DNA of 64,000 bases from Hericium rajendrae. Taxonomy: Eukaryota; Basidiomycota; Agaricomycetes; Russulales; Hericiaceae. The stretch's first letter is position 1, and the number at the start of each line of letters is the position of its first letter. The stretch lies in the NCBI GenBank assembly GCA_033439255.1, contig CM065880.1, positions 1,240,001-1,304,000 of the forward strand. The letters run 5' to 3'. Position numbers and translations under genes: made by a program. The notes under the pieces were generated by a model. The model searched no databases, was not told the DNA's origin, and saw only the letters and a list, made by a program, of their open reading frames with translations. Positions 1 through 64,000 of this stretch are shown one piece after another.

Positions 1-39
1 GCATATCAGCAACGTTCTCACACCTCCCATGTTTTACAG

Positions 40-1285
40 CCGAGGCAGAACAACAGTGTCTGTTCCTATCAGGCAACAATGTCATTTCCTGTTTCCCTAC
101 CGAGAACACCGTCATTCCCCAGCACCAATGGGCAACGTTTGTCTGTACGTGCTGCGCTTTGGTTACGTCTCCGAGCTCTTCACGAACGTCTGTCTAGGGA
201 ATACAAACCTGCCAGACATCACGCAAACGAACCTGGTCAACATCTATCTTTTCCATGGAGACTCGGGTCAGCAGATTCTCCAGATGCTCAATCACACGAA
301 CCCTAGAGGCTTAGTGGGGTCCGTGACCGCACAAGTGAATGACTCGTGGTTCCCCGATGGCGGATTGGGTTGGTCAGGCAGCAACATCTCGTACCCCTAC
401 TTTTGGGTCATTACACGAGCAGACGTAGGATTGGATGGCCGCCAGATCCCTCAGTCGACGTTTTCAGCCGTCCGTGCGTACCAGTCCTCATTGTCGCGCA
501 TTCCTTAAGCTGATTATCTTGCAGAGACAACTTTTGCCGATGCAGTCACGTCCTCTCGCGCGTCCGCCTCGTCTGTTGCAGCCGCCTCATCATCTTCCGT
601 GGCCGCGTCCCTCTCTTCTCAGTCCGTGCAGTCGAGTCTATCCGCGTCCACGGCAACAGCTAACCCTAATGGGACCGTCAGTCCGTCTCCCTCCTCAGCG
701 ACTCCGTCTGGCAACCTTCAGTCCGATGGCGGATCCAATTTCCCTCACTGGGCGATTGCAGTCATTGTGGTCCTTGGTTTCCTAGCTATCGTTGCGAGTT
801 GCGTTCTGATATTCCTCATTGCGCGCCGAATACGCCGCAGACGCGTCAGCTCGCGCAACTCCATGGGCTCCGCGTCACCAATGATGGCCAATGTGCAGTC
901 TGGGCAAGGGCCCCAATCGCCGTTAATGGAGCAGGCTGGACAGCAGTCATCATTCGCCCGGGCGCCATCCCTTAATTCCCGAGATGGCGCCTCAACGGTT
1001 TCTCACACGCACTCCGCAGGTGATGCTGCCCCGTTCTCGGGTGCAGACGCGGCGATTATGGCCAACGCATTCCGACAGGCGCTTCGCAAACCTGATTTTG
1101 CTGCTCCTCCCATAGAAGAAGGCGAGAGCCCAGACACACAAGACCGGCACGACGCACAGCTGCTTAGCCGCGAGCTTGCCGAGGAAGGGCGAGATATCCG
1201 GAGCGTCAGCTCGTCAAGAGGTGTTAGAGTGGAGACTCTCAGTGATGGCGATGGAGAAGGGACTGTCCAGGACCATCCACGTTAA
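40..1285 (+). CDS. single-pass membrane protein with Ser-rich stalk, 5' partial
   Basis: Three exons are visible: 40-144, 198-473 and 525-1285. The first begins at an intron acceptor (ttttacag), so the start codon lies left of the window. The exons join in frame. The extracellular part contains aromatic and Asn-rich segments (NIYLFHGDSGQQ, VNDSWFPDGGL), then a Ser/Ala/Thr-rich stalk, one hydrophobic helix (WAIAVIVVLGFLAIVASCVL) followed by a stop-transfer stretch RRIRRRR, and a cytoplasmic tail of about 150 residues rich in Ser, Asp and Glu. This architecture fits a type I membrane protein or surface sensor. I do not recognise a catalytic domain, and the sensor role is only inference from layout. 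Confidence 0.75.
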
Positions 1286-2418
1286 CCATCACAAATAAAG
1301 TTCGGTCGTGCGCCGCTCGCTTTCGGTGTGCCGCTGCTTCTACTTCGCCTTCTTCCTTGCATCTGTTGACTCGTGGTTCTCTGGGTTTGTATCATTGGGC
1401 CTCATCATCTCACTACTTTCATACCTCTTTGCCTGCATTATAACCCCTGCCTTCTGACACTTGCCGTTCTCCGCGTGCGATGCCCTTTTTCCTCCTCATT
1501 ATCATCATCCCCTTTGTTGTCTAGTTACCCTTCATATGCTGTCCGGGCTTTCGTCCCCCTCTGGCCAGGCGTGGGGCATCACAATCGTTCATGGCATGGA
1601 CAGCATGGTCGCGCGCTGCTTCGGTAATATATTTTGCTACCCCGTCATGATGTCTACCACCCTCCTGTCGTACTCCACCAATCCTCACTTTTCCATGTTC
1701 GGGACCATGGAGCACTCACAATGCCATGCTCACAGTTGGCCGGACCGTTGCGGCGCATTTTGTCGAGGCGGTTTGGGCGTCGTGGGCGATGGATGGGAGG
1801 ACGGACTGTACTTTTGGACAGCATGCACATGCACCTGCACTCTTTCATCATGCATCGGACTCTTTTGTTTCATATGTTCCTCTGTTCCATACATTCCCAT
1901 ACATACTTACATCTTGGATATCCAAAACTCTAATAGTCAACCAACTAAGTGTTTTCTTTCCAACCGTTGCATTTTTATTGTGTTTTAACTATATGCTGTT
2001 ACGAACGGGATGAATCTTGAAGTTGTATCGTTGACGTGGGGTCTGTGCGCTGCAGCTAAGCCGAACAATTTGTCAACGACCGGGCATGTGCCTCCGACGC
2101 AGAGTTCATAAGATCGGTTTTACGTCTCGATGCCCCTCCGTGCATTGCCAAAAATTTCCTTTGTCACCATGCCTGCACGCCTGTACCGCTTCACAGCGTG
2201 GACATCGGTGGTAGCCTTCCGTACCCGTAGCCGTGTGCCCGCCACAAGAATATCCAACGGCCGAGCGGCCGAGGCCTGCGGAGGCCCTTCCTTCCGCGTG
2301 CCTCACCTGCAGTGCACGTCGTCGCCGGATGTCGGAAGCGATGTGCGCCTGAAATATCGAGGGGCAGCCCCCTTGGGCCTTGACGCACGGCCAACCTTGC
2401 GAACCACTGCGACCGCCA
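1286..2418. other. intergenic, no gene seen
   Basis: The first few hundred bases are pyrimidine-rich and probably carry the 3' UTR of the upstream gene (TTTCTTTCC, TTTTTATTG near 1950-1985). Short open frames exist on both strands but none shows plausible protein composition or splice structure. The last 300 bases (2100-2418) are GC-rich and lead to the inverted-end element at 2419; I see no feature there. Confidence 0.5.
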
Positions 2419-3200
2419 GGAGGACCCCGGATAATCAGTAGAAAGGCCATGTCATAATTTCCAAAATCGGCCCCAAAAAATGTCCGGACTGGAGGTCGGT
2501 TGGGGCGAGTTTTTGTCCGGACTGGACATGGCTTCCGGCTGGCCTGGCTTGATTTGTCCGGACTATGTACACGATTGCTGGTGGGCCGATTTTCGCAAAA
2601 ATCGCCCCAGAATGCAGAAATCGAGCTCGCGCCGCTTCCTGGAAGCGTCGCGAGTCACTGAGAGGCTTGATGTTGTATTTTCGGCCAAACAGGATGGCAA
2701 TAGGTGTTACATTGGTTATTGCGGCATGGCAAACAACAAACCCTCGCCGTGCGCTGCGGCAGCTGGACATGTGTCAACAACTCTCTCCTTCATGCCCACG
2801 CGAATACACGAATCTTGAGCATTATCTAGTGATCCGCCAACCGGATAGGGCATATTTGCGGCCAAACCCTGGCCGATCGACGCGTGAGGGAGAACGCCGC
2901 CCCGACGAACAATGCTGGAAACCGTTTTTCGCGCGATTTTGATCATGCTTCGGTGTGCTGTTGCCTGCCGTTGCCGAAGGTGTACCTGATGCTTGTATGG
3001 ATTGGTGTGGGTTGGGGCCAGTGTCCGGACTCTTACATGGGTTATCCGGTACCTGCTATCTCATGTCCGGACCACGTACATGGCCTCCCGGCCAGCAGGG
3101 GGTCGATTTGTCCGGACTTGAACATGGCTTTTTTGGTCAAAAGGCCCAAAAAATGTCCGGACCACGACATGAGATAAGTCCTAATAATCCGGGGTCCTCC
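2419..3200. mobile_element. 782-bp non-autonomous DNA element with 14-bp inverted ends and TGTCCGGAC repeats
   Basis: The left end GGAGGACCCCGGAT (2419-2432) is the exact reverse complement of the right end ATCCGGGGTCCTCC (3187-3200). The same four bases GCCA lie on both sides (2415-2418 and 3201-3204), fitting a short target duplication. Inside, TGTCCGGAC occurs seven times in the same orientation, at 2481, 2514, 2555, 3022, 3064, 3109 and 3154, clustered within about 200 bp of each end. Several copies continue into a similar ACATGG context. Subterminal repeats of this kind are known as transposase-binding arrays in several DNA transposon groups. No transposase is encoded, so it would need one from elsewhere. 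The superfamily is not determined. Confidence 0.7.
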
Positions 3201-3585
3201 GCCAGGCTGCGGTGCCGATGTCCCGATAGCCAATCGCGGGGACGTCCCCAATTATATTTGACAACCCCGCGATCCCGAGCGTCGATCGACCCCGTTGTAC
3301 ATTCCGGCGGCCAAGACAGACGACCAGGCACCCGGCCGCACGTCCTGCCACAGGTTGCGCTTCAGGTAGAAATTCTGACCATGGCGTAGGATTTGGTGTG
3401 TAAATCCGAAAGCTGTATGGGGAATCATCTACATCAAAGGGGCATCACAGGAAGTGAATATACATGGAGCAGGTACAATAATCGAGCCGTTTTATCTACC
3501 TTATTCAGCAGATCTATACATAGTGATATACAGCAAGTCGGGACCCCACACGAAGAAAGATTGTCGGACTGCAGATCGCACAATT
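3201..3585. other. intergenic, no gene seen
   Basis: This is the stretch between the inverted-end element and the stop codon of the transporter gene. It probably contains the transporter's 3' UTR and terminator on the minus strand. I see no open frame, repeat or RNA structure that I can support. Confidence 0.4.
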
Positions 3586-6026
3586 TCAGACCTGGTACTT
3601 CCAGTGGACGTCGCGGTCACCTAGGTCAAGGTCTGGCTCGGCCGTCTTGCGGTCGACGTCCGCGTGCTCGCCTGCAACAAGGATCGCTGCCCTCCTGTGG
3701 TTCTCGCGCGCCATCCAGCACCAGAGGCTGCTGGCGATGGCGATCGCAAAACAGAGGTAGCCGATGGCGATGATGTGCGGCTTGCGGAAGTGGTGCGCTG
3801 CCCACGCGGGGCGGTAGATGAGGACACCGGTGATGGCGCCGCAGTCGCCGATGGTGATCTGCATCGCGACGCCCACGGCACGCTTTGTTTGGCCCGATAT
3901 GTTTTCGGAAGGCCAGCTGGTGAGACGTTGTGTGTTAGTGTTAGGCGGAGTCTTAGCGCGGGCGACTTTACCTGAGGAGGAGGGCATTTCCGGTGTATAC
4001 GCCCAGACTGGCGAGATGCACGCCGAAGTATTGCGGACCAGCTGCACGGAACTCTCGAATAAGATACAGGTAGCAAAACCAGAGACGGACGCGTACCCTT
4101 CTCAGTGGCGGCCATGATGATGTAGCCTGCTATGATGTCAGTTTCTGCTCGAGTCGAATTCTGGGGTCACGCACCGATGATCGCGATGCAGGCAGACAGA
4201 ATGATCCATGGCGCACGCAGTTTCGTTTTCGCTGCCGCCCATGCGCCAATTGCGATGCCAATCGCCGCAAGAGCATTCGGCGGGACAGTCATCCTGAGTG
4301 GACGTGATCAGCATCTCTGAAAGCTAGATACATCCGCTAGAAACACGTACAGCTGGGCTTTCCATGTTGCAAACCCGAGGTCATTGATGATTGTGGGCTG
4401 CGAAAAATGTAAGATGGCCGGAATCTTTGTGGAAGCGGCAGAACGTACCAGGAACAGACTCAGCGTATACAGTACAAATGCGAAGCCATGGAAGAGTAGA
4501 GCGTAGCCCCATACCAGAGGGTCGGTAACGGCTTGACGGACATAGAACCAGGAAAATTTCTCTTTGCGCCCGGCGTCAGAGTCGGCCGCAAGGCGTGCTT
4601 GGAGACGGTCTCGCTCCGCTGGTGTCAACTACGAAATGGAAATGTCAATTGTTGCAGTAGGCTTGACAAGATAGAATTGTGCTCACAAACTTCGCTTTGT
4701 AGCTCCAAGTCGGCACCCAGAAGAAACCGAAGATGGAGACAACAACCGTCATAAGACCCTCGAGGATGAAGATCCTGTCCGAAGAACATGAGGTTTCGAA
4801 CCGCAAAAAGGAAACCGATCGTTTACTTACCATGCCCAACCATGTTTGCCGCCGATGCCGTCCATTTTACCAATAGCAAAGGCCAATATTCCTGTTCAAG
4901 TGGAGCATATGGGTCCGCACATATATCTGCAACTAGAATCTGCGTACCACCGAATGCTCCCGCCAAGGCAGCGCCGCCAAAGAAAATCGCGACACGCCAA
5001 TGCCGTTCACCTCTGGATTTCCGGATTCAATTTAATCTACCGTTAGAGCTTTCCTCAGGAATTTCCACTGACCGTCTGTAATAGACAGAGAAAAGATAAA
5101 CGACGCCAGGGAAAAGTCCAGCCTCTGTTGCTCCCAACACTGCCATTGAAAAAAAATTGAGCAGACAGTCCATTTTTCTGAGGAAACGGACGTACGCCAT
5201 CGAACGCCGAAGAGGTTCGACTCGTTAGTGACGAAGCCTTGAAAAATCGAGACTATGCCCCATGTCAAGGTCAAGAGAGGAAGCCAAAATTGCGGATTGA
5301 AACGCTTCAGGCTACAGAATGGTGTCAGCACGCGGCACGAGAGCGTATAGAAAGTTGTGAAAGTACATAATCTGAAGAACGACATAAAAGTATTAGGAAC
5401 ATATAGCAGGACTGGGCTTAATGAAACACACATTGGCGGGCACTTCGAAAGTGACGTAGGCGATGAAATACAAGGCAAGCGCCGTGTTATAAGCGGAGTT
5501 GGAGACATGGATATCCTTCAAACCGCGCGCGAAAGGTTATCAGCCGTAGCCAGTTATCAATGGCATATAGTTACCGTTGTCAAGCCGTCGATTCTGGTTG
5601 CACGGACATCAACCTTAGTGAAAGATAATGTGAAAACAGCGAAGGAGCCTACTTTGCATTCCCGACGTTGGACCTAAAGTTTGGCTGAGTGTGATATTAT
5701 TCGCTACTAACGAAGCTCACTCACCGATCCAAGAAGCTCAACAGATACAGCAGAGTCAAGATTGGAAGTAACCTGCGCATATAATGTTCAGCAACCAGGA
5801 TTCGGGGACATTCCACCATAACGTACCTCAAGTCAATCTTCCTGAGCAACTTACGATCCTCAGGCGTATCAAATCCGTCGTATGAACTACGACTATACTC
5901 GTCCGTCTCGTCAGGACTGCCGAACACCTTTTCCGGGTCTCGGGCTTCCGAGAATCGCGGAGAGGAATCGGCGGTCGCCGAAGGCGCAGCCTCAACGGGG
6001 GCAGCAGCTGCTCCTGGCACGGACAT
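3586..6026 (-). CDS. MFS transporter, allantoate permease (Dal5/Tna1) family
   Basis: A 12-helix anion:cation symporter of the plasma membrane, in the family that imports allantoate, nicotinate and other organic anions. The start ATG is at 6026; the first exons are about 6026-5827, 5772-5725, 5673-5653, 5593-5575 and 5515-5430, with roughly a dozen in all and introns mostly near 55 bp. Family hallmarks appear in order: an acidic cytoplasmic N-terminus, the LLPILTLLYLLSFLDR first helix followed by SNVGNAK, LTLTWGIVSIFQGFV, EAGLFPGVVY, WRVAIFFGGAALAGAFGG, the WIFILEGL signature, FWVPTWSYKAKF, then AERDRLQARLAADSDA before the second half. The C-terminal half has PTIINDLGF and GVAMQITIGDCGAITGVLIY. 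No frame break was found across the exons. The substrate cannot be assigned. Confidence 0.85.
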
Positions 6027-6864
6027 GTTCTCGTACGCGATGCGCGAAAGAACGTACCGTAGCACGAAAAACAGGCGATCCGAAGCAACGCAGCGGTCGT
6101 CCTCGAGCCATCATGAAATGTTCGCTCATTTAAGTCGCCTATAGATGATAAGGCTTCGACTTCGAGCGTCTGTTTGTCGCCAAAGTTCGTCAACGCTCTA
6201 GTCGATGGCGCAATGGCTTTGACTGCTGCGTGAACGGGTGTTTTCCCTGCGTGTGAGATCAATTAGACTCTCAAGCTTGCAGCCCCGCATATTGCGCCTT
6301 CCTTTTGCGGGGAAAGAGATCAGTACCTCAGTCATGATAACGCGTGGGATCTCCATTTGAGGACCTGATCGAGATCGCAGAAAGCTCAACAAGGATCGCC
6401 CATCTGCGCAGTGGGATTACAGTTTTTCGATGTCGGTGGTTGATTGGTGGCTGGGAGGTCGAGACAATATCGAAGACGGAGCGCTCTATCCACGCGACGT
6501 TCAGGGGCTTGCTGCATAGGAACACCGGCTGCAACACCAGAGTGACGTCGAGCAAGGTTGAGCACTGAGCAAGATGGTTTAGCAGCTGCTTCGAAAGACG
6601 CCAAGGACAGCTTGCACAAGACAACAATTCTTGAAGAAAGTAGGTGAGCTTGAACAGAGATCGCGACGGGTAAATGCCTGCATGCTTCTTATTGTCGCAG
6701 ATACGTTTTGCCTTGGACATCTCGCAGACACGATGGTGATCCACATGCAGTCTATTAATGAAAGGGGCATACAAACGATCAAAAAATATGCAACCTTCAT
6801 ATCGCCTGGAACATCGCGACAACTCTACAAAGAAGACGAGCACTTATCAAATTCGGATACCCCT
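6027..6864. other. intergenic between two minus-strand genes
   Basis: This contains the promoter and 5' leader of the transporter and the 3' region of the next minus-strand gene. Open frames exist on both strands (for example 6328-6843 on the minus strand), but their composition is Cys/Arg/Leu-rich and irregular with no splice-consistent extension, so I do not call them. Confidence 0.4.
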
Positions 6865-8545
6865 TCAGAAAAGATCAAAGACATCATCATCGAGCGGTAC
6901 GTCATTGTACAATGTGGCAGTATTGAGCATCTTGCTATCTTCCGTGTCTTCGTCGTCAGAGAGGATCATAAAATCAGAACGTGCAGCGCTGTTTTCCGGC
7001 TTCGGAGCTTCTTCAGAATCAGAAAGGAGTATAGGCATCCAACACAAGTCATCGTTGGGGTCGAGAGTCCAGCTGTCAGAGGAACTGTCTTCGCCAGAGT
7101 CTAGGCATAGCTGCAAGTCGTCGAAGAGCGAAGGTGTATCGGAGATCTCGCAGACCATAGGCTGGTCGAGATCATCCACAGACAAGCACGGTGCAGGACT
7201 CAGTTGTGCGGGTTTGCTGTCAGTGGAGACCGCGTGGGGAGGCAGATCAAGAAGAGCTTCGCGTGCAGAATCAGGCTGAGACGTTGAAGGGATCGTCTAG
7301 AGGTAAACATGGCCGTTGGAGTCGTGATGAACGCGACAGCAAGAAAGAACGTTACCTTGAACTGGGAAGGCCGCACGAATGTTCTGAAGATACGTTCTAG
7401 AGCAGCACAGATCACGACGAGATCATCTTCGGAAGGCAACTCCTCGGCAATCAGCGCAGAGGGAGAGATCACATCTAGCGCGGAGAAGGACAGAGGCATC
7501 GAGGAGGATAACAACTCGTCGCGGTGGGCAGAAATCCCTTCGGCAGTTCTCTACGATAAAACGGGGCTCTTTGTCGGATGACGTTTGCATGGCGGATGCA
7601 TAGTAAATCTTACCAGAAGAAGTCGACGGCATGATTTTCTGAATCTTGAACTGGATGAGCGATTGATGATTTCCAGAAGACATGAAGCGACTGGAGAGAA
7701 TAACCGCTTCTCCGACGCGAACTTCTGGATTGAACACTAAACAAGTGACGCTGAGGGAGACGTAGTCATACATACCAAGCGCCACGGGCCAAAAATAAGA
7801 GGGTATCGCCTAGGAATTTCGATGAGGCTTCACGAAGAGAGAACTGGCCAGTACACGAACCGGATCACATGCGCACATATTAGTTTCTGAACTGCAGTAT
7901 CCAGTACAGGCTGTAAAGGCAAGAGCAGCTGCCGGGCATATATATGCGCATCTGCACGAATCAGAAACCAATCAGCAGCCGGTGTACAGAAGATGGGAAA
8001 TTACTGGAGTCCAGGGTAGTTCGCTTCCAGACGTATGTGACATGGAGAGAGGTGAGCAAAACACGGGGTGGCGAGTCGGCGTGGATCGAACGGGCCGGAG
8101 TAAGAGTGACTGGCGAATCGTTAGACGATAACAAATAGAGCACAGGCAAGGAACAGACATTTCGGTATCCCATCGAGCTGCTCGCTGAAAACCTGAGATA
8201 TGGTGCTCACCCCAAGGAGGGCTGAATTCTAAGGAAGACTGAGTCGAAACAGTCAACCGAAATAGGCGGTCATGAACGCACCATTCTAAGATATGTGCGA
8301 AGGTGGCGAAGAACAGCAGATTGAGTGAGCTGGTTTGGAGGAACTGGTTGGCCGTCGACGATACCGGCAATTGAGAAGACAAGGTCAGAGAGTAGATGGA
8401 CGTCTATTGATGGTGGGAGCGGCTGCAACAAAGTGTGCACGATTTCAGACGGAGCATCAACAAAGAGGGTGTGGACGACATTGACGGTGAGAGAAAAGCC
8501 GTCGACATCGACGGGGACGACGGAATGGAAGGCAATTGAGGGCAT
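6865..8545 (-). CDS. unknown protein with acidic C-terminal tail, dispersed family member 1
   Basis: Not recognised as a known domain. The start MPSIAFHSVVPVDVDGF is at 8545 and exon 1 ends at 8282 (donor gtgcgt). Later exons carry VTLTPARSIHADSPPRVLL and YVWKRTT (about 8110-8000), MYDYVSLSVTCLVFNPEV (about 7785-7614), a segment ending FVRPSQFK (about 7560-7360), then a long acidic tail with ARSDFMILSDDED and the stop at 6865. The segment VGEAVILSSRF...LIQFKIQKIMPS and the tail motif SDFMIL resemble the gene at 28913-30067 (GDLVDVHFNI...LKLAFTHVIQL, SDFILLDES). I infer the three genes are paralogues. Middle splice sites are approximate. It is head-to-head with the kinase gene, 245 bp between start codons. 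Confidence 0.55.
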
Positions 8546-8790
8546 GGTGGAGGAGAGACAAAGGCCGTGGGAGACGACGGGCTGTGGCGTGTCAAATTGG
8601 ATCGAGGACCTCGCCTGTGCTCAATCCTGATATCGGACTCACTCCGACCTTGACTGGCTCTCGTCTGGCCGTCGACCTCCGCTCTCGTCCTTGCCGATCT
8701 CTAGTCCACTCCTTATCCAAGCGGGCCTCTCCCGCTCGCATACATCGACATGGTAGAACCCGTCTTTCGCACTCCGTTCTGCTCACCCAT
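8546..8790. promoter_or_regulatory. shared divergent promoter region
   Basis: Only 245 bp separate the start codon of the minus-strand unknown gene (8545) from that of protein kinase C (8791). Both promoters must lie in or overlap this interval. It contains pyrimidine-rich runs typical of fungal transcription starts (CTCTCGTCC, CTTGCCGATCTC). I see no clear TATA box. Confidence 0.4.
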
Positions 8791-12586
<3,796 letters not shown>

Positions 12587-12698
12587 GCTTGCGTACCTTT
12601 GGTTGTATGATTAGATGGTGCACGAACCCAGATACGAATTGAAATGTACACTGTACAACCCTGTTATTTGAACGACGTTCATTTGGGACGAAATGTAT

Positions 12699-13037
12699 CT
12701 ATTGCCCTGTCTTTGAACCTCGCATGCTCTCTGTGAAATGCGCTCGGCCCTGTGGCGCATGCTCATCTGTAGAAGGGATGACTCCATTCTCCCTCCTCAT
12801 AAGCTGGTGGAAGTTGCTCCAGAGCGTGGTGATAGTCTCATATTCCCTGGTCATGCCGATGACCCCCTCGAGCTTGCGATTAAGGACGTTACTGCCTACG
12901 AGAAGCTCCTCGAAGCCCTGCGACGGGAGTCAGCCAGGTCGGTGCGAGAAGCTGAAAAGACCAACGGCTGCTATTTCGCCTGATAGACGATCCCGCTCTC
13001 GTTCAAAAAAGGAGGGTGGTTCATCCGCCTTAGCCAT
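12699..13037 (-). CDS. DAD1: DASH complex subunit Dad1
   Basis: A small kinetochore protein of the microtubule-ring-forming DASH/Dam1 complex. Two exons, 13037-12966 and 12917-12699, separated by a 48-bp intron, give 96 residues. The N-terminal exon has FFERERDRLSGEIAA and the second has VLNRKLEGVIGMTREYETI followed by TLWSNF. These match the Dad1 pattern of a charged amphipathic helix, an LNR-LE turn and a G-x-x-Y/F-x-x-(I/V)-x-x-LW ending. An open frame continues upstream of the chosen start to 13196, but homology begins at the internal ATG (13037). The gene sits convergent to PKC1 (112 bp between stops) and head-to-head with the V-ATPase gene (269 bp). Confidence 0.85.
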
Positions 13038-13306
13038 TGCAATTAATGTTGAGTACTGGCAGTACACCAAGCTGTAGTTTTCCAACAAAGTGGACAAGAT
13101 GAAGCTAGAGTCTTGCTGGAGTCTCTTCGCGTCCAGTTGCGACTCGCGAGCCAATATCCAGTCGCGGTGCTCGGCACTGCATACGGTCCTCGTCATTACG
13201 TTATGCGACGTCCCGAGATGTATGGGTTAGTCCGTAGGGTTTTAGCGTCACTACTGCATACAGTACCCTGCAGCAGCAGCACCTGTTCTCGACAGCTAAC
13301 AGCGCA

Positions 13307-14613
13307 ATGGAGGCTCTCTTTTTCAATGTGAGTTTCGTGAATTATCCTATAGGAGATGTGCCTTTTCTTACGCAAAAATAGGTCGATACCGGGTTTCTGG
13401 AAGGCATCGTGAGGGGCTACAAGGCTGGTATCCTGACGCAAGGAACCTATTCCAATCTTACGCAGTGCGAGAATCTCGAGGGTGCGCTCTCTGTTTCAGA
13501 GTCGCAGAAGATACAGAGTATCTGACTTGACCTTGTCTTGCTCATCCCAGACTTTCGGACGCAATTATCAACGACAGATTATGGCAATTTCCTCGCCAAC
13601 GAGACACTACCCATTTCAACATCAACCATCGCAGACAAGGCGACACAGACCCTCGTTGACCAGTTTAATTACATCCGGACCAACGCGGTGGAGCCGCTGA
13701 GCAAATTCTTGGATTATATCAGGTGCGTCGCGTTCCCATTGCATAAGTGCCGTGTTCAACGTGTACTCCGCAGTTATGGGTACATGATCGACAATGTCGT
13801 GTTGTTGATCACTGGAACGCTACACGAACGGGATACGCATGAACTTCTGGAACGCTGCCATCCATTAGGGTGGTTCGACACGATGCCTGCTCTCTGCGTT
13901 GCCACGAACGTAGAGGAACTGTACCAGACGGTATTAGTGGAAACGCCTCTTGGTCTGTCCGAAAGTCACGTCTATTGTGGTTCTTCCGCTGACGTGCCAG
14001 TATAGCACCTTACTTCCGGGACTGCCTTTCGGCGGCGGATTTGGACGACCTTAACATTGAGATCATCCGAAACACGCTGTACAAAGCCTACCTCGAAGAT
14101 TTCCATGCTTTTTGTGCTTGTATCGGTGGGCCAACGGAGGAAGTCATGACTCGCATACTGTTCTTCGAAGCAGACCGTCGCACCATCAATATCACCATCA
14201 ATTCCTTCGGCACAGAGCTCTCGAAGGAACAACGCGCGCGACTCTTCCCTACGATCGGTCGACTCTTCCCCGAAGGCAACAACCAACTCGCGAGGGCTGA
14301 TGACATCGAACAAGTACGCGCGGTTTGTGAAAGCGTATCTGAGTATCGCTCGTTCTTCGACGATTCGTCGAGCAGCGGCGGGCTGGGCACCAGCGTGGAG
14401 GGCGATATGGGCGTCGCGGCGGCACTGGAGGATAAGTTCTTCGTGGCAGAAGTGCATCTGAACAAATTGGCCTTCCTGCAGCAGTTTCAATACGGCATTT
14501 TCTATGCGTACTTCAAGTTGAAGGAGCAGGAGATCAGGAATCTGACATGGATCGCGGAATGCATTGCGCAGGATGCCAGAGACCGGATTCAGGACTACAT
14601 ACCTATTTTCTAG
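13307..14613 (+). CDS. VMA6: V-type proton ATPase subunit d (Vma6)
   Basis: Stator/central-stalk subunit that couples V1 to the Vo ring of the vacuolar proton pump. Five exons, 13307-13327, 13382-13481, 13551-13722, 13774-13952 and 14006-14613, join in frame to 359 residues, close to the roughly 345-355 usual for the family. Signature stretches: [15 protein letters not shown] at the N-terminus, [62 protein letters not shown], and the C-terminal [20 protein letters not shown]. The first exon is only 21 bp. Nothing is missing. Confidence 0.96.
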
Positions 14614-15011
14614 AGACTTTTGCCATATTGACCTGTTAATTGTATACTTTATACTGGCACGTAGCTATACCTCCAATGCTGTTTCGTCGACCGTACTCGA
14701 GTGCTCTGGGACTTGCGATTACGAATTCCTGGTCTCGAAGAGCCAGGTTTGGATGATTCATGCCGGGCCAGGACTGCAGTGTTTTTGGTAACATGATTAA
14801 GTAAGCTATGTCACGTCACAGACGCTACCGTCTCCTGAGTGCGAGAACTATGTTCCTTTGCATTGATCCTTCAATTTTGTACGAGCCATGTTCTCGCTTG
14901 CATCACCCACTCGAAAACACAGACGGTTTTCTGAGCCATTTGAGAATGAGGAGAGAAGCCTTACTGGTAAGTCTGCTGAAAAACAACCGCGTCATTTATA
15001 ACTCTTTGCAG

Positions 15012-15358
15012 TGCGCCGATTGACTGTGGACAATCGTTCGCCGCGAGTCTACGAATCTTCGCGGAAGGATGATCTCTCCGTTGCTTCCGGTTCTGGTCGC
15101 GTATCCGGTAAGTACGACTGGTTGACTTTGATATTTTTACATTTTAACGGAGATCCAGCTCCTCCGGCTGCGGCGGTTGTCCAGTCCGCCAAAGACAATC
15201 GATCGCTGCGACTCTCTGAATTTTCAAGTCGCGACGACTCATTTCTACGGCGTAGGGATGATCTCTCCGTCGCTTCTGGTTCTGGAAGCATATCCAGTAA
15301 GTATGTTTGATTGACTTTGATAGATAGATACATTTAACGGAATTGCAGCCCCTCCGGC
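15012..15358 (+). repeat. tandem exon-intron duplication at Helitron N-terminus
   Basis: Two successive exons end with the same coding block, DDLSVASGSG(R/S)(V/I)S, and each is followed by a short intron of the same design: GTAAGTA, TTGACTTTGATA, ATTTAACGGA, then AG. The next exon begins CTCCTCCGGCTGCGGCGGTTGTCC in one case and CCCCTCCGGCCGCGGCGATTGTCC in the other, translating as PPAAAVV and PPAAAIV. Coding and intron parts are therefore both duplicated, with frame preserved across each splice. This looks like a segmental tandem duplication of one exon plus its intron. Confidence 0.7.
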
Positions 15359-16559
15359 CGCGGCGATTGTCCGGCCTGCCTCTGGTCATGGTCCTAGGTC
15401 TGACATTACTGGTGGGATTCCACTAGTGGACAAGGGCAGTGAAGGTTCCGGGCATGAGCCAGAAATTGGACGTTCTGTACGTTTAGGTTCAGAAGCTGAA
15501 GTTGAAAGTCAGTCGAATGTAGTTTCTGTCGCTGGTTTGAACTTATGGTTTTCGTTTGCATCTTGTATAAGTAGTACTGCCTTTCTTTCGTTAGAAACGG
15601 TTAGACCGGCGAGAGATCATTTGGTATTGACCAGTCCGTTTCAGGAGTTATTGTGTGGATTTCGGTTTTGGAGTAAAGTTGGGCTTCTTGCTCTTGCTAG
15701 TGCTCACGGGGTCCCCATTCCAACTCGTATGAAGAAAGATAATATCGTTTCGATTTTGAAGGAACATATTTGTAATGATCTTTGTGCAGGTGTACGCTAC
15801 GAATTCGCCGCATTATCTAGAGAACGTGTAACCTCGCACAGTAGACATGCGGTAGCACGTGCAGCCCTCGCGCGTTCGAGACGGAGACATGTAGAACAGA
15901 TTCCCAGACCAACAAATGTCTCAACTCTCCATGAGACACGTACAAGACCGGCGGATATAGCTGATGATAATTCTTCAGACGACGAAAATAATGATACATT
16001 TCCTGAATGGTGTACAGATGCGAAAAGACTGCAAATTATTCGTGAGTTCCAGGAGTACATGGATCCTGAGCGCCATCATCCGTATGCTTGTGCGATCTGC
16101 GGTTTGAGTTTTAGAGAAGAAGAATTGGAACGTGTGGCTGCTAATGACTTACCATTGAAGGTGCTTCAGAATCCTGATATTCCAACCCACCTTCAACCTG
16201 TAAACTATGCGTTTTCGGCGTATTCTTGTGCTTACTTGGAACCCGCCGGTATGCATACTCCCAATGTCTTGGGGGATATGAATGTATGCGCGTCATGTTT
16301 GCGGTATCTGAGTATTGATCAGCAACCACCAGATTCCATTGCCAATTTTCAGTATTATGCGCATGATTTATTGCCTGCAGATGTCCTGGATGATTTTCGT
16401 CAGGCTACCGTGCACGAAATACAACTTGTATCTGCGTGCCGGGCGACACAGCTTTCCTATGTTTATTCGTCAGCACAAGGAGGAATAATTGGCGCACCTC
16501 AGCGTTATTGCAAAGGCAATACTGCCATTATTCCACAAGACGTTGCAGTGATGCACCCT

Positions 16560-17580
16560 TTAGCACGCCTTGCAACGGCATTGCCCACTCCCCGCCTCCT
16601 TGCCCGTCCCGCTTCACTTCACCTCAGCCGCACCAAGTCCGCCCACCGCGACGTTGCTCCCCGCACAGGACAAGCGCCCCCACGGGTTTGGGACCGACCG
16701 GGTCGGACTAAAGCCGGTGTCCCATGGTCCGATGCACCGAACGGGCCGGAGATCAACCGGCCGGACGAGTCAGCGGCACAGGAACAGAAGCGTGCCCAGA
16801 GAACCAGCCGGCTCAATCAACGCGCCCTCAAACGCCCACACGCCCCCAGATCACGAGCGGCGCCCGCGACAGTGCGCTACTGACGTCATCCCAGCCATTC
16901 CAGCTCGACGCGCCCGCCGTTCCCGACGCACACCCCGGGCGACGTTGTAAGGTGGCACCTTTGATTCGTTCGTACCACGCGCACACCCTCTGCCCTGCAC
17001 GGGCCGAGCCGCAACGACTCCACTCACCAAGGGACCCGGAGCAGGCAGGATCAGGAAGGAATTGGAGATTGGGTCGGTCAGCGGGAGGTTGTCGTAGGAA
17101 GTCGCGCCGGGCCGCCTGAGGCGGCCTTGCCCATTTGTACCGTAGCTACTGACTTAGAGAATGGGAACGGAATCTGCCTTTTTCCCCTCAGAGCTCAGAT
17201 CTCACAAAGCCCGCCGTTTGACGTTCTCACCCCAGCCTCTAAGCATGTCACAGACGTAGCTCTTCTCACTTTCTCGTGTCGCTCATCGTATTCGTCGTAC
17301 TCATCGCTGCGCCGTTATCTACAAGCCGTATCACCTAAGACCCGTGAGTCTTGTCGTACCATCATCGTCCCTAGCAGAGCCGTGTCGGAAGTCGCCCGCG
17401 CGCAGCAAGCTCGCCCTCCGCGGCCTTGCTCCCCTGCCCGTAGTACGATCACCCGTCAGCTACACGTCTCGGCGCTCCCCTCTTGAGATACTTGGTCCCC
17501 TCGCACCCCCCGGTACTCTGTTGGTTTTGGTTTTGGCTGCCGCCTCCATTCCCAGGGTCCACACATCAGCGGGTGTATCG
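16560..17580. mobile_element. GC-rich insertion inside the Helitron N-terminal region
   Basis: The Helitron protein breaks off after IIPQDVAVM (about 16553) and resumes with ILPPAKTDMEHAIC (about 17585) in a different frame. Between them lie roughly 1,020 bp of GC- and CpG-rich sequence unlike the flanks. The interior from about 17170 has pyrimidine-rich, LTR-like character (CTGCCTTTTTCCCCTC, TCTCACTTTCTCGTGTC). I found no convincing inverted ends or target duplication, so a solo LTR, another transposon fragment or a captured host fragment are all possible. Open frames across the junctions are read-through artefacts. Confidence 0.5.
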
Positions 17581-20500
17581 AATATATTGCCGCCAGCAAA
17601 AACGGACATGGAACATGCTATTTGCGTGTTGTTTATTGGTGGTACAAAACCTGTTACTTCAAAAAATGTTAAAGAACTAAGTCCAGTATTAGCTTCGAGA
17701 TCACAAGTGGAGAGGATGATTAAGTTTTTAATTGCCAATAATACTCATTATCGCGAGTCAGGAATTGCCTTTGATCGGTCAAATCTGGATGCGTTATGTT
17801 CGGGCCCACATTTCCGAGGGGATACAGGTATCACGACAGCGATTGAAATCCAGCATATTGAGAATGATTGCAAAACCGCGTCAGCTGTAAACTCTGGGTA
17901 TACTGATCCCGAGGACAGACCTACGTTTTCGGGCGAAGACTTATTGGTTGAGGTTACAGGATTTCCGTCCGCGTCGTCGAATATTATTGCTCATGCAAAT
18001 GCAAAAGCACAAGCATTGCAATGGTGCAAAGACGAATGTCCATTTATCGGGATGAGAGGAGGAAATAAATTGTTTCCGGACCGTGACCATCGGTTATTAA
18101 GCTTCGCCTTTCCTGATCTTGACCCGTGGGGGATTGGGTCGTTCAGTAATCCTTTGCGGTGCGGACGTCAGTGTATCTCTTTCGCGAGACAACTTAGGAA
18201 TATGTTGCAATGCATGAACGCGCCTTTTCGTAAACATCCACGGTTAGCTTATGTTGGGTGGAATGTACAGCAGAAGCTTGAAGTCACGCAAAGCGTTAAA
18301 TTTAAAGTAAATGAGTCAGCGTATCAGTCAATGTGTGAAGAGATCGTTGAATCTGCTGACGTTTTAGAATCAATGCAAAAAAAATGGTCCACCAACGTCT
18401 TTGCAAAGCCGTCCACTGAACGAGAAAGAAAAGTATTAAGACTTCTTAATCGGTTGAAAGTTATCGCGAAGGACTTACGAGGTTCAAGCGGTCATCGTCT
18501 AAAGATGCGCAACGAAATCAGGGCATTGTTGAAAGAGCTTGGTTGTCCAGCGTTGTTTGTGACATTAAATCCGTCCGATATACACAGTCGCTTGCTTCAT
18601 ATTTTGTCTGGGGGGAATCTTGATGAGTTCGCTTTGCTATCCAATTTTCAATGTGCGCGGGCTGTTGCAGATGATCCAGCGGCTGCAGCTCAATTTTTTG
18701 ACATTACAATCCGCGCCTTCCTCCGAATCATTGTTCGGTATGGAAATGACCCACCGGGAATATTTGGGACATGTACTGGTTATTACGGTACGGTCGAGGC
18801 GCAAGGATGAGGAACTCTTCATTGTCATATGCTGTTATGGTTGCGAGGTAATTTGAATCCACAAAAATTACGTTCCAAAATGGCAGAAGACGCTGAATTT
18901 AAAGTTGATATGTTTCGATGGATAGAGTGTATAGTGAAATGTGAGTTGCCTGACATGGAGCATGTACTAGCACATACGCGGGAACATCCAGTACGCCGTC
19001 CTGCTTTTAGTGCCAACTTTGACCCTCGCTTACATCCAGGACCATACTTGCCGACTGATGGATCTATGAGCGACGAAGACATTCGTCAGTTTGAAACTGG
19101 ATTCAGAGAGTGCATAAAGGAACTTGCGATCAGATGTAATTGGCACGTTCATCACGAAACTTGTTGGAAGCATCTAAAGCCTGGAGAACCCCGAGACGAC
19201 GATCATTGTCGCATGCATATGAATGGAAGTACAAGAGCACTTACTGAAATCGACGAAGAGACAGAATCTATTTTGTTGCGCCGCTTACATCCGTGGATCA
19301 ACAACTTTAATGACGTGATATTGTTTTTACTGAGATCGAATATGGATGTTAAGTATATTGGTTCAGGCGAAGCCGCGAAAGCTTTGGTGTTTTATGTAAC
19401 AGATTACATCACGAAATCAGCCTTGCCTACTCACCTTGGATTGTCGGCGTTGATTTCCGCTATAAGATCTAACTCGGCCAAGTTTGCGAACTCGGATGTT
19501 GATCAGCAGACTATTTCACGCAGCCTAATGACAAAAGTTGTCAATGCAATGATGGCGAGACAAGAGATATCACACGCACAAATAATGAGTTACCTTGTCG
19601 GCGGCGGAGATCAGTATAGCAGTCATAAATTTTGATGTCTAGATTGGGGAAGTTTAGATAGATGGATCAAAGTTCAAAGTAGGCAGAACGGGACTCAGCG
19701 ACTAACTGATGAGGATCAAGTACTCCCTGCGGATGACTTGGGAGACGTGCAGACGCATGTTGAAGACGGAGGCGTTGAGAACAGTGCATCTAATCATGAT
19801 TCAATGAATTTTAGAGACAGCTCCGTAATGCTGACGGTTGAGGACGGGCATGTGAGTGGTAGTTCACTTCTGTTAGATTATTGTTATCGAGGAGTGTCGC
19901 CTGAATTTGAGAAATTGACAGTATGGGATCACGTTTCATGGGTTCATAAATTGAAGAAGGAAACAGAGGCTATAAGAACTGAATGTCAACCTTCGCGACG
20001 GGGTCGAGTAGCAGCGAACAGAGTTCCTTATAGTAGTAGTCGGCATCCGTTACATGACACTCACTTTAGTCGGATCGGCATTGAAAAATTTGTTCCCGTT
20101 GTTCTAGGTCCTACAATTAGACGTCGAGATCGCAGCTTTGAAGAAAAAGAAGACTTCTGTCGAGCCATGCTGATATTATTCAAGCCGTGGTGTGAATTAG
20201 GACATTTGAGAGCTGAGGGTGAATCATGGAGTGACGCATTTGATCAATATAGCTTTCCGACTAACTTACAAAGTATTATTAATAACATTCACATTGAGAA
20301 TGAATGTCGCGATGCACGAGAGCAGTATGATGACACTCGAAGAGCAGGCGATGTTGACCCTCTCATAGCTGGACATGGTGCAGGAAACGAGCGTGGGGAA
20401 TTCTCTGAAGAAGCTTTAACATTATCACTACTGCACGATGATACATTGCGAGATCTTACCTTGGAATTCGCAGAAACGGAAGGCGAGGATGACAGCGACA

Positions 20501-23432
20501 TGTATTCTCGCAACCAAAACGACCGCAATGTTGAAAGTTTGCGCGGGCTGCAACAAGCTGGAATTTTAGATAGCACCAAATTATGCCCGCGAAGGAAAAA
20601 AAAACTGGAATGGAAAGAAGATGGAAATGATATCAACCATAGCCTGCGTTTGTATCAAAAAAAGATGAGAAAGCTTAAGGCTGATAAACGTCCGCGAGTC
20701 AACATACCTGCACCTAATTCACCCCGTTCACCTACACAAGCCGATATCCACGCACATGCGCAAACTTCCATAGAACATGTAACACACGGTGAAGCATCCA
20801 CTGCGACGTTTCCAGCCACAATGGTTTGTGAAACGACAGAGGAGAAGCTTGCTATGTTGAACTACCTGCTCATGTCTAACAATATATCAGGAAATGATGA
20901 ACAAGAAAGGGCGGTTAAAATTATAGCGAATCATTACATGACGAGGAACTCTGACCAATTGTTGATGTACATTTCTGGCGTGGGTGGAACGGGGAAAAGC
21001 CATGTCATTAACACCGTTGTTGAATTTTTCCAGCGTTGCAGTTCTTCATCCGAGTTGCTCCTCAGCGCTCCAACGGGTAATGCTGCCGTCCTCATCAAAG
21101 GGTATACTATCCATGCCCTGACGTATTTGCCTAAAATTCGCAAAAAAATGCCCCCCGTTGAGGAATTAAGTCAAATATGGAAAGATGTTCGATACCTTGT
21201 TATCGACGAAGTGTCTATGATATCGGCTTCGTTGTTGTCACAAATTTCGCAGCATCTAGCACTTGCTAAAGGATGGGATCCCGCTACATCTGATGTTCCA
21301 TTCGGAGGTATAAATGTTATCTTTGCTGGTGATTTTGGGCAACTCCCCCCCATTAGGCAGCGGAGTCTATACTCGCATGAATTGGTGACTAATATCGGCA
21401 CTGCTATCGGGCAATCAGTTGATGGGCAAGAGGCATTGCATGGCGCTTACTTATGGCGCCAAGTCCGTACAGTTGTGTCATTGCAGAAAAATTGACGACA
21501 TGCGAAGGATCCCTTCTATGCAGAATTAGTAGGACGAATTCGCGAGGGTAAAGGTACCGAAAGAAGCACGCTACCTTCCGGCTGCGATTATACCGTGTTG
21601 TTACGCCGAGAGCTTAGTTGTTTGACAAGGAATACGAATTTATCGCGTGAGGAGTTCGCAAACTGTCCGATATTAGTCGGTGACAAAGCCTTGCATGATA
21701 AAATCAACCAGTCCATCATTCTCGCTAAAGCATCTGAGGTTGGAGAACCAGTTGATTATTTTGTAAGTAAGGACCGGCATAATAACAGAACTGTTTTACT
21801 TACTGGGGAAGCAGCAGCAAAAGCCCGTAGAATTCCATCGACTTTTACTGATGACGCGTTGGGAACTATCCCAATGTTTCGAGGAATGAAGGTTATGGTT
21901 GTTGATAATGCGGATATGTCTCATGGTATAGTCAACGGCCGTGAAGGTATTCTGTATCATGTTGAGTATCAGATGGACGAGGATGGCTTAAAACACGCGA
22001 CCTGTGCTTTTATTTATATCGCAGGATGCGGCATCCACTTGAATGGCCTTCAGCCGGATATCGTCCCAATCTTTCCCATTGGTTCTTGGTTTCGTTACAG
22101 CTATGGAGGCGAAACGTTTGGAATTAGTCGTGAGCAACTTCCTTTACTTCCTGCATATGCCTACACAGATTATAAAAGCCAAGGACGATCGTTAGAACAT
22201 GTCATCGCTGACTTATCAAGCGCCAATGGGCTTCAAGGATTGTATGTGATGCTTTCTCGAGTTACTTCATTGAAAGGCCTCGCGATTCTGAGATGGTTTC
22301 CGTCGCATAGAATAGCCCGGCCTTTACCTCATGACCTGCGGGACGAATTTATGCGAATAGAACAGTTGAGTGAAGAAACTAGACTGACTTTTGAACGTGG
22401 CCAACAACAACGTAGCTTGGGCTCGCCCACGTTGTTTTAGACGTGGAAGAAATTCAACTCAGCATCACGTGTTCTATGGCCACGACAACCCGCTGCGACT
22501 CAAACCTACTAGTCGAACCAGCTACCATCCTCGACTTTCCTATACACCACTTCCAACCACTCGCGATCTCTCAACCTTATCATGCCCAAACTATTTCCGA
22601 CCTGGCCCACAGAGACGTGGAGCAACATCATTTCTAGCCTCGATTTCTATGACTTACACATGCTAGCTCGCACCAACCATTATCTGCAGGACGTTGCCCA
22701 TGCCCATATACGTCTTCTCGTTTCTCTAGCACTACAGCGCTATGTGGTGCGACAAGATCATTTGTTTCATGTGCTTCGGCAGACGGACTCTGTCATTTCT
22801 GGGCCCTTTCTAGCCGACTTGTTGGCTCGTGTCGACTCCAAGGAACCTTGCACGATGGAAGTCCTTTGTCCACTTGGACGTAAACCTTTCGACTTAGTTC
22901 TCAGTTATCTGCGCGATGAAGAAGGCTACCAGCCTGAAGTGCAAAACGAGCACGAGGACGGCATCATCGACGGCGTTTTCTGCGACAGCACAGGCAGTTG
23001 TCAAGGTTTCTCTCGCAGGATCAGCGACAAGATCGTCTTGAAGAATCCCACCCGCAATCTTTTCATCGTCTTAGTCCAAAGCATTGGCAAGTCCGCCCTT
23101 GACTCCCTAACAGACCGCCCAACGACACTCGAAATGAACTATCTATCACCAACGACCCTTGTCTGTGCATATCCTTCCTTCACTTTCCAACACGAAGCCA
23201 TTATCTTGCCTCCTTCTCTTCGAAACCATCGAAACAAAGCACAAGCTCATTGGTGTCGCTATCTAATCCGAGGGTACGATCTGATCTCTTTGGCCTCGAA
23301 CCTGTACAGTCCAAACCGAAGACACGCTAGGAGAGAAGTCGAGGGTTGCAATCCCCAATGTCCGTTTTGCCGACGTTCTTTCATAGACTCTGGGTCTTGG
23401 AGATTTCATCTTATCGACATGCAATGGCAGCT

Positions 23433-23919
23433 TGTAACGGATGGTTTATCAGTTACTACTATAGTCTTCTACTTTCTTACTCTTTTCTACCTGGCTTACT
23501 TTTCGAGTTTTGCAGAGTTTCCTTATTAGGATAGCTGAGTTTGAATCATGTACTTAGAGCGGATTTCCTTATTGGGAATAAGGATCTATCTTGCCAACTC
23601 ACCACCATCTGTCTGCTTTTGTCTCAGTCTCTGCTTGTTCTCCTCATATCTGAAAGGTTCTCTTGGGATCCAACCCTCAAAGGAAGGTGTGTGGCCCCCA
23701 AAACCCTCATTAGGAGGTCTATATCTACTGCTGGCCCTCAGAGGAGGTGCCAGCTCATCACTCATCTGCTTGGCTGCAGGACTGAGGCATCCTCGGTTCT
23801 GTTAGCTCTAGCTCGTGGACTCTCTCTAGGAGGTCTACAACACCTTTATACCCTCCTCACTCGCTCGCCTACCTTGGACTTCCTGGGCAGTAGCGGCTCG
23901 ACCTCTATCGTCCGTTACA
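23433..23919 (+). repeat. 5' long terminal repeat
   Basis: Starts TGTAACGGATGG and ends GTCCGTTACA; the ends form a short inverted repeat (TGTAACGG/CCGTTACA). Against the 3' LTR I see only two substitutions, both transitions, near 23837 (A versus G) and 23860 (G versus A). Confidence 0.9.
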
Positions 23920-26900
23920 AAGGTGGACATATCCGGAAGTCCACTTGTCTCTGGCTGGCTGGTGAGGACTTCACATGTCTCATTCAGTTCCCCTCTCCCT
24001 GGACGTGGCATCCATGTCCAGGTTCCTTATCTCAAGCGACGATGTCAAGTCGTCTTATCGCCATTCGCTGGAGAGCCGCGTTCTTGCTCTCCGGTCTCAT
24101 TCCCTTGTCGACAGTGATCTTGTCGACAATGGGCTTGGTATCCGAGCCCATCAGTTTCGGATCAGGGAGCCCTTGCTCCACTTTGCCTTAGAGGTCATCG
24201 AGCGACTTCAATCGTTGCTCGATCAAGTTGGGTTTTGCCTGCCATACCCCCCGAGTTCTGTCTTTATGGTCGACAGGGATCTCGTTCTCTGTTCCTGTCT
24301 CCATGGGTCACTGTCTCCCTGGGATGTTCGTTGGGCCTGGCGCACTTTGCAGGCACGAGTTGCTGAAGGTGTCGATATCCTATTCCGGTATGCAGGTGCT
24401 CTTCCTCCTGCCATCAAGACTCCTCCTCCTCCTCGAGTTGAGGACCTCAGGGACGTGGAATCCATGTCCCTGGCAGTCCCAGGAGCTCCCCACCTTCGCA
24501 TAGAACATGTCCCATGTGTTCTCCGGCCACTGTCTGTCGACGCAAGACTCGCTCGGCCATTCCAGGCCTCCTCCTCCTCTGGGCAGCTCCCTGCCTCCAG
24601 CTCCTCCTTCAGCCCAATTCTGGCTGCTTGGAGGGCTCTATATGCATCTCTAGTCCTCATAGAGATGCTTCGCTTCATCGCCCTATCAACAGGGCCTTGC
24701 CTCGAGAACTCCCATGCCGAGGAGAGGGTCAGGGAGCCTGGTAGTTCACCCCCTCTCTAACTCTCTCATTTCTGGATGGATTCCCTTGGTTTCTTTTGTA
24801 TCCTATTCGCTTTTCAAACGCTTTCCACCTCGCTTCAAGTCCAGGAGGCTGGGGGGGCTGTAGATCGCTGAGATCAGGCTCTGTCAGGCGATGTAGGGAG
24901 GGTTTGGATGCAAATCGTGCTTTGTACGTTGTCCCTGCTCCTTAAACCACTCCACCATCCTCTTTGCCTTTTCAAACGCTTTCGAACGAGCCCAAGAACG
25001 TCTCAAGCGCTCCAGCGGTTGTCAAGATATCTTCATGCTCTCCTCATCCTCCCTCTGAAGCGAAATTTCACTGTATTTCCTTCAAATTTTCTTCCATTCC
25101 TTCGAAACTTGCTCCGTGGAATCCATGTAGCATTTGATACACCTTCGCATATCCGCTTTCACCCTGGGAGAAGACCCAACCTGTCAAATCTTCGCCATAG
25201 TCCATCTCCTATGGCCGGACTATCCTGGGGCTCATGAAGTCAGTTCTGCACGGATCCTTATACGGACAGGACGCCTCGATTCGGACCATCCACACGAATC
25301 CAACGAGCCCTTGCACGAGCTGATTGGAGCCCTAGTTCCCATTTCATCGGCGATCCTGCTCTGCCTGGAGGAGAGATCATATTGCACTGCTGTATCTCTC
25401 CTTTCCCTCTATCGATTTGGAACCGGGTTTTTGCACGTCAATGTGTGCCTTTAGGACCGTTCCGCTCACCAGGACGCTTTTCAGAGTGTCCAGCCATCCC
25501 CTTGGAATCCGAGGGTATCAAGGACGCTTCCTGGTGCGCTAAGATGGCCATAGCGTGGCGCCCATGCTAGCTATGACCAAACGGACTTTTGGCCTGAGTC
25601 CGCATTGCAAATACGCTTCGAACGAGCCCTCATACGTCCAGATCCGACCACCGGTTCTCATTATGCTCGAGGGGCTACTCACCCTGCTGCCCCTCCTGAG
25701 TGCCAGCTGGTATCTCCCTTAATACTGGACCGATTTCGAAGCGGTCTTTTGCACTCGACTCGCATTATTGACCCGGTACTGGAACACCAAAACGATTTGA
25801 GGGACGTCCAGCCGTTCCTCCGGAATTATGTCCATAGTCCAGGGGATTCCCCAGGCAGCCCCAGCTCCATATCTCCGTGACCAGGGGTGCTATCAACAAG
25901 CGGTTTCTTGTCATCTATTCCTTTATTTCACCATATTCATTCGTCTTAAGACCAGGAGGCTGGGGGGGCTGCCAATGGCCGGACTTGGGCGACCCTGGGC
26001 GATGTAGTGGCACTTGGATGAAGCTCTGTGGTATCCACTGGAGCTTCATTCCTCCTGTTCTTCCTACATTCAGCCTACCCTTTGCAAACGCTTTTCAACA
26101 AGCCCAAGATCGTGCTGATTGGTCCAGCCGTTCTCAAGATCGAATCATCTCCTCTTCCTCCTCCCTCTGGGGCGAAATTTCCTTGTATCTTCTTCAATTC
26201 TCCTCCAATTCTTTCGAAACCTTTCTCGGTGGAATCAACTGAGAATTCGCTTTCGTATTCCTGCATTTGTTCTGCGCTGAGAGGCTCCTTTCTTCGCCAT
26301 CTCTCTGGCCCTGCCTGTTCTTCAGGCCAGACTCATCTCTACACCCAAGGCCGAATATCTGGCGGATTGTCAAACGGTTCGAACGCCCAAGTTTGCGTTT
26401 TTAATGCGATTCCAACAAGCCCTCATACGACCTGATACGACCAGCCCTTCCCATTTCACCTATGGGGCCACAGCCTCTGGGAAGGGCCCAGACTGCATAT
26501 CCATATCTCTGCTGTCCGTGGACCAATTCCTAAGCAGATTTTTGCATCTGGACCGCAATAATCGTCGCATTCTGGGACACCCAAAACATCTCCAGGAGCA
26601 CCATCACATTCCGTTGGATTCCAATGGAACAGGTGGTGCTCTTGGGTGCCTTAGAAGGCTTGTAGCGCTCGATCCACATGCGCTATTGCCGCAAACTCTT
26701 CTGTCCCTTAACATGTTCATAAAAGGGATTCGAACAAGCCTTCAATTGTGGTTATCCGCCCAGCCGTTCCCATTCGACCTTCGTCTGGCCTTTGCAGCTA
26801 GCCATCCTCCCTATCCTGCCACATCTCCTTCATTTCTGGACCGATTTGGACGTGGATTTTTGCGCTCTGCTCGCATACTCGAACGCTTTGAATCCCTATA

Positions 26901-28090
26901 TGAGCTCTGGGGTATTCTATGGCTTGGGTAGTCATCCAGCAAGTCACTTGGCGATTTAGGCCTCTTTTGGCTCGGCCATATCTCGGCATCCAGACCACTA
27001 ATCAACAAGCGGATTTTGCATCTCCTCCGCATTGTTCACACCTCCAAAACGCGCCCTCACACGTCCTAATCCGACATGACCTTGCTCCGCAAATCCCTTC
27101 TCTCCATCCTCATCTCCTTCAACATCCTAGGGATGGCATCCATCCCTTTCTGCTTATCTGCAACCCTCGCTGCTCTTACGCTCTGTGATCCTCATTCAAT
27201 CCTGTCTACTCTCAACTCAAATCTCCTGCACCAGTCTGGGGGAGCTCGCACGCCTCACTCATTGTCCGTCCTCGACCCCACCATCCACCCATATTTGGAC
27301 TTCCATCTAGTTTCTGATGCAGAGTCTGGGGGGGCTTGTGTGACTAGGGCCTGTGGCACAGTTTTCAGGATTTTGGGACCTTAGAGGTATGGAGGTTTCG
27401 CTCCCCCTGTCCATCTACTGGGAGTACCTGCACAGAGCTAGCGATGGGGGGCTATAGGGATGTATAGGAGGGAGGCTGGAGCCTTGCAGAGCACAGGATC
27501 CAGCATTCCTTTGGAGTCAGATCCTTAGGGCTGAGAGCAGCTGGGAGCTGCATAGGAGCTTGTGAGATCCTGCCTTTCTGCTGTGAGCAGACTGGAGGAG
27601 TGGCTGGATGCCTCAGGCCTCAGCCATCCTGAGACCAGCTTGGAGACCTAGGAGCTGAAGAGATCCTGTCTCTTTGCTGAGAGCAGTCTGGAGTCTAGGT
27701 GGCTGAGATAGCCTGTGGCCTTGGCTTAGCATCTTTCATCCTTCCCTTTTGGATGTGAAGTGCTGCAGCTGGAGGACTTGTAGCTTGGCTAGGGTTGGAG
27801 GCTGCTCTGTTAAGAGAGCTTGGTGCAGTTAAGTCTGGAGCTGCAGAGCTTCACATGCAGATTTTCTCTTCAATTTTCTTCTCTAATTTTTCACTCTAAT
27901 TTTTCACTCTAATTTTTCACTTTTATCTTGTTTCTACTTTCTTCTCTAGATTTTTCTCTGATTTTTCTACTTTAACTCTTTTTCTTCTTTTCTAATTTTG
28001 TCTTGTTCCCTTTCTGCTTTGTTCATTCTCAGCTTTGCACTACTCACTTTGTGTTCAGGAGTCTCAAAGACCAAGAAAGTGGGGGGGCTC

Positions 28091-28577
28091 TGTAACGGAT
28101 GGTTTATCAGTTACTACTATAGTCTTCTACTTTCTTACTCTTTTCTACCTGGCTTACTTTTCGAGTTTTGCAGAGTTTCCTTATTAGGATAGCTGAGTTT
28201 GAATCATGTACTTAGAGCGGATTTCCTTATTGGGAATAAGGATCTATCTTGCCAACTCACCACCATCTGTCTGCTTTTGTCTCAGTCTCTGCTTGTTCTC
28301 CTCATATCTGAAAGGTTCTCTTGGGATCCAACCCTCAAAGGAAGGTGTGTGGCCCCCAAAACCCTCATTAGGAGGTCTATATCTACTGCTGGCCCTCAGA
28401 GGAGGTGCCAGCTCATCACTCATCTGCTTGGCTGCAGGACTGAGGCATCCTCGGTTCTGTTAGCTCTAGCTCGTGGACTCTCTCTAGGAGGTCTACGACA
28501 CCTTTATACCCTCCTCACTCACTCGCCTACCTTGGACTTCCTGGGCAGTAGCGGCTCGACCTCTATCGTCCGTTACA
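28091..28577 (+). repeat. 3' long terminal repeat
   Basis: Same length and termini as the 5' copy. It follows the polypurine tract directly and is followed by the CAGCT target duplication and the resumed host gene. Confidence 0.9.
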
Positions 28578-28912
28578 CAGCTTCCAGCTTATCCTGAACC
28601 TTACTGGCGTATGGGGGGGTGGTATTGTCCATTCGCTTGTACGAGATCGGCTTGAGCACACGTACTATTGCCTGTTTCTGTACTATCACATTAATTGTAG
28701 ATTTTTTTAAACACATTCGGATATTCAAACACTCCTTAGAACATTTACGAAATAAGCAAGACCTTTTATTGAACATAAACCGAGAAGTACAGCACGACCA
28801 ACTAAGGACAGTACTGAATAATAAGACCAATCACAAACCGAAGCAGAACTAATAGCAAGACCAGAAGCAATTTAATATCACACAAACCCGGTCAGCAACG
28901 ACCTGCCTCGCT

Positions 28913-30067
28913 CTACATTTCCTCGTCCTGGTTGTTACCCAGCTCAGACTCATCAAGCAAGATGAAGTCAGACTCGGTATGTTGAATCTGAGGCTGGGTT
29001 GAAGCAGGCATCACTTGTGATGTGGCAAGTACCTAATGATCTGTCTGTCAGCCTTTTATCCCATCAACAGTGATAAAGGTTCTCTCACGGAAGGTACCGC
29101 TACTGCGGGGACGAGCTGGATGACGTGCGTGAAAGCCAACTTTAAAGATAGGCGAGTTGGCTGGCCAGCTTGACGAAGGCAAGCTACGTCGATATTGAAA
29201 TGAACGTCTACAAGATCACCCTGTGACAAGACAGAGGGCTGCGTCGAAACCAGTGCTCCGGAGGGCAAGCGTTTGCCGAACTCGATCTTCTTCACGACAC
29301 GCCAGTTATTGGAAATCTGGGCCGCGACTTCAAAGGGATCATCCTCCGGCGTCAAAACTGACAGTTGCATGGCATGCCTGCCTCGCATCTAATAGGAATA
29401 TTTATAAAATAAGTCACAGCCGCAACTATCTATTAGTGGATCATACTGACCTTTGTAAAAACGCGACGCTCGAAAGTAATCCTTCCTGGAGTCTCTACAC
29501 GGTTTTCATCGCCGGCCCGGGCCTCCCTAGTAGCAAGACGATGGATATGGTTCAGAGCGACTTCTTGAGGGTAGAACGCGTCTTCGAATCCAAGACCATG
29601 GATGATAGCAAATTGCGTAGCCTTTACTGCGTTTCTCTCCGTCCTAAACAAGAAATTAGACAGATAGACCATAAGAAGACTTATAGAATGCTTACCCGTC
29701 CCAGTTGCCGAGCTGAGAAAAGTTATACTCATGCAGCAACCCTTGAAACCTACCATTCAGCTGAAATAGATCATGAGGCCCGCAAAGAGCCCCGTCCTCG
29801 CGGAAGCGATAGACAAGGACGTTGTCCCGGGTCCGATCAACCGACTGCGGCAAGTGCAGAACAGTAGCCCAGCGACATATACCATCATACGTCGAGGGTA
29901 TCACACGACGATTAGTCATGTTCTGCCTCTGGCCATCAGCAGGAATAACCGCTGCTTGATTGGGCCACTTGTCCCGCGACAATTGCGAACCATCCAATAC
30001 TATTACATTGTAAGCAAGACGAAGAAGCAGAAAAAGAGCTACCATACTGACCTAAAGCGAAAGACAT
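28913..30067 (-). CDS. unknown protein with acidic C-terminal tail, dispersed family member 2
   Basis: Five exons, 30067-30052, 29999-29696, 29643-29451, 29388-29089 and 29032-28913, join in frame to 310 residues. The first exon is tiny (MSFAL plus one base); an ATG further upstream at 30190 is in the same frame and cannot be excluded. Visible segments: VIPADGQRQNMTNRRVIP, STYDGICRWATVLHLP, WRVVKKIEFGKRLPSGALV, GDLVDVHFNIDVACL, LKLAFTHVIQLVPA, and the acidic tail TESDFILLDESELGNNQDEE. The order W-x-VVK, then D-x-V-x-V, then F-x-x-x-I-x-L, then an acidic end is shared with the genes at 6865-8545 and 33699-34903. No known domain or catalytic motif was recognised. Confidence 0.7.
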
Positions 30068-30556
30068 GCTACAACAGAATCCACGCGTTATTGAGATTGA
30101 ACGGACGAAAGATGGTCGGAAAGGTGCAGACCATAACGCTTGCAAATATTTAAGCGATGTGTAGAGTAGGAGCGCCCGGAGCGATTCCACGCAGAGTCCG
30201 CCTTCGAACTGGCCACTGACGTAGACATCTACCCCTCTTCTTTCAATAGCAACTTGCTAAGTGTCAGCGGGTATATTGTCGAAAGGGACAAGGACGTCGC
30301 ATCTCACCGGCTAACTGGTTAGCATAAGAAGTCCTGCAAAAGGGTAATACTCCCATGCTTTGTCAGCGCGTCTTGCTGGAAACCGCTGAGCGCTACGCGG
30401 ACACTTCCATACCCTGCCAACGTTTTCCATGTTCGACAAGATGAGTATTGTCTCCATTTGCCAAATGCTCGCGCTAGCTAACACCTTCTTACTACTACTG
30501 TATTTGTCTATTCCGCAGTAGGATTGCAATGCCATGGACGTCGAATCTATAGCGAA
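30068..30556. other. flank of the TIR element, no firm gene
   Basis: The first part should hold the promoter of the minus-strand gene ending at 30067. A minus-strand open frame of 82 codons (30559-30311) begins exactly at the insertion point of the neighbouring element. It could be the first exon of a gene cut off by the insertion, but neither composition nor splice sites prove it. Confidence 0.3.
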
Positions 30557-31743
30557 CATCTGAAAAACTTACAAGTGGTACATAGCTCTATGAAGTCTAC
30601 ATAGATTTCATAGTTCCATAGCACTGCCCTTTTCTCTGTAGCCCACATAGCCAAAGGGAGATGCTATATAGTGCTATGAAGCTTAAGGGTGATGCTATGG
30701 AGTGCTATCATAACTATGAGAGCTGGCTATGCAGCTATGATAGTATGACTAGCTATGAAAGCTATAAGGCTTATGTGTCTTACATATCCTATATTCAATA
30801 TGTGTCTTATATATCCTACATTTGATATATGTCTCACATATCCTACATTTAATATGTGTCTCATATATTCTATATTCAATATGTGTCTCACATATCTTTT
30901 ATTCAATATGTAGGTCTGCCATATATATTAAAGCAATAAAATCTATTAAATTATAAATCTTTTCTATAGTCATATCAAAATTGATAATATATAATCACAC
31001 AAATATAAACTATTTCCATGCATTAAGATTATATTGATATCATAAACACTAATACTAACTAAAAAGCGAAAATATAATTAAGAGAATATGAGATAAGTAA
31101 GAGGATATAAGATAAGATAAGTAAGATAAGATAAGATAACATTAATCTCAAAAGATAAAGATAACATATAAAAACTTACCGAAGTAACAAAAAGCGAAAT
31201 CTAAAAAACAACTTGAAGACATTAGTATAAGTATGAGCAATAAAGATATCAACAATTAGAGATTACCTTACAGCTGTAAAGACAGCAACAACGAGCAAGA
31301 GACAACAACAAACGAGCAAGAAATAAAGACGAACAAGTAAGAGACGACGATGAGCGACTAAGAAACAACGATGAGCGACTAGGAAACGACGACGAGCGAA
31401 CAAGGAACGACGACGAGCGACCCAAAGACGTCGACGAAGGCGTCGACGTGGCAAGAGACAATGGGGGTTAAAGAGCAAGAGGCAACGCGCGTCGCGCGAG
31501 CCTTATATACGAATCCCGGGCGGAGCCGGGATTCGTGGCTGCCGGGCGCTTGCCGAGCATCGCGTCAGAGACTGGGGCCAGACTTCACTAAATGGCCTTG
31601 GCTCCCTGTGAGCTTCATGCATAGTAGATACTTAAAATGCTCATTCATTCGAATCGTATTTACAATTTATAGAGCTGCTGTTTTTCTCTAAATTTATGCG
31701 ATTTTTCTTGATTTGTAGTGGTTCGAGGAACGTAGCTTCGCTC

Positions 31744-31766
31744 GTTCGGTGGCTGAAGCACCGAAC
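31744..31766 (+). ncRNA. conserved hairpin 1 in TIR element, copy A
   Basis: GTTCGGTG and CACCGAAC form an 8-bp stem around the loop GCTGAAG. Copy B keeps seven of these pairs and the same loop (37407-37427). It lies downstream of the TATA box and upstream of the splice donor, so it would sit in the leader of a plus-strand transcript. That it acts as RNA is inference. Confidence 0.45.
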
Positions 31767-31944
31767 GCGCGTCTTAGTTCGTCTTCTCCCTACTACCATC
31801 ACTCCCCTCTCTCGCCCGTCCCTCCTCTCTCTATCTCTCTTCTCGCCCCCGTCGGATCGAAGACCGGAGGAGGTTAGTAGGATGGCGAGGGCCTCAAAGG
31901 TAAGTAAAAAAAAACGTGTTTATTCGTTTATTCGTGCTAACTTA

Positions 31945-31974
31945 GAGAGTATCGCTCGCACGAGCGATACTCTC
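31945..31974 (+). ncRNA. conserved hairpin 2 in TIR element, copy A
   Basis: GAGAGTATCGCTCG pairs perfectly with CGAGCGATACTCTC (14-bp stem, two-base spacer, so the innermost pair would open in RNA). It lies about 45 bp after the GTAAGT donor. The equivalent hairpin in copy B differs at paired positions in a compensatory way. Confidence 0.5.
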
Positions 31975-31979
31975 GTACT

Positions 31980-33120
31980 TCCCCCTCGCGGGCCTCCTTT
32001 CCCTTCGCCTCCCGCCGCCGCCCCTCCCTCGTCGACTTACTCCCCGACATCGCCGCCATTCCCGCAGGAGCTGGCGCGCCGTCTCCAACGACCGCGACCG
32101 CGTGCGCTGGCGCATGCACACCACCGGATAACGCGTACGCGGGCCCGCCGCCTCGCGCACGAGCTCCGCCCCTCTCGCATGGCCTCGCCGTCCCGCGTCC
32201 CGCGTCCCGCATTGCTGCCCGGCGCGCGGGCCAGCCACCCTCTGCCCGGCCTCCTCGTCTCGCGCAGGGGCCGACACGTTGCGCGCGACCCCGCCATGGT
32301 CCGTGCGCACGGCCAGCGGGACGGGCACGTATGCGCGCACGTCGCCCGTGACCGTGTGCAAGCTTGCCGCAGCCCGACGCCTCGCACGCGCGCCCCGCAC
32401 GTCGCATCCGCACCGCCCTTCCGCGTGCGACTAGTGCGCCTCGCGCGCAGGCTTACTGCGCCGTGCACGGACCCGCGCCAGCACACCGACGTCGCCAGCC
32501 CGCCTCGCGCCTCCTGCACGCAGGACTGCTGCGTTGCGCACGGTCTCCGCGCCGCGTCCCAACCTCAACCGCTTGCGCACGGGTCCCGGGCCTCGCGCAC
32601 GCCCGCCACGTCTCGCACACGCCGCCAAGTCTCTCGCACACGTCGCCACGTCTCGCACACGCCCGCCACGTCTCGAACACGCCCGCCACGTCTCGCACAC
32701 GCCCCTCAACGCATCGGGCACGCGCCCAGCACCGGCAACATCTCGCGCAACCGCCCGCACTTCGCACACACCCACCGCGCCCCTCGCGCGTCCCTCGCGC
32801 CTCATGCACGGGCCCGCCGCCCTTATGCACATTCGCCGCGCCTCGCGCATGTGCCCGTGGCAGCGCGGCGCCTCACGCATGGGCTCTGCGCCTCGCGCGC
32901 ACACCCTACGGCCCCGCGTGAGTCCGCGACAGCCCGGCACCTCGCGCACGGGCCCCAGGCCTCCGCGTTTCCCGCGCGCAGTCTGCGCTCTTGCGCACGG
33001 GCCCCGCCAGCACGCGCACTCCCGTGCACGGTCCGGGGCTTCGAACGTGGCCATCGCGTCTTGCACGCAGCGTCGCGCACACCAGCCGCGCCCTTGTGTG
33101 CATGCACGCCTTGTCGACAC
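31980..33120 (+). repeat. degenerate GC-rich tandem array in TIR element, copy A
   Basis: About 1.1 kb of CpG-dense sequence built on variants of CGTCTCGCACACGCCCGCCA. The period is near 21 bp where clearest, around 32590-32730. It has few stop codons in several frames on both strands, which produces long but meaningless open frames (up to 481 codons from 31696). Confidence 0.65.
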
Positions 33121-33698
33121 CCCGCGAGCAGTCCTGTATAATGTAGTATACTTTAGTGTATTATTAATTGAATATAAATATATTTGACCTGATTTCGAGT
33201 ATAGCATAGCTGGAAATCGTAGACTCTACATGAACTACAGGTATTGTAGCAGTCTGAGAGTCCATAGTAACATTTGAAAGCTCTGTGTGAAACATAGTAT
33301 CTATAGAATACATAGAGGGAGACTAAAAACATATAAGTTACATAGCAGACATAGTAGTGTCCTATTACTATGTAATGCTACATACCCATCACCCATGACT
33401 ATGATAGCTATGATAGCTACCATAGTCCTGTATAGCTGTGTGGCACAACTACATAGCAGCCATAGCACTATGAAATCAGGCATAGCATTGGCTGGCAGCT
33501 ATGTAGATTTCACATTTTTCAGATGAATCGCACCACAAACCTGGATGCGATCGACACCACCCTTGAATTACATCGTTCTAACCCTATGTGCTTGCGCCCG
33601 GAACTTGACCGAGACTCTCCTTTGTTCGTTGGGATACCTTGCAGTCTGTGGATCTGATTTTCACTCTACTGTCCTCCTCTCAATCTCGCTCACAGATC

Positions 33699-34903
33699 AT
33701 GGGCAGAGCTGAAAAACACAAACTGTCCGACATTGTCCCCAGCGACAAACTCCCTAGTGCTACAGAATCGCCTCCGAAGGCTAAATCGCTGAAAACTTCT
33801 GCTACAACTTCGACAACCACAACCGAAGAAGATCACCCTGAAGAACGCGCATCAGGGTCATCCACTACCGAACTGTAAGTCTTCTCGCACGAGCGCGGCA
33901 TTTATAATTCTGATCTGTACTGTAAGAAGTACACAGCATCGCTCGCCTACACCCATTCGCGCAGACATACTGCGCGGTGATGACAACGTCAGTGTTCAGC
34001 TTGATAAAGGAGGAACAAGTGTCCCACAACTCATTGACGGCAAGAATGTGACGACAATCCACGTCGATGACCACCTCATATTATCCCTGGATTATCAGGA
34101 GACTGATGTGCTACAGTAAGCTTCTTTTTGTTCATCAATTTTCCGCCGAATTGAATTTCTGTGGTATTACAGACGTCTTAGCCACTTTCTGTCGTGGAAG
34201 ACAACGGATGGCATCACTTACTCTGTTTTGAATCTACCCACTGATATTGAATGGGCATCATCACATGTATCAGAAGAGAAGAACCTTTGCCGGCGCGGCT
34301 CGCGGAAACCTATTGTCTTTTGGATCCCCGGAACTGTCAAAACTCGCTTCTTCTTCAGTACCGATGGGCAGCCCCTTGAACGCGTGACAGTTTCCGTTGT
34401 TCCTGCCACTAAAGCCGCCTTTGACGCTGCACGCCATATCCTCATGAGATTCTCGTCGCAAACTAGTAAGTAGACTTGGCTTTCTACACAACGACACTAA
34501 TTTCTTTCTTGACCAGCATCTCCGGCTATTGCAGGCGACGCGATCAAGATATCGCGATGGCAGACAACTGCAGAACGCGGGACGCCGTGGAACGTCGTAA
34601 GTACTGTCTATGGTTTTTTCGTCATGAACTTAACACTGCCTACAGGTCAAAGAGTTTACGAATGTTTATGATGCAACGGCCTCATACTTGCCCAAGTCCA
34701 GGATGCGATGTATCAGTGCCACCTCCATTCACTTTGATGATACCGTACTCGTCGAAGCTACGGTTTCCCGGTACAGACCGAAGACTGACAAAACCACCTG
34801 GCAAGCAGCCTTCAACCTGCAGAGCATTTCTCTGCTTGCGCAGTCACCGTCTGTTAACGCGGAACCCATCGTTACCGAAGAAGGCCCTGATGTCGACATC
34901 TAA
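33699..34903 (+). CDS. unknown protein with acidic C-terminal end, dispersed family member 3
   Basis: Five exons, 33699-33874, 33927-34115, 34173-34465, 34517-34596 and 34646-34903, join in frame to 331 residues. The N-terminus MGRAEKHKLSDIVPSDKL is Ser/Thr/Lys-rich and low in complexity. Later segments: HFLSWKTTDGITYSVLNLP, RKPIVFWIPGTVKTRFFF, VSVVPATKAAFDAARHILM, PWNVVKEF, FDDTVLVEATVSRY, AAFNLQSISLL, and an acidic end EEGPDVDI. The W-x-VVK, D-x-V-x-V and F-x-x-x-I-x-L order matches the gene at 28913-30067, so I call them distant paralogues. It begins 173 bp after the right end of TIR element copy A. Function unknown. Confidence 0.65.
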
Positions 34904-35089
34904 AACCCGGAAAATATGACGTGTCCCTTGCGCTCTCACAGCTCACTTGTATACATTCTGCTTATCAGTTTCGACTTAGGTCTTGCATATTCCGGTTCTC
35001 TGATTTGCCCTAGTTAAACGCCCCATGGTCTTGCCTATACTTTTCCGTAAATTTGCCGGTCTTGCCTATTGTTCGTTCGCTCTCGCTAC

Positions 35090-35865
35090 ATGCTCAATAT
35101 ATCGACAGCGTTTGGTCTTAAAATTATTGGTCCTTTGTCTCATCCAAAGTGGGATACTTCCACCTTCCGGGACTTTAAAACCTGTCACGAAATCAGATGC
35201 TCGAGCAACGATTTCCCTCCCCCACTCATCTACCCTGCCGCTAAACTTGACAGTCCATGACAGACTACGGCACTTTTTGGAACATGCCTAGCATTTGTCT
35301 TTTCCTTCTATAACCTAGCTAAGCTAATGTTGATGCATGCGCATAGTTTCGTGACCCCATCGATGAACTACGGCGCACGCTGTGGAACGGCATTTTCATC
35401 CACCCCGATGAAAACCATGTGTTCCCCTTGTCCTCCTTGGAGGACATCCGTTATCATGTAGACAATTGCATGCTCCGCGTCACGAATGACGGACGCATCA
35501 CCCAACAAGAATTCCGCGACCTACTGCACTGCGATGAAGGCATTATTGTTGCCAACGTCTACGACCGCGATCCAGTGGAGTTCGATTGGTACTATACGCT
35601 TTATGCTGCCCCTCAAGAGCATTGCCAGCATCTCCCGGTTAACAGTGTTGCATCCATCGCTCTCAGGACAGCCGAAGAACCCATTCGCGGACCCGTTCTA
35701 GTTGTGAAGAATGGCCCAGAGTCGGGATATTGGGATATAGACGACACAGTCTGTGAGGAGAGATTTGCACGTACCCTCTGGTGGTACTTGATGAGTGGTA
35801 ACGACGTCAAGCAGGTGTTCGGCATGCGCACTCTCTGCCGCCTTCTCGCAGACGGTCCAGACTAG
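35090..35865 (+). CDS. hypothetical protein, two or more exons
   Basis: Not recognised. A first exon may start at the ATG at 35090 (LKIIGPLSHPKWDTSTFRDF) and run to about 35255. The second, clearly coding exon starts after the acceptor at 35346 (FRDPIDELRRTLWNGIFIHP) and ends at 35865, with HCDEGIIVANVYDRDPVEFD and ERFARTLWWYLMSGND. I could not find a donor that joins the two in frame, so the 5' part is uncertain and the gene may be damaged there. It is followed 107 bp later by the second F-box/nucleotidyltransferase-like gene. Confidence 0.5.
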
Positions 35866-37406
35866 TGACTTGTGTTTGTATATGTATCTACTGTCGCGAA
35901 TTGTTAGCTTACACGCCAGTTCAACCATCATCTTATCGTCCACGTTCATCCGCGGGAATTATGCTGTAAACATGGTGATCCCTGACATAGCCTTCTCCCT
36001 TGAAATCTGGCTACGCATCCTCCGCTACAGCGACATAGGCAGTGTCATCGCCCTCGCAGGAACTTCCCGCAAGTTGCGAGCCATCACTTCCACGACAACA
36101 CGCCGGGCTATCCAACACGACCTGTCATACTTCATCGAGCCTATGGCTGAATTACAGACTATAATGTCCAGGCTAGACATTGTACTCATCGGCTCTTTCG
36201 TGCTCGGCGTTCTCTTGAATCCTTTCCGAACCTGGGACGCCGACAATCTGGATTTCCTTTGCAGTTCTAGCACAGCGTTCCAAGCCCTTCCATCAGAAAA
36301 ATGTGTAAGTGGTACATAGCTCTATGAAGTCTACATAGATCTCCTAGCTCCATAGCACTGCCCTTTTCTCTATAGTCAGCATAGCCAAAGGGAGGTGCTA
36401 TGTAGTGCTATAGAGCTGAAGGGCAATGCTATGAAGTACTATCATAGCTATCATAGCTGACTATGCAGCTACCATAGTATGCCCAGCTATCAAGACTATC
36501 AGAACTATACCATTGACATATGCTATATTCAATAGATAGACTTGGTACATCTATCCAAGATCCAAAAGCTATTAGCACTATACAAATTGCTATTGGATTA
36601 TAAAGCCTAGTTAGCTTATGAAGTAAACTTTTTAAGATCTATACATTTTATCACAAAATAGATATAAATTTTATTTATTGTCTCAACAAGTTTGCATTGC
36701 AATGATTAATCAATTAATACTATACTATATTAACTACTATATAATAATATATAGATATTATATAATATTTACAAAGATAACTTACAAAAGAAAAATGACA
36801 AATATATAATCAGAGTCTATCGAAAACAAAATCAAGACCTAATTTAAAAGCATTAGAGAACATTATCAAATAGCTTACAATCATCGAGATAACAGAACTA
36901 TAACGAGAAAAAGCGAAAATATAATCTAAAAAGCTAAGAACATTAAGTATTAATCAACAAAGATAGAAAAGAATTGACTTACAGAATGCTAAAAGACATG
37001 AAATAAAAACAACGAAGGAGACATAAGAAACAACGAGCAAGAAGCGAAAAACAACGAGCGAGACACAAGAAACAACGAGCGAGAGATGAAAGACGAGAAA
37101 CGAGAGATGATGGGGGTTGGAGAGAGAGAGTGAACGCGCGTCGTGCGAGGGTTATATAGGTGAGCGCGGGTTTGCCCGGCGGAGCCCTAAATGTGGCTGC
37201 CGGGACCCGGCCCGGGCACCGTGTCAGACGCCAAGTCCCAGATCTCATTAATTTCGTTCCGCTTTCCAGTAGCTTATAGTACATAAGTTAGAGATGTAGC
37301 CCATTCTATCGAATTATATTTGCAAGCGCTATATACTCTCGTTTTTCCTGAATTTGTGCGATTTTATTTGCTTTGCTAAGTTCGAAAACATTCGAACGCG
37401 CGGCCG

Positions 37407-37427
37407 TTCGGTGGCTGAAGCACCGAA
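37407..37427 (+). ncRNA. conserved hairpin 1 in TIR element, copy B
   Basis: TTCGGTG and CACCGAA pair around the loop GCTGAAG, identical in stem and loop to the core of the copy A hairpin, although the flanking sequence has diverged. Confidence 0.45.
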
Positions 37428-37595
37428 GTCGCATCGTTCGACTTGACTCCACTACCATTCACTACTTCCTCTCGCGTCTTATTCCTCTCTTCCCTCGTCG
37501 CTCCTCAAGTCGAAGGTCGGAGGGGCTTGGTAGCAGCTGGAAGGGGCACAAGGTAAGTAAATAAAGTCTCCTATCCTTGAAGTCGTGCTAATCTC

Positions 37596-37627
37596 GAGGG
37601 TACCGCTCGTTATCGAGCGGTACTCTC
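37596..37627 (+). ncRNA. conserved hairpin 2 in TIR element, copy B
   Basis: GAGGGTACCGCTCG pairs with CGAGCGGTACTCTC around the loop TTAT. Relative to copy A, one T-A pair has become C-G with both sides changed, and one A-T pair has become a G-T wobble. The stem length of 14 is preserved. Confidence 0.5.
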
Positions 37628-37639
37628 GTTTCTTTCACT

Positions 37640-38760
37640 ACTCCCCGCGACACCCCATCATCTTCGACACCCCGCCATCTTCGACACCCCGCCGCTCCTC
37701 TCGCGCACGTACGCACCTCTTTCCATCACCCGCACCTTCGACAACGCCCGCCCCCGCGTACGACTGCGTGTGTCCACGCATCACCCCGTGCAGAGGCTCT
37801 GCTCTGCCCCTGCGGGCCTCCCACAGCCCGCGCCCCCTCGCGCGCCGACCACCAATGGCCCCGTCAACGCCCGACCACGGCTCCACCAGCCCCCGCCTGT
37901 CCGCGCACACGGCCGCGCACGACAGCGCCAGCACATGGCCATGCCCGCCTGTGCCAGCGGACGGCGTGGCACGGTCGCGCCAGCATACGCAAACCAGGCG
38001 TGCCCACGCCGATCCACGGCGCCGCCTGCGCCCGCATGTCCACGCATACGCACGCACGGTCGCGCACGGCAGCGCCAGTGCACGAGCGCGCACGCCTGCG
38101 CCAGCGCATGGACCCGTGCGCACGGCCCCATCAACACCGGCCTCTTGCACACGCAAGCCCACACACTCGCGTCCCCGCACGACAGCGCCAGGGCCACGAC
38201 GCGCACGTTATGCAGAGCCCCACTCCGCCCCGCACGGATCCAGCGAGCTACCCACGGCCGCAGCCCGCGCACGAGCCAAGCAGGTCGCGTGCGATCCGCA
38301 TGCCTCGCGCACGACCCCAACAGCGCATGCACGCCTGCCAGCGCACACCTCCGACTGCTCCGCACCTGTTCACCCCTTGACTACGTGCGCACGGCCACAT
38401 ATGCATGGACAGACAGCAGGCCTGCGTCTGTTCCCGTCAGCTCGTGCCTGCCTGTGCACGCTTTTGCCTGCGTCGGACTGGGTGCGCACGCTCGCGCATG
38501 CCGCAAGCGACGCGTAGTTGCGTTGTTCCCCCCACCTGCGCACGATCTCCATGCCGTGGCAACGGCGCACCCCTGCGATGTCACCGTCGCCGCGCCGCCT
38601 TTCTCGCGTTCGTGCACCCTGCGCGCCGTCTCTCCCGGGACTCACGCCCCGCACTAGTGTGTCCAAGGCGAACACGTGTGACGTGTCCGGCGCCGTTTCG
38701 GTTTGCGCGTGCCGGGCTCTCAGTCTCGCGCACAGCTCACGCGCGTGTCGCCGACAGCGT
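37640..38760 (+). repeat. degenerate GC-rich array in TIR element, copy B
   Basis: The counterpart of the array in copy A, built on variants of GCGCACG and GCCAGCGCA units with no crisp period. Long frames in several registers on both strands reflect stop-poor composition, not genes. Confidence 0.6.
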
Positions 38761-39723
38761 GCGTGCGACCATCAAATGCATGCTAGTGCCATGTACTTCG
38801 TATACTATACATTGTAGTACTTGGATCTCATGTAATACCTTATTTCTGTAATATAATGACTCTATAAGAACCACAGATTGTATAGCAACCTGAGACTCCA
38901 TAGCAGCCTTATGAAGCTGTATATTGAACATAACATCTATAGCATACATAGAGTCAAACTAAAACCATATAGGTTACATAGCAGACATAGTAGTGTGTTG
39001 TTGCTATGTAGTGCTACATAGCTATCACTCATGGCTATGATAGCTATGATAGCTCTCATAGTTCTATATAGTTGCATAGCTCAAGTACATAGCAGCCATA
39101 GCACTATGAAAGCCAGCATAGCATTGGCTGGTAGCTATGTAGAATTCACATTTTTGAGATGTCACGATTTGATCACAATTGAGGACGACTACGTTTTCGA
39201 CAGACTCACCTCTGGCATGCAAACTGAAACTTTTCATAACCACTCTATACAACGTCTGCGCGTCTACCGCGTCAAGAAACACGGCAAATCTCTCCACATC
39301 AACATCATGCTCACCAAACAAGCCTATACCGGCGTACGCTCTGTGCCTCGTACCTGGTCTTCCCTTTTATGCAACTACATGACCGCGAACGAGCTCGTCT
39401 GCGCGTTTCCACAGTGGACCCTTCGCAATACCGGCATCCTCTTCGACAAAGTCTTCTCCACTGTCGACACACCTCATGCTCACAGGCGCAACCATGCTGT
39501 ATGGCACAGATATCTCGACAGATCTTTCAGCCTCGTAGCGCCCTAGATCAATGCACGCTCACATCCTATCATCGATATCACGCGCGATGGCTACCGAATT
39601 CCGCAGAAACGCCAATTCGTCGACAACATATCGTTGAGGATGCGATGGGACAACACAGATTTTGGGTACAGCGAACACGGACTGGACGAAAGTTTCCTTT
39701 GGTTATCTGGAAATTTTGATTGA

Positions 39724-40171
39724 TTATCTATAGCTGTAGGCCACGTAACTTGACGTTTATCGCCTGTATCCCATTCCATTTGTTCACCGACAACCTAGAC
39801 AGATGCCTCAATACTGTAAATAAATTTCTAAACACCCTACATATTTTTCTGAACAATAGTATTAAGATGTAGGCTTTGTTTTTACAAGACACTGCTCGCG
39901 AGCCTCTTTTACGCTCAACGTGTCAGCAAGACGTACCAGGGCTGACAATGCAGCTGCCACGTCAAGGACCGTGGCTGCGGAACCTCTACCGCTTCGATTC
40001 TTTAGGTACATCCGACTGTCTCACTACAACTAATTCTGCGATCCTCTTCAAAAATATTTATAAACCATGCCCATTCCCACCGCCGTTCACGACTTTCCGA
40101 CCACATATTCATGGTATTTGTCTCTCGCATTCCTTTTTCTTCTATAATAACTGTGAAGCGGTCAGGATACT
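39724..40171. other. intergenic, no gene seen
   Basis: AT-rich spacer between the second F-box/nucleotidyltransferase-like pseudogene and a small spliced gene. One frame (39876-40175) is open for 99 codons but has no convincing composition or splice support. Confidence 0.35.
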
Positions 40172-40628
40172 ATGACAGCGCCTGCATATGTCACACGAGC
40201 ATTAGCCCTACGAGGCATACAACTTATACGTCGCGATCCTGCTGGAAATGTGGTCCTGCTTTTCCAGCCCCGTGAAATGGTAGCTATCCTTCTGACTCTA
40301 AAGCGATAGAGGAACTCATCTTCTTCCTCTTCAGACAAGACGCGAGACATCTGCACAAGACATAACCATTATTCTCTCGTCCTTCAATTGGACCCATTGT
40401 GCCGACGTCCTTTACGCCAACACTGATGACGCTACCATCCTCGACTTCCTATATGGCCGATTCAGGTTACCACCGCGTCTCCACATCATTATTGACATCA
40501 TTGTCACATCCTCTGGACTTACTACCGCGAGCTCTATCATAACTGAACGTCAAGCACAAGGACTTACTTTTTACGCCCTTGGTCCTCTTCTGGTAGCGTA
40601 CAGAGTTCGTGATCGCTACACCTTGTAA
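40172..40628 (+). CDS. small hypothetical protein, two exons
   Basis: Exons 40172-40279 and 40335-40628, with a 55-bp intron (GTAGCT...TCTTCAG), join in phase to 133 residues. The start is MTAPAYVTRALALRGIQLIR and the end RDRYTL. Hydrophobic segments (LHIIIDIIVTSSGL, LTFYALGPLLVAYRV) alternate with polar ones. I do not recognise it. Its place just upstream of a complete F-box/nucleotidyltransferase-like gene and its size could mean it is a remnant of a larger gene. Confidence 0.45.
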
Positions 40629-40865
40629 TTATACAACACCTTCGCCTGAATAAAAAGACAGACAAGTACCTCATGCCCTCGCATCAGCCGAACGCAAATC
40701 CCACCATGCCAAATACCTGTCTTGCGATAAACCCGCGGTATCCAAGGAGATCACATGCCTCAGCGAATTGAAACATCCGCTCTCCGTGTTCCGGCCACGC
40801 GACTCCTCACCATCTACCATTTCCAACCAAACGCGCGTCCCGCCTTCAACTTTGCACACACCTGA

Positions 40866-41783
40866 ATGCCTCCAGACATTATTTTATCCACGGATGTCTT
40901 CGAAGCTATTTTGTTATGGGTCCCCATCATTGACATGATCACCCTTTCAAAAACTACACGTCGCCTGCGCGCACTCATCATCTGGTTTTTGGACAGCTTA
41001 TACAACCGTCGCCTGGCTCATTATCTTCCCGACCCCATTTCCTTTCGACAGTTGTTATTCGACACAGATTCTATTATCTCAGGATCGTTCCCACTCTCTT
41101 TCACCCTTCACGCCCTCCCCAACTTCTTTTTCCGTGTCGGAGACCTGGACGTGTACTGTCTACCATCCACCGCATCACGTATGGTCGACTTCCTTGTCAG
41201 CAGCGCCAGTTATTCCATTATAGACATCATACCCGAGACTTTCATCGAAACGAACGATTACGGAGCGGGGATCCAGGCCGTCATCCGTCTCTTTCGTGCG
41301 CCCAACACTCGAGTGGACGTTGTCATCAGCGCTCAATTTTCTACCACATTTCCTGTCGCCAAATTTTGGGGTACTGTGGTGATGAATTTCATGAGTGCGG
41401 ACGGACTGATCGTGGCCTACCCCAAGACAACCCTCAACGGACAATGCCTCGTAGACCCTCAAGAATTACTATCCGACCAAACTCTCGACTGCGTGGAGAA
41501 GTACCTCGACCGTGGTTTCACCGTTGACATCTTTGGTATGCGGTCTCGCTACCATACGTCTCGCAACGTCGCCAAAGCGTATTGCCCACGCACGTTTCGT
41601 TTTTTCGGCGACCCGGCCTGTCTCAACCTTCAACTCGGCCCTCGCTGGCCCCGTATTCCGTCAATCGACCAACGGTCAACATGCCTCCTTCCATTTTGGA
41701 GCTTTGGAAACAGCAACTGCCTGAGAGGATATGGAGGAAGTACAAAGTCTCTTGTAGGTTTGGTCGGACAGTTCAGACCGTGA
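40866..41783 (+). CDS. F-box/nucleotidyltransferase-like protein, gene 3, intact
   Basis: A single exon of 305 residues. The N-terminus is F-box-like (STDVFEAILLWVPIIDMITL, then TTRRLRAL). Next come IISGSFPLSF and, about 20 residues on, GDLDVYC: a G-S followed by D-x-D, the arrangement of metal-binding residues in the nucleotidyltransferase superfamily. Further on are VVMNFMSADGLIVAYPKTT and CPRTFRFFGDPACL. It is the only one of the three copies in the window that keeps both the G-S and the D-x-D and is not interrupted. A role as a nucleotidyltransferase, or as a substrate adaptor for ubiquitin ligase, is only inference from motifs. Confidence 0.7.
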   Translation: MPPDIILSTDVFEAILLWVPIIDMITLSKTTRRLRALIIWFLDSLYNRRLAHYLPDPISFRQLLFDTDSIISGSFPLSFTLHALPNFFFRVGDLDVYCLPSTASRMVDFLVSSASYSIIDIIPETFIETNDYGAGIQAVIRLFRAPNTRVDVVISAQFSTTFPVAKFWGTVVMNFMSADGLIVAYPKTTLNGQCLVDPQELLSDQTLDCVEKYLDRGFTVDIFGMRSRYHTSRNVAKAYCPRTFRFFGDPACLNLQLGPRWPRIPSIDQRSTCLLPFWSFGNSNCLRGYGGSTKSLVGLVGQFRP

Positions 41784-42212
41784 ACATCCCATCCACCATC
41801 TTTCCATCACATTAAAATTTTATACTTTGTTTGTTTGTTTTTCTTCTCTTTTTTTTTTTCCCCCCTCCGTCTCTATCTTACGTTCCTTACGGTCCTACAA
41901 TCTTCAGGCCATCTCATTAATAATTCGTATCTTACATTTTTTCTACATTTTCCCGCTCGTTTGTAGTTTAAAATTTACGCGGTCTTGCAATGCATCTTCT
42001 TCCCTCCCAAGCCGAATCCAGTCACGAGACCAGGGGGTGCCCGAAGGGCCGTGGAATGAGAGAACAAGGTATGGCTGTTACGTAAGCTGAGCTGCAACGC
42101 AATGATCGGTATGATCCCACGGACGCTCTACACTTTCACCTGCATCTGCTTTCACCTCTGAGATCGGAAGCTCTGGAGCCTCAGCTTCACCATCGTCTCT
42201 TTCTTTGTTTAC
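41784..42212. other. intergenic: T-rich tract and RasGEF promoter
   Basis: 41815-41870 is a pyrimidine tract (TTTGTTTGTTTGTTTTTC and a run of T then C). The rest should include the promoter and leader of the downstream exchange factor. No gene was seen. Confidence 0.4.
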
Positions 42213-45200
42213 ATGGCCACTGTTGCCTACGACACCCACCAGTCTTTCGCCGCAGCTTCCTCCCATTTTCCCTCCAACACTGCACAGGCCTCGTCCAGGT
42301 CGGAGCCTGACCAGCAATACATTGCAACTTTCTTCTGTCGCGCCCTCTATGACTACCAATCGGCCGACGACTCTTCCTTGTCGTTTCGGAAGGGGGATAT
42401 CATCGAGGTCCTGACGCGGTTGGAGACCGGGTGGTGGGATGGTCTTCTTGGCGACGAGCGTGGCTGGTTTCCCTCAAATTATGTCGTGGTGATCTCTGAT
42501 GAAGAGGCCGACGCTGTCTTTTCGGCATCGGACACGTCCCTAGGGAGGACGCCAGCAGGGCAGGGCAGCTCTTTAAACATGGCGCAAGGCTCACCAGGTC
42601 ACCCTTCCGTGCCATCCCTCATGACGAACGGGAACTCCTCAACCGTTGCGGACTCTCGTTCGCAGTCTGATCAAAGCAACTGGTTGGAAGGCGACATGGA
42701 GTACGAGGCTGCAAGACCACGTATAGATGAGCTCGCAGCTGCGACAATGGAGGGTAATAGTGCGGAGCCCAATGATTTCTGGGTGCCTCAAGTTACACAG
42801 GACGGCCAGGTCAGTTTGTTCCAAGACAGAGGGTCTTTTGCTAATTTCTGACCGCCGTTCTTGTGATCGGCTCAGATATTCTACGTGAACACACAGACTG
42901 GGCAGCGCTCGCGGGATCTACCTGTTGAAGCCGAGCACGATCTTTCAGAGGATGATTTTCGTGGGTTGGATCAACCACGTAGGACCCGTTCCACCACCAC
43001 GGCTCTGTACCGTCAAGACGATGGCATCAAGAAGAGCAGCAGCAGTCCCGCTGGCTTCGGTCCTCCAAGGCGTAGTGGCACTCCGGAGCCTTGGGTCCGC
43101 CGTTTAGCTGACGATGGGATGTCATATTTCTACTGGAACAAGCTCGACGGTTCTGTTCAGTGGACTCTTCCTGAGGCAGCATCAACTTCCAATGGCGACC
43201 GGCGAAATGGCCCAAGCCTTTCGGACCCCCGGCAATCTCCTGCAGGAGGCAAATTGGGAGTAGAGTTATCTACACGGCGACTGCGCTCAGATTCCTCTGT
43301 GTCGAACGTATTCCGAGGGCCAGCCGAACCATTCGCCGGTGGCTACGCCAGTGCGTACTCCGATGACAGTGACGTTGATCCTGTCGACCGGAACGGGGTT
43401 TCCGCATCGCAACGCGAGGCCTCGAATGGCCGTGTCGCAGAGTCGCGCCCAGCCCTTCGGCGGATAAACTCTCAACCTCTGCTCGGGGAGCAAGGCCAGT
43501 TGACACCTGCGGAGGAGCTGGCTCAAGCGTTGCAACATTCGTTGATACCACCAGCTCCCGAGTCGGTGAATGAGCTCTCGACCTTGGCGCGACAAGCCGT
43601 CTCATATGTGACAGAGTTCATTCGTTCGCATGGTGTACCGGCGTGGCCTGACCAGCAGAGGGAACTCGAGGGACGCATTCATATGGCTGTTGTTGCCATC
43701 CGCAATCTCCTTTACATATCCTCTCCTCCCTATGGCCACATATCCAGCAGTCTTTATCCCAAAGACACCCGGGAGCTTGCGTCTAACAGCTATATGCAAT
43801 CCTTGCAGAATCAGCTAAAGCCAGCTCAACGGAAGGTTACAGCGACCTTATCCAAACTCGTCCTCGCAACATTGGCTGCGAACTATGACGCCAATGTTTC
43901 TTCCGATGCGTCGTCGAGGATGGAACAGGATGCCACGGAGCTGGATCGCGCATTGCTGACCTTTGTTCTGGAGGTACAGCGGAGTAACAGTCAGGCAGCC
44001 ATGCAGCCGATACAGAACAGACTTCCATCTAAGCGACTGCGAGCAGCGTTCCTACCCACCGGTGTCGGTTTGGGCTTAATTGGCTCCGGTGCGGCAGGCG
44101 GTTGGAATGGTTTTGGCTGGGTCACCCGTGGCGATCTGGAGCGCACGCCGCAAAGATCACTAACAGGCGATATCTTGGCGGACATGAAGTCACATTCTAA
44201 TGCGTTGGACGATAAGCTCAGAGCATTAGAGGCTTCATTAGTTCATCCAGCGATGTCTAGTGAGTTCCTCCATCACTATGTTTGCTCATAGCTGAACAAG
44301 TGTAGGAGCATCACCCATTTCATCAGTTCGAGCGAACACACAGTCTATCATCGCTTGGGTGCAATCGTTCATTGATCTTGTAATGGACGTTAACCTCGCG
44401 CAATCTATCGATCTTGATGGATTCTCTCGAGAGGGACAACTGACTGCTGGGGATGCCTACGTGGCTACCCTTGAAAGAGCTCGCCTGCTCATTCGAACGC
44501 TTGAAGTTGCATCTCAGTCGTTATATGACGATTGCGCGATAATTCTACTCAGCCTTCAATCCTTCGACCGGCACTTTCATGGCGTGATGGGAGCTGAAAT
44601 AATCCGTTCGCTGGCAGCACCTCTTCGCACCAATGTTCTTTTAGTGCAACAAACCATGGAAGCTTTGCATTCGGTTGGCCAAGAACAGGCGTCGCTTGGC
44701 CAGAACGATTACACTGGTGCGATAGAATGGCGTATGTCCCGGATCCTGAGTCTCGAAAACAACCTCGATCAACACCTTGCCGCGTTGGGAACGATTACGG
44801 ACCAGCCTCCGGATGGTGAAGAAGAAGATGTTGTCGACTTAGAGCACGCACTCAGCAAGCCTGCCGCATTGAAAACCAGCCAATCTGAAGGACCGACCAC
44901 CACCATCTATCGTGGCACTTCACAGTCTGCATCCTCCTTAGAGGTTCCATCGACACTTGCGCCGGAAAATGATACTACGCCTCGTACAAAGACCCAACAC
45001 GAGACCAAGAGTAGTATCAGTTCGTTCGCGTCCCCTCCATCAGATGCCGGTGGCGACGCCGCAAGCATCATACAGGATGATGACGATGAAGGTTGGTCGC
45101 TCGGTCACTGGTACACTATTTCTTAAACTGATTGAGGATTTTAGGCCTATTAGGCCCTTCTGCGGCGAAATCACCATCCCGAGCCGACAAGCTCACTCGT

Positions 45201-46860
45201 ATATTCGGTGAAGCACCTGGTCATATCATTGACCAGGAGAATGCAAAGGCGAAACCGTGGTATCTGCGGCCAACCTATAGTCAGACTGAGATCCTTGTTG
45301 ATCCGGACCGCAAAGTCCGCGCGGGAACCGTACCTGCACTGGTCGAACGGCTGACCGCGCACGAGCACTATTCAGGTCAGTTGCAATGTGTCGTCAGAAG
45401 TACATATCATAACGCTTCCTCTGCAGACACGACCTTCAACAAGGCTTTCCTTCTCACGTACAAGTCGTTCACCGATACTAATACCCTGTTCGATCTTCTC
45501 GTTCAGCGATTCTGGATTAAACCTCCAGACAAGCTGAACCCTCAAGAGCTCCAGGAATGGACCAAACTCAAGCAAAATATCATTCGCATGAGGTGAGCCA
45601 ATTCTGTGGCATTTGTATAATGGTCATGACGTTCTTGCTACAGGGTTTTGAACACATTCAAAACTGTGCTCTTGGATGATGACTGTCTCGAGAAAGAAGA
45701 CATGTATATTCTGGATCGCATGAGAGACTTCGTACAGCACGAGGAGGTTATGCATTTAGCTGCTGCGAAGCAGTTACTTGTCTTGATTGAGCGTGCTGTA
45801 CGTGATTTTTTCTTGTATTGCCGACTTACTGATTCCCTTCAAGCAAAAAGGAGATATTTTGAAAGCCAAGACGACTATTTCCCTCGACGCGCAGCCACCA
45901 GCTATCGTGCCCAGGCCCTCGAAGAAGCACAAACTCTTGGACTTTGATCCTCTAGAGGTCGCGCGACAGCTGACGATGATCGAATGCGTACTCTATCAGA
46001 AGATTAAGGCGTCCGAATGTCTGATGCGTTCTCGAGAGCAAAGGCCTGGTGAGAATAACGACAACATTGCGGCAATTATTGAGACTACCAATAAGGTACA
46101 GTAGCCTACTCCTGTTCAGATTCCCACTAACCATTATGTGTTATCAGATCGCCCACTGGGTCGCTGATACTGTACTCAGTAAGGAAGATTCTCGAAAGAG
46201 AGCTTCCATCGTCAAGCAGTTCATTCTTGTTGCCGATGTAAGTCCTTATCGCGCGTGCATCATTCAAGTTACTAATTCAGGCTACAGCGCTGTCGGAATC
46301 TTCACAATTTCTCGAGTATGATCGCAATTGTCTCGGGCCTCAACTCCCCCCCTATTCGGCGTTTGAAGCGTACTTGGGAGCAGATTAATCAGAGATATAT
46401 GACACAACTCGGCGCTTGTGAGATGACGATTGATTCGAACAAGAATTTCAACAACTATCGGTCACTTCTGGCAAGGATCACGCCACCATGTGTACCATTC
46501 GTTGGTACGTTTTGAGGTGATGCCTCAGCGCTCGTACTGACAAATCGGACAGGTGTCTATCTTACGACACTGACCTTCATTCAAGATGGAGCGCCTAATT
46601 ATGTTTCTGGTGATCTTGTGAACTTCAGGAAACGACAGAAGGCGGCGGAGGTGATCGATGAGATCAAGAAGTGGCAGTCCAAGCCGTTCAACTTCACCAA
46701 GGTCGACGTGATCCACGACTACATCCAGGAATCCTTGAATAAGTTCAACGATATTCCAGACGTCAGCGACCTGTTCTGGAATCTCAGTCTCGAGAGAGAG
46801 CCCCGCGAGCGGGAGGACGAGAAGATGGCGAGGCTATTGCAGGAGACGGGCTTCCTATAG
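42213..46860 (+). CDS. CDC25: Ras guanine nucleotide exchange factor, Cdc25 type, complete
   Basis: Activates Ras by GDP release, upstream of cAMP signalling. Ten exons: 42213-42809, 42876-44259, 44306-45091, 45145-45375, 45427-45592, 45644-45797, 45844-46095, 46148-46237, 46288-46504 and 46553-46860, joining to 1,394 residues. Domains in order: an SH3 domain (ALYDYQSADDSSLSFRKGD, WFPSNYV), a WW-like element (WVRRLADDGMSYFYWNKLDG), a long helical region, the RasGEF N-terminal module (VPALVERLTAHEHYS, FLLTYKSFTD) and the catalytic RasGEF domain (DPLEVARQLTMIE, IAHWVADTVL, NFSSMIAIVSGLNS, LTFIQDGAPN, NFRKRQKAAEVI). The SH3-WW-RasGEF order and size match fungal Cdc25. No damage was found. Confidence 0.93.
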
Positions 46861-47330
46861 TTTATCACCGTTTATCATGGGATTTACATTTTTATTCACC
46901 ATCCAGGCTGGTTCTTGTTTCTTGCTCTCCTTAATCCTTGTAATATAGTGGTAGATTCTAGGCTTCGATGCTAATCATGATACATCCTATCTCTGAAGAT
47001 ACAAACACCACAGATTCGAGTCAGGTTGCTTTTGGAAAGTCGCATTCGCATTCATCATCTATTAACACGCGTCCTTTCAACAAATATTGTTCAAAGCCTC
47101 TTAGATGAGTCTAGAGTAGTATGCCGGACTGGGACGCTGGCTAACGGTATTATGATGCTACTAAGTAATACAATTTAAGTGATATTTGCTACAAGTAAAA
47201 GTACAAACAACTCTGCGAATAATCAAGATAAGTGATCGGACCAAAACAAGTGAATCCACCTGGAACCCTGCCAAGACACTACAAACAACCCTGAAAAAGC
47301 AAGACTAAACGATACATATTCACTGCCCTG
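46861..47330. other. intergenic between convergent genes
   Basis: The AT-rich 3' regions of the RasGEF gene (+) and the glucanase gene (-) meet here. Nothing else was seen. Confidence 0.4.
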
Positions 47331-49490
47331 CTATGACTGGCTCGAGCCTGCGAATGCCACGAACGCATTATAGTTATATGTTGAGGGGCTGCCTTGGAAC
47401 GTGAAGCCATCCGGCTTCAGGTCTACCACGGTCTGCCCATTACGTTGGATAGACCCGTGCATGAATCCTCCCGCGCTGATGGGTACAGAAAGTTTGTTCG
47501 CGCCAGCGGGAACTTGGAAGGTCTGCGTGTCGCTGTCGGAGGTGGAGAGCGTGACGGTGGCGGGCGCAGTGGTCATTGCGACGACCCAAACAGTGTCTTC
47601 GGTCTGCGTAGACATGACTTGATGAGGCTATGCTACATCGGAGAGGAAAACAAGGAGCTTACAATCTGGAAATTCGACGGCTTGCCGACGGGGTCCGGCG
47701 CGTTCGCGTCGCGCGCATGTGGACGCGACCACATGTACAGCTTATCCTCGGCGACGGGCGGGTATGCGCCCGTTCTGAACGCATCTGCGTAGTACTTCGT
47801 CATATCCAACCAGCCTTTCAATCGCTATTCAGCACAGAATTGCCAGACTGGTGGAAGACCCAAACATACCTGTATGATTCATGCCATCTGTCCAAGCTTG
47901 GCTATTCGGTTGCGCGCCCTCAATGGGCCCAATATAGTGCGACTCGCCGTAGTCGTTCCAGGTCACGATTTCGACGATGTCGATTTGGTCGCGAGTGGCA
48001 ACCAACGACTCCCAGCGTGTGGGGTATAGATGGGAGTCGCTGTAGTATACAAACTTCGTGATGGATCAATCACAGTTCCTGAAGGAGAGCACGGCAGAGC
48101 CTACATTTTTATCGAATGTCTGTGGGCTGTAATGTGTGAAGAACCAGGGCGAAACAGTGGCCAGATAGATCCATTTTTGACCGTCGCTCGGCATGGCATT
48201 GAGCCCGTTGATATACGCGGTATCGCTGGTTGTTCCGTTGACGAACGCGGCAAGTGTGTCTGATACCTTGGAGGTGATGGATGAAGCAATGGAGGAAAGG
48301 CTCGCTCCAACGGCAGATAAGATGTTGTTCGCGAAATCGGCTGTTAATTGCACAGGCCATGCCGAGTTCCACTGCACATGATGCCGTATGAGTTAACTCA
48401 GGATGAGAAGGTGGTGAGGAAGCCTTACGTTCAGAACCCCATACATGACACCGTTGAACGTCCCAAATGTGTTGGGGTCCACAAAAAAGGCAGGAACGAA
48501 TGCTACTGCGTTCTGTCCAGTCAGATCCGGGTGCTGTGTGAATTGGGATGACCAGCCGGTGCTGGGCGACGACTGTCCAAATGTGCAAGTCTCTCCGGAA
48601 AAGGATGATGCGAGAACTCGGCCATTATATGTTGCTTGGTTGGGATGGGTAGCATAGGTCGTTATATACTTGCGCAGCGTCGCGGCATCGTCAGGACTCG
48701 CGCATGGAAGGGAGCTAAGGGGTGGGGAAGCTCTCAATGAAATATGTCTATCATGAAGGGACGTGCACATACGACATGTCGAAAGATAAGAAGAGTTTGA
48801 AATTAGTTCCAGATTGAGAGGCAGCGTTATAGCTGTCATAAAAGGGTCAGCACATGACAATCTGACATCGGGTGCAACTCACGCATTAGCGACTTGACTT
48901 GGTTGCCAGTCGTCACGACCAACGTTGAGCGCGAAGCCGTCAATACCGCTGGCATGAGCTAGGGCAATGTCTGACGCCCAGTTCGTCTCGGTATATGGGA
49001 ATGTATTGCCAACCATATGGTGCGCAACCACATATTTTTGTCCACTAATCCACGACGAAGATGCGTTCTGTGTAGAGGCTGGGGATTCCGCAGATCCTAT
49101 CGTGGAGGATGGAAGAGGAGTAGATGGTGGTAGAGATGAGGCGAGGGCTGACAGAGATGGTGAGGACCCGGAAGTTGAGGACGGAAGAGGTGTAAGTGGC
49201 GATGGAGATGAGGAGAGAGCTGACAGAGATGATGAGAACCCGGAAGTGGAGGACAGGGCGGCGGATGCAGGAACACTCGCAGTCACAGACGAGGTCATGG
49301 ACGAGGTTGTCGCAATTGTGGAAGTCTGGGCGGTGCTGGGTAATGGAAGGTCGAGCTCAGCACATTGAGTGAGAAGTAAGCTGGGTGTAGTGAGAGACCG
49401 ACGGAAACCAGTCCGATAATAATTTACAGGGAGAGCATTGGCAGAGATAAAGAGCGCAAGCGGGACCAGAGCTAATACATACGAGTACAT
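47331..49490 (-). CDS. secreted alpha-1,3-glucanase, glycoside hydrolase family 71
   Basis: Hydrolyses alpha-1,3-glucan (mutan), a fungal cell wall polymer. The start at 49490 gives a signal peptide (MYSYVLALVPLALFISANA), then a Ser/Thr/Pro-rich region of roughly 100 residues with repeated SSSPS and PLPSST blocks, then the catalytic domain: KYVVAHHMVGNTFPYTETNW, GIDGFALNVGRDDWQ, LFLSFDMS, VMYGVLNWNSAWP, SPWFFTHY and VEIVTWNDYGES. The last two exons carry a C-terminal beta module (VTLSTSDSDTQTFQVPAGA). Exon 1 ends at 48883. Short introns split the rest, and all joins I checked keep the frame. The Ser-rich linker before rather than after the catalytic domain is worth noting. It is head-to-head with SCM3, 273 bp apart. 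Confidence 0.9.
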
Positions 49491-49763
49491 CGTTTGCAGA
49501 AGGGACTTGCGTAGGCCAGCTGGACGCAGAAGAAATAGTGGACTCACACATCACCTTCAAGCTGAATCTTAAGGGGTTTCGGTACAATAACGAGGTCCGT
49601 AGAGAATACAGAGTACTATGCACGGTGGACAATAAGAGTGGTTGACAATGAGCGCTTGAGCGCCGAGGTTGAGTAGTATTACGTAAGGATCGCGTCGCGC
49701 GTTGGACTCGACAAGCAGATTCGCTCATTGTGTGGCCAACGTCGACCCTCCCCAGCTGCGTTC

Positions 49764-52287
49764 ATGGAAAAACCAAAGCAGCCTTTTCTTCCTCTAGACA
49801 GACGGCCTGTTTTGTCCCTCATAACTCCCTCAGCATCTCCCCCCGCGTCCCGCAGCACTTCACATGATCGCGATGGACAGCCATCACCTGCTAAACGTCC
49901 TCGTCTCAACTTCACCCCTTCGACCGTGTCGTCCCCATCTCCATCCGTCCGTGCCCAGTCACAATCTGAAGCCCCCAAGTTTGACTTCGAAGCTGCTCGC
50001 CATGAGTCCACCATGCGTGTATTGAACGTTTGGTCTCAGCTCGCAGAGCGCTATACCCGCCGCCTTGACGAGGACGACATCATCGATCTACGCTCTGGAA
50101 ATGTCATCAAGGACCGCGGCGTCTTGCGCAAGGCCCAGGCAGAATACAGGTTTGGTTACATTACGCAGGATGATGGACCCTCGAATGATGCGAGCAGTGA
50201 TGGCGGCGCCATGACCGAAGGCGAGGACGACCTCGACGAGGTCGATGCCCTTGTGGCAGACGAAGGCATTTCAGCTGAACTGAATGCAGAGCTGGAGAGG
50301 GTGAAGCACAAAGGTTTCGACGCCGCAGATCAGGACGACCTGCGGGAGTTCTTGGAGGCGGAGAAAAGGATTCAGGATGGGCATGAAGTGGACGAGGACT
50401 ACAGTGATGATGAAATTGGCGATTTGTCAACAATCATGCGGGGAGAGGAGGAAGAGGAAGCGGAGAGACAGGTCCAAGTTCCCGAGAGAGGTGACGCTGG
50501 GTCTGGTGGCACAGATTGGGAGGAACTGCCTGACGGCGTCGATGGAGGCGCAGCAATCTCGTCTGGAGGTGAGAGACCCTTATATTCTCGCCATCTACCC
50601 TATGGAGAAGCATCTAATACCTTCTGCAGAAGAGTCGGAAGACGAATTGGGTGCTTGGGAACCGGATGAATCAAATGCTGTATATGCAGTATCCACCGAA
50701 CCCTCCGACACAGAACCCCCTACAGGCCCCCCTTTTATTGAAGAAATCGAAATTTCAGACACTCCTCCCTCCTCCCCATCACCCGGTCGGACTCAAAGTA
50801 CTATCGCGGTGCACTCTGCCCTGCCTGTCCGAGCAACTCCAGATACCGCAAAATGGAGGCCTTTGAAAAGGCGCAGGTCCCCTAGCGTTGCAGTCCAATT
50901 GCAGACTCCACCTCGATCTTTCTCATCCTATGCAGATGACTCAGAGGTGCCCCTCGCCGATCCATTTCCGCCTGCACCATCTCGACTATCATCGCTTTCT
51001 CGTTTCGACAGCGGAGCGTCGGCAAATTTTCCCGCAACATCCGCGCGCAACACATCTTCGTCCGCCATTGCTGGGGGCAGCACGGCATCCGCTTCTTCTA
51101 GCCTACATCAAGAGGAATCGGCCATTGGCAAGAAGCCAAAATCCGTGAAGAAAAAGGCTTCACGGACGTCCTTAGTACCAGAAGTCGTTCTCGAACGGAG
51201 ATCGCATCACCATAGCATCCCTCGCCGTACATCCAGCGTCAGTACCACCAAAACTAAGCGGTTGGTGTCGACTCCCTCCGCACCCGGCCGACCAGACAAA
51301 GGCAAGGGGAAAGCCCGCGCTGATTCTCCAGGCCAACCGCCGAAACATCCGCCGTCGGTATCAAAGAAGCCCTCTCGGAAGACTCGCAGTCCGTCTTTAT
51401 CTCCACTGGATTCGAAGGGGAAAGGTCGTGCTGCCAGCCCGATTGTCATTGAGATCTCTTCGGACGAAGAAGAAATGCGGCCGCTCAAACCCTCATCATC
51501 TCGCGATACCCACACCATCCCTCCCGTGTTTGACGAAGATCCTGAACCCCCAGGTCCCTCAAACCCGCCCTCTATACCAACTCACCCTCCAGCACCAGGT
51601 CCCCATCCCCATCCGCAACAAGTGCAATATTATCTTGCGCAGGCCATGCAGCACCTTGCCTACTTCATGGATGCCGCTGGGATTTCAAACCCTCAGATGC
51701 CACCTGCGCCGGGGCCACCACCACAAGGGCCTTCTCACCACACACTGCCGTACCCATCACCATCATGGATACCCCAAACACCGATCCACCATTCTAGGCC
51801 AGACCAGGGTTCCTCTCGAAGAAATGGTCCGTCACACGCGTCCACGTCCAAGCGCCCAACATACGAGAACGCCACACCTCATCCCAGAAGCTCCTTCCTC
51901 TCAACACCTTCCTCATCCTTCGCGACGCTGCCGCCGTCCTCACCCGAGCCCGCGTCGTCCCCGTCCATTGCATCGAGCCTCAAGCAGCGCAGCCCATCGC
52001 GGGGACGTAGTCGACCCCTCGGGCGGCGCGTATCGTTCAAACTGGGCGATGGGCCGCCCGTCGTCTCTGGACGATCAGAAGACGATTCCGATAGCGATTC
52101 GAGCCTCGATCCTCTGGCGAGTACGGATCTGGATGTCCCCTTGAGCTCGTCTCCTGCTGTGAGAGCTGCGATGCCCGCCGCGAGGTCGGCGAGGCAGCAT
52201 GCGAAGCCGCTGCAACGGCAGGTGCTGGGGCGCTCTGGCTCCAAAGGACGGCCGAAAACGGGAGTTTTTGAGCGGGGGAAGCGGTGA
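49764..52287 (+). CDS. SCM3: Scm3/HJURP-type CENP-A histone chaperone
   Basis: Deposits the centromeric histone H3 variant. Two exons, 49764-50568 and 50630-52287, give 820 residues. Near the N-terminus lies the Scm3 homology region, ARHESTMRVLNVWSQLAERY followed by LDEDDIIDLRSGNVIKDRGV: an amphipathic helix, then the D-D-I-I-D-L and K-D-R-G-V-L-R motifs. The rest is disordered: an acidic stretch (EGEDDLDEVDALV), Ser/Pro-rich segments, Lys/Arg clusters, an SIM-like IVIEISSDEEE and a C-terminal basic end. Recognition rests on the one short domain, which is usual for this fast-evolving family. The first in-frame ATG is used; the frame is open a little upstream. Confidence 0.85.
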
Positions 52288-52883
52288 TGGCGCGTTGAAG
52301 TACCATGGCAGGTTCCCGCCGACTGGTGGCGCATGCACCCATGTAGGCGAGCATGACAACTGGTTTACGACTGAAATTTGTTAGTCCCTAAAGAGTTTTC
52401 GCCGGGCATCGTAACATTCGAGGAACCGAGGAATTGAAAGCTATCCTAATAGAACGAGTACGTTCGTGATGATACGAAGTCAAATTAGGGTCTCCACACC
52501 AGGAACTTTCACTGCGAACATCTGACAGATATACACACCTCAAGTATCGAAGTACAAACCGCCGTAAAACGTTGATACGTGTATTCACTTCAAATGTCAT
52601 GATGCTTTGATGTAGTCCTCTCTCCGTCTCGACTCTCCGTGCAAAGCAGTCAGCCTGCGATCACGGGTTAAGTCTCGACCAAAGGTTTGGTCATATTAGA
52701 ATAACCATATTTTTCGGTTCTACACCGATATCCCTCCATCTACTAGTAGCGTAGCCAATATGTGCAGTAGGATGCGGCCTAGAGCTCAGGCTATTCACGA
52801 AATGAGAGAATGGAGGCTTAAATAATCAAGACGGAATTAGCACGCGAAGTATTATATTCTTCGAAGTGGAAACAGGTAGAACG
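52288..52883. other. intergenic between convergent genes
   Basis: Holds the 3' regions of SCM3 (+) and the mitochondrial ribosomal protein gene (-). No repeats or RNA structures were seen. Confidence 0.4.
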
Positions 52884-53664
52884 CTATGGTGCTTGGACAT
52901 GGGAGTTGAGTGCAGATGTAGCTGCGCCCAGAGCAGTGAAACCTTGCGTGTCGGAGGCCTGCTTCCTTTCCTGTCTGGCAGCTCGCTGTGACGCACGCTT
53001 TTCTTCGCGGTTTGTCTGCAGGTGTGTATCCTTCTGTGCAACGAACAAGCCGACGGCCCCGTCGTATGTTAATCTGCGTTCATTGATGATGTACTTGATA
53101 CGGGCCATACTCTTGCGACACTGATGAAGATTTGTCGGGGAACATATGAATATAGCAGTTAACACATTGAACATAGGTATTAAATGGTGGGGATCCGCAC
53201 CTGAAGTTCTCGCGTGGTGTTCATGGTCATGCCAGAAGGTGATATGCCCAAACGGCGCAATTCTGCGGCCTGCGTGGCAATAAGGTTACGCTCACGCAGG
53301 AGAATATACCATAACGTGTGCAGATCTCTGAAGCTTTTACGTCTCAGTTCTGCAGCACTCCATGATCGACCTATGGAGAGTTGGGTGTACTGACTTAATT
53401 GCAAGAGACAGTTATCGCACCTGTTTTGTCGAACAAACCCTCATGACCCTCAACAGAATCGAACTCTATCTTCCCGTCTCTCTCTCTTTTTCTGAAGAAT
53501 GCCCATAGGCCATGGTCTGGCTTGACGTCGATGTTGAGCTGAGGGCGTGATGCCACTTTCGCGGGTCGCGGCGCGCGGGGCGTAGTCTCTACAGCTGTGC
53601 TGAGCGAGCGATTCAGGCCATTGGTAAGACGTCGAGGGAGATGCGACCGAAGCAGGTGGTTCAT
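52884..53664 (-). CDS. MRPL4: mitochondrial large ribosomal subunit protein uL29m (Mrpl4/MRPL47)
   Basis: A protein of the mitochondrial 54S subunit. Exons 53664-53421, 53370-53201 and 53120-52884 join to 216 residues. The N-terminus ([20 protein letters not shown]) is basic, Leu/Arg-rich and free of acidic residues, as expected of a mitochondrial presequence. The family core is present: [57 protein letters not shown] and [17 protein letters not shown]. The open frame extends upstream of the chosen ATG, but the presequence fits the start at 53664. It is divergent from EFL1, 209 bp between start codons. Confidence 0.92.
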
Positions 53665-53873
53665 CGCTGGCAAAGAGCACTGGAATTCCTGCGAACCGGG
53701 GCAAGATGATCTCGCACCGTGGCCGTATACGCGTGGGAGAATACTGGCTACGGGCGGCAAATGCCGGAGAATAATAAATGCTTACTACTACTTACTGCTT
53801 AAGTAGAGAACATAGGTTTTGGCATCTTGAACGCAGTCGAGTTGGGGACGCTCACGACTCTCTCCAATACTCC

Positions 53874-56800
53874 ATGGCAGCTACTCTCGAAGCTGATTTA
53901 ATCAGAAACGTCACAACTCTGGGACATGTTGATCATGGCAAAACCACTCTCATGGATGGTCTTCTGGCCGCGAATAACATCATCTCGTCGAAATTGGCTG
54001 GCAAAATTCGATATCTTGACAGTCGAGAAGATGAACAGGAACGAGGTATCACAATGGAGAGCAGCGCAGTCTCCCTGAAATTCAGAGTAATGGAGAAAAC
54101 TGCTAGTGGAGGTAGATGCTTCCTAATCTAAGCTTCTTGACATAAGGTAACAGTAGAAATTAGACTCGCAGCCGCAGACTTACGTCGTCAACATGATCGA
54201 CACTCCAGGACATGTCGATTTTTCAAGCGAGGTCTCCACCGCATCTCGATTAGTCGACGGTGCTCTCATTCTTGTGGACGTGGTTGAAGGAGTTTCCTCT
54301 CAGGTGGGTTCCAGTGGCTAGACCCAGATTCAGACGTACGCTGACATGGCCAATCAGACTATTTCTGTTCTACGACAAGCTTGGCAGGATCGCCTTCTTC
54401 CAGTTCTCGTCATCAACAAGATCGATCGTCTTGTTGTAGAGCTCAAGCAGTCGCCGCTCGAGGCGTATCACCATCTGTCCAGGCTGATAGAACAAACAAA
54501 CGCTGTGATGGGCAGCTTTTTCGCTAGTGAGCGGATGGAAGAGGATTTGCGGTGGCGCGAAGAACATGAAAAGCACGAGCCTGACCGAAAGAAGGATCAG
54601 GATGAAGATGACGCAGCCGATGGTCAAGATATATTCAAGGAGAAGGATGATGAAAGTATCTACTTCGCCCCGGACAAGGGCAATGTCGTTTTCACTTCTG
54701 CGATAGATGGATGGAGCTTTCGAATCGGAAGATTCGCTCAGATCTTTTCGACCAAACTCGGAATAAAGGAAGCTAATCTGAAAAAGGTTCTTTGGGGAGA
54801 CTTCTACTTAGACCCGAAGACAAAGAGGGTTATCGCTCGCAAACATCTACGTGGCCGCCTGCTAAAGCCTTTGTTTGTTCAGTTTGTTCTGGAAAATATC
54901 TGGGCAGTGTATGAAGCTGTTGTTCTCCACCCGTAAGTAACTGATACTCTGGATTTTCTGTTCACACTCATCTTGTGGATTTTCAGAGACCACGACAAGA
55001 TAGCGAAGATTGTCACTGCTCTCGGTCTGAAAATCATGCCCCGTGACCTGAAGTCGAAGGATACTCGTCATGTCCTTTCTCTCATATTCTCTCAATGGCT
55101 GCCTCTTCCCACAGCCATTATCCAGGCGGTCATCGACATTGTTCCTTCTCCCCGCGCCGCACAGCCCACACGTATACCCAAAATGCTCAATCCGAGTCTA
55201 GAGGAGTCCAATCCATCCCCCAAGAACAAACTCGAAAAGGACCTTTTCTCATGTGATGCCCATGATGATGCCTTTGTCATCGCATATGTCAGTAAAATGT
55301 TTGCTGTTTCGGATAAGGATATCCCGGGTCAAAAGCAACTTTCGGCGGAGGAGGTGGAAGCAGGCGAACAAGGGGATTCAAATGGTCTCCAAGGTCATCC
55401 GCTCATCGATTCTGTGGAGCAGGCACAGTGCAGTGGGAAGAATACTTCAAACAACCAGAAGCAGGTGCTGCTGGGCTTTGCAAGGCTGTATTCAGGCATT
55501 ATTCGCATTGGCACTTCCCTGACATGCGTGCTGCCAAAGTTTGACAACACTCTAGGGCGGACGCACCCACGTAACAGGACGTATACGATTGATACGTCTG
55601 TAGAAGGGTTGTATACGATGATGGGTCGAGAGCTGGTGCCTGTCACTAGTGTTGCGGCAGGGAACGTTTTTGCCATCAAAGGTTTAGAGGGAAAGATCTG
55701 GCGGTGTGGAACCCTGTGTGGACCGGGAGCGACGCACAATATTGACAATCAAGATTATATGCTCAATCTAGGTGGGATTGATCGACAGGTAAGTGCCGTC
55801 ACTGCTCATCAGTCAAGCTATATATGCTGAGGCTCGATCTTCATCATTAGATACCTCCCATTGTCCGTGTTGCATTGGAGCCGGCTGTGCCGGCTGATAT
55901 GCCCAAACTCATAGAAGGCATGAAACTACTAGGCCAAGCAGATCCTTGCGCGGAGATCTTCCAGCAACAAACTGGTGAACTTGTCATATCCACTGCGGGT
56001 GAGCTCCATCTGGAGGTATGTGTTACTGTGAATCCTTCAATTATGCATTTGACACGATGAGCAGCGATGTTTGAGGGATCTTAGGGAGCGGTATGCGAAG
56101 GTCGAAATACATCCCTCGAAGCCTATCGTACCGTTTCGTGAAACCGCAGTCAAGGCTCCAGGTAGGGTCGTCCACTATTTCGATTACCTACCTTTATTGA
56201 TTATATGATACAGACATGGCTCCCCCGAGGTTTCCTGATGCTCCGCGAGGGACCATTCGTGGGTCAAGCGCGCATGGCCTGGTTACCTTTACAATTCGCG
56301 CTTTGCCTTTACCGTTACAGATAGCCCACTTCGTTCGCAACAACTTGTCAATTCTGAGAAAGCTGCAAAGTGGTATTGCCACTCGAGAAGAGGAATCTCC
56401 AGACAGTCGTTTGAATGATAGCGACAATGAAGCTGTTATGTCTAGCGACATGTTATACAAAGCCACTGTCGGTGCAGATGACTTTTGGGATAGCCTTGAA
56501 GCATGTTGTCATCAAGCAGATTCCGAGTGGTCCGACATTGTAGATTCAATCTGGGCCTTTGGACCACATGGAGTAGGCGGCTGTCTCTTGATCGATGCAA
56601 GAAAAGGTTATCCGTCTAATTCGTGAGTTATCTCGTCGATTGTGGATTGGCCCTTACTGAAATCCTCTTCCAGTTTACGGCGTAACCTGATTTCTGCGTC
56701 GCAAGGCAGTGCTGGAACCGATCAGAGAGACCAACTGCAGAGAGAATTCGATAGTCATATTGAGACGGGGTTTCAATTGGCAACTTTCCAGGGTCCGCTG

Positions 56801-57616
56801 TGCGCGGAACCCGTACAGGGCATGGCTTATTTCGTGGAGCAGGTTGAAATCGATCGGCAGGCTGTTGAAAATGAACGTCGTATGTTACACCTCGCTATCA
56901 ATACTTCTGATTGCACTGATTTGATTTTCGTACTACAGAACAAAACCGGATGTCGCAAGTCACTGGTTCACTAATTTCCGCAATCAGGGATGGATGTAGA
57001 AACGGACTGCTCGATTGGTCTCCGCGTCTGATGCTCGCCATGTACTCATGCGATATTCAAGCATCTAGTAGGCTGTCTTCACCTCTGAAGTAATCGACAT
57101 ACATTGACTCAATACTTCATAGGTGATGTTCTCGGTAAAGTTTATGGCGTTGTGGCGAAGCGGCGCGGTAGAATCGTTGCGGAAGACCTGAGGGAAGGTA
57201 CAGCTTTGTTCACTGTCCGAGCACTTCTACCTGTTGTAGAAAGTTTTGGGTTCGCGGATGGTGAGTAATCTGTAGAGCTATCCAATCTATCATCATTCTA
57301 GTCGATTGATCTCGGTTTTCAGATATTCGGAAGCGCACATCAGGGGCTGCTAGTCCTCAACTCATCTTCAGCGGGTGCGAGCTCTCACTATTCACTTCCA
57401 GAAGATAATTTAAGATCTGCCGACAGGTTTGAAATGCTTGACCAAAATCCATTCTGGGTACCGACTACAGAGGAAGAGCTGGAGGATTTAGGGGAGAAAG
57501 CTGACCGTATAAATGTAGCAAAGACATATATGGACGGGGTGAGGGCTCGGAAAGGTATGTTTGTAGATCGTAAAATCGTGGAATTTGCAGAAAAACAAAG
57601 AACATTGAAACGATAA
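53874..57616 (+). CDS. EFL1: elongation factor-like GTPase 1 (Efl1/Ria1), 60S ribosome maturation
   Basis: A cytoplasmic EF-2-like GTPase that, with the SBDS protein, evicts eIF6 (Tif6) from nascent 60S subunits. It begins at 53874 ([20 protein letters not shown]). GTPase motifs: GHVDHGKTT (G1), [11 protein letters not shown] (switch I), DTPGHVDF (G3) and NKID (G4). An acidic family insertion follows ([20 protein letters not shown]), then EF-2-like domains [78 protein letters not shown] and the C-terminal [19 protein letters not shown]. About ten exons; the first intron uses an acceptor at about 54165 and the second (54304-54358) joins VSSQ to TISVLRQAW. No break was found. Confidence 0.93.
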
Positions 57617-57851
57617 GGTGAGATATCATTTATGATGCATATGTCATCAAACTTGGCTGAAGGTGTGTACTGAACAGATAGTTCTTATGATATCAGTTCT
57701 CATAATAGTGCACAGAAGGTTCCTCCTCAATAAATTTATTACACATTGTACATATAAAGATGAGATTTGGCTGCACTATGAAGTTTTAGGATATTGGAAG
57801 CCTGCACTAGCAAATGACACTAGAGGATCAAGACAAGACAATGGGTACAAA

Positions 57852-58074
57852 CATCAGTAAACTTGACCATTTTTCTAAGTGGCTGAAAGTGGTCTGAATG
57901 AGTCTGAATGGGTCTGACTGTCTGAATATGATCTGATTTGTTAGAATTCAGATAGATTCAGATTCAAAATCAGACAACTCAGATTATTTTTTAGATTTCA
58001 GATAAAATTCAGACCCATTCAGACTCATTCAGACCACTTTCAGCTATTCAGAAAAATGGTCAAGTTTACTGATG
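57852..58074. repeat. fold-back MITE 1
   Basis: A 223-bp palindromic element. The left arm CATCAGTAAACTTGACC and right arm GGTCAAGTTTACTGATG pair, and pairing continues with a few mismatches for about 65 bp per arm, rich in TCTGAAT units. AA lies on both sides. No coding capacity. Confidence 0.85.
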
Positions 58075-58590
58075 AAAGAGGTGATGGTAAGGCTAAAGAA
58101 TGGTGGTGTATGAACAAGGCTGTAACATGAACATGATGATGTAATGTACAAGAGGAGCAATCTGCGAGGAGCAGGATTACAAATCTATACATTTCTGAAT
58201 AAAGTGTGACAGTGTGAAGATATCTGTTCTAAAAGACAAAAGGAAGTAAAAAAATAATATTCACATAGTTCAAAACTTCAAATGTATCAATTTTATTAAA
58301 AGCTTAAGGTTCAGTTATCTGCAAAGTATTTCAAACTGCACAGTGCTAGAAGATGCTACTACAATATTATAGAACTAGCAATACTTAATGCAATAAGATT
58401 AACACTTTGCACCCCTTGTTTGTATTTCATAAAATATAAATATGTCTGTAGTACATAAGTTTATATAATGTGATATACTCACAGCTGCCAAAAGTAATAA
58501 AAATTACATAAGTGTCACATGATATATCCCTTGTCATTTGCCTTCTACACAGTTGACAACACTACTTGATAGTGTCATAATGCAATATAT
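58075..58590. other. AT-rich spacer, no gene seen
   Basis: AT-rich sequence between MITE 1 and the C-terminal end of the decayed transposase. It may contain one end of that transposon, but I could not find matching inverted ends. Confidence 0.3.
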
Positions 58591-59204
58591 GCTTGAATTT
58601 CATCTACTCTAAGTGTTCATAGGATTTAAAATCTGTATGTCTATCGTTCACCTTTAAAACTGCCTTTACTCTGTCTGACATCTGTCTAACATGCTTGTTG
58701 ATATCCTCCATGATGAGAGCATTCCATGCATAGTGTATAACAACTTTGAGCTAGTCAAGGGTATTTGAGAGATGTGAAAGAGCATGTATATAGATTTCGA
58801 GCTTATGCCAAACTAATTCAATAGGGTTCATATTAGGAGAAGATGATGAATGAGGAAAAGTCTCAATCAAGTAAGAGGTGAGCCAGAGTTTTGTTGATTT
58901 GCTAGTATATGAGAGTGTATCATCTTGCTAGAACTTTACTGAACCCCTCAGCTCTATTATTCCTCTATAAAAGTTCTTTAAAAATAGCTCCAAGATCTGT
59001 TTCTGATATCACTGAGAGTTCATCCTATCACCTTTGCCTCCAGGATACTCCAGCACTACCAATGGCACTTTTTTCCTCTACATAATGCATTCTCACACTA
59101 TGACATATACAGATGACTGCTTGAAGGTTGAAACAACACAATTCTCCTGTAGGACTTTTGAACAGTGTGTAACATATCAAAACTGGATTTAGAGGAACAG
59201 TGAA

Positions 59205-59573
59205 GCCATCCAAGTCACCCTAAGAGATCAAAGATTAAAGAGTAGAGAATGTCATAGAGAGTAGAGACAGGATGAGAATGTCTAGGGTACAAGAGGACTA
59301 GATAGTCAACTGGACAAACTGAGAAAGCCAGTCAGAAAAGTAGCTCTATATATACCAGAAGGATAGCCCAAAGGAGAACAAATGATATTCTAAAAGGAGA
59401 ATAAGAGAAGGAAAAACAAAAGATGTCCCAAAGAGGAACAAGAGATATTTTAACAGGAAACAAGAAGAGATAACAAGGCAGTGATCATATAGAGAACAAA
59501 CAGAATGAAGAAGACCAATGGATGATTCATGATATAATGTAAATATGACCTGAAGTACTGTCAATGTAAATGT
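59205..59573 (-). repeat. LTR-like repeat, copy 1
   Basis: On the minus strand it begins ATGAATCATCCATTGGTCTTC, passes through a TTTGTTCTCTATATGATCA block and GACATTCTCATC, and ends CTTGATCTCTTAGGGTGACTT-like. The same order of motifs recurs at 60431-60980 and 61270-61420 on the plus strand, with different internal lengths. I read these as degenerate copies of one repeat, perhaps a solo LTR. Confidence 0.5.
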
Positions 59574-59574
59574 A

Positions 59575-59784
59575 CATCAGGAAGGTTGACAACTTTCTAC
59601 TAGACCTGCGAGCAATCTGAGAGCATCTGAGAGCATCTGATTGACCTGCAAATTTTCTGATCTTATCTGAGAGTGTCTGATTTATTTGTCAGACAAGATC
59701 AGAAAATCTGCAGGTCAATCAGATGCTCTCAGATGCTCTCAGATTGCTCGCAGGTCTAGCAGAAAGTTGTCAACCTTCCTGATG
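59575..59784. repeat. fold-back MITE 2, inserted in the transposase pseudogene
   Basis: Two arms of about 89 bp are nearly perfect reverse complements (CATCAGGAAGGTTGACAACT against AGTTGTCAACCTTCCTGATG) with about 30 bp between them. TA lies on each side (59573-59574 and 59785-59786). I see only two or three mismatches between the arms, so this copy is younger than the pseudogene it interrupts. Confidence 0.88.
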
Positions 59785-60430
59785 TAGCACTCATCTGACC
59801 AAATAACTCACTTTCAATTTTCATCTCTCAGCCTCTAATTGACCAGAGTCCAAGTTACTCTAGCCTTCTTTTGTCCTAGAGTAAGATATGGGACCTCCTA
59901 GCAATTCTCCAGTGATATCCTTTCTTGCTCAAAATTTGTTGAATAGTAGTTTCACTGATTGGTGGCTCAACTGACTTTTTAATAGCAGTAAATGGTTCCT
60001 ATTGATAGTTTTGAGCTTCTTACACCACTTGGCACTTGGTATGCTCTATGGCCTTTGGTGGATGGCCACTTTGTGAAAGAGAATATGTCAAGCCAGTTTT
60101 CTTATACTTGTAAAAGAGAGCATAGGCCATGTAAAGAGGGATGTTTTTTTTGTTTCGGCAGCTTGAGAGACATTTATACTAGATTTGACTGCACCAATGA
60201 ACCAGTTCTTTTTAGATGAGTCATGATGACAGTAGAAGTTTCTAATAGAGGGCATCTGAAGGCAGAAAGAGCAAGTAAATAGTGCTATGTGATAAGTTTT
60301 ACAGTGCTAATATATGACACATGACACATTGCTTATATAATTCTTGTTACTTTTAGTGACCATCAGTATAGAAAAAGGAATTATAGAGAAGATAAGATTT
60401 AGAATACAATCTTTATATGTCTAAGTTGTT

Positions 60431-60985
60431 ATGAATCATCTATTGGTCTTCTTCACTTTTTTTAAGTTTGTTCTCTATATGATAACCCTCTTGTTAAGCC
60501 TTCTTGTGCTCTGACATTCTCATCTTATCTCTATTTCCTATACTGTACCATTTTAAACAGTTCACCACTCACTTATGACTGTGACTAGTCTGACAAATAT
60601 TTTTATTCATCAGTCTTAGGGTATCATAACAGACCAAAAATTTTGCCAGAATCTATATTTTATCAAGCTTAAAAGACATATGTGAGCCACCAATTTGCAT
60701 GACTAAAAGGATCAATCAACCCAGTGAAGGCAAAAGTTTATAGATACTGTAGATCAAATCTACTACCAAGTGCTATAGTGACTCAAAATCTGAAAATTGG
60801 ACTGACTGTCACATGTCAAATCAATTTGCCACTGGTCCTTGTAACATGCAACATGTGTCAAAATTTGTCTCACCAGAGAGCTCTATTATGTGTGACCAGT
60901 GAATTATTCAAAATAATATAGTATCATCCTCTGTTCTTTAATCTTTGATCTCTTGAGATGACTTGGATGGCTTCACTGTTCCTCT
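60431..60985 (+). repeat. LTR-like repeat, copy 2, interrupted
   Basis: Starts ATGAATCATCTATTGGTCTTC and ends near CTTTGATCTCTTGAGATGACTT followed by GGATGGCTTCACTGTTCCTC. The middle (about 60560-60920) is unrelated to the other copies and is probably a nested insertion. Confidence 0.45.
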
Positions 60986-61267
60986 GAACCCAATCTTGGC
61001 ACTTGGTCAAACTCTTATACATCCATCTCACTCATCCTTATTTATTGAATCTTTACTGTCTCACCTATTCCTTGAACCAAGTGCCTAGCCATAGTCTCAT
61101 AATCATCAGATGAGTTGACACCACTGCTTGCAAACACCACAGAACTACAGACCTATAGTATTACAGATTTTTGCAAGATGGTTGTCACTTTCAGACTTAA
61201 GACTTCATGTAGATGTTAGATAGGTGCTGATGTGCTCCAGGTGCAAGCATACCTTAAAGAGGAGGTA

Positions 61268-61460
61268 TTGTCATGAATTGTCCATTGTTCTTCTTTATTC
61301 TCTTTGTTCCCTATATGAAAAGCCTCTTGTTAAGTTCTCTTATATCCTGGCATTCTCATCTTGTTTCTACTCTCTATATCATTCTTTGCTCTTTGATTCT
61401 TGATCCCTTGGGGTGACTTGAATGGCTTCACTATTCCCTTGAACCCAGTTTTGGCATAAC
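61268..61460 (+). repeat. LTR-like repeat, copy 3
   Basis: Starts TGTCATGAATTGTCCATTG and ends with CCTTGGGGTGACTTGAATGG. It is the shortest and most regular of the three copies. Confidence 0.45.
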
Positions 61461-61659
61461 TAACTTACTTTTTTGTTCTTATCTTATCTTTAGTTGAATT
61501 TAAGCTTCTGAAACAATACCATATCAATATTGCTGCACTTTTAGCATTGTTGAACACTGATCAAATTTTGACTCCTCAAGTTTGAAAATTATAAATAATT
61601 GTAATTTCGAAACATGGTATCTACTGATAAAATGACTGCCGGATGATGTGTCAATATGC

Positions 61660-64000
61660 TTATGATGGTGCAAAGAAGAACCCTGAAACAAGAACAAAAT
61701 AACTTTTTCAAGCAATTAGTCATCATCACAAATTACTGACAATAAAGGACCAACCTCAAGATAAGAATCGTTCCGCGGTGATAATTGGCCTTGGCCTCAA
61801 TATATGTATAAGTCAGAAGAAAGATAGAAAGGATTATGGCGATAACATCCCATCTAGGGAATATCAGGCTACACTCAAGGTAATCAGAATGCGTAGACTT
61901 TGAGATTATTAGAACAACGCACGTGAAGGTGCTCGCTACTTCACCCAGCTCCGCTGGATCATACCAAGCAGAAAATGCAACCATAGCAGGGATTTGCAAC
62001 AAACAGACCTGGAGAGCATACGCGGATCCGATCTCCATGCTGAACACGATAAATGAGAGGTGAACCATTATAATCTGAGCTAAGCAGCATACCTAAGCGC
62101 AATATTTCCGTTCATAGCAAATGACATAGCATTCATGAATTCCGTGGTGTTCGGGACCAGTGCAAAAAGAGTTACGCCCAGGAACTTCTCATTGATTCCT
62201 GACCCTTCCAGCACAACATCCACTACGTCAACCAGCAGTTCTAGATAAAAGCGGTCACCGTAAGCATCAGCAGAAACAATGGGCTGACGTACCTGCGATG
62301 ATGGCATATAGGGCAGTGCATCCTAGTAAAACACTTGCGCTGGTTAGCCTACTCCACGACGGTCCATCATGGCCACCATGTCCAGCTAATTCCTCCCCTT
62401 CGATGTTGCCATCACCATGCCGTAAACGGCCTGCATGAGAATGAATCTGTTGATGGCGAAGAGCACTGACGGTTGCAGCAGCGACGGCTCTAGTGAAGTC
62501 CTCGGTAGTCATATTGTCTATCAAACTGGTAGGATGGAGACCGGTGTTCTGAATGGCGTGATCGACGCTCTCGAATAATGGAGTATAAGTCATTCCAACA
62601 GACGGCATTGGCATTGTCGCTGGCACGGAAGAAAGTCGTTTCGCAGAGGCGCCTGTATCTTGTGGTGTATCTCCAGATACTGCGGTGTTGGGCTGAAAAG
62701 TCAATCCTTGGCCATAGCGCCGATGCGGTACAGGCGTCTGACTACGGGAGTGGCTGTCTTCTTCATCTCCAGAAAAGCCAGTCTTATGGTCGGGTCTCTC
62801 TTCGGTGGCATGCAGAGCTCCGGGGCCGACAGCAGACTGTGTTGACACTCTGGGATAGAAAGATACGCGAGGGTGATCCTGAGATTGCAGCAATTGCTGA
62901 GGATTTTGCCATATCTGGGAGGCGTGAGTACGAAGCGAGAACCACAATCCAACCAAATATGACTGGGCGAAAGATCGTCAAAAGTTGTTCCTGAGCAGAA
63001 GAGGAAGACGCACAAACAATAGAACCCCAGCACAAAGATACATCAAGCTTTTCACTGTGGATTGATAGAACGGGTCTTCCACAGGGTCCGGATGTCTGTA
63101 GGAACAATGTTGACATGTCCATGTTGCATTGCCAGGGTTGGTGTCTGAACATCTATCACAGGCTAGCTGAAACTGTAGAGGTGTAAGTAGTCGGATATTG
63201 ATGTGACGATAACGATACGCACGTTACCGAACGTCTGGTAAAACAACGTCGGGGTCATCGTCCCAATGATCGCCATTATGAGCATCGTGCTTGTTACACC
63301 CGCACTCTTCGCATTAAACTTCTGTTCTTTTCGTCGAATTGCACCGCTGCACATGCTTGACCCGGGCATCAAAAGGACTCCAGCCAGTAGACTTCCGACT
63401 ATTGACCCTTCCACAAGGCGGCCCTTGCCTTGAGTCAAAGCGATCGCGTATAGCAGTACCTCGACGATGGAACCGAAAGAAGCGTTAATCACAGCACCCA
63501 TGCCAATGGACGACTGCGCCGAGATGGACGCGACTGCCATCCCAATGAAGTATGAAAGGGGGATGACACTTAAAAGGCTCAACAAAAAGACCAAGACGCG
63601 CGATCCAAGAAGCGCGACAATACCAGGAACATGCCGTCCCACTTGCTCTCGACGCTCGATGAAAGGCAGAATTACAAATCCGTCAAAGATGACGAAGAAA
63701 ACGACGGGAAGGAGGTTGATGAAGAAGATATTGACACCGCCCACAGTGTACTTGAAGTACTGCCAGTCGCCAGCGCGATAGATGCAGAGCAAAACAGTTG
63801 AAGTGGGGGACCCGAAGGGTGCGACTTGACCCGGTGCGAGTCGCGTGCGCTCGACGGCGGCGGGAATTTCTGGAACAATGGCATCGTCGTCCAATACACT
63901 TCCCTGAGCAGATGTAAAATGCGCGGATGGGACAAGAACAGCGGAGGGGGCGGAGCAAAAGCGGATGCTAGTTGGATGCTGGATTAGGTGCTTTAAAAGA
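61660..64000 (-). CDS. type II CAX cation/proton exchanger (Vnx1/Vcx-like), 5' partial
   Basis: A multi-pass vacuolar exchanger using the proton gradient to move Ca2+ or monovalent cations. The frame is open to the window edge, so the true start lies beyond 64000. Segments in order: DGFVILPFIERREQVGRHV, helices LVFLLSLLSVIPLSYFIGMA, the first exchanger repeat (INASFGSIVEVLLYAIALTQ), GSLLAGVLLMPGSSM, a Cys-rich loop (CDRC, then CQHC), a long polar loop (about 62956-62400) rich in Ser, His and Thr, and the second repeat (FALVPNTTEFMNAMSFAMNG). It ends with helices and FFFAPS; the last exon (61682-61660) is 23 bp, joined from a GTCAGT donor at 61740. Exchanger type is from family resemblance; the transported ion is not determined. 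Confidence 0.85.

Follow-up and report, generated by a model that had tools for sequence, protein, structure and literature searches.

In yeast, a strong branch site combined with a long distance from branch to 3' splice site favours release after the first step of splicing, and a 2015 telomerase study held that other RNAs made by spliceosomal cleavage are hard to find, as the signals that block splicing differ (PMC4299874). Fission-yeast TER1, as described there, has a noncoding 5' exon, a canonical 5' splice site and a good branch site and lacks a usable close 3' splice site. Yeast introns of the RPS23B type hide cryptic 3' splice sites by downstream stems (PMC12350175), and in Cryptococcus transposon transcripts with poorly spliced introns are connected to silencing through spliceosome-coupled RNAi (SCANR; PMC5851062). 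Among transposons, PlavakaB of the CMCT clade has the termini CATCA..TGATG and a 2- or 3-bp target duplication (PMC12730594).

Two transposon copies in the window, the whole stretch of 64,000 nucleotides of Hericium rajendrae DNA that was analysed, carry a consensus splice donor, a branch-site motif and, directly behind it, a 14-bp hairpin (hairpin 2). Judged from the sequence, we give a probability of about 0.5 to the reading that this is an intronic hairpin which, placed behind a strong donor and branch site, would keep a close 3' splice site from being used. In searches of open-access literature, no title or abstract opening refers to such a module.

Two PlavakaB-like elements with a noncoding leader

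Copy A spans positions 30557..33525 (2,969 bp), has the termini CATCTG..CAGATG and is flanked on either side by the target duplication AA. Copy B spans positions 36291..39161 (2,871 bp), with CATCAG..GAGATG as termini and TC as the duplication at either flank. Both are non-autonomous and, like all their features given below, on the plus strand. The preliminary description had reported a 2.9-kb element with terminal inverted repeats in two copies, which agrees with these sizes; its limits are corrected here. Elsewhere in the genome, exact CATCAG..CTGATG ends are found in L024, L027, L033 and L036 and the variant ends of copy A in L029, L030 and L043, those of copy B differing from both. An identical 2-bp target duplication flanks 9 of the 12 copies with both ends recognised (besides A and B, TA in L027 and L029, TC in L030, L039 and L043, AT in L033 and CA in L036), and a matching one was not found at the remaining three, L024, L028 and L035. 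Termini starting with CATC, 2-bp target duplications and a genome rich in Plavaka transposases (132 domain matches) are shared with PlavakaB. In contrast to PlavakaB, A and B lack an internal transposase, none of the 132 matches lying inside the window, and copy A ends in CATCTG..CAGATG and not in CATCA..TGATG (PMC12730594). Nor was a Plavaka match present in the 10 open reading frames tested, for which 9 of 20 long loci were the source. With ends and target duplications close to PlavakaB, A and B are best regarded as PlavakaB-like DNA transposons, at most non-autonomous relatives. Their putative transcription unit, noncoding and containing hairpin 2 followed by AG-poor sequence, has no counterpart in the part of the PlavakaB description used here (PMC12730594).

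This unit has a TATA-like box at 31503..31509 in copy A and 37152..37158 in copy B, 397 and 401 nt before the donor, respectively. The arrangement of TATA box and donor, already pointed out for A and B, recurs at a distance of 390-421 nt in all but one of 18 class I copies. The leader of ~370 nt contains no conserved reading frame. Within it lies a second hairpin (hairpin 1; 31745..31765 in A, 37407..37427 in B) that is, as first reported, identical in both copies; its sequence is conserved, but as a conserved structure it is unproven, since none of its 8 pairs is changed on both sides among 17 sequences and pairing is no better preserved than in shuffles (89.2% versus 89.3%, same 17 sequences), so that covariation support is lacking.

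Splice signals and AG-poor tract around hairpin 2

Hairpin 2 occupies 31945..31974 in copy A (arms 31945-31958 and 31961-31974, 14/14 pairs Watson-Crick, loop CA) and 37596..37627 in copy B (arms 37596-37609 and 37614-37627, 14 pairs including one G.U, loop TTAT). The stem had been placed just after a splice donor. The donor GTAAGT is indeed present (31900..31905 in A, 37553..37558 in B), but the stem begins 45 nt downstream of the donor G in copy A and 43 nt downstream in copy B. Between donor and stem lies a branch-site motif, CTAAC at 31937..31941 in A and CTAAT at 37588..37592 in B, and hairpin 2 begins 3 nt behind it. The resulting layout, GTRAGT, ~36 nt, CTAAY, 3 nt and then the 14-bp hairpin, is kept tightly: the spacing from GT to hairpin 2 is 41-48 nt in 23/23 copies, CTRAY stands at the same position in 18/22 rows of alignment A1 (which omits the near-duplicates L027, L033, L036 and L043), and genome-wide 133 arms are preceded by CTAAY at exactly 3 nt (94 CTAAT, 39 CTAAC; controls 0). 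In 41 other candidate introns of the genome with a donor and CTRAY, YAG peaks at 13-23 nt downstream of the branch adenosine. It is not rare at 3-6 nt (7 of 164 cells, background ~3%), although at 7-10 nt there is 1. Hairpin 2 covers this usual position of the 3' splice site. At the foot of the stem there are AGs, 5-9 nt away from the branch adenosine, that might be used as acceptors.

Behind hairpin 2 follows a C-rich tract devoid of AG, from 31975 to 32065 in copy A (first AG at 32066) and from 37628 to 37791 in copy B (first AG at 37792). Zero AG ahead of the first AG holds by construction and carries no evidential weight. In the 60 nt behind the hairpin AG occurs 3 times among 26 copies versus 24.1 expected, a value as low being reached in 0/5000 shuffles, whereas GA occurs 41 times versus the same 24.1. 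The deficit is also seen in 17 unlike tails (1 versus 19.1 expected) and in 6 class II tails (0 versus 9.2). AG avoidance is seen mainly on the sense strand; on the opposite strand AG, read as CT, also falls a little short in these 17 tails (101 versus 118 expected; 37/5000 shuffles as low). GG is scarce as well (9 versus 26), AG not being the sole scarce pair. The median distance behind hairpin 2 is 102 nt for the first AG and 20 nt for the first GA (22 copies).

How could such an arrangement act? In the favoured reading the element would supply a promoter and the leader, followed by the 5' half of an intron of the spliceosomal type (GTRAGT and CTAAY). Hairpin 2 would fill the stretch where host introns normally have YAG and pair up its own AGs, selection would have removed AG from the tract behind it, and the near 3' splice site would be withheld by the hairpin acting in the transcript. 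It is this anatomy, the filled YAG stretch, the paired AGs and the AG-free tract, that points to a hairpin working in the transcript. The reading also draws on the recurrence of the module in class II elements (a label based on four loci), whose leader is unrelated to that of class I and in which it is present on both strands at 3/4 of these loci. The outcome would be distal splicing, cleavage by the first step only or a stalled spliceosome. The preliminary description had proposed a structured, possibly spliced noncoding RNA, of which hairpin 2 with its covariation and the promoter-donor layout are supported and hairpin 1 as a structure is not; considering the branch-site motif, the AG-poor tract and no usable close 3' splice site, the likely role moves from a structured noncoding RNA to splicing control.

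The element would resemble TER1 in its noncoding 5' exon, canonical 5' splice site, good branch site and missing close 3' splice site, the last holding only if the AGs at the stem foot are unused, the next AG lying 44-255 nt behind hairpin 2 in 22 copies when the AG of L028, which belongs to a TAG at +5, is skipped. It differs from TER1 in that any block to splicing would come from a stem adjoining the branch site plus AG avoidance and in that an Sm-like T run before the donor is absent (no T run longer than 2 within the 40 nt preceding it, 17/17 leaders) (PMC4299874). Like the downstream stems of the RPS23B type, hairpin 2 is placed past the branch site but ahead of the 3' splice site and hides AGs. 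In contrast to what is described for them, it starts 3 nt behind the branch motif, has 14 bp, is nearly invariant in ~100 transposon copies, and in most copies the next AG is still far away with the stem looped out (PMC12350175). The likeness to the poorly spliced introns of SCANR-associated transposon transcripts in Cryptococcus is an analogy only (PMC5851062).

A more specific and rather doubtful proposal is that of a "half-intron", in which the covarying hairpin and the AG-poor tract would lock the 3' splice site so that the spliceosome does the first step only or stalls, yielding either a discrete noncoding RNA of ~370 nt that ends at the donor or a silencing or decay route exploited by the element. 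If true, the transcript of a transposon family of more than 100 copies may resist normal splicing, which would provide a concrete and cheap candidate for a further RNA made by spliceosomal cleavage and could tie DNA transposons to spliceosome-linked silencing as in Cryptococcus (PMC5851062).

Alternatively, the intron could be an ordinary one with a distant acceptor, the hairpin hiding near AGs and shortening the path to a YAG behind it, an ordinary outcome for which the yeast stems are a precedent (PMC12350175). This explanation is possible, if somewhat unlikely. In 16/22 copies a C or T stands immediately before the first AG downstream of the hairpin, this AG is embedded in ACGTCGCYAG or ACGTCACCAG in 7/20 class I copies (L024 being one change off), and the TAG close behind the hairpin in L028 would fit as well. 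However, the distance from branch to AG would be ~80-295 nt (~43 in L028), beyond the range commonest in the candidate introns, and a second CTRAY 15-40 nt before the first AG is missing in 20/22 copies. Furthermore, AG remains scarce in the 100 nt past the first AG (42 versus 81 expected; GA 81 versus 81), which means that no acceptor is clearly marked, a point that counts against the favoured reading as well. In addition, the start of the hairpin falls inside the 21-nt stretch past the branch site that is threaded through the yeast spliceosome (PMC12350175).

Covariation of hairpin 2 and the level of pairing

The 14-bp stem seen originally in A and B is borne out by the genome. Allowing up to 2 mismatches, the arm of copy A has 5 matches in the window (shuffle mean 0.49; 5 reached in 0/100 shuffles), of which 4 belong to the two stems of copies A and B and the fifth lies at 14339, with no partner arm in the stretch read there. 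Genome-wide (46.8 Mb) the arm pattern has 192+188 matches versus 2+1 for a reversed control, and perfect hairpins stand at 98 places versus 0 for the control. RNA folding gives z-scores of -5.77 (A) and -6.57 (B). Between the two copies one U-A pair is replaced by C-G through a double change and another became a G.U wobble in B, as originally noted. The alignment of further copies proposed at that stage strengthens the case: in 35 sequences two-sided changes are found at 7/14 pairs (reached in 1/500 shuffles) and in 14 cells (0/500), and with 22 sequences the tests on pairs and on cells each gave 0/500. The number of further standard pair types was not above shuffles (50/500 with 22 sequences, 299/500 with 35). 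Genome-wide, compensation is seen at 7/7 places for pair 62-83, at 16/26 for pair 65-80 and at 1/6 for the CCTG variant. These counts are to be read with the copies being related, which puts effective sample sizes below them, and with most copies having been found via one exact arm or in loci fetched for one, a bias against doubly changed stems. Alignment A2 omits L027, L033 and L036; alignment A3 omits L045 (same place as L026), L027, L033, L036, L043 and L049 and includes L050 without its first 3 stem letters.

Unpaired substitutions in the stem, named beforehand as a sign against a conserved structure, do occur, as among 39 hairpins taken in sense orientation 18 contain one or more non-Watson-Crick pairs, and these broken pairs look like decay of dead copies. 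Since one-sided mismatches are common to several copies (e.g. L026, L048, L050), pairing is not strictly needed for spread.

Such covariation would arise equally if the hairpin acted as a palindrome in DNA, as a binding site for transposase or a host protein or as a cruciform, maintained either by DNA-level selection or by template-switch correction of imperfect palindromes, a process able to mimic compensation. Perfect palindromes would give the same pattern, and wobbles are tolerated no better than mismatches on the sense strand (G.U 8, A/C 7 at inner pairs), so that a tolerance specific for RNA is not seen. Moreover, class II elements carry another conserved palindrome without obvious transcript role. 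We nevertheless consider a function in DNA quite unlikely. The loop varies between 2 and 8 nt (one of 12) while the arms are fixed, a variation incompatible with a rigid dimer site, which is disfavoured for this reason; the one-sided changes inherited by several copies show that correction is inefficient. The fixed place behind the branch-site motif and the marked strand bias of AG avoidance would also be left unexplained.

Plavaka neighbourhood and minor observations

Leader, donor and hairpin could also be a relic, inherited from the 5' end of the transposase transcript of an autonomous element, which is improbable. The many Plavaka matches in the genome are compatible with such an origin, and 3/114 hairpins have a same-strand Plavaka match located 5.6-7.7 kb upstream. 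Likewise, among the matches listed, one less perfect hairpin arm (C3) is 6.1 kb and three leader-hairpin places are 5.2-7.4 kb away from a match. On the other hand, 111/114 hairpins have no Plavaka locus within 8 kb (a comparison of 114 out of 133 hairpins, on contigs C1-C14, with 73 out of 132 matches, those dropped being mostly exon pieces), window and tested reading frames are free of Plavaka matches, and the module is kept by two classes with different leaders. Apart from the cases at 5.2-7.7 kb, a direct link to Plavaka genes was discarded, as among the matches listed no hairpin is closer than 5 kb to the middle of a Plavaka match used. Finally, although hairpin 2 is a stable stem-loop in a likely transcript, a small-RNA (miRNA-like) precursor is very improbable, because 14 pairs and a short loop offer little for Dicer and none of the 3 Rfam matches in 30200-39400 (E up to 1, all under the gathering score) lies on hairpin 2.

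A coding role for the C-rich array was rejected; its long open frames lie in several frames and on both strands, as is expected of stop-poor GC-rich DNA. Copy B as a harmless intron, removed through its end signals (GTAAGT, TTTTTSAG-like), was rejected too, excision being reckoned to add 19 nt and shift the frame. Copy B interrupts an open frame that weakly matches an F-box.

Hairpin 2 and the AG-poor tract behind it

Hairpin 2, a 14-bp stem behind a splice donor and a CTRAY branch-site motif, lies in both transposon copies A and B exactly where the preliminary description had placed it. The perfect stem, with a loop of 0-16 nt allowed, occurs at 98 places of the genome versus 0 for the reversed control, with loops of 2 to 8 nt among the perfect-stem matches listed. 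Arms with two variable sites yielded 192+188 genome matches versus 2+1 in the control, and CTAATNNN plus arm and CTAACNNN plus arm gave 94 and 39 matches, respectively, with none in either control. The stem starts 41-48 nt past GTRAGT or GTRAGC in 23/23 copies measured, and 18 of 22 rows in an alignment of hairpin-2 sequences have a CTRAY that ends 3 nt upstream of it.

Where would a near 3' splice site be expected? In 41 other donor-plus-CTRAY candidates from the same DNA, taken as putative introns, YAG is commonest 13-23 nt past the branch A (29/451 position-cells, ~6%; background ~3%), is found at 1/164 position-cells at 7-10 nt and is about at background at 3-6 nt (7/164). The 13-23 nt zone of the element falls inside hairpin 2, and AGs earlier than this zone occur only in the foot of the stem, 5-9 nt past the branch A. 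Within the first 60 nt behind the stem, 26 copies contain 3 AGs versus 24.1 in shuffles (0/5000 as low), 41 GAs versus 24.1 and 182 antisense AGs (CT) versus 193.4. Restricted to 17 unlike tails, AG is found once versus 19.1, with CT mildly low too (101 versus 118, 37/5000 as low), and in 6 class II tails the numbers are 0 versus 9.2 for AG, 9 versus 9.4 for GA and 31 versus 37.8 for CT. GG near the stem is likewise scarce (9 versus 26). The AG depletion fades across ~450 nt behind the stem, the observed-to-expected ratios of AG/GA in successive stretches being 0.14/1.50, 0.60/1.06, 0.52/0.91, 0.63/0.81, 0.55/0.71 and 0.86/0.90. Median distances behind the stem are 102 nt to the first AG and 20 nt to the first GA; in the 100 nt past the first AG, AG is still low (42 versus 81) and GA is not (81 versus 81). 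We read this pattern as selection against acceptors near the branch site. It suggests that the spliceosome reads the sense strand and is the best indirect pointer to transcription of the element.

In the most likely reading, the promoter of the element would drive a transcript in which the donor and branch site of the first intron are good and no acceptor nearby is accessible, as hairpin 2 and the AG-poor tract would withhold it; we give this withholding a probability of about one half. One of three outcomes would follow: distal splicing to an AG found 44-255 nt past the hairpin, the ordinary outcome; first-step-only cleavage, which would release a leader RNA of ~370 nt; or a stalled spliceosome that could feed RNAi. 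For fission yeast TER1, first-step-only cleavage is reported to require a strong branch site and a long distance (PMC4299874). No Sm-like T run stands before the element donor (longest run 2 among 17 leaders), which speaks against a close copy of TER1. For Cryptococcus transposon transcripts, stalled spliceosomes feeding RNAi are reported (PMC5851062), a possible parallel for a stalled spliceosome on the element transcript. Alternatively, distal splicing would be the ordinary process with the stem as a helper, which we regard as possible but doubtful.

RNA structure or DNA palindrome

The preliminary description had noted a compensatory change in hairpin 2 and suggested an RNA role. Among the 100 arm matches listed, 31 adjacent arm pairs were counted, with U-A on both sides in 28, C-G on both sides in 3 and none mixed; in the remaining 38 matches the partner arm departs from the pattern. 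Two-sided change with pairing kept was found in 7/14 pairs of 22 sequences (98.4% of cells paired), 0/500 shuffles being as good on four of five measures and 50/500 on the fifth, pair types, and RNAalifold recovered the same stem. With 35 sequences including decayed copies, again 7/14 pairs are two-sided (reached by 1/500 shuffles), with 14 two-sided cells (0/500) and 97.1% paired; pair types were not above shuffles (299/500), and slid controls gave only 2-3 pairs and 25-54% paired. Genome-wide, as read from the presence of a match on both strands, compensation is full at 7/7 places for pair 62-83, at 16/26 for pair 65-80 and at 1/6 for the CCTG variant. Compensatory change is seen in half of the pairs. 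Against it, at least one non-Watson-Crick pair is present in 18/39 sense-oriented hairpins with letters (excluding L045, the same place as L026, and counting L049 for a wobble at the stem foot), several being common to more than one copy. The covariation is real at the subfamily level, and dead copies drift.

Because of these non-Watson-Crick pairs, and because there is no wobble excess on the sense strand (inner G.U 8 versus inner A/C 7), the stem sequence alone cannot tell RNA from DNA pairing. RNA is favoured since loops vary (2 to 8 nt, one of 12) between fixed arms, and by the AG pattern behind the stem; a DNA role of hairpin 2 is unlikely. Template-switch correction of palindromes possibly produced the paired changes but leaves the position of the hairpin unexplained. 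That the module is a gene relic, a reading that overlaps with withholding, distal splicing and a DNA role, is very unlikely.

Copies A and B and their relatives

Element ends were set against 20 further loci, each 9-9.5 kb, from a genome of 46.77 Mb in 19 contigs whose genes and transposons point to an agaricomycete fungus, placing copy A at 30557-33525 with the 2-bp target duplication AA and copy B at 36291-39161 with TC. A matching duplication was found in 9/12 copies with both ends recognised, the exceptions being loci L024, L028 and L035. The two stems are flanked by two direct repeats of 244 and 300 nt, each 82% alike between the copies. Ends and 2-bp duplication come close to PlavakaB as described (PMC12730594), whose CATCA..TGATG is exact in four relatives; A and B carry variants. 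The transposon kind is already known; no report of the hairpin-plus-AG-poor module was found in the open-access literature searched, and this half-intron looks like a new variant. As none of the genome's 132 Plavaka transposase matches lies within the window, A and B are non-autonomous. Copy B splits an open frame of ~290 codons, the first part of which matches an F-box below threshold (E 0.0016); joining the flanks across the empty site restores the frame, and B therefore disrupts a gene. Elsewhere in the genome, three hairpins (contig:position C4:1921196, C7:2334492 and C12:983468) have a Plavaka domain 5.6-7.7 kb upstream on the same strand and are possibly parts of large autonomous elements with the hairpin module.

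Copies with hairpin 2 form at least two classes. Class I, the A and B type, has a leader hairpin before the donor and, in 17/18 copies, a TATA-like box located 390-421 nt upstream of it. Class II (L031, L035, L039, L042) has a leader unrelated to class I, and in L035 and L042 a divergent side on the other strand has its own donor, CTRAY and hairpin, as does L031 in decayed form. Two loci on contig C9 (C9:1191967/1192473 and C9:1238474/1238980) likewise hold class II-like divergent pairs of CTAAT hairpins, spaced by 506 bp, both with the main stem sequence. A near-perfect ~38-bp palindrome around GTTTTGCTGCAGCAAAAC is common to class II elements (L031:2681-2717, L035:5298-5335, L039:5485-5522, L042:5994-6032), which have further shorter palindromes near the promoter.

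For the leader hairpin, also proposed as RNA structure from A and B, conservation of the sequence was borne out and the structure was not. Its core CGGTGGCTGAAGCACCG has 171+155 matches at <=2 mismatches versus 4+8 in the control and folds in RNA folding; the 17 aligned copies contain no pair with two-sided change, and pairing (89.2% of cells) equals that of shuffled sequences. It is missing from the four class II leaders examined.

Behind hairpin 2 lie C-rich arrays (window 32000-33100 and 37640-38790) with a GC of ~0.7-0.76 and a loosely kept period of 20 bp. The arrays of class I have in common a piece that reads, by eye, SWRAVSNDRDRVRW in one frame of A and may be a captured fragment of an F-box-like gene. 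Both copies also carry purine-rich, 21-bp-spaced repeats around AACGACGAGCGA (window 31284-31431 and 37005-37110) upstream of the TATA-like box.
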